From Planctomycetota bacterium (GTDB taxonomy: Bacteria; Planctomycetota; Planctomycetia; Pirellulales; UBA7805): a stretch of 41,391 bases of DNA. This document shows, piece after piece, positions 1 to 41,391 of this stretch (positions are counted from its first letter, which is position 1; each line of letters begins with the position of its first letter). The notes under the pieces were generated by a model, which saw nothing but the letters and a program-made list of their open reading frames with translations, was not told the DNA's origin and searched no databases. The translations under genes and the position numbers were made by a program. Where the stretch lies: the NCBI GenBank assembly GCA_021413705.1, contig JAIOPX010000173.1, positions 1 through 41,391 on the forward strand, given 5' to 3'.

Positions 1-592
1 CGGTCAGTTTGCCCGTAGTAAGTCGGCACGCCCCAGCGTCCACGATCGTCAGTTCGACCGGGCCACTGACAATTACTCTGGCCTGATTGTTAAACGTGAT
101 TTCCACTGAGCCATTCTGAAGCAACAGTTGCTGGCCGGCGATGAGAGTGTCGCCCGCCTGGGAAGATGCTCCTGCCCACTTGGCGTCCATCAGGTTGGCA
201 ATCTTCGCGGCTGGAATCTGCTGCACCACGGGGGGCGTCGCGGGGCCGGGCCAAATTGTGTAGGCGAGAAGGCCGATGGCGAGAACCACTGCGGCGGCGA
301 GTGCGAGGCGGGAGATGGAGAAGACGGGAGATACTCCCTCGCTTGCGCGTCGGGCTAATGGAGCGGCGACTGCTTGACCTTCAGCCTCTCTCTGGATCTG
401 GCCTCGAGCCAGTTGCAGCCGGACCGAATCGGCGATGAACTCCAGATAGAATTGGCGTGCGCGAGGACCGGTGCTGATCAACTCATAGAGCCGATCGGCC
501 TGCTGCGGGGCAAGTTCACCCAGGAGCGCGGCGTCGGCCAGGTCGATGATTTCCTGTCGCAGTTCGATATCTGTGGGATGCTGTGCCGTCAT
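1..592 (-). CDS. FecR-like membrane partner of ECF sigma factor (3' end outside window)
   Basis: Reading the minus strand from the ATG at 592 gives an open frame that runs off the left edge, so the C-terminus is missing. The visible 197 or so residues begin with a soluble helical segment (motif IDLADAALLGEL near the N-terminus). A single membrane helix follows at about residues 88-110 (LALAAAVVLAIGLLAYTIW). After it comes the start of a beta-rich extracytoplasmic region containing NGSVEITFNNQARVIVSGP, typical of the FecR domain. The ATG overlaps the stop of the upstream sigma gene in an ATGA, which implies translational coupling. By family knowledge such proteins bind the neighbouring sigma factor through the N-terminal cytoplasmic part. 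Planctomycete versions often carry a C-terminal lectin-like domain, which cannot be checked here. Confidence 0.8.
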   Translation of the reverse strand, partial: MTAQHPTDIELRQEIIDLADAALLGELAPQQADRLYELISTGPRARQFYLEFIADSVRLQLARGQIQREAEGQAVAAPLARRASEGVSPVFSISRLALAAAVVLAIGLLAYTIWPGPATPPVVQQIPAAKIANLMDAKWAGASSQAGDTLIAGQQLLLQNGSVEITFNNQARVIVSGPVELTIVDAGACRLTTGKLT

Positions 593-1152
593 GCGTCGGA
601 CTCCTGCGAGAGTTGTTTTTCGACGCATTCGGCCAATTTCAGCCGCGCTCGACGCACGACGGCTTTGAGCGCCTCGATCGGGCGCCCCAGATCCGCGGCT
701 ATGGCGGCAATCGTTTCCTGGCCCGAGTAATAACGAATGACGGCCGTGCGCTTCGCCTCGTCCAGTTTATCCAGACAATACTGGATGGCGTGGGACCGCT
801 CTGCCGATTGCCCCGCCGATTCGGCAAAGGCCTGACTGACCACGTCGCAGAACTCCTGCCGCTCAAACTGCGGGTGTCGCCCCCGCTTTTTCCGCATCGT
901 AAGTACGAAGAAGTAGGCGATGGAGCGCGACCAGCCCCCAAAATCTTTCGCGGGATCGTGCTTGTCGAATTGGTCCCACAGCCGCAGCCGGGTGTCTTGC
1001 AAAATCTCCTCGGCGTCGGCCCAGTTGGGCACCAGTGCCAAGACATAGGAGCGCAAATCGACCTCGTGCAGACCCAGCAGGCGCATGAATTCGCGCGTCC
1101 GCTGAGCGTTCTGTTCAACAGGAGAGGTAGATTCGTCCACGCGTCGTCTCAC
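589..1152 (-). CDS. ECF RNA polymerase sigma factor, Rhodopirellula/Verrucomicrobium type
   Basis: This is a 187-residue sigma-70 family protein of the extracytoplasmic function class. Region 2 is recognisable around residues 30-90 (RSYVLALVPNWADAEEILQDT, then W and DPAKDFGGWSRSIAYFF), the part that binds the -10 element and core polymerase. Region 4 lies near residues 120-180 (LDKLDEAKRTAVIRYYSGQ, then a helix-turn-helix ending RRARLKLAECV). The start is a GTG at 1152; a second GTG lies four codons further in, and neither has a clear ribosome site. The next gene downstream is its FecR-like partner, joined by a four-base overlap, so the pair forms one signalling module. The specific signal is unknown. 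Confidence 0.9.
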   Translation of the reverse strand: MRRRVDESTSPVEQNAQRTREFMRLLGLHEVDLRSYVLALVPNWADAEEILQDTRLRLWDQFDKHDPAKDFGGWSRSIAYFFVLTMRKKRGRHPQFERQEFCDVVSQAFAESAGQSAERSHAIQYCLDKLDEAKRTAVIRYYSGQETIAAIAADLGRPIEALKAVVRRARLKLAECVEKQLSQESDA

Positions 1153-1270
1153 GGAGATTTAGGCGGCCTGGGGTGCCGCTCCAGAAACGTCCCCATGATA
1201 TAGGCCGAAATGGCCAAAACGGTGCAAAAGAAATTTGGCGAGAGCCGAAATTATAGCGGGAGTCATCAAA

Positions 1271-1384
1271 GTAGGTCCAGTTTGCCGAACTGGACCTTTC
1301 GTTGACGGCCATGACGATGGGGACGGCTATTTCTCGATATCAGGGGCCGAATTTACAAGGTCCGCCTCGGCAAGGCGGACCTAC
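1271..1384. repeat. REPIN-like pair of inverted palindromes (TGCCG-loop family), copy 1
   Basis: Two hairpins face each other. The left one (1273-1297) has 10-base perfect arms AGGTCCAGTT and AACTGGACCT around the loop TGCCG. The right one (1358-1382) has arms AGGTCCGCCT and AGGCGGACCT around CGGCA, so read on the minus strand it has the same loop TGCCG. Both have GT immediately outside, so the whole unit begins GTAGG and ends CCTAC. Three of the ten stem pairs differ between the hairpins and every change is compensated. The pair fills most of the gap between the sigma gene at 1152 and the stop at 1396. A second, more worn pair is at 33750-33869. Confidence 0.8.
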
Positions 1385-1395
1385 ATCAGCATCTT

Positions 1396-3258
1396 CTACG
1401 GCCACCACCCTCGCAGAAACTGCTCCTCCGTACCGTCATAGCGGGCCTCGGCCAGGAACTCCATGCCAAGCTGGTCCCCCCAGGTGTAGTAGATCACCAG
1501 CTTGCCGTCGTGTTCGCAAAAATCGATGTCGGAGTTGTTGATGTCACGAGCCTTGGCAATCAGGTCACGCTCCGACTTCGTCAATTTGTCGTTGGCGATC
1601 TTCTTGTCTTCTTCCGGCTTGAATCGCAGCACAGGATTCCGTGGGCTTGGCTCCCAGTGGATTAAATCGCGCGAGCGGACCACCCTGGTTTCGTAGCGGG
1701 CTTCTCCTTCTTCCTTGAGCTTCTCCAGATAGAAGTTGTAGTACCAGCCGTCGAGATAGCGCAGCGCGTGGGGGGCGGTGTAGCGGTCCTTGGCGTAGAC
1801 GCACTCCGGCGGCGTGATGGTCCACTTCTTCAAGTCGGGGCTGGTGGCGAAGCGGGCGGTGAAACGTACGCCCGCCTCTTCCGGCGGGAGCCAGATTTCG
1901 AACATCAGCACATACTTGCCGTCGGCCTTGGCGATCGAGGTGTTGCAGATGCCATACTTGCCCGGCTCGATGGCGTACCACGACTCCCAGTTCTTGAGAT
2001 CCTTGGAGGCAAAGACTTTGACGTGCTTTCCGTACCAACCCCCTTCACGTCCGCTGCCGGTTACGTAGACGGTGTCGCCATCGACGAATGCGCTGCCAAA
2101 GCGATAGTCCTTGGCGAACGGCTCCGTCGCTTCGCCTGTTTTGACGTCGATGAAGCGAAAATGGTCGTAGCCGAGTTTGTTGTTCGGATCGCGGATCGGT
2201 TTTTTCGGATCGTTTTCGCGCACCCATTCAAAGCGGTAGAGCTTTCCTTTGAACATGATCGGCGTGGTTTCGACCATGTGGGTGATAATCGTGCCGAGCC
2301 GGTCGATGCGCGGGCGTCCCTCGGCATCGACGGGGCCGCTCTTGGCGTTCTTCGCCGCTGCGGCAGCGTTTGCCGGTGCTGCCGGTTTCACGCCGGCGGC
2401 CTGCTTGGGAAAATCCTTGGCGAAGCGGTTCTTGAGTCGGTCGAGATTCGCATCGACCAGATAGATCTTGCCGCGGATGAGCCGGTGTTCGCCGGCCTTG
2501 AGGCCACCGATCCGAAAGTCATTGTGCAGGCAGCCGACCACGCCTTGGAAAACTTCCTGATACGGCTCCCAGGCCAGGGCCAGAATCTTCTTGCCGTCGG
2601 CTGAATAGCAGCCGGTTAGCCCGCATGACGGAACCACGGTGCTCAGAGGCCGCGGATTGACGTCTTTTTTATTGACATGAGCGGGACAAAACACTTGCCC
2701 GGGCGTGTAGCGAGCGTTTTCGGCCCAAGGCTCCGTCGGCAGACGCTTCACCTCGCCACCGACCATCAGGAAGCAATTGTTGATGTACTTTGGCTGGATG
2801 GCGTTGGCATCCTTGGGGTCTGTGCCGGCGAACTTGGCCACGCGCACACAGGGCTGCGCCCATTGTACGTCGGAATCGGTCTTCGTCGGATTGAGCGCGC
2901 CGAGTTGGAAATAGACTTCATCAGGACCGGCCGAAATCGTATGGGTGACAACGACACCGTCGTCGAGCGTGCTGCGCAGCACCAGCGGCAGGTCGTTGGC
3001 GTTGGGCTGGGCCGAAATGCACTCGGTGCGATGATTGATCACCGATTGCCCCCAATCTCGATCCGTCGAGCCGGAGCGCACGAAGGCTTCGATGTAGTTG
3101 ACCTCGATCGGGCCGTTGGGAAGCTGATCGCCCGAGATTTTGAGGCGATTGTCTTGCCAGGTGACGCTCAAGGGCTTGTCGGCCCTTGCGGTTGTCCCCT
3201 CCCCTGCCCTGGTGACGATGCTCAGGATGAGGAGACAAAAAGTAATGCGACTCAGCAT
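1396..3258 (-). CDS. Secreted GH43-like beta-propeller protein
   Basis: This is a 620-residue secreted protein. The ATG at 3258 is preceded by GGAG at a good distance and opens a signal peptide (MLSRITFCLLILSIVTRAGE), so this start is preferred over an in-frame one 40 codons upstream. The N-terminal domain (about residues 30-285) is beta-rich and not recognised. A low-complexity Ala/Pro/Lys linker follows at about 290-310. The C-terminal half contains repeated blade-like units such as GSAFVDGDTVYVTGSG, VFASKDLKNWESW, RFATSPDLKKWTI and VVRSRDLIHWEPS, the pattern of five-bladed propellers in GH43/GH32-type glycoside hydrolases and related sugar-binding proteins. Catalytic carboxylates could not be assigned, so hydrolase activity is an inference. 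The gene stands alone. Confidence 0.75.
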   Translation of the reverse strand: MLSRITFCLLILSIVTRAGEGTTARADKPLSVTWQDNRLKISGDQLPNGPIEVNYIEAFVRSGSTDRDWGQSVINHRTECISAQPNANDLPLVLRSTLDDGVVVTHTISAGPDEVYFQLGALNPTKTDSDVQWAQPCVRVAKFAGTDPKDANAIQPKYINNCFLMVGGEVKRLPTEPWAENARYTPGQVFCPAHVNKKDVNPRPLSTVVPSCGLTGCYSADGKKILALAWEPYQEVFQGVVGCLHNDFRIGGLKAGEHRLIRGKIYLVDANLDRLKNRFAKDFPKQAAGVKPAAPANAAAAAKNAKSGPVDAEGRPRIDRLGTIITHMVETTPIMFKGKLYRFEWVRENDPKKPIRDPNNKLGYDHFRFIDVKTGEATEPFAKDYRFGSAFVDGDTVYVTGSGREGGWYGKHVKVFASKDLKNWESWYAIEPGKYGICNTSIAKADGKYVLMFEIWLPPEEAGVRFTARFATSPDLKKWTITPPECVYAKDRYTAPHALRYLDGWYYNFYLEKLKEEGEARYETRVVRSRDLIHWEPSPRNPVLRFKPEEDKKIANDKLTKSERDLIAKARDINNSDIDFCEHDGKLVIYYTWGDQLGMEFLAEARYDGTEEQFLRGWWP

Positions 3259-3349
3259 GGCGGCACTCCGAGGTGTGTTCGATCGCGATTTAGCGTAGCC
3301 AAGCTGCAGCAGCAATTCAAGCCGCGGTGGAATTTTGAGTATAGGTGAT

Positions 3350-3555
3350 GGGTGCCATGCCCACGCTAGAGCCAGCATGAGTACAGGTCGCGTGTCTTGT
3401 CTCCGAGCAAACCAAAGGTCACGTTCGCGCGGGCATGGAACTTAGTATCAACCTCGACCTATCACACATGCCCACATGAATTACATCATCGAACTGGTAG
3501 GCTGCATGAAGCCAGTTCCGGTCCTATGCCGTCGGCTGACGTGGGCATGGCACCC
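3350..3555. repeat. Inverted repeat pair GGGTGCCATGCCCACG
   Basis: A 16-base sequence GGGTGCCATGCCCACG at 3350-3365 is repeated exactly in inverted orientation at 3540-3555. Between them are two weaker related half-copies, GGGCATGG at 3431-3438 and CATGCCCAC at 3467-3475, also in opposite orientation. The left arm lies 91 bases upstream of the propeller gene and the right arm ends 15 bases before the stop of the PAP2-like gene. The arrangement resembles a REPIN or a small non-autonomous element. No coding sequence was seen in the 312-base gap 3259-3570 beyond this. Confidence 0.65.
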
Positions 3556-3570
3556 GCAAGATCGTTTCGC

Positions 3571-4269
3571 TTACGCTGAGGTGCGCCGACAGAGTGACGC
3601 CAACCTGCGGTCGCAAGCCGGCGCAAGCCAGGCGGCGAGATAGGCGGCCAGGAGCGCCGTGACGATTCCTCCATAGAGGTCCATGGTCCAATGGGCGCGC
3701 AAGACAATGACGGTAGCCATCTCGAACAAAGCCAGCGCCAACGCGAGAGCGATCAGGGGTTTGCGTCCCAGTCGAGCCAGCTCCACGCAGCCATACACGG
3801 CCAGCGCGGTGTGGCCGGAGAAGAAAAAATCGTTGGAGGTGCCATAGGTGACTAGCAAGGAGGGGACTGCCCAGTTGCCTAGCGTGGGTTGAAACCACAA
3901 CATGCCGGGGGGCGTCGGCAACGCGCAGGTGGCCTGGCACAACTGCCGCAGCGCAAAGAGCATGAGCAAGCCGAGAAACGGCCGGATGCTGGGGCCAAAA
4001 ATCGACCACACAAGGAGAAACACTCCCAGCAGGTCGATGCCCAGGGAACTCACAATCAGTAATGCATTGGCCGCCGCCCGATGTTCTGAAAGCCAACCAT
4101 GGATGGGGGCGGTCCACTTGAGGACTTCATCGACGATGACGGCAGTATCGCCACGGGTGGCAAGCAGGCTTTGCGTGAGAAACCACAAGCCCAAGCCTAC
4201 GACGACCAATGCCAGACGCATCCACCATGGGGCGCGAGGGGTGTCAGTGGAAGGAAGTGTGTGGGGCAT
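3571..4269 (-). CDS. PAP2-like integral membrane phosphatase/transferase
   Basis: This is a 232-residue membrane protein with about six hydrophobic segments. The motif FFFSGHTALAV (about residues 149-159) followed by RAHWTMDLYGG (about 193-203) matches the two histidine/aspartate motifs of the PAP2 superfamily, in particular the PAP2_C group that includes sphingomyelin-synthase-like proteins. Such enzymes move or remove phosphate head groups of membrane lipids on the outer face of the membrane. The gene follows the PlsC-like acyltransferase with a 21-base gap, so the two are probably co-transcribed and act on lipids. No strong ribosome site precedes the ATG, consistent with coupling. The substrate cannot be told from sequence. 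Confidence 0.8.
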   Translation of the reverse strand: MPHTLPSTDTPRAPWWMRLALVVVGLGLWFLTQSLLATRGDTAVIVDEVLKWTAPIHGWLSEHRAAANALLIVSSLGIDLLGVFLLVWSIFGPSIRPFLGLLMLFALRQLCQATCALPTPPGMLWFQPTLGNWAVPSLLVTYGTSNDFFFSGHTALAVYGCVELARLGRKPLIALALALALFEMATVIVLRAHWTMDLYGGIVTALLAAYLAAWLAPACDRRLASLCRRTSA

Positions 4270-4290
4270 GGACTGTTCGGATTGTGCCTA

Positions 4291-5502
4291 CTACTTTGGT
4301 CGCTCGATTCCTTGGAGGATCTGAGTCAATTGCTGATGGATCGCGGTCGTCAGAGGGTCTTCGCCCGCGCCACGTTGCCGTGTTGTTTCCACTTCGATCG
4401 CGTCACCGGATTCAATGACCAGATGAGTTGGTCCGTGGGGCGAGATGCGGTCGGTCAGGTCTTCCTCCAGGCGGTGCATTGCCTCGATGATCCGCTCCGG
4501 CTCTTGGTCTCCCTCCAAGCAATCGGGCGGATGCGTGTTGAGGCATTGAGCGTGGTACAGAGCGTCCAGTTGTTTCCAGCGGCGACGGCGCTCTTCTTCG
4601 GTCACTTTGCCGGCGACCATGTCGGGTAGGATCCGGCCGCGCAGGGCCTGAAGGCGAGCGAACCTGCCACGTCCTGGCGTTTCCTTCGGGGACCACTCTG
4701 CTTCCAGAGGCTGAAGGATCCGCTCCACGAGGTTCCCGGCACGGTCGCCTGCCGCCCGTTCACCTTCGGAACTACGTTGCGGCGCGCCGAAGAACTGCAC
4801 TTCGCGCTTGGCCAATAACGCATCTTCCAGCCTCCGCATGCGATCGACGACCGATCCTGTGCCAGGAGACAATTCGAGCAGCTTTTCGAGTCGCACGATG
4901 ACGGGAGACAAGGTTTTTTCCAAGTTGCCTTGGAAGAAGTACTTGAAGATGACTGGGTGAACTACGACCCGCCGCGCCGGGGTGGCTTTCGCGGCGCGGC
5001 GGGCTGCCATCCGGGCCATCAGCACCACCCCGTCCATCAGCGGTGCGATTCGGTCATTGCAATTGGTGATCGCCCCTTCGGAAAAGAGCATCACCGGCCG
5101 CTCGGCGCTGACTAGCGCATCCACGGCAAAGCTGAGCGAGGCATGGTCTGGGCCTTCGCGATAAATGCTAAAAGCACCGCAGCGGCGGATCATGAACCGA
5201 TCGAACTTGGAACCCATGAACGTGTGCCAACTCGCCATGCAAAAGAACGGATGCCGCACGGCCCGGGTCAGCCAGCCGCAGGCCAGGGGATCGCAGGCGC
5301 GGCTGTGATTGGCGGGGGTCACGATGCCATGGCCGGCCTCGATTGACGCCCGGATTTTTTCCGCGCCACGCACTTCATACGAAGTAACGCCGTAGAGCCG
5401 CTTTAAGTATGGTCCCACCACGCCTGCCAGCACGGCAGGCCAAATCCGGCCCCGCGTGGGTGGAATAAAGCGATACGGGGTTTCAAAAACGAGTTGTTGC
5501 AT
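4291..5502 (-). CDS. PlsC-type lysophospholipid acyltransferase family protein
   Basis: This is a 403-residue protein whose first 210 residues form a PlsC-like domain. The catalytic H-x4-D motif is seen in ANHSRACDP (around residue 65), the acceptor-binding block in FSIYREGPDHAS (around 112-123), and the equivalent of the FPEG motif in FSEGAITN (around 140-147). These enzymes transfer an acyl chain to lysophosphatidate or a related acceptor at the membrane. The C-terminal 190 residues are charged and helical and are not part of the standard fold, which makes this protein longer than the usual 240-residue enzyme. The PAP2-like gene lies just downstream. The opposite-strand Xer gene starts within about 140 bases, so the gap probably holds divergent promoters. 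Confidence 0.85.
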   Translation of the reverse strand: MQQLVFETPYRFIPPTRGRIWPAVLAGVVGPYLKRLYGVTSYEVRGAEKIRASIEAGHGIVTPANHSRACDPLACGWLTRAVRHPFFCMASWHTFMGSKFDRFMIRRCGAFSIYREGPDHASLSFAVDALVSAERPVMLFSEGAITNCNDRIAPLMDGVVLMARMAARRAAKATPARRVVVHPVIFKYFFQGNLEKTLSPVIVRLEKLLELSPGTGSVVDRMRRLEDALLAKREVQFFGAPQRSSEGERAAGDRAGNLVERILQPLEAEWSPKETPGRGRFARLQALRGRILPDMVAGKVTEEERRRRWKQLDALYHAQCLNTHPPDCLEGDQEPERIIEAMHRLEEDLTDRISPHGPTHLVIESGDAIEVETTRQRGAGEDPLTTAIHQQLTQILQGIERPK

Positions 5503-5642
5503 AGTTGTCCTGTGCAGGGTATCGCCAGAGCTTAGCGGCCTTGGGCGATTGCGCCAATTGATCCATTGGGGTGAAGGTGGTCCGCCCAGGCGTCCGAAGC
5601 AAGCGATGGTCCTTTCATCTCCTGCCGGCCGGACTATTCGCT

Positions 5643-6584
5643 ATGGTTCGCAAATTACCTTCCGCGAAATCGACAGCCCCAGCGGCTCCCATGACGCCGA
5701 CGGAGCGTTATGTCGCGCCGTTTGTGGCCTACCTGCGCAGCGAATGCCATCTGTCGGAAAACACGGCTGCCGCGTACCGTCGTGATCTGGCCCGGTTCTG
5801 CAAGTGGATCGGCACGCGGCGGGTGGCGGGTCTGAGCATCCAGGAATTGGCGAAGTATGTCGGTTGGCTTCGGGGGGAAGGGCTGGCCGCCGTCAGCGTC
5901 GCGCGGCATGTGGTTTCGCTCAAAATCTTCTTTCGCTATTTGCAGGTCGAAGGAGTATTGAAGGAGAACCCGGCGGAATTGTTGGGGGCTTCCAAACTCT
6001 GGCAGCGCGTGCCTCAGGTGTTGACGCAAACCACCACCGGCAAATTGCTCTCCTCGGTGACGCGCAAAGACGCCTGGCCGCGGCGCGACCGGGCGATGCT
6101 GGAGTTGCTCTATGCCACCGGATGTCGAGCGTCGGAATTGTCGAACCTGACGCTTCGCGACACGCATCTCGACGAGGGTTGGTGCCTTTGCCACGGCAAG
6201 GGAGACAAACAGCGGCTGGTGCCGATCGGTGCTCCGGCGGTGGCGGCTGTGCGTGAGTATCTGGAGCACGAGCGGCCCAAGCTGGCTGCTGTTGCCCAGA
6301 CAACGCCAGGGTGGTTGTTGCTTTCGCCGCGAGGACGGCAGCTTGGTCGAGAGCGAATCTGGGAACTGGTGAAGCGCTATGCTGCCCGAGCGGGGCTGTC
6401 GGACGAAGTGAGTCCCCACACGCTACGGCATTCGTTCGCCACACATCTCTTGGCCGGCGGGGCGGACCTGCGCCAAGTGCAAGAGCTATTGGGACACGCC
6501 AGCATTGCCACGACGCAGATCTATACCCACGTCGATAGCTCGCGGCTGAAAAAGGTGCATCGCCAGTTTCACCCGCGCGCTTGA
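5643..6584 (+). CDS. xerD: Tyrosine recombinase XerC/XerD-like
   Basis: This is a site-specific recombinase of the Xer type, which resolves chromosome dimers at dif with its partner and FtsK. From the ATG at 5643 it has 313 residues. The N-terminal SAM-like core-binding domain (FVAYLRSECHLSENTAAAYRR) spans about 22-110. All catalytic residues are visible in the C-terminal domain: R162 in GCRASEL, K186 in HGKGDKQ, H259 and R262 in HTLRHSFATHLL, H285 in LLGHASI, and nucleophile Y294 in TQIYTHV. The frame also extends to a GTG at 5571, but that N-terminus would be unusually long; no ribosome site decides the start. XerC versus XerD cannot be settled here. It converges with the next gene with only two bases between the stops. 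Confidence 0.88.
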   Translation: MVRKLPSAKSTAPAAPMTPTERYVAPFVAYLRSECHLSENTAAAYRRDLARFCKWIGTRRVAGLSIQELAKYVGWLRGEGLAAVSVARHVVSLKIFFRYLQVEGVLKENPAELLGASKLWQRVPQVLTQTTTGKLLSSVTRKDAWPRRDRAMLELLYATGCRASELSNLTLRDTHLDEGWCLCHGKGDKQRLVPIGAPAVAAVREYLEHERPKLAAVAQTTPGWLLLSPRGRQLGRERIWELVKRYAARAGLSDEVSPHTLRHSFATHLLAGGADLRQVQELLGHASIATTQIYTHVDSSRLKKVHRQFHPRA

Positions 6585-6586
6585 TT

Positions 6587-7663
6587 TCACTTGGCCCAAA
6601 TGCTGTTGGGATACATTCTGGCCAATCGGGCGTTCGCTTCGCGCGCCCGGTCGGGACGATTGAGAGTTTGCCACAGTTGTCCTAATGCGGCCAGAGCCTC
6701 GGAATGGGTCTGCGGATTTTGGGGGTACAGCAAGTCTACATGCAGGTAATCCATCACGGCTTCCCGAGGCATTTTGGCTGCATGATGACAGTTTCCTAGC
6801 GTGAGATAGGCCTGGCCAAGTAGCTCAAAATCCGACTTGGGGGCTTTGGCGATAACCTCTTCGACCAGTTTGATTCCTTGCTCGGCTTGTCCGTCATTGG
6901 CCAGTGCCGTGGCCTTGCCCAGCGTGGCAGCCAATTTGAGTGACTCGGCCTTGGGGCCGGAGGCGCCGGTCAGCACCGACTGAAACGCTTTGACCGCTTC
7001 CGCATGCTTCTTTTGGGCCAACAGGGCTCGGCCGCGCTTGAGATTCAGTCCCACCTCGGCGCCCGCCCAGGGCGCCTTGCCGGCAGTCGCATAGTACTCC
7101 ATAGCGCTCTCAAAGGATTGCGGCGCCTTGGCTTGCCGTGTCTTGTCGCTGCTGCGCTGGGCCTCCATTCCGAAGTTGACATACAGATCCCCCATCAACT
7201 CCGCCGCCTCCAAATAGTGATAACTCGAAGGGTTATTCTTGATAAATGCCAGCAGCATGGGCCCTGCGGTGTTAATGCTTCCCGCTCCCCCCAGCGCCAA
7301 CTTCGTCGCACAATAGGCCGTATAGAAATCGAGTTGTTGTTCCATTTCCTTGCGGCGTTTGACCTCGTCGCGATTGGTTCTTTTCAATGCTTCCAATGCG
7401 TCGGCATATTGGCCGGCGATCGCCAAATTGCGTCCCTTGGCAAGTTCATCGGGTTCGCCGTCGAACGAAATGCTGATGATCTCATTGACCGGGATCGTGG
7501 CCTCGATTGGATTCTTGTCGATTTTCACCTCGGTTGGCGAAATCTCCGTGATCTGGCCTCTCACGGTTTCTTTGTTATGGGTGCGGATCTGATCGAGCGA
7601 CTCTCCCCTGGCCGACCAGCAGCAGACTACCAATGCGAGAGCGAATTGCATGTAGAATTTCAT
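6587..7663 (-). CDS. Secreted tetratricopeptide-repeat protein
   Basis: This is a 358-residue exported protein. The ATG at 7663 has a strong ribosome site (GGAGGAG, six bases upstream) and begins a signal peptide (MKFYMQFALALVVCCWSARG). Residues 21-70 form a small beta-rich segment (ETVRGQITEISPTEVKI, then NEIISISFDGEP). The remainder is alpha-helical with TPR-like pairs, for example AIAGQYADALEALKR, RGRALLAQKKHAEAVKAFQ and AYLTLGNCHHAAKMPREAV. TPR proteins hold partner proteins together; no enzymatic motif is present. It lies 20 bases downstream of the long TPR gene and is probably in its operon, suggesting that the two work together in the cell envelope. The partner is unknown. Confidence 0.8.
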   Translation of the reverse strand: MKFYMQFALALVVCCWSARGESLDQIRTHNKETVRGQITEISPTEVKIDKNPIEATIPVNEIISISFDGEPDELAKGRNLAIAGQYADALEALKRTNRDEVKRRKEMEQQLDFYTAYCATKLALGGAGSINTAGPMLLAFIKNNPSSYHYLEAAELMGDLYVNFGMEAQRSSDKTRQAKAPQSFESAMEYYATAGKAPWAGAEVGLNLKRGRALLAQKKHAEAVKAFQSVLTGASGPKAESLKLAATLGKATALANDGQAEQGIKLVEEVIAKAPKSDFELLGQAYLTLGNCHHAAKMPREAVMDYLHVDLLYPQNPQTHSEALAALGQLWQTLNRPDRAREANARLARMYPNSIWAK

Positions 7664-7683
7664 CGACTTCTCCTCCAGGGCAA

Positions 7684-10666
7684 CTATGGGCTCGTCGGCG
7701 TGCCAGATTTCCCAGCGGCGGCCGACTTCAGGGGTTGTTCGAATTCCTTGAGCCCCGCTTCCGGTTCTTTCAGACCCCGCTGAACCAAACGCAGCAGGCT
7801 GTCATACCTTTGTTTCAAGTCAGCACTTCCTAACGCAGGATATTTCCTGTACAGCGATTGAATACCGGTCTTGGCGGCGGTCAATAGCGCGGCGGCCCGC
7901 GGCGGACCGAGCTTCATCGCAAGTTGATAACGGCACTCATACGATTTTAGCATGGCTTCAAAATAGGTAGTGGCGAGCTTGGGATTCGTGCCTGCACGGT
8001 TTCCCAGCTTCGACCAGCCCCAGATGACGTTTTCGTGGGTTTCTGGATTCGGCTGGTCGCCGATGACAGCTTTCGTAAGGAACTCTTCGGGCTTTTCCAA
8101 CATCCCCCGGTCCTGAAGCGTCTGGGCAGCTTCGATTTGAGCTGTCAGCACGTTCGGTTGCTGAGTCAGGATTCCCACCAGCAGGGCGATCCCCTCATCG
8201 AACGCACCCATCCGCCGGTAGCATGTGGCCAGCCGCATCTGGACACCCAACTTTACTCGGTCGTTCGGCACGAATCCAGGCTTGGACGCTTCCGTCGCCA
8301 GAATCTGCTTGTAGGTATTCGCCGCCTGGGTGAAATAACCCTTGGCAGCCGGTGGCGTAGGCCGCGCACCGGTGTCCGCAGCGCTGCCGAGATTGAAAAA
8401 CGTCTCGGCGACCCAGATCAAAGAGGAGTAGGTATTGCCAGGGCGAAGAGCTATCCGCGCGAGAAACTGTTCAAATGCTTCGGAGAGCGCCGCGCGGGCC
8501 TTTGGATCGTGCCGGACGCCGAGCAATTGCGATTCCAGATCTTTGCCCATGATGATATAGATCTGCGTGAGTCGGTCCGCGGCCAGGGAATCTTTCCCCA
8601 CGGCCTTTTCCAGCAGATCCATCGTCGCTTCCGCACGCTTCATGGTCGTTTCGCGGCGCGATTGGTCGTTCTTGTACTTCGGCAGCACGCCGATGTAAGA
8701 GCGCAGGGCAACTTTGTAGGCTTCGGTGCGAAACGCCTGGGCCTTAGTATGCTCGTTGTTTGCTTCGATTAAGGTCAACGAGCCGACGTTCGGGTCATGG
8801 AGCCATTTCAGCGCGTCTTCAGGCCGGTTCGTATCGATGTAGATCTGGGCCAGATACAGCACTGCGCTAACCAGCGTGGAGTCGAGTTTTTTCCCCGTTT
8901 GCAACCTTTGGACGCCGGCGGCCAGAATCTTCTCGACTTTGTCCCGGATTTCCGCCAGCTTTTCGGAAGTGGGACGCGTCTCTTCCGGTTTCCGAAGTTC
9001 ATTGAGATAGACCCGCCACAGACTGACGCCGACTCGGACTTCGGCATCGCCACGGGCGGGAGCAGCGGGAGGAATCTTTTCTAGATAGCCCAGGGCTGCG
9101 TCGATGTCTTCGTCTTGGATCGCGAAGTTCAAGAGCAAGAGCAGCGCTTCGATCGAGTCGTCGGTGTTCGGCCAGGTTTGAACGATGTAGCCGGCCAGCG
9201 AGCGAACGTGGTCCGCTTCAAACTGCCGATTTCCCTCAGCCGCTCCATATTCGGTGAGCCAGGCTTTTAGGGCGATCTTGGCTGCCGACCTGGCCCCTTG
9301 GGCGGCGGGAAAGTTGCGGGCCAGGTTCTCACCCATGACTGCCGCCGCAGGGTAGTCTCCTGCATCCAGGTAGAGATAGCTGAGCATGTAGTAGGCGAGC
9401 GTCAGATCGTTGACGGGTGCGTCGGAACCGGCCAGCGACAATGCCAGGCGATAGTAGCCAATGGCGATGTGCCGCTTTTCTTGGAGTTCCTTTTCCAATT
9501 CCTTTTTCTTTTCCGGCGATGCCTTGGACCAGGTATCGCTGACGATCTGCCATTGCTGGCGGGCCAGATTGCCTCGGTTGATGGCTTCCGCAAAAGTTTC
9601 CGGTTCCTTGGCCTTGAAGGTGTGCCCCATTTCCTCCAGAAGCCGGCGGGCTTCCAATTGAAACTCACCTCGATTACTGGCCACCGGTTCCGCCATTTTG
9701 GCGGCTTTGGCCAGCAGCGCGTCTTGTTCCGCTTTCTTCTGGTTGAGCGTGGCGGCCTTGAGCTTCAGAGCCTTGGCGCCGAAGAATTGCACCGCCAGCC
9801 ATTCAGCCCGCCGCGCATCCTCCGGGCTGACCTTGGCACTGGCCGCTTGAATGGCCGCATCGTATTTGTTCGTGGCGATCCACGACTCGGTCGAGCTTCG
9901 GACCGCCTCGGCGTAGAGCAGGAAAAAGGGACGCTGCTGAAGTTCCTTCTCGCCAAACAGGGTCAAATCGGCAAAACAGGCCAGCGCCTTGCCGTGTTCT
10001 CCCAGCTCCTGCAGACACCGTCCCTGTTGCAGTCGCGAACGAAGTCCCGGCATGCGAGGCTCGTGCTTGACGTACATTTTTTCAAATTCGGAAGCCGCTT
10101 TAGTCAGTTGTTCCGTGCGCAGTCTGCTTCCTGGCTCATACGTTTTGGAAAGCTGATAGGTAATCTGGCACATCGACCACTCGGCGTTGTTGAGCTCCCG
10201 GCGCAGTTCTTCGCGCCGCTCGTGCTGTGCTTTTTCCGTCGGCGGGATGAGCTTGGGGAATGCGCTCAATTGCTCGAGAATCGAAGCTTGGGCCACGCTC
10301 AGGATCGTCCAGGCTCCCTGGTAGAGTGTGCGCGCCTCTTCGCGCAGCGCCTTGCTATCCGCCCCCGTCGCATCCGATTGTTTGACCTTCAATGCAGCCC
10401 GCGAACTCTTGATGTTGGCCAGTTGAATCTTGATGTTGTCACGCTGCTTGCTCTCGGGCGATTTCTTAAGGAACTCGTCAAACTTGCTCTCAGCTGCCTG
10501 AAACTGCTGTTCCGCTTGTTTGGCGTCTGTCAGCGTCGAAGAAGTAGCCCGCCTGCCGCAGACTTTCTAAAAACCGCTCGGGCTCCTCCTCGCCGCACAG
10601 GCGTGACGGGGCCGCGATCGCCAGGGCGAGCAATGCCAGACGCCACCATGTGCCGCGAGTCGGCAT
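7684..10666 (-). CDS. Large exported TPR protein with a broken 5' reading frame
   Basis: The body of this gene is a long open frame with helical TPR content throughout (for example ASEFEKMYVKHEPRMPGLRS, TLAYYMLSYLYLDAGDYPAA, RPEDALKWL, AIGYYRLALSLA). In its frame the first common start codon is a TTG at 10392, yet coding-like sequence continues upstream to about 10534 (LTDAKQAEQQFQAAESKFDE). The signal peptide (MPTRGTWWRLALLALAIAAP, ATG at 10666 with AGGA upstream) lies in the other frame and continues to FLESLRQAGYFFDA before a stop at 10490-10492. The body frame is closed upstream by a TAG near 10568. The parts therefore belong to one gene broken between about 10490 and 10566. It may be a real frameshift, a deletion or a sequencing error. 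The secreted TPR gene follows after 20 bases. Confidence 0.75.
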
Positions 10667-10784
10667 TCGATTGATTTCCTTCCAACGTAGCGAGCCGGTC
10701 TTATGTGGCGAGAGTTCGCCAGCGTCCAAGAATGTTCCTCATTCCAGGTTATATGGTTCGTAGTGCAGCATCAAGCCGGCGGCA

Positions 10785-12566
10785 CTACCGAATGCCCCAT
10801 TGCTCGGCGCGATCGACCAATCCCATCAGCCGGCGAAACGTCGGCTCTTCCGCAAGGGTGGGATGCGCGTCGGCCGCCACCTGGCGGATCCTTGCCCAGG
10901 AGTGTCCGCGGCCCGCCGCAAACTGCGATTGTCGCAACAACTCGGCTGTTTCCGCCGCGATCGCCGCCGCTTGAACCGAGGGGGGCGTTTCCAGCAGCGA
11001 GTCGGCCAGTTGCCAGCGAGTGATGCGACGAGTCTCCCGTCGCGTGCCGGGATGATGGGGATCGCGCCAGGTGACTTCCGCCGTGGCAACCAGGTCGTCA
11101 CCGCCGCTGCGCAATTCCACTTCAAACAAGCCCGTGCAAACATCCCCGGCGCGCAGGGTTGCGTCGAGCGTAGCATGGTGGACTCCCAGCACAGAAGTCG
11201 CCTCATGCCCAAGCAGCCGGTAGGAGGCCACAGTGCGCGGATTGAAGGTAACGCTGAGCCGAACTTCGTCGGCAATGGCCGATTTCTTCGGTTGCGGTTT
11301 GCCCGGCTGTGCCAGCGAATCGCCTGCCACGACCGCTACCTGCATCAACCGCTGCTGGGATTGGCCGAAGGGAGAGACGCCGCCGGCGGTGCGCAGATCC
11401 AGCATCCCCGGAGCAGGCGGAGTGAACCCATAATCCAGTGCCGCGAGAAACTCTTCCGTGCGAGTCTCCTTTAGCAATCGACGAAGTGCCGCTTGGCGTT
11501 CGCTATTATTCAACTGCTTTCTATCCAGCAACGACCAGGCCGATTCAAAACTTTCGGTGCTGATCGTGGTTGGAATACGGCAGGTTAAAATCGAGGCGTC
11601 GCTGGCAGGCTGCATCGTCGGCGACAATGGAACCGAAGGGTGTACCCCGTGGGCTAGCAAAAACATAAGCAATTCTGGATTCTTCCAGGTCGGTGTCGCA
11701 CCTTTTGCGACGGGGCCGGCGACTTGGATCGGCTGAGAAGTTGGCACGGGCAACGCCCCGAGTGTATTGGACAAAGACTCGGCCAAATCCCCGGGCAGTT
11801 CTCCGCCGCCGAAATGCTCATCGATGTGAGGATCGATGGGTTCCTTGAGCATCTGGTTGTTGGGGCCGCGAACATTCTGCGCCACAGCCTCGTCGAGTGC
11901 ACTGTCCAGAATGACATTCGGACCCCACGGGGGTCTCTCGGATTTATCAGATCCTGGCAGTTTGAGGGATGAATCGACTATGGTGCCAGTTCCGGGTGGC
12001 GGCAAGACAGTTGTATCTCGGAGTGCGAAACCCAAGGCTAAAAGAATACAAGCGGAAAGAGTGACCGCAATCGCCGCCAGGGTCTTGCGGCGGGTGGCAT
12101 AAGGCCGGAGTTTCGTCGCCAGCGCAGACGCTCTGGTTACGTAATTCTCGCGGGCTCCGTCGAGTTCAGTTTCAGGATCGGTCAGACAGGCTCGCAGTGC
12201 CGTTCGCTCCAGACGCTCGACAAAACCTTGCGGCACAGGTATGTCGCGCAGCCGCTCCTCTTCGAGCGGTTTCGCCCGTTCAATGGCCACGGCGCTGAGC
12301 CGTAGGTGAAGATTCGCGGGGACGGGCACGTCGCGCAGCGCCCGGTCGAGCGCGGCGTCGTCCATAACCGCGCCAACGGGCTGTGCGCCCTGCTTCAAAC
12401 GTGAGATCAACCCCGTAGGCAAGGGAACTTCGCGGAGTTGAGCGTCGAGCATGTCATCGCTCAGGGCCGCCAACGCGCGTAGGCGATCCATCATTCCCCC
12501 CGGCAAGGGAACGCGACGCAGCTCGTCGTCGAGCCATTCGGAAGGTGTTTCGTTAAAGGAAGTCAT
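10785..12566 (-). CDS. Membrane anti-sigma-like protein with four xPxP repeats and YfbK-like domain
   Basis: This 593-residue protein starts six bases after the stop of an ECF sigma gene. The cytoplasmic N-terminus has four imperfect repeats of about 30 residues built on L-R-x-[VI]-P-[LV]-P followed by a helix ending R-L, with the xPxP at residues 19-22, 47-50, 80-83 and 109-112. A basic stretch and one membrane helix follow (about 163-182). The outer part holds a segment near 330-400 and VRLSVTFNPRTVASYRLLGH near residue 435, resembling the C-terminal domain of YfbK-type von Willebrand proteins (DUF3520). No complete VWA domain with a MIDAS motif was seen. Gene order and topology suggest that it controls the sigma factor; that role is inferred. 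The 118 bases downstream, before the TPR gene, show no clear terminator. Confidence 0.75.
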   Translation of the reverse strand: MTSFNETPSEWLDDELRRVPLPGGMMDRLRALAALSDDMLDAQLREVPLPTGLISRLKQGAQPVGAVMDDAALDRALRDVPVPANLHLRLSAVAIERAKPLEEERLRDIPVPQGFVERLERTALRACLTDPETELDGARENYVTRASALATKLRPYATRRKTLAAIAVTLSACILLALGFALRDTTVLPPPGTGTIVDSSLKLPGSDKSERPPWGPNVILDSALDEAVAQNVRGPNNQMLKEPIDPHIDEHFGGGELPGDLAESLSNTLGALPVPTSQPIQVAGPVAKGATPTWKNPELLMFLLAHGVHPSVPLSPTMQPASDASILTCRIPTTISTESFESAWSLLDRKQLNNSERQAALRRLLKETRTEEFLAALDYGFTPPAPGMLDLRTAGGVSPFGQSQQRLMQVAVVAGDSLAQPGKPQPKKSAIADEVRLSVTFNPRTVASYRLLGHEATSVLGVHHATLDATLRAGDVCTGLFEVELRSGGDDLVATAEVTWRDPHHPGTRRETRRITRWQLADSLLETPPSVQAAAIAAETAELLRQSQFAAGRGHSWARIRQVAADAHPTLAEEPTFRRLMGLVDRAEQWGIR

Positions 12567-12572
12567 GGTTGA

Positions 12573-13070
12573 TTATTCGGCAGCCGTCAGCAGTGCTTTG
12601 CGGAGCCGCTCTCGGGCGCGACTCACGCGGGACAGTACAGTACCTAGCGGGATGCTCAGCAAGTCGGCTGCTTCTTGGTGTGTTAACTCGGCCACGACGA
12701 CCAGCAGCAGGCACTCGCGTAACTCGGGGGTGAGTTGATCCAGCGCTCGCTGCATTTCATCGGTGTACTGGTCCGCCAGGGGGTCGGTTGGCGGAACTTC
12801 AATTTCAATCGGTCCCCCATCGGCCAACTGCGAGGGTTGGGGGCGGCCCCTCCAGCGATCGATGGCGCGACGCCTGAGGATCGCTGCCAACCAAGGCCTC
12901 TCGCCGCGCTTGTTATCGAAGCTGCCACGACTCTTCCAGGCCGATCGGTAGGCATCCTGCACGATATCTTCCGCGTCGTGCGCATTGCCAACCATGCGGT
13001 AGGCCATGCGATACAGCGAAGTACCGTGGTCCGTTACCATCCGCTGAAATTGGGCCTGCGACAGCGCCAA
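12573..13070 (-). CDS. ECF RNA polymerase sigma factor, RpoE-like
   Basis: This is a sigma factor of about 165 residues with both required regions. Region 2 reads LYRMAYRMVGNAHDAEDIVQDAYRSAWK with the conserved DAEDIVQD, followed by RPWLAAILRRRAIDRWR. Region 4 reads LTPELRECLLLVVVAELTHQEAADLLSIPLGTVLSRVSRARERLRKAL, a complete helix-turn-helix. No ATG is near the N-terminus. A TTG at 13070 lies seven bases after GAGAGGAG and is the best-supported start; a TTG two codons earlier is too close to that site. The next gene encodes the xPxP-repeat membrane protein six bases downstream, which makes the two a sigma/regulator pair. Target promoters are unknown. Confidence 0.88.
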   Translation of the reverse strand: MALSQAQFQRMVTDHGTSLYRMAYRMVGNAHDAEDIVQDAYRSAWKSRGSFDNKRGERPWLAAILRRRAIDRWRGRPQPSQLADGGPIEIEVPPTDPLADQYTDEMQRALDQLTPELRECLLLVVVAELTHQEAADLLSIPLGTVLSRVSRARERLRKALLTAAE

Positions 13071-13076
13071 GCTCAA

Positions 13077-13610
13077 ACTCCTCTCGCGCTAGGAAATCGT
13101 GGCGGGCAAGCCATCCTCAGCAATCTGATCTCGTATAAACATGTATACCGGCACAGACAGCAGGCCAACCAATACTTCGCACTCTGGGTAGGTGTTTATT
13201 CCCGAGGGTTTCCCACGGCCCTTTCGACGTCTATCGAAGGGACCGCCGCAACGCTCAAACTGTTGCCCCAACATGGTTTACCCGCTAGAACTGAGAGCAC
13301 GCCCTTTACATCATAGCCGCTGCCTAAGTTCCTCGCGAATACGGCGAAAATGAGCGACTTTACCAAATGCTTGCATTCCACCTCCGGGGGGGCTATAGTC
13401 ACCAAATTGCCCCTTCGCCGGTGGGGGCAGCAATTCTCAAGTTGAGCTAGGATCCACGCTAGACAAAGCACTGCCAACCTTTCCGCTGACTCCTGGGGAA
13501 ATCGCCTCCTTGAGTGTGGAAATGTTGGCATTTTTTATTGCCACGGTTGGAGGGAGAGGCAAATGACGTGAGTCAACATCTATGGGGCAAAGAATTCCGG
13601 GAAATCGAAA
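13077..13610. other. Intergenic region with dyads upstream of the PEP-CTERM gene
   Basis: No convincing gene was found in these 534 bases between divergent genes. A bulged hairpin pairs AATTGCCCC (13406-13414) with GGGGCAGCAATT just downstream. A dyad, TTGGCA and TTGCCA separated by seven bases, lies at 13535-13553. It resembles a sigma-54 -24/-12 element, but the spacing between GG and GC is 11 rather than the usual 10 bases. Promoters for the sigma gene (minus) and the PEP-CTERM gene (plus) must lie here but could not be placed. Confidence 0.4.
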
Positions 13611-14291
13611 ATGCGAATTCTGAAATTGTCAGTTCTCTTAATTTTCATCGCAATCACCCGTCCCTGTTCGGGAACGATCATTGCCTACACATTTCAAGGA
13701 ACCGTCTCTTCGTCACTGGGCAACCCTTACGGACTATCGATTCCGGGGGCGACTAGTGTTTCAGGGCAATTTGCGTATGACCCGACCAGTACGGGCACGT
13801 TCGTCTCCGCAAATGCCACTAAATATCTTCAACACCAGACCAATGGTTTTATAGCGCACTTTGGGAGCAATGAAATTCGTGGGAGCGATTACCTAGTAAC
13901 TGTTTCCAACGGTCTTACATCACCAAACAGGGACCAGTTCGATATCAGCTTTCGCAACGACCCCTTGCTTACCGGTAAGTCATTGTATGTCAACAACGAT
14001 GCGAAAACCCCAGCAACCGCGCTATTGGTGGTGAGCCTCCGCTTTCCCAACACTGAAATAAACAGCACATTGATCCCGACAAGCCTTGATCCCAGCCATT
14101 TGACGGTGGCAGCCAGCAGCAGCCTTTTGGGTGACTCCGCTTCGCCGAAGATATTTTTCACGATCCAGAGTATTGCCCAGTTGCAGTTGCCCGATGCCGT
14201 TCCAGAACCTAGTGCGATGGCACTCTCGCTTGTGGCGATGGCGGGGGCCATAAGCTTATTGCGAATGTATCGAGGGCGACTTAAGGAGTAA
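13611..14291 (+). CDS. PEP-CTERM sorting-domain protein
   Basis: This is a 226-residue exported protein. It opens with a signal peptide ([21 protein letters not shown]). The middle is a beta-rich, Ser/Thr-rich domain with no recognised family beyond [13 protein letters not shown], a motif common in PEP-CTERM proteins. The C-terminus has the full sorting signal: [20 protein letters not shown], then a basic tail (RMYRGRLKE). By family knowledge an exosortase cuts or processes such tails in the inner membrane; no exosortase gene is in this window. The DUF1559 pilin-like gene follows after 34 bases, so the two may share a transcript. The ribosome site (GGGA) is modest. Confidence 0.85.
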
Positions 14292-14325
14292 TTTCCGTTA
14301 CTTTTCGACAGTCGAGGGGGCTGCC

Positions 14326-15375
14326 GTGCCACAGGAATGTAGGCCAGTTTGGAGGAGGCCGGGACAACGTGAAGTCCCGGTAACTCCAGGCATAACACGC
14401 CTCAGCAGGCTATCACCCCGGGCTTGCTTGCGATGTGCCGGCTTCACGCTGGTAGAGATGCTAATCGTCATCGCGGTCATCGGGATCCTTATTGCCCTTC
14501 TGCTCCCTGCCATGCAAGCGGCGCGGGAGTCGGCCCGGCGAATTAAATGCGCCAACAATCTCAAGCAGATCGGCGTTGCATTACTCAACTTTGAGAACGG
14601 ACGTGGCCACTTGCCCGTCGGAGCAGAGAACCGGCAGAGTTTTGGCGCATCTTGGTGGGTGCCGGTGTTTCCCTATCTGACGCACTCCTCGGCGATGGAT
14701 AAATTCAATTCCTCGGCGACGAATTGTGGCGATGCTTTACTCAACTCCGTGAACGCGCAGGCGGCCCACAAGTTGATCGAGCCTTCGATGCTCTGTCCAT
14801 CCAGTCCCTTGGCATCCACCCGGATGGTAGGGACGGTGCAACTGATGTTGCCCTCCTATGTTGGCGTCTCCGGCGCGTCCAACTACGACGGTTTTCCAGA
14901 GAGCCGCGTTTCGACCTGTTGCGCGCCGTTCAATAATGGGCAGATTTCATCAGGAGGCGTACTCATTCCCAATCGGGCGGTTCAACTTCAGGAGGTGCGG
15001 CGGGGACTGACGAATACTTTGGCCGTGGCAGAATGTTCGGACTACGCCTATACAACGACTGGCCAGAAACAGCAGATTGACGGCGCTTTTCCGTTGGGAT
15101 GGATCGCAGGAACGGCCGCCAACGGGACGCCTCCAAGCTACACTACGGGTTCCCCGGTGCAGCCGAGCTTCAATATCACCACTATCCGCTACCAACCCAA
15201 TATGCGCAACTACAATTCGCCCGGGATCTACATCAACCATGGCCCGAACCATCCTCTGGCATCGCCCCATCCGGGAGGCGCTCACGGCCTGATGCTGGGT
15301 GGCTCCGTGGAATTCCTCAGCAACGATATTGAGCTCGACGTGCTGAAAAAGATGGCCACGCGTGACGGCAGTTGA
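14326..15375 (+). CDS. Prepilin-like DUF1559 domain protein
   Basis: This is a 349-residue protein of the large planctomycete family with a type IV pilin-like N-terminus and a DUF1559 body. The methylation/cleavage motif is [20 protein letters not shown] with cleavage expected after the glycine, followed by the hydrophobic pilin helix and [21 protein letters not shown]. Near the C-terminus, [19 protein letters not shown] matches the conserved end of the family. The GTG start at 14326 is supported by GAGGGGG eight bases upstream but gives a 39-residue basic leader, longer than usual; a TTG near 14428 is the alternative. It probably forms a pseudopilin-type or surface structure; the role is inferred. 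Confidence 0.88.
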
Positions 15376-15418
15376 AATTCTGCCGAATATGGCCGCACTT
15401 TGAGAAAAATATCGCTTA

Positions 15419-15463
15419 TTCAATCGTAGCGATGTCGCAGTCAGCGACATTTGTACGATTGAA
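15419..15463. other. Perfect two-part hairpin with symmetric internal loop
   Basis: TTCAATCGTA (15419-15428) pairs perfectly with TACGATTGAA (15454-15463). Inside it ATGTCGC (15432-15438) pairs with GCGACAT (15444-15450) around a five-base loop. The two stems are separated by a symmetric 3x3 internal loop (GCG and TTG). No run of T follows, so it is not a standard intrinsic terminator. It lies 44 bases after the DUF1559 gene and 64 bases before the next start, where it could act as an RNA processing site, an attenuator or a repeat-family member. Confidence 0.6.
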
Positions 15464-15527
15464 GTACTAGTCCGGCTGCCTACTTCTCGTGGCAGCGTTT
15501 TGAACCGTCTCTTAAGGGAGGAATATC

Positions 15528-16250
15528 ATGAAGATCAGTTGGACAGCGGGATTGCTCGTGTTTTTGCTCTCACTCGCAGGAACCAGCGTTGCACAATCGC
15601 AAACGAAGGGAGGCCACCTTTGTCCACTTTTTTCCATTTTCGACTATCCGCCCGATGCGCTGTATTACTGTGACTATTTTACGTACACGACAATGTGCGA
15701 GTGGCAGGACGTCGGATATTATTTCGGACAATTCACGACACCCGTTCCGTGGGTTACATGTACAGATGACTGTACTCCCGCCAAAGTCAGACCGTCGAAA
15801 ACGTATCCTGGCTTGGGGAGTAAAGTTCCTTTGGACTACATGCCTACGCATCCGCCGGCGGCCCCCAGACCTGCCCCGGAAACTCCTGACTCGCAGAGTA
15901 CCCTGTACATCAACAAATTGCGCAGCAGTCACTACATCAAATTTACCTATGAAGGGGAGCGATTCGCCAAGGTGATCGAGTACCGACTGAAGCGGCCCGG
16001 GAAAGTGAACTGCAAGAAGTGCGAGGAAAACAAGAGCGAGAGCCACTGGGAATCAAAATTTGTCGCCTTCGAGTGTGAAACGCCGGGCGAGGAACAAGAG
16101 GTCTCTAGAGTTTTCCATTTCGATGAGGTAAAACCCAATCCCTCTCCCTCCGTAAAGCGAGGGGATATCAACTACGAAACCGGCACGGGAGAAATGGGGC
16201 CAGTCCTGATTTTGCTTGCTCGACCCGAGGCGCGCAAGGAAAAGAAATAG
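15528..16250 (+). CDS. Secreted cysteine-containing protein of unknown function
   Basis: This is a 240-residue protein with a very clear start: AGGGAGGA lies four to six bases before the ATG. The N-terminus is a signal peptide (MKISWTAGLLVFLLSLAGTS) with cleavage likely after AQS or nearby. The mature part has eight cysteines: three aromatic-rich contexts (HLCPLF, YYCDYF, TMCEWQ), then TCTDDC, NCKKC and FEC, suggesting disulfides or metal binding outside the cytoplasm. A Pro-rich linker is at about 105-125. The C-terminal half has mixed beta content (HYIKFTYEGERFAKVIEYRL). No family was recognised. A strong terminator 30 bases downstream closes the unit. Confidence 0.75.
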   Translation: MKISWTAGLLVFLLSLAGTSVAQSQTKGGHLCPLFSIFDYPPDALYYCDYFTYTTMCEWQDVGYYFGQFTTPVPWVTCTDDCTPAKVRPSKTYPGLGSKVPLDYMPTHPPAAPRPAPETPDSQSTLYINKLRSSHYIKFTYEGERFAKVIEYRLKRPGKVNCKKCEENKSESHWESKFVAFECETPGEEQEVSRVFHFDEVKPNPSPSVKRGDINYETGTGEMGPVLILLARPEARKEKK

Positions 16251-16279
16251 CATGTCATTTGTGTGCGCCGTAATACGCC

Positions 16280-16310
16280 AAGAGCCCGGTTCGCCGGGCT
16301 CTTGCTTTTT
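16280..16310 (+). terminator. Intrinsic terminator
   Basis: A perfect 10-base stem, AAGAGCCCGG and CCGGGCTCTT, encloses the stable tetraloop TTCG and is followed by GC and five T. It lies 30 bases after the secreted cysteine-containing gene. The other side has no T run, so it works mainly on the plus strand, and it ends just before the converging kinase gene. Confidence 0.93.
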
Positions 16311-16315
16311 CGCAA

Positions 16316-18631
16316 CTACGGCGTGGAAAGGAACCGCGGGCTCGCACTACGCACACAACGGAACCCGACACCAGGCTTGGTGCGATACCGCTCGATGCCA
16401 AAACCAGTATTCGGGTCGCGATGCTCAGGCGCCGCCGACGGGTTCCCATCTACGACCGCCATGTCCCCTCCCTTGATAATCCGGTATAAGGAAATCTGCG
16501 GTATGTTGAGATTCGCGAATGCTCCTTTGTTCTGCTCCGCCGGCCCCAAAGCGGTCGTGGTCCATTCGGCGACATTCGAATATAGCCCGGCAATAGGCAT
16601 GGCATGGCCCACACGATCGCACTCTGGCGTCCCCGCCGGCCCAAACTCGGTTTGTGCGAAGTCAACATCAGTACAGGTTTTCATTTTCGGCTGTAAAGCG
16701 GCAGAGACGTATTCGCCGACAGTCGGCAGCCGCTTTCCCATCATTTCGGCATAATCGCAAGCACTGTCAAAATCGACCGTGATGGCATGGTCGAGCAATA
16801 CTTTACGCTGCAAGTCGCCGTTCTTCCGAACTAGACAGGCGGGACAGTCGCCATACGTCAGCTCCCGGACATCCACATAAAATGGTAGCTGGCGCGGTGC
16901 AACACTGAGCTCCGTAGCCTTGCCGACATTGGGGTCAACCCACGCCATCCCTTCCGTTACATTGAGATCGGGAATGTTAATCGTATTTAAGACGATGCCC
17001 TCGCCACTGCGGTGCCATCCTCCTGTGCGTTGGTTGACGATTTCGCTCGAATCCTTGGGGACACGGCGGTAGACTTCATGAAACCGTCCGTCGTCGAGGG
17101 CCGCAACAACGAGGTAATCCCCGGGCTTGATTTCAGCATTTACCGGGCTGCGCATTGTCGGATACACCGCCTTCTCGGCCTCCGGCTCTTGCGTCGATGG
17201 ATGCAATGGGACGAAGACGACACGTGCGCCGGGAGGTTTGGTTTCCAAGGTGATGGGAATCAGGCCCTGAAGCGACCGGTTCTCTCGGGCCAGTACGCCT
17301 GCAAAACCGAAGGCGGCAATCGAAAGCAGCCCCAGCATAACGGCCACCGCCGCAGCAGGTCGCTTGCGGACGAGGCGGGCCGTTTTTTCCAGCAGGCTGG
17401 GGCGGCGGCCTAAAATGGGATCGCCGCGCATGAACCGCGCTAAATCGGCCGCCATTGCTTCCGCGGTCGCGTAGCGGCGCGAGGGTTCCTTTTCCATGGC
17501 CTTGAGACAGATCGTCTCCAGATCGCGCGGGATGTCGCGGCGCAACGACCGGGGAAGCGGAGGACTGTCGTCGAGCACGGCGCGCAGCACGGCCGTCGGT
17601 GTATCGCTCGTGAACGGCGCCTTGCCCGTCAACATCGTGTAGAGGATCGCGCCCAAGGCGTAGACATCGGCCCGGCGGTCCACATGCGCCGAATCGCCGC
17701 GGGCCTGTTCCGGTGACATATAAGCCGGCGTGCCAAGCGCGAACCCATCGAGCGTCAACTGCAAGGTGTCGTCCGTCCACTTGGCGATGCCGAAATCAAC
17801 AACGTGCGGGCTGCCGTCGGCACTGAGCAGAATGTTGCTTGGCTTGAGGTCGCGATGCACGATGCCGTGCTCGTGGGCATGGTGGAGTGCCTCGGCCAAT
17901 TGGGCGCACACTTCTGCCGCGCGATGCAGCGGCACCACACGGTTCGCGAGCCACTGCTGAAGGCTCTGCCCCTCGATGAAATCAGAAACGATAAAGGCGA
18001 GGTGCCCATCACGGCCGACCTCGTGGACCGAGACGATATGGGGGTGATTCAATTGACCGGCTGCCCGGCCTTCGCGAAGAAAGCGATGCAGTTCCTGCTC
18101 GCTGAGTTGTCGATTGCGAGGAATCTTGATCGCTACGGTTCGCTTCAAGCGCGAGTCCCAGGCGCGCCAGACTTCGCCCATCCCGCCGGTGCCCAGTTTT
18201 TCCTGTAACTGGAAGTGGGCAATGCGCGATGGAACTTCTTCCATAGCCCCGGGCTCCGCCCGGGGGTTATCTCTGGGGCTACTTCCCGGTTCAGAAGAGA
18301 CCCCCGGGCAGAGCCCGGGGCTATGGGAAGTGGTCAACCCGTGCTTGAAAGCGATGGTTTCGATGACGTCGGAATACTCGGGAAACTGCGACAGATACTG
18401 CCGATAGGTTGCATGCGATCCCGATTCCGGGCGGAGTTCCAGTTCCACCTGCATCAACTCTGCGAACACAGTGCCGCGCAGCGGGCCTTCGCACTGCTCG
18501 AGATAGTCCCCTATCCGGGGCTCTTCTCCCCGGCGCAGTGCGTCTTCAAACGCATCGCACAGCACGTCGATCTCAGCAAGCGACCACTCACTTGCGATCG
18601 CTACGCCTTGGGTCACTCGACTGTTCGACAT
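16316..18631 (-). CDS. Ser/Thr protein kinase with TM helix and C-terminal FGE-like domain
   Basis: This is a 771-residue protein from the ATG at 18631, chosen because AGGAGG lies eight bases upstream. Residues 10-95 are an acidic helical segment, followed by a Pro/Gly-rich linker (about 102-131) encoded by an inverted repeat in the DNA. The Hanks-type kinase domain has the glycine loop LGTGGMGEVW (from 147), lysine 169 in VAIKIP, HRDLKPSN (from 259), DFGIAK (from 279) and GTPAYMSPEQARG. One membrane helix lies at about 426-447. The outer part ends in a formylglycine-generating-enzyme-like domain (MGKRLPTVGEYVSAAL, GLYSNVAEW, IKGGD, GVGFRCV). The last 30 residues have only one cysteine, so oxidase activity is doubtful and ligand sensing is more likely. 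The start lies inside the end of the ECF sigma gene (44-base overlap). Confidence 0.92.
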   Translation of the reverse strand: MSNSRVTQGVAIASEWSLAEIDVLCDAFEDALRRGEEPRIGDYLEQCEGPLRGTVFAELMQVELELRPESGSHATYRQYLSQFPEYSDVIETIAFKHGLTTSHSPGLCPGVSSEPGSSPRDNPRAEPGAMEEVPSRIAHFQLQEKLGTGGMGEVWRAWDSRLKRTVAIKIPRNRQLSEQELHRFLREGRAAGQLNHPHIVSVHEVGRDGHLAFIVSDFIEGQSLQQWLANRVVPLHRAAEVCAQLAEALHHAHEHGIVHRDLKPSNILLSADGSPHVVDFGIAKWTDDTLQLTLDGFALGTPAYMSPEQARGDSAHVDRRADVYALGAILYTMLTGKAPFTSDTPTAVLRAVLDDSPPLPRSLRRDIPRDLETICLKAMEKEPSRRYATAEAMAADLARFMRGDPILGRRPSLLEKTARLVRKRPAAAVAVMLGLLSIAAFGFAGVLARENRSLQGLIPITLETKPPGARVVFVPLHPSTQEPEAEKAVYPTMRSPVNAEIKPGDYLVVAALDDGRFHEVYRRVPKDSSEIVNQRTGGWHRSGEGIVLNTINIPDLNVTEGMAWVDPNVGKATELSVAPRQLPFYVDVRELTYGDCPACLVRKNGDLQRKVLLDHAITVDFDSACDYAEMMGKRLPTVGEYVSAALQPKMKTCTDVDFAQTEFGPAGTPECDRVGHAMPIAGLYSNVAEWTTTALGPAEQNKGAFANLNIPQISLYRIIKGGDMAVVDGNPSAAPEHRDPNTGFGIERYRTKPGVGFRCVRSASPRFLSTP
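18241..18326. repeat. Palindromic inverted pair inside the kinase gene (CCCCGGGC family)
   Basis: Two 26-base arms, 18241-18266 and 18301-18326, are inverted copies with a single mismatch. Each arm is itself a palindrome: CCCCGGGC and GCCCGGGG around TCC or TCT, flanked by CCATAG. A 34-base spacer separates them. The element is read through in frame and makes the Pro/Gly-rich linker between the N-terminal segment and the kinase domain. It has the layout of a REPIN or similar mobile palindrome. Confidence 0.8.
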
Positions 18632-19238
18632 CGCTAACCTCCTGCTCCCATCGGTTGCGAATAAGTTGCAGTTTTCGTTCGACGCTCCGCTTGCTGATTT
18701 CCAACGCGCTGGCGACTTCGTCGTTAGTGTACCCTTCGATGCGGGCGTTGGCAATCTTTTTCAGGCGATCGTCGGGCAATAATTCAATCAGGCGGCGATG
18801 CTCCTCCTCCAGGATCACCAGAAACTCCGGAGTTGGGTCGTGCCCGATGAGGTCGTCCAATGAGAATACCTGGCTCGGATGGGAGTCTCCCGTCAACTCC
18901 GTTTCGCATACGACCAGCCCGGCGCCTCGCTTCTCGGCCATTTCGCGCCGAATATGGTCCACCACCTTCATGCGGGTAATCGCGAGCAGCAGCCACCATA
19001 AGTCGTCGCGGCCGTTGATCTTATCGAGTCGTCCGGCGGCAGCGCCGCGGCATAAGGAGTGGAATACGCTTTGAGCAATGTCCTCTTCGTCCGCCACGCG
19101 TTTCGAAACCCCTCGCAAACGCTGGCGGGCCAAGTTGGTCAGACGCGAGGAATACCGTTGCCAAAGTCGCTGAATATCCTCGGCTTCGCCCTCTTTCAGG
19201 CCGGCAATCCACCTGCTGATGCTCGACGAATCATCCAT
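18588..19238 (-). CDS. ECF sigma factor of the planctomycete kinase-linked type
   Basis: This is a 216-residue sigma factor of the ECF type common in planctomycetes (Sigma70_ECF-like). Region 2 is seen in IQRLWQRYSSRLTNLARQRL, then ADEEDIAQSVFHSLCRGAAAG and DLWWLLLAITRMKVVDHIRR, including the DEEDIAQS acidic motif. Region 4 is LIELLPDDRLKKIANARIEG, then YTNDEVASALEISKRSVERKLQLIRNRW, a helix-turn-helix. The 3' end overlaps the start of the kinase gene by 44 bases in another frame, so the two are strongly coupled. Such sigma factors usually have no separate anti-sigma gene; phosphorylation by the paired kinase is a plausible control, inferred from gene order. Confidence 0.9.
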   Translation of the reverse strand: MDDSSSISRWIAGLKEGEAEDIQRLWQRYSSRLTNLARQRLRGVSKRVADEEDIAQSVFHSLCRGAAAGRLDKINGRDDLWWLLLAITRMKVVDHIRREMAEKRGAGLVVCETELTGDSHPSQVFSLDDLIGHDPTPEFLVILEEEHRRLIELLPDDRLKKIANARIEGYTNDEVASALEISKRSVERKLQLIRNRWEQEVSDVEQSSDPRRSDRK

Positions 19239-19584
19239 CGATCATTTACCCATGCATCCTGTTGCACGCATCTATGCGGCAAACTGCCTTCCACGAATGT
19301 TTCTGCTCTAAATGCTTGCAGCACAATAGTATACGAAGGGGAGGGTGTCGTCGTCAAAGCGCCGATCGGTAGGCGTAGATGCCAACCGGAAGCGTCGGCC
19401 GACGAGGAAAGTCTACTCAGGTGGAAAATATTGGCGGGCTTTTAGATCTGCTAGCGGTTGATAACTAGATGAGTACTGGAGCTTGCGCGGCGGCGCAGGA
19501 TGATCGCCGCGCGCACACGATGTGAACCCCTTCTGTTGAAGTGGTGCGCCGGATGAATGGTGTTTTACAGAAAGGAAACACACC
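19239..19584. other. Divergent intergenic region
   Basis: No gene is seen in these 346 bases between the minus-strand sigma gene and the plus-strand small gene. A GC-rich inverted repeat pairs GCGCGGCG (19485-19492) with CGCCGCGC (19505-19512) over a 12-base loop without a T run. A short dyad CTAG/CTAG flanks 19451-19468. Both neighbouring promoters must be here but no clear -35/-10 pair could be assigned. Confidence 0.4.
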
Positions 19585-19797
19585 ATGAACGCGGAGCGAA
19601 TTCACCAGAACAAATTGTATGTCGTCCGAGGTCGAGGAGTGGCGCGGTGCGTGATGCCGGGCGGACCCTCAACGCGGCCAACCATGATGTGGCTCTACGA
19701 AGAGCCCGTGGCGCCAGATGATGTCTTGCGGGAAGCAGCTAAAGACGATGTTCCCCTAAGATTTCATAAACTCTTGTTTACATCAGGCGCACCATGA
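19585..19797 (+). CDS. Small hypothetical protein
   Basis: This is a 70-residue protein with a convincing ribosome site (AAAGGAAA, eight bases before the ATG). It has no signal peptide or membrane helix. A short basic N-terminal part (LYVVRGRGVARCVMPGG) is followed by an acidic helix (EEPVAPDDVLREAAKDDVP). Its stop overlaps the ATG of the next gene in an ATGA, so the two are translationally coupled. No family was recognised. The ribosome site and the overlap are the main reasons to believe it. Confidence 0.6.
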   Translation: MNAERIHQNKLYVVRGRGVARCVMPGGPSTRPTMMWLYEEPVAPDDVLREAAKDDVPLRFHKLLFTSGAP

Positions 19798-20165
19798 TCA
19801 CCATTGTTCGGAGAAACCACATGGGGCCGGCACGAAACCAACGTCAGAAACGCACTCCGCCTTGGGCGCCGGTAGTCGGACTGTTCGTTGTTGGACTGTT
19901 GGTTGTCGTGCTGGCGGCATGGGTGTGGAGTGGAATGCACGGAGCGGCCAACGAAGCATTTGAGCAAATCACCGATTCCATGCCACGACAACAAGTGGAA
20001 AGCATCTTGGGGGCAGGAACGGTTGTCGTCAGCCGGGTGGAGCACATCGGCGCGACGTCCGCAAAAATCGAAGTCCTGGAATGGCAGGCCGCCAATGGCC
20101 AGCAGCGGATTCGAATCGAATTTGTGGACGATCAGGTTCTTACCAAGACGGTCCACGAGCATTGA
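19794..20165 (+). CDS. Membrane-anchored SmpA/BamE-like small protein
   Basis: This is a 123-residue protein with a basic N-terminus, one membrane helix (about 24-46: WAPVVGLFVVGLLVVVLAAWVW) and an extracytoplasmic domain. The segment FEQITDSMPRQQVESILGAG followed by a beta strand pattern (IEVLEWQAANGQQRIRIEFV, then VLTKTV) resembles the SmpA/OmlA or BLIP-like fold, where the G/S-M-[ST]-x-x-[QE]-V motif precedes a helix and a beta sheet. It is coupled to the preceding 70-residue gene by a four-base overlap. It has no lipobox, so it is not the outer membrane lipoprotein BamE itself. The function is unknown. It converges on kdpE with a 31-base gap and no clear terminator. Confidence 0.65.
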   Translation: MITIVRRNHMGPARNQRQKRTPPWAPVVGLFVVGLLVVVLAAWVWSGMHGAANEAFEQITDSMPRQQVESILGAGTVVVSRVEHIGATSAKIEVLEWQAANGQQRIRIEFVDDQVLTKTVHEH

Positions 20166-20196
20166 GGCCGTTTTGAACCGTTTGCCAGGAGCAGCC

Positions 20197-20892
20197 TCAC
20201 TCCGCGGTGAAGCGGTAGCCCACGCCTTGCTCGGTCATGAGATAGCGAGGTTGTGCAGGGTCCGCTTCGATCTTTCGCCGCAGACCGGCCATGAACACGC
20301 GCAGGTAATGCGTCTCACGCACTTGATGCGGCCCCCACACTTCTTGCAGCAGAAACCGATGAGTCAACACCTTCCCTGCATGGAGAACCAGCGTAGCCAG
20401 CAACTTATATTCGATCGGCGTCAAGTGAATTTCTTGATCCGCGACGAAGACTCGACGACCCGGCAAATCCATTCTTAAGTCACCCGTGGTGAAAACCGCG
20501 TCGGCGGGACCGGATACATGGGATGCGTGGCGCAGCGCCACTCGAATCCGCGCCAGTAATTCGGCTGTGCTGAAGGGTTTTGTCAGGTAATCATCGGCAC
20601 CGTTGTCTAACGCCTGTACTTTCTCCTGTTCCTGGTCTCGGGCCGAAAGGACAACCACCGGTGCAGTGAGCCATTCTCGCAATTGACGCAGAACCTCGTG
20701 GCCGTCCATATCGGGCAGGCCAAGATCGAGAAGCACCAGGTCGGGGGGCTGCTCTTTGGCCACACGAATCGCCTGTTGGCCGGTTTCGGCCTCCAGAAGG
20801 CGATAGCCTTCGTTCGCCAAAGACGTTCGCAAAAACCGGCGAATGGCCAATTCGTCTTCGATCAGCAGCAACAATGGCGCGGGTGTGGACAT
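20197..20892 (-). CDS. kdpE: KdpE, potassium-response regulator of the OmpR family
   Basis: This is a 231-residue response regulator. The receiver domain has the acidic pair in IEDE, the phosphoacceptor D56 in LLDLGLPD, the conserved Ser/Thr region (VVLSARD) and K in LTKPF. The C-terminal winged helix (about 125-231, with LTPIEYKLLATLVLHAGKVL and RETHYLRVFMAGLRRKIEAD) binds DNA. The ATG at 20892 is chosen because upstream codons in this frame overlap kdpD; it is 10 bases after the kdpD stop and has no strong ribosome site, so translation is probably coupled. Phosphorylated by KdpD, it would activate kdp transcription, possibly through the tandem boxes upstream of the operon at 28365. Confidence 0.95.
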   Translation of the reverse strand: MSTPAPLLLLIEDELAIRRFLRTSLANEGYRLLEAETGQQAIRVAKEQPPDLVLLDLGLPDMDGHEVLRQLREWLTAPVVVLSARDQEQEKVQALDNGADDYLTKPFSTAELLARIRVALRHASHVSGPADAVFTTGDLRMDLPGRRVFVADQEIHLTPIEYKLLATLVLHAGKVLTHRFLLQEVWGPHQVRETHYLRVFMAGLRRKIEADPAQPRYLMTEQGVGYRFTAE

Positions 20893-20902
20893 GTGAGAGT
20901 GC

Positions 20903-23623
20903 TTAGGAAACCGATGCCTCATCCAGGGTAATTTGCGGAGGTTTTTCCTCGCATGGAAGGGAGATCGCGAATTCCGCTCCCCCCTCCGCGCGATTGCCAG
21001 CGGTAATCTGGCCGCCGTGTGCCTGGACAATACTCTTGCAGATTGCCAGCCCCAGGCCCACCCCGCGCCTGCTGTCGGGCGTGGAACTTCCGCCCCGAAA
21101 GAACTTTTCAAATACCTGGTTTTCCGTTCCGGGAGGGAATCCTGGGCCGTTATCGGATACTCGAACCAGCACCCGGTGTGGCGACTCCTTGGCAGTGATG
21201 GTAATGCATGTGCCGGGCGGCGTATAGCGAATGGCATTTTCCAACAGATTCGCGAAAAGTTGCTCGATCAATATGCCGTCCAGCGAAAGCAAACGCAGAT
21301 TGTCGGGGATTTCCACTCGAACCTGGTGCTCGGTCAATTCCCGGCGTAATTGCACCAAGGCCGAGCCAACAAGTTCCTCTAGTACATGCCACTGCTTGTT
21401 CAGGCGAATGGAACCGGACTCGAGTCGGGTGATATCAAGCAGATTGTCTACTAAGCGGGTCAGTCGCTTGGCCTCGTCGCAAATACCGGTCAACAATTCT
21501 TTTCGCGAGTCGTCACCGTCCGAACTCGCAGACCCTTCCAGCAGACTGGAAGCGGCTCCGCCAATTGCGGCCAGCGGAGTTCGTAGATCGTGCGATACGG
21601 AACTCAACAACGAGCTGCGCATTTGTTCGGCCTGGGCTTGGAGTTGTGATTCCTCCGCGCTGAGCACCGACTGGTCTCGCTCGATGGAGAGGGCAATCAG
21701 GCTTGCGCACGATTCCAAGAGTCGCCGTTGCTCGGGATCGAGCAAACGCCCGGGATCGTGGGGCTTGATGCCCAGGGCGCCAATGGTGCGCTGTGAGCCA
21801 ATCAACGGGACAAACAGGGCCGTGGCATTGGGGAGCGTGTCGGTGCCCGCTCCGGCCGTTTGATCGTGCTCGGCCACCCATTGTGCCACGACCGAATTAA
21901 CTTCCTGGCCAGCAATGTTAGTTTCTTCACCAAACCGCAGCTTCGCTGGGCCGTTCGTCTGCCGCAGGTAAATGACAATTTCGCCATCGAAGACCTCGCG
22001 GAGTTGTTGTCCTGCGGTGCGAATCAGAAATTCGACGCCGGCGATCTGACTCAATTGTCTGGTGAAACGATAGAGGGCGGCCGTTCGATTGACTTGCTGC
22101 TGTGACGACTGCAATTGCTCGCGCAATCGTGATGTCAGACTGCTGATGAAGAGGCCGATGCCCAGCATGACGGCGAAAGTAAGAAAGTATTGCGCGTCGT
22201 GTACACTGAAGGTCAGGTGAGGCGGGACGAAGAAGAAATCGAATATCAGGACGCTCGCAATGGAGGCGACGACTGCCGGCCATCGTCCGAAGCGTGCCGC
22301 CACAAAGGCCACGCCCAGGAGAAATGCCATCACGATATTCGCCTCGGCCAATTGCGAGGCATGGAAGATCCACGCTAGGCCGCCGCAGATTGCGATGACG
22401 GCGGCTGTCGCCAGGTACTGTTTTCCTTCGAAGGGCAATCGTGTTGCCGGGGGTTGCCCGCGGGTTGGGCCTTCGGATTCTCCTTGGATGACGTAGATGT
22501 CGATTTCGCCGCTGCTTTCCAAGAGTTGATCGACCACCGAGTGCCGCAGCAGCCGTTTCCAGCGAGGAACCGCCGTCTTGCCGACGACGATCTTTGTGAC
22601 GTTTCTCGATCGGGCATGATCGAGAACAGTTTGAGCCACGTTCTCGCCGACCAGCGTATGCGTTTCCGCTCCCAATTGCTCCGCCAGTCGTAGATGCCCC
22701 GCTATTCTTTGTTGATGTGACTCTGAACTTGCCGTTTCTCCTGGAGTTTGCACAGCCACCGCCAGCCAGTCTGCGCCAAAGGCCGCCGCCATGCGCTTGG
22801 CCGTGCGAATGAGCTTGGCCGATGTGGGGCTAGGGCCAATGCAGACCAGCAGACGTTCGGAAGCAGCCCAGGGATTGGTTGCAGACTTGGCTTGTCGGGC
22901 CTCATCCACGTCGCGGCGAAGACGATTGGCCGCCTGCCGAAGAGAGAGTTCGCGCAAGGCGACCAGGTTGGACCGTTGAAAGAAATTGCCCAGGGCGCGC
23001 TGGGCCTGATGCGGAATGTAGACCTTGCCGGCGTGGAGCCGCTCGATCAATTCCTCGGGTGTAATATCAATCAATTCCAGATCGTCCGCCTGCTCGAACA
23101 CGGAATCCGGCAAGGTCTCGCGAATCGCGATTCCGGAGATCTGAGCTATTACATCGTTGAGGCTTTCGACGTGTTGCACGTTGAGGGTCGTATAGACATT
23201 GATGCCGGCTTCAAGCAGTTCCGCCACGTCTTGCCAGCGTTTAGCGTGCCGCGACCCTTCGGCATTGGTATGAGCCAGTTCATCGACCAACAGTAGCGCA
23301 GGATGCCGGGCGAGTGCCGCATCGAGATAGAACTCCCGTAGCGTTACACCTCGATATTCAATCTGCCGCGTAGGAATCGCTTCGAGCCCCGCAAGCAAGC
23401 TTTCCGTCTCCGATCTGCCGTGCGGTTCGACATAGCCGACGACCACTTCCACGCCTGCGGCCTGTTCGCGACGGGCGGCCTGAAGCATGGCATAGGTTTT
23501 TCCAACGCCGGCCGCATAGCCGAAGAAAATCTTCAGTTTGCCTCGCTGCCTGCGTCCCTCGTCGGCTTGCACGCGAGCCAGAAGTTCGTCAGGACTAGGT
23601 CGGTCGTCATTCATGCTTTGCAT
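20903..23623 (-). CDS. kdpD: KdpD, potassium-sensing histidine kinase
   Basis: This is a 906-residue sensor kinase with full domain order. The KdpD domain is at about 25-235 with Walker A GYAAGVGKT (35-43) and DELAHTN (114-120). A universal-stress-protein-like domain (about 255-380) follows. Four membrane helices lie at about 403-495 (DUF4118). A GAF-like domain spans about 515-650. The kinase core has phosphoacceptor H678 in SSVSHDLRTPL, then an ATPase with N, G1 and G2 boxes (ENAIRYTPPGT, DNGPGFPPG, GVGLGLAICKSIV). It senses K+ or osmotic state and controls KdpE. The start at 23623 has an alternative ATG three codons in. It is 34 bases after kdpC and 10 bases before kdpE. Confidence 0.96.
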   Translation of the reverse strand: MQSMNDDRPSPDELLARVQADEGRRQRGKLKIFFGYAAGVGKTYAMLQAARREQAAGVEVVVGYVEPHGRSETESLLAGLEAIPTRQIEYRGVTLREFYLDAALARHPALLLVDELAHTNAEGSRHAKRWQDVAELLEAGINVYTTLNVQHVESLNDVIAQISGIAIRETLPDSVFEQADDLELIDITPEELIERLHAGKVYIPHQAQRALGNFFQRSNLVALRELSLRQAANRLRRDVDEARQAKSATNPWAASERLLVCIGPSPTSAKLIRTAKRMAAAFGADWLAVAVQTPGETASSESHQQRIAGHLRLAEQLGAETHTLVGENVAQTVLDHARSRNVTKIVVGKTAVPRWKRLLRHSVVDQLLESSGEIDIYVIQGESEGPTRGQPPATRLPFEGKQYLATAAVIAICGGLAWIFHASQLAEANIVMAFLLGVAFVAARFGRWPAVVASIASVLIFDFFFVPPHLTFSVHDAQYFLTFAVMLGIGLFISSLTSRLREQLQSSQQQVNRTAALYRFTRQLSQIAGVEFLIRTAGQQLREVFDGEIVIYLRQTNGPAKLRFGEETNIAGQEVNSVVAQWVAEHDQTAGAGTDTLPNATALFVPLIGSQRTIGALGIKPHDPGRLLDPEQRRLLESCASLIALSIERDQSVLSAEESQLQAQAEQMRSSLLSSVSHDLRTPLAAIGGAASSLLEGSASSDGDDSRKELLTGICDEAKRLTRLVDNLLDITRLESGSIRLNKQWHVLEELVGSALVQLRRELTEHQVRVEIPDNLRLLSLDGILIEQLFANLLENAIRYTPPGTCITITAKESPHRVLVRVSDNGPGFPPGTENQVFEKFFRGGSSTPDSRRGVGLGLAICKSIVQAHGGQITAGNRAEGGAEFAISLPCEEKPPQITLDEASVS

Positions 23624-23657
23624 TCTATAACTCTACGCCAGATTGTGTCGCGTTTCA

Positions 23658-24236
23658 TTATTTCGACGTTATCGTATCAAGCGCCAGGTTCAGTTGCAGC
23701 ACATGGACGCGGGGTTCGCCAAGCAATCCGAAGGTCCGCCCTATCGTGTGTGCCGACACAAGTTGACGGATCGTATCAGGTGGTATATTCCGTGCTTGGG
23801 CTACTCGAGCGACTTGGTATTCGGCCGCCGCTGGGCTGATATCGGGGTCGAGCCCGCTGGCCGAGCTTGTAGCCAGATCGACAGGCACATTTCCCGCTTG
23901 ACTCGGATGCGCGCGTCGAAGGATTTCGATCCGGGCGCGCACCGACTCCATGAGGGCCGGATTGGTTGGGCCCAGGTTCGAGCCGCTCGAAACGGCCGCA
24001 TTGTAAGGAACTGGTCCTGTTGCAGATGGACGTCCCCAGAAGTAGCGAGGATCGTCGAAGGACTGGCCGATCAGTTCCGATCCGATAGCAGAATTGCCAC
24101 GCATAACGATAGACCCGTTCGCTTGATGCGGGAAGACGGTCTGCGCCACCGCGGCAACCAGCGCCGGATAGACGCCGCCCGTAAGCACCGTCATGAGAAG
24201 GAATATCACACACGCCGCACGCAAATGAGCTTTCAT
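23658..24236 (-). CDS. kdpC: KdpC, potassium-transporting ATPase subunit C
   Basis: This is a 192-residue protein with one N-terminal membrane helix (about 8-30) and an extracytoplasmic domain. Family motifs are visible: [15 protein letters not shown], then [40 protein letters not shown], and [21 protein letters not shown]. Together with KdpA and KdpB it forms the high-affinity K+ uptake pump and stabilises ATP binding. The stop of kdpB is nine bases upstream and kdpD starts 34 bases downstream, as expected for the operon. Confidence 0.97.
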
Positions 24237-24245
24237 GGTAGTCTC

Positions 24246-26312
24246 CTAGGCGACACGCAGTGCCACCAAAATAACGTCGATCACTTTGATGCCAATAAAC
24301 GGTACGATTAGCCCTCCCAAGCCATAGATCAACAGATTGTCCCGTAATAGTCGCGCCGCCCCGACGGCGCGATACTTTACGCCGCGCAGCGCCAAGGGAA
24401 TCAGCAACACGATGATCAACGCATTGAAAATAACGGCCGAGAGAATGGCCGTGCCCGTGTTGAGCCGCATTACGTTGAGTGTTTCAAGCACCGGATAGGT
24501 GCTGGCAAACGCCGCCGGAATGATGGCGAAGTACTTGGCCACGTCGTTGGCCAGGCTGAATGTGGTCAGCGAGCCTCGCGTAATCAGCAGCTGCTTGCCG
24601 ATTTCCACAATCTCGATCAGCTTGGTCGGGTTGGAATCGAGATCGACCATGTTGCCGGCCTCCTTGGCGGCCTGCGTGCCGGAGTTCATGGCCACCGCCA
24701 CATCGGCCTGGGCCAAGGCCGGCGAGTCGTTCGTCCCGTCACCTGTCATGGCGACTAATCGCCCACCTGCCTGATAGTCGCGAATCATCTTGAGTTTTGC
24801 CTCCGGCGTCGCCTGGGCAAGAAAATCATCGACTCCAGCCTCGGCGGCGATGGCGGCGGCCGTCAGCGGGTTGTCCCCCGTGATCATCACGGTCTTGATG
24901 CCCATTCGCCGCAATTCGATAAACCGCTCCTTGATTCCTCCTTTGACGATGTCCTTGAGATAGATGACGCCCAGGGCTTCCGGGCCATCAGCGACGACCA
25001 GCGGCGTGCCGCCCCTTTTGGCGACGTCATCGATCGTGTTTTGCACTTCCGCCGGGATCTGACCTCCTTGCGAACGAATGAAGGCGACAATCGCATCGCC
25101 GGCTCCCTTGCGGATCTCGCGGCCATCCATGGAGACGCCGCTGATTCGCGTTTGGGCGGTAAAGGGGATGAACGTGGCATTGAGTTCATGGACGTTGCGA
25201 GCCCGCAGCCCATACTTTTGTTTAGCCAGGACAACAATGCTGCGCCCTTCCGGCGTTTCGTCGGCTAAGGATGCCAGTTGCGCGGTGTCGGCCAACGTCG
25301 TGATGGAGATGCCCGGAGCGGGGATCAATTCCACGGCCTGCCGATTGCCAAGCGTGATGGTGCCTGTTTTATCCAGCAGCAGCACATCCACATCACCAGC
25401 GGCCTCGACCGCCCGCCCGGAGGTTGCAATGACATTGGCCTGGATCATCCGGTCCATGCCGGCAATGCCGATGGCGGACAACAAACCGCCAATCGTAGTC
25501 GGAATAAGGCAGACCAACAGCGCGACCAGGACCGTGATGGATATCGCGTGCCCCTGCCCTGCCGCGCGGACGCTATAGGCCGAAAATGGCAAGAGTGTCA
25601 CGCACACGACGAGAAAGATGATCGTCATCGCAGCCAAGAGAATGTTCAGCGCAATCTCGTTTGGAGTCTTCTGACGCTTTGCCCCTTCGATCAGCGAAAT
25701 CATGCGGTCCAAAAAAGTTTCGCCAGGGTTGGCCGTGACACGCACTACCAGCCAATCGGAAAGCACGCGGGTGCCACCGGTCACGCTGCTGCGGTCGCCT
25801 CCGCTTTCGCGGATCACCGGCGCGCTCTCCCCGGTAATTGCGCTCTCGTCCACCGACGCAACTCCCTCGATAACTTCCCCGTCGGCAGGTATGACATCGC
25901 CCGCCTCGACGAGCACGACGTCTCCCTTGCGCAGGCTGGATGCCGGGGCGTCTTGAGTGGCGGCGCCATAGCGCGGCTCGCGCAGTTTCTTTGCGGCCAC
26001 GTCGCGCCGTGTTTGGCGGAGCGCATCGGCCTGGGCCTTTCCACGGCCTTCGGCCATGGCTTCGGCGAAGTTGGCAAACAGCACCGTGAACCACAGCCAC
26101 GCGGAGATGGCAAAAATGAAGCCAGCGGACTCCGTTCCAGGCACTAGCAACGCATGAATCGCCAGTGCGCTGGTCAGTAGACTTCCCACGAATACCGTAA
26201 ACATGACGGGATTGCGAGCCTGGAAACGTGGGTCGAGCTTTTTGAGCGATTCGATCATCGCTTGTCGAAGGATTGGCAAGTCGAACAGAGGTCGTGCTTT
26301 ATGTGTAGTCAT
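24246..26312 (-). CDS. kdpB: KdpB, potassium-transporting P-type ATPase
   Basis: This is a 688-residue P-type ATPase of usual family length that drives K+ uptake. The catalytic aspartate D314 is in DKTGTIT. TGES is at 160-163 in the actuator domain; its serine is the known inhibitory site in the E. coli protein. The nucleotide and hinge motifs [28 protein letters not shown] and [23 protein letters not shown] are all intact. Seven or so membrane helices are present. The start at 26312 is preceded by GAGGAA. It sits 24 bases after kdpA and nine bases before kdpC. Confidence 0.98.
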
Positions 26313-26336
26313 GACGGATTCCTCGACTCTTGATAC

Positions 26337-28112
26337 TCAGCGGGCAACCATTTGCAATTGCTCGACGATGGGCCCCAGGGCCAAACTCGGAACGAAACTT
26401 AGTGCGCCCACGAGCAGCACGGTCGCCACCAAGAACACTACGAACAGGGGCGAATGGGTGGGCAATGTACCGCTCCCTGGAGGCGAGTATTTCTTGCGGG
26501 CCAGCGAACCAGCCACCGCCAGCGTAGGGATGATGAGCCAGTAGCGGGCGATCAGCATCGCCAGCCCCAATGCGGTGTCATAGAACGGCTCGTTGGCCGT
26601 CAGCCCGGCAAAGGCGCTGCCGTTGTTGTTGCCAGCCGAGGAAAATGCGTAGAGGACTTCGGAGAAGCCATGCGAGCCGGGATTGTTCAACTGCGTTTTA
26701 ACTTCGCCGCTATCGGACTTGTAACTCAATCCTGGGCCGACCACTGCCACGGCGGTGCCAATCAATACCACCAGCGGCGGGATCAGAATGATCAGCGAGG
26801 CCATCTTCATCTCAAAGGCTTCGACCTTCTTGCCCAGGTATTCGGGTGTACGTCCCACCATGAGTCCGGCGATGAAGACAGCCACGATGGCGAACATCAA
26901 CATGCCGTAGAGTCCACTGCCAACGCCTCCGAAAACCACTTCGCCCAGTTGAATGAGCCAGAGTGGAAGTAGACCCCCCAAGGGCGTAAATGAATCGTGC
27001 ATCGCGTTGACACTGCCATTGGAGGCGGCAGTCGTGGCACACGCCCAGAGCGCGGAATTGACGATGCCGAAACGGGTTTCTTTGCCTTCCATGTTGCCGC
27101 CCGGTTGCCCGGCCGTGGCTTCTTGATCTGCCCCGAGGCGGCTGAGCGCCGGATTGCCTGCCTGCTCGGCCGCAATCGTGCCCATCGTCACGGGTACAAA
27201 GATCAGCGTCATGGCCGCCAGGACTGCCCAACCTTGGCGGCGATCTCCGACGAGAACGCCAAACGTGTAACACAATGCCGCGGGAATCAGCAGGATCGAC
27301 AGAAGTTCCAGAAAGTTCGACAGTGGCGTCGGATTCTCAAACGGATGAGCCGAGTTGACGTTGAAAAATCCACCACCATTGGTTCCCAGTTGCTTGATGG
27401 CGATTTGCGATGCGGCCGGCCCCAGGGGCAGCGTCTGTTGCGTGACAGGCTTGCCATCGGCGTCCTTCAACGCCTGGAGCAGCGAGACTTGTTGATAGGG
27501 ACGGAAAGACTGCACCACTCCCTGGGATACGAGGGCGAAACCGAGAACGAGCGACAACGGCAGCAGGATATAGAGCGTCGAACGGACCAGATCGACCCAA
27601 AAATTGCCGATCGTGTCGGCGGAGCGGCGCGCCAGTCCCCGCACCAGGGCGATGAGAACCGCCATGCCGGTCGCGGCCGATAGGAAATTCTGGACGCCAA
27701 GCGCCACCATCTGGGAAAAGTTGCTGAGCGTCGCCTCGCCGCCGTAGCTCTGCCAGTTCGTATTGGTCGCAAAACTGACCGCCGTATTGAAGGCCAGGTG
27801 AGGGCTGAGAGCCGGAAACGATTGAGGGTTCAGCGGCAATCGATCTTGCATTCGCAGCACAACATAGACGAACAGCAGCCCGATGGAGTTTAATAGCAAC
27901 ACCGCGAAGGCATATGCTTTCCAGGTCATCTCTTGTTGGGGATTTACCCCTGCGAGTCGATAGAATCCACGCTCGAACCATCCAAGGAATCTATTGAGTC
28001 CGCAAGGCTCTCCGTTATAAACGCGGGCCATGTAGGTACCTAGCGGCTTGACCAAGGCCAGCAGTACAAGCAAATATAGGCTCAACTGAATCCACGCATT
28101 GGCGGTGTTCAT
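26337..28112 (-). CDS. kdpA: KdpA, potassium channel-like subunit
   Basis: This is a 591-residue membrane protein with ten or so helices that binds and conducts K+ for the Kdp pump. It has the four pore-type repeats of the family, for instance FNTAVSFATNTNWQSYGGE, QLGTNGGGFFNVNSAHPFEN, CATTAASNGSVNAM and YAFSSAGNNNGSAFAGL. The ATG at 28112 is preferred over a GTG three codons earlier because it has GGAG eight bases upstream and overlaps the kdpF stop in an ATGA. kdpB follows after 24 bases. Confidence 0.97.
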   Translation of the reverse strand: MNTANAWIQLSLYLLVLLALVKPLGTYMARVYNGEPCGLNRFLGWFERGFYRLAGVNPQQEMTWKAYAFAVLLLNSIGLLFVYVVLRMQDRLPLNPQSFPALSPHLAFNTAVSFATNTNWQSYGGEATLSNFSQMVALGVQNFLSAATGMAVLIALVRGLARRSADTIGNFWVDLVRSTLYILLPLSLVLGFALVSQGVVQSFRPYQQVSLLQALKDADGKPVTQQTLPLGPAASQIAIKQLGTNGGGFFNVNSAHPFENPTPLSNFLELLSILLIPAALCYTFGVLVGDRRQGWAVLAAMTLIFVPVTMGTIAAEQAGNPALSRLGADQEATAGQPGGNMEGKETRFGIVNSALWACATTAASNGSVNAMHDSFTPLGGLLPLWLIQLGEVVFGGVGSGLYGMLMFAIVAVFIAGLMVGRTPEYLGKKVEAFEMKMASLIILIPPLVVLIGTAVAVVGPGLSYKSDSGEVKTQLNNPGSHGFSEVLYAFSSAGNNNGSAFAGLTANEPFYDTALGLAMLIARYWLIIPTLAVAGSLARKKYSPPGSGTLPTHSPLFVVFLVATVLLVGALSFVPSLALGPIVEQLQMVAR

Positions 28113-28207
28113 GAGAACCACTCCGGCTTCAACAAGGCTACGGTCAGATAGGCAAATAACCCTGCTGCGATGAGCAAGGCAACGATTTCAGGGATGCCGC
28201 TGGTCAC
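28109..28207 (-). CDS. kdpF: KdpF, small membrane subunit
   Basis: This 32-residue peptide was found by reading the leader directly. It starts at a GTG with GGGGAGG seven bases upstream. It consists of a short polar start and one membrane helix (VALLIAAGLFAYLTVALLKP) and ends in EWFS, the typical KdpF layout of a helix followed by L-x-x-P-E-x-F. KdpF binds and stabilises the KdpABC complex. Its GTG overlaps the TGA of the upstream small peptide, and its TGA overlaps the kdpA ATG, so the three are translationally chained. Confidence 0.9.
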   Translation of the reverse strand: MTSGIPEIVALLIAAGLFAYLTVALLKPEWFS

Positions 28208-28302
28208 TTTCCACCTCCCCAGAGCCACCCGCAGAGACTCATAAGACCCAGCGAGGCGACTCCGAAACAAGCCAGCACGATCAGAAAGAACATGTCGTTC
28301 AT
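28204..28302 (-). CDS. Kdp-linked 32-residue membrane peptide
   Basis: A second tiny gene comes before kdpF. Its ATG at 28302 has a strong ribosome site (GGAGG about seven bases upstream). The peptide begins MNDMFFLIVLACFGVASLGL, a single membrane helix, and ends in a Trp/Gly-rich tail. Its TGA overlaps the kdpF start in a GTGA. Small unnamed peptides beginning MND or similar with one helix are, as I recall, often found before kdpF in other bacteria, but many of those end in a charged CDRL-like motif that is missing here. A role as an extra Kdp subunit or as a leader that sets operon translation is inferred. Confidence 0.7.
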   Translation of the reverse strand: MNDMFFLIVLACFGVASLGLMSLCGWLWGGGK

Positions 28303-28364
28303 GGTTGAACCTCCGTGGTTTTCGTCACCAACTGAATGCTAGCCGAGATCGACATCAAAGAGGG

Positions 28365-28392
28365 GTTAAGATAGGTTGGCGGCGCGTTAAGA
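28365..28392 (-). promoter_or_regulatory. Tandem GTTAAGA boxes, candidate KdpE operator
   Basis: GTTAAGA occurs at 28365-28371 and again at 28386-28392, exactly 21 bases apart, or two helical turns. On the strand of the kdp operon they read TCTTAAC. ATCAAA also occurs on both sides of the pair. The boxes lie 63-90 bases upstream of the first kdp-linked start and just before the divergent FG-GAP gene. Tandem spaced half-sites are typical of OmpR-family regulators such as KdpE. No good -35/-10 pair could be assigned. Confidence 0.5.
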
Positions 28393-28418
28393 AAGTATCA
28401 AAATTGTGAAGGTGACTC

Positions 28419-29657
28419 ATGAATCGCCGAATTAAATGGGCTCGCACTCTCTTGACGCTATCCGTCATCTGCTCGCTTGCCGCGATATCTTCTGCACAAG
28501 AACCTGCGGAGAATGTCCGCTGGCGCAAAGTGACCATCAACGACCAGTCGCAGTTTGAAGCCTGCGGAGTGGCGGATTTCAACGGCGATGGGAAGCGGGA
28601 CATCTTCTGTGGCGACTCGTGGTATGAAGCCCCCGCCTGGACGCGGCACAAGGTTCGCGATGTTCCCCCCAGCGCCAATCCACATTACTACGAAGACTTC
28701 GCCGATTGCCCATTGGATTGCAATGGCGACGGCCGGCCCGACATCGTCACCTGCAATTACTTCGGCCGCCGCGTAGGCTGGGTGGAGAATCCCGGCGGCG
28801 ATGCCACCGCGCCGTGGAAAGAACACTTGATCGAAACACCCGGCAGTAGCGAGACGGGTGAGCTAATCGATCTCAACAACGATGGCCGCCTCGATTTTCT
28901 TCCCAATGTTGGGAATACAGTCGTGTGGTATGAACTGGTCGAGCAGAAGCCCAAGGTAGTTTGGAAAAAACATGTGCTAGGGCCGGAAGGGGCTGGTCAC
29001 GGAATCGGCGTGGGGGATATCAATTCCGACGGGAGGCTCGACGTCATTACGCCGAAGGGCTGGTATCAACAGCCCCTGAAAGCTGATACCGAGCGCTGGG
29101 TATTTCACAAAGAGTTTGATTTGGGAGCGGCCAGCATATTTATTCTCGGCCGTGATATCGACGGAGACGGCAAGACCGACATCGTGTGGGGCATGGGGCA
29201 CAACTACGGACTGTATTGGCTGAAGCAATCGACCGACGCCAAGGGCCAACGCATTTGGACCAAACACGATATCGACACCAGTTTCTCTCAAGTCCACACG
29301 TTGCTCTGGGCCGACCTGGAAGGGACCGGGACTCCGCAACTCGTGACCGGCAAGCGCATCTACGCGCACGAGACTGAGCCGGGAGCGACCGATAAGCCAT
29401 GTATCTACTACTTTAAGTTCGATCGCACGGCTAAAGCAGGCCAAGGAACGTGGACACGGCACACGATCTACGAAGGAGAGCCGGCGATGAATGCACCTGC
29501 CAAAGCCCAGGATCGTTGGGCTTTGAAAGATTTTCCGCGAGGCTCGGCCGGCACGGGGCTACAGATGCCGGCGATTGATATCGACGGAGATGGGGATGTG
29601 GATTTGATCTGCCCAGGCAAATCGGGGCTGTATCTGTTTGAGAACTTGCGTAAGTGA
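28419..29657 (+). CDS. Secreted FG-GAP/VCBS-repeat protein
   Basis: This is a 412-residue exported protein. The ATG at 28419 follows GAAGGTG. A signal peptide is seen (RTLLTLSVICSLAAISSAQE). The mature protein has repeated calcium-binding FG-GAP/VCBS loops, for example VADFNGDGKRDIFCGD, DCNGDGRPDIVTCNY, DLNNDGRLDFLPNV, DINSDGRLDVITPKGW, DIDGDGKTDIVWGM and DIDGDGDVDLICPG. These build a beta-propeller like the integrin alpha head. No catalytic motif is visible. It is divergent from the kdp operon and has no obvious functional tie to it. Confidence 0.88.
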   Translation: MNRRIKWARTLLTLSVICSLAAISSAQEPAENVRWRKVTINDQSQFEACGVADFNGDGKRDIFCGDSWYEAPAWTRHKVRDVPPSANPHYYEDFADCPLDCNGDGRPDIVTCNYFGRRVGWVENPGGDATAPWKEHLIETPGSSETGELIDLNNDGRLDFLPNVGNTVVWYELVEQKPKVVWKKHVLGPEGAGHGIGVGDINSDGRLDVITPKGWYQQPLKADTERWVFHKEFDLGAASIFILGRDIDGDGKTDIVWGMGHNYGLYWLKQSTDAKGQRIWTKHDIDTSFSQVHTLLWADLEGTGTPQLVTGKRIYAHETEPGATDKPCIYYFKFDRTAKAGQGTWTRHTIYEGEPAMNAPAKAQDRWALKDFPRGSAGTGLQMPAIDIDGDGDVDLICPGKSGLYLFENLRK

Positions 29658-29673
29658 AATGGGTTGGGCTTCC

Positions 29674-29733
29674 TGTTGGAATCCAGGCTTTAGCTTGCTT
29701 ATCGATAAGCAGCCTGGAACCTGGGCACCAACA
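29674..29733. terminator. Nested palindrome between converging genes, possible bidirectional terminator
   Basis: The 86-base gap between two converging genes holds a nested structure. TGTTGG (29674-29679) pairs with CCAACA (29728-29733), CCAGGCT (29683-29689) with AGCCTGG (29711-29717), and the centre GCTTATCGATAAGC (29697-29710) is a perfect 14-base palindrome. The position fits termination in both directions, but there is no T run, so it may instead be a repeat-family element. Confidence 0.5.
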
Positions 29734-29743
29734 GTAGGCAAAA

Positions 29744-31282
29744 TCATCGCGCGGAGCGTGATGGATACTTTCTGGCTAGCAATACCAAGCCGAACATTCC
29801 TGCGGCTGCCAGCCAGATTGTCGCTGGCTCCGGCACGGCCAATTCCTGAGCCTCCAGCACGGCCTGATAAGCGTTGATGATGCCGTAGCCTTCTAGGTAA
29901 AAGGCCGTGTCGGGATTGTTGGCCCGGCTGGCAGTGCTAAACAGGATTTGGCGTATCTGAGGCACAGTCAGGTTGGGGTTTGCATCGAGCATCAGCGCTA
30001 TCGTAGAGGCCACCAGCGGAGTAGAGAGGGAGGTGCCATCGACGTTGGTATAGCCGGAGATCGAGCCTGGGCTGACGGTGGCTGTCCCCACTCCTTGTGC
30101 CAGCACTTCGGGCTTCAACCGTCCGTCGGCAGTCGGGCCGCTGGAACTGAATCCGGCCAGCACTCCGGCTGAATTGACAGCCCCGACCGTAATCACCAGT
30201 TCCGCATCGGCCGGTGCGATCAAGCTGGAGGTGGTTGGATTTCCGTCGTGTCCTTGATTCCCCGCAGCGTTGACGATCGGCAAGCCGGCGAGTGTTGCCG
30301 TGTGTGCGGCGACTGATGTAACAGCAATGTGCCCGTTGAGCTGCGTTTGCGTGTACCAGTCGATGTAGCCGAGCGAGCTGGTGACCACATCGGCTCCGTT
30401 GGCCTCCAGCCATTGCAGTCCGGCGACCCAATAGGTTTCCTCAATCTGAGTTTCCGTCGGGACCACTTCGGTTTTGGCCAGCAGAAATGAAGATCCATAG
30501 GCAGCTCCCACCAACGTATTCGGTTTGTAGGCGCCCATGACTCCCAAAATATAAGTGCCATGATTGATCTGTGAACCCGAGGGTACTCCATCGGCCGTGT
30601 TGCCGTCATTGTTGATGAAGTCATACTCCCCCGCGACCTGAAGGACATGCCCCGGCTGATTGAACGCTTCGTGATTGCGTATGAAGCCGGTGTCCAGCAC
30701 TCCGATGGTGACGCCGGCCCCGGTAATGCCAAGATTGTGAACGGCTTGAATCCCGATTTGTGCGGACTGCGCCTCGGCGTTGCCATAGAAGGTTTGACCT
30801 GCCGAAGGGGCGGCAGTGGCCGGGGCGGCGTTGGTAATGCTCGGGATGCCAAAACGGGCCACTGGTTGCACATGATCAACGAAGGGAAGTGCCGCGATGG
30901 CAGCGAGTTGTGAAGCGTCGGTCTTGATACTTACGGCATTGAGCCAGGAACTGGCGTAGTTGATCGAAGCCCCGCTCTGTTGCACGGAGGTGAGGTAAGT
31001 GTTAGCAACGGGAAGATCGGAATAGCCGAAAACTTCTGCCGTGGAACCGCGCATCTCACGTCGTTCGATGGCCGCAGGACTGTAACCCGCTCGTACAGCG
31101 GCGATGCCCTGCTGATACTCCGCGTCGTTCTGAATGGCCTTGTCGCGGAAGAAGACCCAATACGAGTCGCGGGACAGGGTGTTCGGAGATAGTTCGGTTG
31201 CCCATGCGGGCGAACAGGCACTGAGGATGACAAATAACCCCAGCGCAAGCTGAGGAAGGAGAGAGACAGTTCGGTGCGTCAT
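29744..31282 (-). CDS. Subtilisin-like (S8) serine protease with PEP-CTERM tail
   Basis: This is a 512-residue exported protease. It has a signal peptide (LPQLALGLFVILSACSPAWA) and an inhibitor-like propeptide to about 150. The S8 domain has D197 in GVLDTG, H241 in INHGTYILG, oxyanion N342 in NAAGNQG, and nucleophile S418 in DGTSLSTPL, so the triad is complete. A C-terminal PEP-CTERM signal (VPEPATIWLAAAGMFGLVLL, then ARKYPSRSAR) anchors or sorts it. It is the second PEP-CTERM gene in the window. It may act on other surface proteins. It is divergent from the YhaM-like gene, separated by 182 bases. Confidence 0.93.
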   Translation of the reverse strand: MTHRTVSLLPQLALGLFVILSACSPAWATELSPNTLSRDSYWVFFRDKAIQNDAEYQQGIAAVRAGYSPAAIERREMRGSTAEVFGYSDLPVANTYLTSVQQSGASINYASSWLNAVSIKTDASQLAAIAALPFVDHVQPVARFGIPSITNAAPATAAPSAGQTFYGNAEAQSAQIGIQAVHNLGITGAGVTIGVLDTGFIRNHEAFNQPGHVLQVAGEYDFINNDGNTADGVPSGSQINHGTYILGVMGAYKPNTLVGAAYGSSFLLAKTEVVPTETQIEETYWVAGLQWLEANGADVVTSSLGYIDWYTQTQLNGHIAVTSVAAHTATLAGLPIVNAAGNQGHDGNPTTSSLIAPADAELVITVGAVNSAGVLAGFSSSGPTADGRLKPEVLAQGVGTATVSPGSISGYTNVDGTSLSTPLVASTIALMLDANPNLTVPQIRQILFSTASRANNPDTAFYLEGYGIINAYQAVLEAQELAVPEPATIWLAAAGMFGLVLLARKYPSRSAR

Positions 31283-31361
31283 TAGCCACTCACAAATTGG
31301 ATTCTAGAAACCGAAGCCCCATTCCCACCCATGACGCTATCCGCATCTGCGGCGAGTGTCA

Positions 31362-31413
31362 ACAATTGGGCAATCATCTCTGGAAGGTACACGGGGGAGT
31401 ACCTACAATTGGG
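31362..31413. promoter_or_regulatory. Palindrome between direct repeats in a divergent promoter region
   Basis: AGGTAC (31385-31390) and GTACCT (31399-31404) form a dyad with an eight-base centre. It sits between two direct copies of ACAATTGGG (31362-31370 and 31405-31413). The region separates the S8 protease from the YhaM-like gene, so a regulator could act on either. It also resembles the outer GTAGGT of the palindromic repeat family but lacks the TGCCG loop. Confidence 0.35.
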
Positions 31414-31464
31414 GGATTCGGGTTTCGATTCCTTCCCATATTCCTTGGAAATTGAGGCACTTTG

Positions 31465-32472
31465 ATGGCGACACGTTCCACTACCCCGATCGTACGCCTT
31501 TGCGAAATGACGGACGGCGACGAGGGAGACACGTTCGTTCTTCTGACGAGCAAGGAAGAGTTGTCCACCCGAGACGGCAAGCCTTATTTCAAAGTTGGCT
31601 TCCGCGACTCGGGGCGCGAGGTGTCGTTCCCGATCTGGCAGGATTCTCCCCATGCCGAGGCCTGCCGCCGCGATTGGACGCCAGGGCAATTCTACAAGGT
31701 CCGGGCGCTCTATCGGGAAACGACTTATGGCCCGCAGTTGGACCTGCGCAAGATCCGCGAAGTGGTGGATGCCGACGCAGCCGACGGTTTCGACCCGCTG
31801 ATGTGCCTGCCGCAGTCGCGGTTTTCGTCTGAAGCGATGTTCGCCGAGTTGCTCTCGATTGTCGAAAAGCAAATTGGCGACAAGGCGGTTCGCGATTTAG
31901 TGCGCGATATTCTGCTGGCCAACCAAGAGCCGTTTTGCCGCTTTCCGGCGGCACGGCGCAATCATCACGCCTTTGCCGGCGGACTGCTGGAACACACTCT
32001 GAGCGTGACGCGGAGTAGCGTGTATTTGGCGGACAAGTACGCCGAGTATTACCCTGACATGCGACCGCCGCTGGAGAAAGGATTGGCCGTGGCCGGCGCG
32101 GTGCTGCACGACATTGGCAAGCTCCGTGAATACGATGTCAGCCCGCAAGGCGCGGAGTACTCAGCGGCCGGCCATCTCATCGGACACATTCTGCAAGGCC
32201 GCGACATCCTGCGAGAAGCCGCCGCCGGCCGCGACATTAACCCAGAGAAACTGCTCCGGCTGGAACACATCATTGTCGCCCACCAGCGGCTGCCGGAATG
32301 GGGCTCGCCGAAGCCACCGATGACTGCCGAGGCATTGATCGTTCACCACGCTGACGACCTGGACGCCAAGCTGAATATGTTTGCCACGGCGCTGGCTACG
32401 GACGGCAACACTGGGCCAGTCACGTCGAACAAGAATCCACTACGGCAGAATGTGTTTCGGGGGTTGGAGTAA
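31465..32472 (+). CDS. YhaM-like 3'-5' exoribonuclease (OB fold plus HD domain)
   Basis: This is a 335-residue protein. The N-terminal half is an OB-like nucleic-acid-binding domain (FVLLTSKEELSTRDGKPYFK, then PIWQDSP and FYKVRALYRETTYGPQLDL). The C-terminal half is an HD metal-dependent phosphohydrolase domain, with histidines in NHHAFAGGLLEHTLSV, the HD pair in VAGAVLHDIGKLREY, and HIIVAHQRLPEWG and HHADDLDAKLN. This matches the CBF1/YhaM group that degrades RNA from the 3' end. The ATG at 31465 follows GAGG at eight bases and is preferred over the TTG before it. Its last 53 bases overlap the 3' end of murA on the other strand. Confidence 0.88.
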   Translation: MATRSTTPIVRLCEMTDGDEGDTFVLLTSKEELSTRDGKPYFKVGFRDSGREVSFPIWQDSPHAEACRRDWTPGQFYKVRALYRETTYGPQLDLRKIREVVDADAADGFDPLMCLPQSRFSSEAMFAELLSIVEKQIGDKAVRDLVRDILLANQEPFCRFPAARRNHHAFAGGLLEHTLSVTRSSVYLADKYAEYYPDMRPPLEKGLAVAGAVLHDIGKLREYDVSPQGAEYSAAGHLIGHILQGRDILREAAAGRDINPEKLLRLEHIIVAHQRLPEWGSPKPPMTAEALIVHHADDLDAKLNMFATALATDGNTGPVTSNKNPLRQNVFRGLE

Positions 32473-33736
32473 TTTGAATGCGCTCAATGTTCGAGCCCAG
32501 TTTAGCCAGTCGTTTCTCCAAATCCACGTAGCCTCGATTGAGATGGTGCGTGCCTCGCATATATGTTGGGCCTTGAGCGGCCAGGGCAGCCAGCACCAGT
32601 GCGGCACTGGCACGCAGGTCACTGGAGGTGACAGGACATCCGCGGAGTGGCGAGTCGCCATAAATTGTCGCTTCGCTGCCCTGCAGTTGGATGCGTGCCC
32701 CAAGTCGAAGCATCTCGGCCACATGGCGCCAGCGATGAGGAAAGACTTCGTCGCGAATTACACAACGGCCTGTGGATACGGCCGCTAGTGCCATCCACTG
32801 CGATTGCACGTCGCTCGGGAAGCCAGGATAGGGTCTCGCCGTGACGGACATTGCCCTGAGTCCGGTCGACGCTCCAATCGTGATATTCTTACCAGCGATT
32901 TTCAATTCCGCTCCGGCGGCTGCCAGGGCTTCGAGTACCGCGGAAAGATGTTGCGGCACGATGCCCTGTACGCAAACACAACCGCGCGTGATTGCACCGG
33001 CCAGCAGCAGCGTGGTCGCTTCGATGCGATCGGGAATGATGCGGTGGGTCGTGCCGCCGAGCTGGTCTACGCCATGCACGGCAATGGTCGGTGTCCCTGC
33101 TCCCTCGATCCGTGCGCCCAGCTTCACGAGAAACTCAGCCAAGTCTACAATCTCCGGTTCGCGTGCCGCGCCGTCGATGATCGTCGTGCCCCGGGCGAAT
33201 GTGGCGGCGCATAGCACGTTGGCCGTCCCTGTGACCGTTGGGCCGTGCGGGCCAAGCATGTTGATCCGCGCGCCGCGAAGCTGTTTTGCCTGGGCGATGA
33301 CATTACCGCGGTTGAGGCGGATGTCGGCTCCCAAGGCTGTCAGGCCGCGCAGGTGGAGATCGACTGGCCGATGGCCAAGATTGCAGCCGCCAGGTAGCGC
33401 TACCCTGGCGATGCCGCGCCGTGCCAGCAGCGGGCCCAGGACACAGAAGCTGGCGCGCATCCGCCGCACCAGCCGATAGGGCGCGGTCGTGGGGCGTGAA
33501 TTGAGCGTCGCCAGTCGCATCCGGCCGTCATTGCAGCGATCGACGTCTAAACCCAGAACGGAAAGCACTTCGCCGAGTGTGGCGACATCGCTGAGGTTCG
33601 GGACATTGTCGAGCGTGACGGGCTCGTCAGCCAGGATGGCCGCGGCCATGATCGGCAACGCTGCGTTTTTTGAACCACTGACGGTGACGGAACCATGAAG
33701 CGGCACGCCGCCGATAATCCGCAGTCGATCCGTCAT
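32420..33736 (-). CDS. murA: MurA, UDP-N-acetylglucosamine 1-carboxyvinyltransferase
   Basis: This 438-residue enzyme catalyses the first committed step of peptidoglycan synthesis: transfer of enolpyruvate from PEP to UDP-GlcNAc. K23 and N24 are in SGSKNAALP. The catalytic cysteine C118 is in LPGGCNLGHRPVDLHL, the form usually sensitive to fosfomycin. Typical blocks such as FPSDVQSQWMALAAVSTG and RASAALVLAALAAQGPTYM are present. The start has GGAG upstream, directly next to an inverted repeat. It is downstream of prmC in what looks like an rpmE-prfA-prmC-murA cluster. The last 17 codons overlap the YhaM-like gene on the other strand. Confidence 0.96.
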   Translation of the reverse strand: MTDRLRIIGGVPLHGSVTVSGSKNAALPIMAAAILADEPVTLDNVPNLSDVATLGEVLSVLGLDVDRCNDGRMRLATLNSRPTTAPYRLVRRMRASFCVLGPLLARRGIARVALPGGCNLGHRPVDLHLRGLTALGADIRLNRGNVIAQAKQLRGARINMLGPHGPTVTGTANVLCAATFARGTTIIDGAAREPEIVDLAEFLVKLGARIEGAGTPTIAVHGVDQLGGTTHRIIPDRIEATTLLLAGAITRGCVCVQGIVPQHLSAVLEALAAAGAELKIAGKNITIGASTGLRAMSVTARPYPGFPSDVQSQWMALAAVSTGRCVIRDEVFPHRWRHVAEMLRLGARIQLQGSEATIYGDSPLRGCPVTSSDLRASAALVLAALAAQGPTYMRGTHHLNRGYVDLEKRLAKLGSNIERIQITPTPETHSAVVDSCST

Positions 33737-33749
33737 TGCGGGTTCTCCA

Positions 33750-33869
33750 GTAGGTCTCGCCTGCCGGGCGTGACATGGGATGCAGGAAAAACACCAAGCG
33801 TTTGCTATTCCCTATTCGAATCTCCGCGCGGCGACAGTACCCAGGCACCTTCCGGCAGAAGGAGCCTAC
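33750..33869. repeat. REPIN-like pair of inverted palindromes (TGCCG-loop family), copy 2
   Basis: Two imperfect hairpins face each other. The left one begins GTAGG at 33750, with arms AGGTCTCGCC and GGCGTGACAT around the loop TGCCG (33762-33766; eight of ten pairs). The right one (33843-33867, read on the minus strand) has arms AGGCTCCTTC and GAAGGTGCCT around TGCCG (nine of ten pairs), and GTAGG at its outer edge. The unit fills nearly all of the gap between prmC and murA. Its right edge supplies the prmC stop TAG and its left edge abuts the murA ribosome site. Confidence 0.7.
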
Positions 33870-34744
33870 TTTCGCGTCGCTTGTACAACTCTTGCCAGCC
33901 CTGCCAGGTCTTTCACTATCGGCCCCAACTCCAAACGCGCATCGGCCGCTACAATTTGTTCAGCGGCGTCGGCGATCATGGGACTGATCTCGAACAACAG
34001 CGAGCCCCCCGGCAGAAGTCGGTCGGCCGATCCGGGTACGAGTCGCTCGATCACTTCCGTACCGCGCGGGCCGGCCACCAACGCGCCCCGTGGTTCATGT
34101 TCCCGCACGTCCACGGCCAGCGTCTGCATCTCGCTTTCCGAAACGTAGGGTGGATTGCTCACAACAAAGTCGAACCGGGCGTCAGGCGGCAGCCCGTCGA
34201 GCAAATCTCCCTCGACAAACTGAATCCGATCCTGTACTCGATGATCCTGTGCATTTTGCCGGGCAACCTCGAGCGCTGCGGGGCTGATGTCGATTGCGGT
34301 GACGCTGGCCTGCGGAGCATGTTTTGCGGCACAAACTGCTAAGATACCGCTCCCCGTGCCGACGTCCGCAATGCGAATCGGTCTGCCCGGCGCATCTCGC
34401 TTAATCAGGTCCAACAACGCGATGAGGAGAAACTCTGTTTCCGGTCGCGGAATGAGCACGTCCGACGAAACGCGAAACGACAGGGCATAAAATTCCTTCC
34501 GCCCGACCAGATAAGCCACCGGCGTTCCGTCAGCCCGGCGGCGCACCAACTCGCGAAAAGCGGTGCGAGTCTCATCGCTGGCCGCTTCGGCATAGGCCGT
34601 GTACAGGTCGATCCGCTGGCAACCTCGGGCTTCCGCCAGCAATACCTCGGCGTCGAGCCGCGGACTATCAGCGCCATGTTTGGCCAAGTAGTCGGCCGTC
34701 CAACTCAGCAGCCGGCCAATGGTCCAGACTTCGGTTTCAGGCAT
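33866..34744 (-). CDS. prmC: PrmC (HemK), release-factor glutamine methyltransferase
   Basis: This 292-residue enzyme methylates the GGQ glutamine of release factors RF1 and RF2. The N-terminal helical domain (about 1-85, LLSWTADYLAKHGADSPRLDAEVLLAEA) is typical. The SAM-binding motif is ADVGTGSGILAV (about 125-136) and the catalytic NPPY lies in DFVVSNPPYVSESE. RPETE in LIPRPETEFLL is the conserved block before the methyltransferase domain. It follows prfA, its substrate gene, after 115 bases, which supports the call. The stop codon TAG comes from the end of the palindromic repeat. Confidence 0.95.
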   Translation of the reverse strand: MPETEVWTIGRLLSWTADYLAKHGADSPRLDAEVLLAEARGCQRIDLYTAYAEAASDETRTAFRELVRRRADGTPVAYLVGRKEFYALSFRVSSDVLIPRPETEFLLIALLDLIKRDAPGRPIRIADVGTGSGILAVCAAKHAPQASVTAIDISPAALEVARQNAQDHRVQDRIQFVEGDLLDGLPPDARFDFVVSNPPYVSESEMQTLAVDVREHEPRGALVAGPRGTEVIERLVPGSADRLLPGGSLLFEISPMIADAAEQIVAADARLELGPIVKDLAGLARVVQATRK

Positions 34745-34748
34745 GGAT

Positions 34749-34786
34749 GGGGGAGGGGTTAGGGAAGAGGGGCCAGGGGTGAGGGG
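34749..34786 (+). other. Potential G-quadruplex tract upstream of prmC
   Basis: Six guanine runs of 5, 4, 3, 4, 4 and 4 bases are separated by loops of one to four bases (for example TTA and CCA), the pattern of a stable DNA G-quadruplex. It lies four bases upstream of the prmC ATG in the prfA-prmC gap, on the strand that is the template for both genes; the RNA there is C-rich. Whether it folds in the cell is unknown. Confidence 0.5.
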
Positions 34787-34859
34787 AAATGGAAATTCGG
34801 AAGGTAGGTAACTTGGCAGCGATCACATGCCCCTCATCCTAGTCTCCCGCCCCTTCTCC

Positions 34860-35933
34860 TCAATCCAACGTCTCCATATCGCCTCGCTGCTGTTGGCGTT
34901 CGTACTCGATCGCGGCGTCAGTCAGCGGCTGGACATTTCCGGCAATGATCTGGTCGAGCTTGTGGATAGTAAAATTGATCCGGTGATCGGTCACGCGATT
35001 GTCGGAGAAATTGTAGGTGCGAATCCGCTGGCTGCGGTCGCCCGATCCGACCAGGCTCTTGCGGGTGGCTGAACGCTCTTGCTGGAGCTGCCGCTGCTTG
35101 GCTTCGTAGATGCGGGCCTTCAGCACGCGCAGCGCCTTAATCTTGTTTTTGAGTTGGCTCTTTTCGTCCTGGCAGGAAACGACGATGCCCGTTTCGTAGT
35201 GGGTCAGCCGCACGGCCGACTCGGTCTTGTTCACATGCTGCCCGCCTGGGCCGCTGGAGCGGAACACGTCGAGGCGATAATCGTCGGGCTTGATATCGAC
35301 TTCCACTTCTTCCGGTTCCGGCAAAACCACCACTGTGGCCATGGAGGTTTGGATTCGTCCCTTGGTTTCCGTCTCGGGCACGCGCTGCACCCGGTGGCCG
35401 CCGCTTTCGTATTGCAATTCGCGATAAGCCCCCTCCCCTTCCACTGTGAACGTGACGTCTTTGAAGCCTCCCAGTTCGGTTGGGCTGAGATCGATCAGTT
35501 CGGTGCGCCAGCCCTTGCTCTCGATATGGTGCTTATACATGTCGTACATTTCGCGGGCGAAGAGCGCGGCTTCGTCGCCGCCGGTGCCGGCCCGGATTTC
35601 CATGATGCAGCGAGCACGGTTGGAATCTTCCCCGCCGATCGTCATGTCGAGCAGTTCGAGCCACAGCGCCTCGCGGTCGGCCAGAAGCTTGGGCACCTCC
35701 GCTTCAGCCAGTTCCCTCAAGTCAGGATCATCGCCAGCGGCCCATGCCTTAGCTTCCTGCAATTGATCTTGAAGCTGCTTGAAGCGGCGATATTTGTTGG
35801 CCAGGCGCGCAAGCGAGCCATGCTCTCTGGCCACCGCCGTCAACTTATGCGGCTGCGAGAGCACTTCCTGATCGACCAACTGGGCCTCCAGTTGTTCAAA
35901 TCGCTTCAGTTTTTCTTCGAGTTCTTCGCGCAT
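34860..35933 (-). CDS. prfA: Peptide chain release factor 1
   Basis: This 357-residue class I release factor recognises UAA and UAG and releases the finished protein. The peptidyl-hydrolysis motif GGQ is in [14 protein letters not shown]. The stop-codon tripeptide position, PAT in E. coli (RVPATESQGR), reads PET here in [16 protein letters not shown]1 rather than RF2 is supported by this P-x-T form, the length, and the absence of a programmed frameshift. It lies between rpmE and its modifying enzyme prmC. Confidence 0.95.
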
Positions 35934-35970
35934 AGGAGATCACACATTTTTACTTCGGATGCCGTGTGCG

Positions 35971-36006
35971 TCCCGCCAGTAAAGATTTTGCGGAAGACTG
36001 GCGGGA
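35971..36006. other. Hairpin between rpmE and prfA
   Basis: TCCCGCCAGT (35971-35980) pairs perfectly with ACTGGCGGGA (35997-36006) over a 16-base loop. It is in the 139-base gap between the rpmE stop and the prfA start. No T run follows on the minus strand, so partial termination or RNA processing is more likely than full termination. A related palindrome (GGGATGCC with GGCACCCC) adjoins it. Confidence 0.5.
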
Positions 36007-36072
36007 TGCCAATGGCACCCCGTATGGCGGGCGCAGGAGGACGTGCCAGCAGGCACGCCAGAGACAAGGCGG

Positions 36073-36333
36073 CTAGGATTCCGTTTCCGCAGCCACGGCG
36101 GCCGGTTGCTTCTTGCCACGCTTCAGACTGGCATAACCGGCGGCGAACTTGTTCTTGAACTTCTCGATGCGACCTTCCGTGTCAACGAACTTCTGCTTGC
36201 CGGTGTAGAACGGATGGCAGACGTTGCAAATATCGACCTTCAGCTCTGCTTTGGTGCTGCGGGTTTGAAATGAGTTCCCACAACCGCAGGTGACTGCTGT
36301 GTCGAAGTATTTGGGGTGAATGTCCTTTTTCAT
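36073..36333 (-). CDS. rpmE: Ribosomal protein bL31
   Basis: This is an 86-residue large-subunit ribosomal protein. The ATG at 36333 has AGGA upstream; an in-frame ATG 15 codons earlier is rejected because the family begins MKKDIHPKY. The zinc-binding cysteines are present (TCGCG and [12 protein letters not shown]), so it is the zinc-containing form. The C-terminal extension ([16 protein letters not shown]) is longer than in E. coli. A strong promoter lies upstream at 36408-36436, and prfA follows, a common gene order. Confidence 0.96.
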
Positions 36334-36378
36334 GGCCACGATCCTGCCGGCGAAAATATGCGAAACGTATTGATGCAA

Positions 36379-36396
36379 CGGCGTTTACATGCGCCG
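36379..36396 (-). promoter_or_regulatory. Short hairpin in the rpmE leader
   Basis: CGGCG (36379-36383) pairs with CGCCG (36392-36396) over an eight-base loop. It lies just after the predicted transcription start of rpmE and about 50 bases before the start codon. It could be a site for autogenous control by a ribosomal protein or simply a leader-stabilising stem. Confidence 0.35.
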
Positions 36397-36407
36397 AAGA
36401 ATTAAAA

Positions 36408-36436
36408 ATTATAGCTAGATCTCTCGATTCGGACAA
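36408..36436 (-). promoter_or_regulatory. Sigma-70 type promoter of rpmE
   Basis: On the minus strand a -35 box TTGTCC (36436-36431) is followed after exactly 17 bases by a perfect -10 box TATAAT (36413-36408) and an AT-rich start region. It is the best promoter in the window. Transcription would begin near 36401 and give a leader of about 70 bases before rpmE. Confidence 0.8.
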
Positions 36437-36467
36437 GAGCCGCATTCGGCTGCATATCTTCTTAGTT

Positions 36468-36503
36468 AAAAAAGCGAGCGGGGGACATGAAGTCCCCCGC
36501 TCG
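36468..36503 (-). terminator. Intrinsic terminator of the RRM gene
   Basis: A perfect 12-base stem, CGAGCGGGGGAC (36475-36486) and GTCCCCCGCTCG (36492-36503), with a five-base loop is followed on the minus strand by C-T6. It lies about 45 bases after the RRM gene stop. The plus side also has a CGTTTTT run, so it may work in both directions. Confidence 0.92.
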
Positions 36504-36548
36504 TTCGTTTTTAGCTTGCGCCACGCCGTTGACCGACGGACTGTCGAT

Positions 36549-36926
36549 TTAGTAGCGACCGCCACCACCGCCGCCACGGCCACCACGTCCGCCCCCGCCG
36601 CCGCCATAGCCACCACCACCTCCGCCGCCACGACCGCCGCCGTAGCCGCCTCCGCCGCCACGGCTTCCGCCACGATCTTCGCGAGGCTTGGCTTCATTGA
36701 CCGTCAGAGCACGGCCATCCTGCTCTTTTCCATTCAGAGCATTGATGGCCTGCTGAGCAGCATTGTCGTCTTCCATTTCCACGAACCCGAAGCCCTTGCT
36801 GCGGCCGGTGTCCCGATCCTGGATGACTTCGGCGCTGCGGATGCTGCCGAACTCGGCAAACAACTCTTCCAGCGCAGCGCTCGTCACGCTGTAGCTCAAA
36901 TTACCAACATAAAGTTTCTTACCCAT
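36549..36926 (-). CDS. Glycine-rich RNA-binding protein with one RRM
   Basis: This is a 125-residue protein. The RRM domain spans about 3-80 with RNP2 LYVGNL (5-10) and RNP1 KGFGFVEM (44-51), so it binds single-stranded RNA. The tail (about 88-125) is made almost only of Gly, Arg and Tyr, as in cold-induced glycine-rich RNA-binding proteins of cyanobacteria and plants. The tail is encoded by a low-complexity GGC/CGC-rich repeat in the DNA. A ribosome site (AGGGAAATG region) precedes the ATG. It has its own terminator downstream and a possible distant promoter, so it is probably a single-gene unit with a long leader. Confidence 0.94.
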   Translation of the reverse strand: MGKKLYVGNLSYSVTSAALEELFAEFGSIRSAEVIQDRDTGRSKGFGFVEMEDDNAAQQAINALNGKEQDGRALTVNEAKPREDRGGSRGGGGGYGGGRGGGGGGGYGGGGGGRGGRGGGGGGRY

Positions 36927-37092
36927 GACTCATTTCCCTAGGACAGGATGGACGACCCGCTCATTGCTTTCTGGGATCGCGTCGAAAGGGACCAGATTGC
37001 TGGTCCGCCAGGCCGGGGATGCCGAGCGAGAGTCAACGGCCGGTTCCTCGTGAACGCGGGCCGCTCTTGCAGTCGATAAGCCAACCACCCAA

Positions 37093-37121
37093 ACTATATC
37101 ATAGTGAGACTGGGCAAGTAA
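37093..37121 (-). promoter_or_regulatory. Candidate promoter for the RRM gene
   Basis: On the minus strand TTACTT (37121-37116) and TATAGT (37098-37093) are separated by 17 bases. The -10 is good and the -35 is weak. If used, the RRM mRNA would have a leader of about 165 bases, a layout common for cold-regulated genes. No gene was seen in 36927-37219. Confidence 0.35.
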
Positions 37122-37219
37122 GAGTCTACCCAGCCAAAAATCCCTGAAGATTGGGGAAATCTGTAGCCAAGGGCATTTTTGGCGGAAAACACCGCAAACC
37201 TTTCCCAGAAGCTACCGCG

Positions 37220-37363
37220 TCACTCCAGCGGTGCATCGAAAGGCCGCTCAGGCATGGGTTCCTGGTCCTTCCGCGTGCGCCGTTTGGCACGCTTGTCTTC
37301 AGCCTTCCGCTTCTTTTCCACTTCCCGGCGATTTTTCTCAAAAGTGTTTCGATTTTTGGCCAT
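37220..37363 (-). CDS. 47-residue basic, highly charged protein
   Basis: The ATG at 37363 has AGGAG about eight bases upstream and opens a short frame not longer than 47 residues. The peptide begins MAKNRNTFEKNRREVEKKRK and continues as a helix rich in Lys, Arg and Glu, ending with a Pro-rich acidic tail (PMPERPFDAPLE). There is no signal peptide. Such basic helical peptides bind nucleic acid or ribosomes in many bacteria; here the function is unknown. The distinct codon pattern and the ribosome site make it more than a chance frame. Confidence 0.75.
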   Translation of the reverse strand: MAKNRNTFEKNRREVEKKRKAEDKRAKRRTRKDQEPMPERPFDAPLE

Positions 37364-37422
37364 GGCCTGCTCCTGAAATCAATAGGGAAGTGGGTCTTCG
37401 AGACGGCCCGTGAACCAAGTGT

Positions 37423-37737
37423 TCAAGAAGGGACGAGCCTACGGCGCGACATGTCAGGGGTGGGTAACTCGGGAAGCACGAGAATCGCTATGCGATCCCC
37501 GTAGACGTCGATGCCACACACAGGATGCATGTGAGAATCGATCTTCACCACGGCCTGATAGGAGGGACGGTCGTAGGCGAGCATGTCGGCCGCTTCCGTG
37601 CGAAATTGCTTCAAGGTGCCCCATAGATAGGATTCACCCAGTCCCTCGATCCAAACCGAAGTTTGAGCGGGCATTTCTTCCAAAGTAGCCGCCAGTTCGA
37701 GAATGGAGTAGGTACGCAATTTGTGTTTCGTAACCAT
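37423..37737 (-). CDS. Conserved-looking small hypothetical protein
   Basis: This is a 104-residue cytoplasmic protein from the ATG at 37737, which follows AAAGGG; an in-frame start six codons earlier is less likely. The sequence has a helical start (YSILELAATLEEMPAQTSVW) and a mixed part with VKIDSHMHPVCGIDVYGDRIA and ILVLPELP. No family is recognised and there is no membrane helix. The 47-residue gene follows after 59 bases on the same strand, and a terminator upstream separates it from the desaturase gene. Confidence 0.6.
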   Translation of the reverse strand: MVTKHKLRTYSILELAATLEEMPAQTSVWIEGLGESYLWGTLKQFRTEAADMLAYDRPSYQAVVKIDSHMHPVCGIDVYGDRIAILVLPELPTPDMSRRRLVPS

Positions 37738-37833
37738 CAATCCCTTTCTCCGCAATACTCGAGCGGAACTTCAAGGCCGGCGGTCGATCGCGGTGAGGCA
37801 AACTGCTGAACGCAAAAATTTGATCCACACAAT

Positions 37834-37869
37834 AAAAAACCCTCACCTGGGGCGCGGCCGGTGAGGGTT
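37834..37869 (-). terminator. Intrinsic terminator of the desaturase unit
   Basis: AACCCTCACC (37838-37847) pairs perfectly with GGTGAGGGTT (37860-37869) around a 12-base GC-rich loop, followed on the minus strand by six T. It is about 150 bases downstream of the desaturase gene. The stretch between (37870-38016) holds no gene or tRNA that I can see. Confidence 0.9.
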
Positions 37870-38016
37870 GCGTCTGTGAGGTTGTCAGCGAGTGTCTAGA
37901 GGTAATCCGCTAGTCACACCGCTTCACTTACTCTAGCAAACCATGGGATTCGGCATAAGGCCCGCATTTTCAGCGAGCGGCCCAACTGCCGATGATTTTT
38001 CTTCAACAGAGCGGAA

Positions 38017-38976
38017 TTAATATGTCCGCTTCGCCAGCGCCATTTGCCTCGTTGGAACTTTGATGTTCCACGCCAGACCTACCAACGCAAGCAGTCGGAT
38101 CACGACATAACTCGCATCAAATTGCCACCACGCCAGTCCATGTTTTGCCGAAGTCGGAAACGCATGGTGATTGTTGTGCCATCCTTCTCCGAGCGCCAAC
38201 ACTCCAAACACGATGTTATTTCTGCTCTGATCGCCGCTGGCATAGGGCTGGCTCCCCCACAAGTGACAGACGGAGTTGACACTCCAAGTGACATGGTGGA
38301 CGAAGAAGATTCGCACCAGACCGCCCCAAATCAGGCCCAGCAACGCTCCCATCCAGGTGCCAGATTCTGCCCAGCCGATCGCCGTGGGGATCAGCAATCC
38401 CAAGGCCACCCAGAGCGGGAACAAGCGACTGACTCGCCGAGCAATGTCGTTTTTCATCAGGTCGGGAACATAGCTGGCTAGCGTGGGAGCGTCCTGTTGA
38501 AAGAACCATCCCATGTGAGCGTGCCACAAACCCTTCAACATGCCAATGAAACCGTGGCCGTGCAAATGGGGCGAATGAGGATCATCGGGACTGTCGCTCT
38601 CTTGATGGTGTTGACGATGTTGGGCAACCCATTTGATCAACGGACCCTGAACGGCCATTGAGCCCAGCGCGCCGAGAACGGCCTGAACAAAAGCGTTAGT
38701 TTCAAAAGAGCGATGCGTGTAGAGACGATGGAAGCCCACCGTCACACCCAAGACGGTCAGCACATACATGCCGATCAACAGGCCCAGTGGGAGCCAACTG
38801 AAAGCGCCACCCCAAAGCAAATATCCGGCAACGATCACACCCAAGAATGGGAGAACCACGCCTACCAGGTTGATGATTTTTGTCGTCAATGACGCGGGGC
38901 CGGGAGCGGCATGCGACTTTACGGCGGAAACTGCCGCTCCAGGAGCGACAATGGAGGAGATTGCTTTTGGTTTCAT
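38017..38976 (-). CDS. Acyl-CoA delta-9-type fatty acid desaturase
   Basis: This is a 319-residue membrane enzyme that puts a double bond in acyl chains with a di-iron centre. All three histidine boxes are visible: HRLYTH (83-88), HRQHH (120-124) and HNNHH (267-271). Hydrophobic segments near 35-80, 95-115 and 185-230 fit the four-helix topology. The N-terminal 30 residues are unusually rich in Ala, Ser and Pro. It starts 17 bases after the unknown 38994 gene and is probably co-transcribed with it. It adapts membrane fluidity, possibly in the cold. Confidence 0.93.
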   Translation of the reverse strand: MKPKAISSIVAPGAAVSAVKSHAAPGPASLTTKIINLVGVVLPFLGVIVAGYLLWGGAFSWLPLGLLIGMYVLTVLGVTVGFHRLYTHRSFETNAFVQAVLGALGSMAVQGPLIKWVAQHRQHHQESDSPDDPHSPHLHGHGFIGMLKGLWHAHMGWFFQQDAPTLASYVPDLMKNDIARRVSRLFPLWVALGLLIPTAIGWAESGTWMGALLGLIWGGLVRIFFVHHVTWSVNSVCHLWGSQPYASGDQSRNNIVFGVLALGEGWHNNHHAFPTSAKHGLAWWQFDASYVVIRLLALVGLAWNIKVPTRQMALAKRTY

Positions 38977-38993
38977 GGCTATACCTTGACTAA

Positions 38994-39533
38994 TTAGGAT
39001 CGTGAATCTTGTACTTCCAGCCGCTTGCGAACGGATCGGTAGGGCATCCCCTGTTCCAGTTCGTAGCGTTCAGCTCTGAGGAACCAAAATGCCAGGCCGC
39101 CGGTATTATGGTAGGCGCCCGGTGTGGCCGCTTCGGCTGCGACGACGGCCCGCACCCCCAGAGAGCCTTTGCGACCGGTTTTCTTCCACCCCCGTCGCTC
39201 CATGATGATGCGCACTAACACGCCAACAGCCTGTCGCAGCCGATTCGTCAGCCGCGGGTGTTGAGTTCCCAAGAACTGATCGAAGATCGGTTGGGCTTCA
39301 AACTCCCGTACAACTCCAGCCAGCGGAGGTCGGTCGTGGTGGATTTCCGATTCCTCCATCCGGCGTTGCCGATCGGCATCATCGAAGAAGGCCAAAACCG
39401 CCTCAAATGGCTGCTGGGGTTCACTCAGCACGTCGGCGAAGGTGCGACCCTGGCGATCCTGGAGAAACTCTTCACGAGTCACCGTAGCGTGGCTCATTTG
39501 TGCCCCTGACTGCTCTGATTCAATGACATTCAT
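38994..39533 (-). CDS. Unknown protein co-transcribed with the desaturase
   Basis: This is a protein of about 179 residues from the ATG at 39533; other in-frame starts are at 39557 (GTG) and 39497 (ATG). The middle is charged and helical (FEAVLAFFDDADRQRRMEES). The C-terminal region (LVRIIMERRGWKKTGRKGSLGVR, then AYHNTGGLAFWFLRAERYEL) looks conserved and compact, with invariant-looking Gly, Trp and aromatic residues. No membrane helix or signal peptide is seen. I do not recognise the family. Its position directly before the desaturase suggests a linked role or shared regulation. Confidence 0.65.
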   Translation of the reverse strand: MNVIESEQSGAQMSHATVTREEFLQDRQGRTFADVLSEPQQPFEAVLAFFDDADRQRRMEESEIHHDRPPLAGVVREFEAQPIFDQFLGTQHPRLTNRLRQAVGVLVRIIMERRGWKKTGRKGSLGVRAVVAAEAATPGAYHNTGGLAFWFLRAERYELEQGMPYRSVRKRLEVQDSRS

Positions 39534-39536
39534 ACC

Positions 39537-39563
39537 TTGTAGGCACCATATCTGCACCTACAA
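39537..39563. promoter_or_regulatory. Dyad TTGTAGG / CCTACAA
   Basis: TTGTAGG (39537-39543) and CCTACAA (39557-39563) form a dyad with a 13-base centre, just upstream of the likely start of the gene at 38994-39533. It may be an operator. Its outer TTGTAGG also resembles the edge of the palindromic repeat family. Confidence 0.35.
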
Positions 39564-39620
39564 CTATTGTATGTCATCGACCCCGGTGGGACCAGGGGGC
39601 CAACCCAATATGGCGTTTTC

Positions 39621-40634
39621 TCACGTTAAAGCGGCTGATTCCTCATCCGCCGCGGGTGACAGTGGACTCCTTCGCCGGCGCATGACGTCTGCGGCAACGG
39701 TGTCGATCATCAACTGCAAAACGTGGTATAGCACTAGCGATAGCACGCCGATCCCAAAGCCCTGGCTGATGGCCAGGTGTAGGCCGATCATCAGCGTTTT
39801 CTGACTGCCGGCAACGCCCACGGCCGCCGCTTCGGGTTGAGCAATTCGAAGCACACGAGCTGCGCCATAGCCCAGCACCAAAGCGCCTGTGTGGACCAAC
39901 GCCACTGACACGATCAACAGCCCCCAAACCCAGACGCCCAGCACAGATTCCTCGCCCCCCTTTGCCAGTTCGTGTCCCGAGTTGATCGCCCCCAACAGAA
40001 CCATAATCAGAATGCCCAGCAGGCAAACCATCGAGAATGGCGTTTTATTCGCAGTGGCAAACTGCGCCAGCGACCGTGGCATACGCAGCAACTGTCCGGC
40101 GGTCATCGGCAACACCGCCACCAGCGCCAGGCTGACCACCATGTTCCAAGGCGCGGGCAATGCCCCCCCGGTGGCCACCGTAACTTGTCGCCCTGTCATC
40201 AACCACAATAAGAATGGTGTTACCAGAAAGCAGCTTACATTGGTGACCATCGTCACGATCAAGGCCACCGCATCGTTTCCGCCGGCGCGGCGTGTCCACA
40301 CGGCCGCCGAGGCGAGTGTGCAAGGAAGGGCAGCGGTCAAACAAAGTCCGCTCCCGAGCGAAGTTGGAAGCCAGTGTGCGACGCTCCAGGCCAGGAGAGG
40401 TACAACAATGAAGTTGACCGCAATACCCAGGCTCGCCGCGGCCGGGCGGCTCATGGCACGCCACACCGCCTGCGAATCCAGCGACCACGACATCAGAAAC
40501 AACACCAGCGCAACGACCACCTTCTCGGGGAACCGTTCTGCCCAGGGGCTGAGCGATTGCCAGGCCGTGAAGCCAATCGCCAATACGATAACCAGCGCGA
40601 TCAGAAACCACTGGCGGGCGACAAAAGCCTTCAT
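39621..40634 (-). CDS. SBF-like (bile acid:sodium symporter family) transporter
   Basis: This is a 337-residue protein with about ten membrane helices. Motifs of the SBF-like/YfeH-type branch are visible: FLMSWSLDSQAVWRAM, the crossover region GNDAVALIVTMVTNVSCFLV, and AAAVGVAGSQKTLMIGLHLA near the C-terminus. The family transports organic anions with sodium; the substrate is not known. It ends 64 bases before the dyad region of the next minus-strand gene and begins 14 bases after the TPR gene at the window end, so the two may be co-transcribed. Confidence 0.87.
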   Translation of the reverse strand: MKAFVARQWFLIALVIVLAIGFTAWQSLSPWAERFPEKVVVALVLFLMSWSLDSQAVWRAMSRPAAASLGIAVNFIVVPLLAWSVAHWLPTSLGSGLCLTAALPCTLASAAVWTRRAGGNDAVALIVTMVTNVSCFLVTPFLLWLMTGRQVTVATGGALPAPWNMVVSLALVAVLPMTAGQLLRMPRSLAQFATANKTPFSMVCLLGILIMVLLGAINSGHELAKGGEESVLGVWVWGLLIVSVALVHTGALVLGYGAARVLRIAQPEAAAVGVAGSQKTLMIGLHLAISQGFGIGVLSLVLYHVLQLMIDTVAADVMRRRRSPLSPAADEESAALT

Positions 40635-40648
40635 ACGATGCCCGCTTG

Positions 40649-41391
40649 TTATCTAGGTTGAACCTTCGCGGGAGCGGGTTTGGCTTCCGCGGGCGGCTTC
40701 TTGTCTCCCTCCGACTGCTGCCGCAACCATTTGGCGCGCAGCCGGCATCCCGTCGGCATGCTGATGCCAGGCTTTTCGTAGAGTTCCAGCGCGCGCTGCG
40801 TCTGGCCGGTTGCCTGACAAGTTCGGGCCAAGTTGTAGAGTGCCCCGGCATAAAACCTGTCTTTAGTTCCGGTTTTGATAGTTGTCTCAAAGAATTGTAC
40901 GGCCACCGGGAAATTGCCTTGTTCGTAGTTCACCAGCCCGAGCCAGTAGGTGGCGTAATTGCGCATCGCTTCGAATTGCGCGAGCCTCTCGGCAGGCACC
41001 TCCTTGGCGGGCTGGGCGCGCAAGCTTTCCACGGCATCACGGGCATCGAGATACAGAGATTTGGCGGACTCGCCGGCCGCATCGTTCTCCGCAATCCCCG
41101 CGGCCGCATTGGCGAGCTTCTTCTCTGGAGGATCGAACCGCCCTTGGAAATGCCGCTGACGGCCCGCCCAGAGGGGATAGAAGATTCGTTCCCGCAGGAC
41201 GAGTTTCGGATCGTGTTCACCCTCGATTCCCTCACCCTTGCGTGCTTCCTCAACCTGTTTGGCCTGCCGCTTTACCAGGGGTGTCGAGACGATAGCCAGT
41301 TCGCGCGCTAACTCCGCTTGCACCGCAGGCGCCGAGTGTTGTCGCTCCGCCGCGGAAATATAGGGCCATAGCCAGATCCGCGCCGCGCCCA
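40649..41391 (-). CDS. TPR-containing protein (5' end outside window)
   Basis: The frame is open through the right edge, so the N-terminus is missing. A GTG at 41323 is not accepted as the start because coding sequence continues beyond it. The visible 247 residues include a charged helical part (VKRQAKQVEEARKGEG) and TPR-like units (YATYWLGLVNYEQGNFPVAVQFFE and YAGALYNLARTCQATGQTQRALELYE). The tail is Lys/Pro/Ala-rich. Its composition resembles the long TPR gene at 7684. The function is unknown. Confidence 0.75.
   Translation of the reverse strand, partial: GAARIWLWPYISAAERQHSAPAVQAELARELAIVSTPLVKRQAKQVEEARKGEGIEGEHDPKLVLRERIFYPLWAGRQRHFQGRFDPPEKKLANAAAGIAENDAAGESAKSLYLDARDAVESLRAQPAKEVPAERLAQFEAMRNYATYWLGLVNYEQGNFPVAVQFFETTIKTGTKDRFYAGALYNLARTCQATGQTQRALELYEKPGISMPTGCRLRAKWLRQQSEGDKKPPAEAKPAPAKVQPR

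Follow-up and report, generated by a model that had tools for sequence, protein, structure and literature searches.

Probable REPINs with a constant TGCCG loop and covarying stems in the genome of a probable planctomycete, and a RAYT gene flanked by related repeats

The paired hairpins at positions 1271-1384 of the window (the whole stretch of 41,391 nucleotides that was analysed) most probably form a REPIN that is one member of a large genome-wide population. The element belongs to the GTAG REP superfamily, with GTAG at the 5' foot, a stem of 6-13 bp, and a short loop. There are good grounds to believe that such a REPIN consists of two head-to-head GTAG REPs, which spread together, and that it is a non-autonomous passenger depending on an HUH-Y1 transposase (RAYT/TnpAREP). 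A sequence-only reading of this DNA had called the element REPIN-like, which is supported by its copy number and by the excess of head-to-head pairs. The window corresponds to contig C176 of a 6.58-Mb draft genome that is 89.5% complete. This genome includes a DUF1559 gene, a family that we take to be typical of planctomycetes and that makes the assignment plausible.

Read directly, the plus strand gives GTAGGTCCAGTT-TGCCG-AACTGGACCT from position 1271, and the minus strand gives GTAGGTCCGCCT-TGCCG-AGGCGGACCT from position 1384. The first hairpin (1271-1297, plus strand) is a REP of arm type B from the family named here F1, with a GTAG head, a perfect stem, a TGCCG loop, and CT at the 3' foot. 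The second (1358-1384, minus strand) is inverted relative to it and represents arm type A, the commonest form. Both were identified by reading the sequence, by DNA folding, and by the genome scan, and they enclose a spacer (1298-1357) of a kind that is poorly conserved between copies. Each stem has 10 perfectly matched pairs when the A.T pair formed by the A of GTAG is counted, which confirms the original description of two inverted hairpins with a common head and loop and perfect 10-base stems. When folded as single-stranded DNA, the element forms two hairpins that stay separate, with z-scores of -5.4 and -5.9 on the two strands, and none of 200 shuffles was as stable. Of the two minus-strand genes between which it lies, one encodes a sigma factor and the other, of 660 aa, has its stop codon 11 bp from the element. 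No Rfam match was found over the whole window.

The two arms differ at stem pairs 6-8, numbered from the first G-C pair, and all three differences are compensated (A-T/G-C, G-C/C-G, and T-A/C-G). The earlier claim that three of the ten pairs differ, each with compensation, is thus correct, but these differences are not fresh in this copy, since A and B are two old arm types found throughout the genome. The common B arm is AGTC..GACT, and the copy at 1271 has a single private compensated pair, C-G to T-A, adjoining the loop.

Many copies exist, an outcome in favour of the sequence-only reading. The pattern GTAGGN6YTGCCGR has 130 matches in the 6.58-Mb genome against 6 for a reversed-pattern control, and one added base between head and loop abolishes the excess (8 against 7 for the control). 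Within the window, GTAGGN7TGCCG occurs exactly four times, in the two arms of 1271-1384 and in those at 33750 and 33869. A search with GTAGGTCC-N13-GGACCT, which leaves the loop and the inner stem unconstrained, returned 62 exact matches; 61 of these carry TGCCG, and in 56 the inner stem pairs throughout (hand count). Since loop and inner stem were free to vary in this search, the constancy of the F1 loop is not a search artefact. A uniform scan of nearly all the loci found, admitting a TGCCG-type loop with at most one mismatch and a stem with at most two, identified 136 REPs with stems of 9-10 bp and loops of 5 nt. The GTAG head is present in 129 of them, and a T lies directly 3' of the stem in 134, which leaves CT at the foot.

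The proposal of stem covariation around a fixed loop is also borne out. Among the distinct F1 hairpins, pairing is seen in 90.4% of stem cells, whereas shuffling of the 3' arms gives 70.2%, and 78.5% in the highest of 2000 shuffles; the observed level is partly selected, because the scan admitted only stems with at most two mismatches, and the search with the inner stem left free agrees with it. In the group with a T.T mismatch, 82.9% of stem cells are paired, compared to 54.0% after shuffling. At each of F1 pairs 6-9, two or three different Watson-Crick types are found, although these counts refer to sequences rather than to independent events, the A and B arm types being old.

The arrangement of the REPs is equally constrained. 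Between neighbouring REPs up to 200 bp apart, 46 pairs are head-to-head, 2 tail-to-tail, and 1 on the same strand, a strong form of the inverted-pair excess on which the REPIN interpretation had been made to depend. The lengths of the resulting REPINs fall mostly at 109-114, 120-123, and 130-136 bp. Nearly every REPIN in the genome combines one arm of each type: F1 includes 30 F1A/F1B pairs, one F1A/F1A pair, and no F1B/F1B pair, and the second family, F2, contributes 12 F2A/F2B pairs. Independent single REPs landing together would yield many same-type pairs; judging from the sequences, then, the doublet, rather than the single REP, is most likely the spreading unit. Arm pairing is looser in a sister species, where 5 of 15 pairs are of the same type. 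In an alignment of 33 F1 REPINs, spacer conservation was poor except in a subgroup of 131-bp copies. Two such copies with near-identical spacers lie in tandem at L081:4926-5188, the second with its first head base changed (TTAG), and are likely to reflect a recent local duplication.

The second REPIN of the window, at 33750-33869, belongs to F2. Its A' arm (33750-33776, plus strand), found by the pattern search of the window and the scan, has a T.T mismatch at pair 5 and a slightly decayed foot. Its B' arm (33843-33869, minus strand), found in the same ways and by open reading frames, has a T.T mismatch at pair 4, and its GTAG provides the stop codon of prmC (33866-34744, minus strand). F1 stems are perfect and begin with GGTCC; F2 stems follow G[GC][CT]CTCGC. 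or G[GC]CTCC.TC, with an invariant T.T mismatch that lies either at pair 5 or at pair 4. The pair-4 form of this mismatch is also found in a few stems of the type GGTTCC. The GTAG head, the TGCCG loop, and the T right after the stem (CT foot) are common to both families. In about 12 F2 REPs, of both arm types, the loop is enlarged by a common insert placed straight after TGCCG (GCTGCAAGTCCCGGCGCGCCGGG), so that the loop is not absolutely fixed. This 23-nt insert occurs at L076, L098, L109, L110, L111, and L134, with related forms at L075, L084, L088, L092, L104, and L122, and it has the appearance of a small site-specific insertion, or else of a loop variant that recurs.

In the draft genome 11 Y1_Tnp genes were found. 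One of them, the RAYT gene of contig C108 (L075:2684-3385, minus strand), scores 84.6 bits against a cut-off of 80 for NCBIfam REP_Tyr_transpos and is immediately flanked on either side by TGCCG REPs, all of them F2 and all with the mismatch. A Y1 HUH transposase gene with family REPs alongside constitutes a REPtron, and the C108 RAYT with its F2 REPs is one. A RAYT gene, for which the sequence-only reading had proposed to look, is thus present: the C108 gene lies between REPs with the same head and loop, but these are F2 and not F1. When the surroundings of all 11 Y1_Tnp genes in this 89.5% complete assembly were scanned for hairpins of any kind, the F2 REPtron of C108 was the only one to emerge, and none of the genes is directly flanked by F1 REPs. 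The Y1 genes of contigs C67 and C146 each lie about 1.8-2.0 kb from F1 REPINs; this proximity is probably due to chance, as unrelated ORFs lie between and no gene-REPIN segment is conserved.

The only other genome of the genus examined, that of the sister species (G001), holds 162 pattern matches and an orthologue of the C108 RAYT that is 67% identical. It too has TGCCG REPs on both sides, which show other stems (GGTCTCGCC and GGTTCCGCC) with the same T.T mismatch. The RAYT loci were located by protein and not by REP pattern, and their TGCCG loops are thus independent evidence. Two sister-species REPINs, at L226:2044-2153 and L239:1993-2102, combine a perfect-stem arm (GGTCCGGCT) with a T.T-mismatch arm (GGTTCGGTC) and link the two families. 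In the remaining genomes from the family and order, matches to the pattern do not rise above background, and the TGCCG version appears confined to the genus among the genomes searched. GTAG or GTGG hairpins, with other stems and loops mostly of 3-4 nt, flank 17 of 28 more distant RAYT homologues on both sides (L195-L222; hand count), which makes REPtrons ordinary in the order. A RAYT scan of public genomes returned one distant relative, with 34% identity, in an Opitutaceae MAG.

Under the likeliest mechanism for such a passenger of a RAYT, each REP would fold when the DNA becomes single-stranded. The RAYT would read the unpaired GTAG head and the TGCCG loop, and in F2 also the T.T mismatch, and would cut at a CT step, such as that at the 3' foot of the hairpin. 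The dimer would then be copied or moved to a new site, mostly intergenic and often at the 3' end of a gene. If the protein reads the head, the loop, and the fact of pairing, the letters of the stem may drift as long as both sides change together. Binding, cutting, and mobility of F1 and F2 REPs by a RAYT are deduced from these features, and F1 would be served by the C108 RAYT or by one missing from the assembly. Among studied systems, the RAYTs of perfect-stem REPs require a specific loop base and cut at CT, and the E. coli-type RAYT reads a bulge (PMC8266576). The constant loop and covarying stem of F1 fit the first mode and the T.T mismatch of F2 fits the second with the loop unchanged, which suggests that head and loop may act as the address while the stem would mainly need to pair.

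Whether F1 has an enzyme of its own bears on two alternatives. According to the first, possible though on the doubtful side, F1 has no RAYT and depends on the F2 enzyme, with the C108 RAYT mobilising both families in trans. F1 and F2 agree in head, loop position, stem length, and CT foot, and the mixed sister-species REPINs join one perfect and one T.T arm. However, studied REPtrons use different RAYT groups for perfect-stem and mismatch REPs, introducing or repairing a stem mismatch impairs the activity concerned (PMC8266576), and every REP adjoining the C108 gene has the mismatch. The second, which is rather unlikely, regards F1 as a relic whose RAYT was lost and whose copies only decay in place. 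The lack of an F1-flanked RAYT among the 11 Y1_Tnp genes, the very divergent spacers of most F1 REPINs, and the 44 of 136 REPs without a partner would agree with such decay. Yet 62 F1 arms keep the exact outer stem, above what would be expected of long-unselected relics, and the genome is incomplete, with repeats breaking assemblies where a REPtron would lie. The near-identical tandem copies at L081 also speak against a relic, although local duplication could explain them.

Beyond the passenger model, a single RAYT lineage might use the TGCCG loop and GTAG head as its address and accept both perfect and T.T-mismatched stems, although this broader proposal is unlikely. If true, stems would be free to diverge between arms, families, and species, and the difference between the two arm types would be maintained to let each REP fold alone instead of within one long hairpin. 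The present split between loop-reading RAYTs of perfect stems and mismatch-reading RAYTs would also break.

The REPs lie preferentially between genes: 99 of the 136 fall in no called ORF, which is true of about 17% of random points drawn from those loci (rough ORF calling). Over both species together, 27 of 188 REPs lend the TAG of their head to a flanking ORF as its stop codon, and prmC in the window and the sister-species RAYT itself are among the ORFs concerned. Pfam identifies several of the ORFs that receive their stop in this way as clear genes (6PGD, rhomboid, cytochrome b, and a cytidylyltransferase). This position, often straight after stop codons, together with the stems being kept paired, could also be expected of intrinsic terminators or mRNA 3'-end stabilisers under RNA-fold selection, with copy similarity as a by-product. 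Such an origin is very unlikely, given that a search for a GC-rich stem-loop followed by a T run found no terminator-like site at window positions 1100-1500, and that termination leaves unexplained the fixed GTAG head, the loop, the dimer orientation, the A/B pairing, and the RAYT flanking. A secondary RNA role for the hairpins may nevertheless exist. In the sister species, the orthologue of the gene beside 1271-1384 has another gene as its neighbour, and its 3' region contains no GTAG REP; in a genome of the same family the murA-prmC gap lacks a REPIN. Both loci agree with insertion, but they are too distant to show a clean event.

Several known systems resemble these repeats. For GTAG REPs, the text of Di Nocera et al. 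(2013, PMC3733652) already describes complementary stem variation in stems of 6-13 bp, head-to-head dimers, enlarged-loop members, a position after genes with TAG used as stop codon, and a planctomycete member in Rhodopirellula baltica. The suggestion that a planctomycete version with this loop was undescribed accordingly holds only as far as the particular loop and the genus, which look new; the same text gives mostly 2-4-nt loops and, its consensus figure aside, does not contain TGCCG. With this qualification for PMC3733652, a 5-nt TGCCG loop common to perfect and mismatched families was not found in the literature examined. The REPINs of Pseudomonas fluorescens SBW25 (Bertels and Rainey 2011, PMC3116915) are likewise inverted REP doublets of about 100 bp with conserved ends and a variable spacer, in which the doublet is the replicating unit, singlets are remnants, and RAYTs are linked. 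They differ in that here each REPIN has two different stem types, the pairs number about 50 rather than hundreds, and the main family, F1, has no RAYT assigned. The E. coli BIMEs with Y and Z REP types, as cited in PMC6006769, are also heterodimers of two related REP types, with a stem mismatch as in F2 and a RAYT flanked by several REPINs. In contrast, the stems of F1 have no mismatch and the loop stays constant, and only a non-specific role has been suggested for the E. coli loop (PMC8266576). The Group 3 REPtrons of Stenotrophomonas and Marinomonas (Corneloup et al. 2021, PMC8266576) share the perfect palindrome, the loop base read by the transposase, and CT cutting, following the same logic as the constant loop and free stem of F1. 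However, the Stenotrophomonas loop has 3 nt and a stem mismatch harms cutting there, whereas here TGCCG is also found on T.T-mismatched stems beside the RAYT.

The most interesting point is the one loop common to perfect-stem and mismatched-stem families. The general picture of REPINs is unchanged, and the well-documented REPIN/RAYT pairs are extended to a lineage outside Proteobacteria. With head and loop fixed while stems change, both inside one genome and across two species with 67% identity between their RAYTs, the system offers a natural experiment that could be used to test which parts of a REP the transposase reads.

Other repeats were also seen. A 16-bp palindrome (TCCCGGCGCGCCGGGA) is present, in full or as its 14-bp core, at L057:2360, L063:1544, L066:5310, L082:10135, L123:1482, and L129:1394, either within decayed F1 REPs, where it stands in for a section of the hairpin, or at sites without a REP; it was not seen in the sister-species loci and may be an assembly artefact. 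In the sister species, another GTAG hairpin family (GTAGCGTGGGTGCTTGCACCCACG, loop CTTG) lies near Y1_Tnp genes at L191:1401-2072 and L183:1316, and a similar family is found flanking a RAYT of genome G134 (L198). A different perfect hairpin element with an inverted overlap, GCTTCCCCT-TGCCG-CCCGCCACGGCGGGCGGCA-AGGGGAAGC, at L053:1511-1558, is possibly another repeat type.
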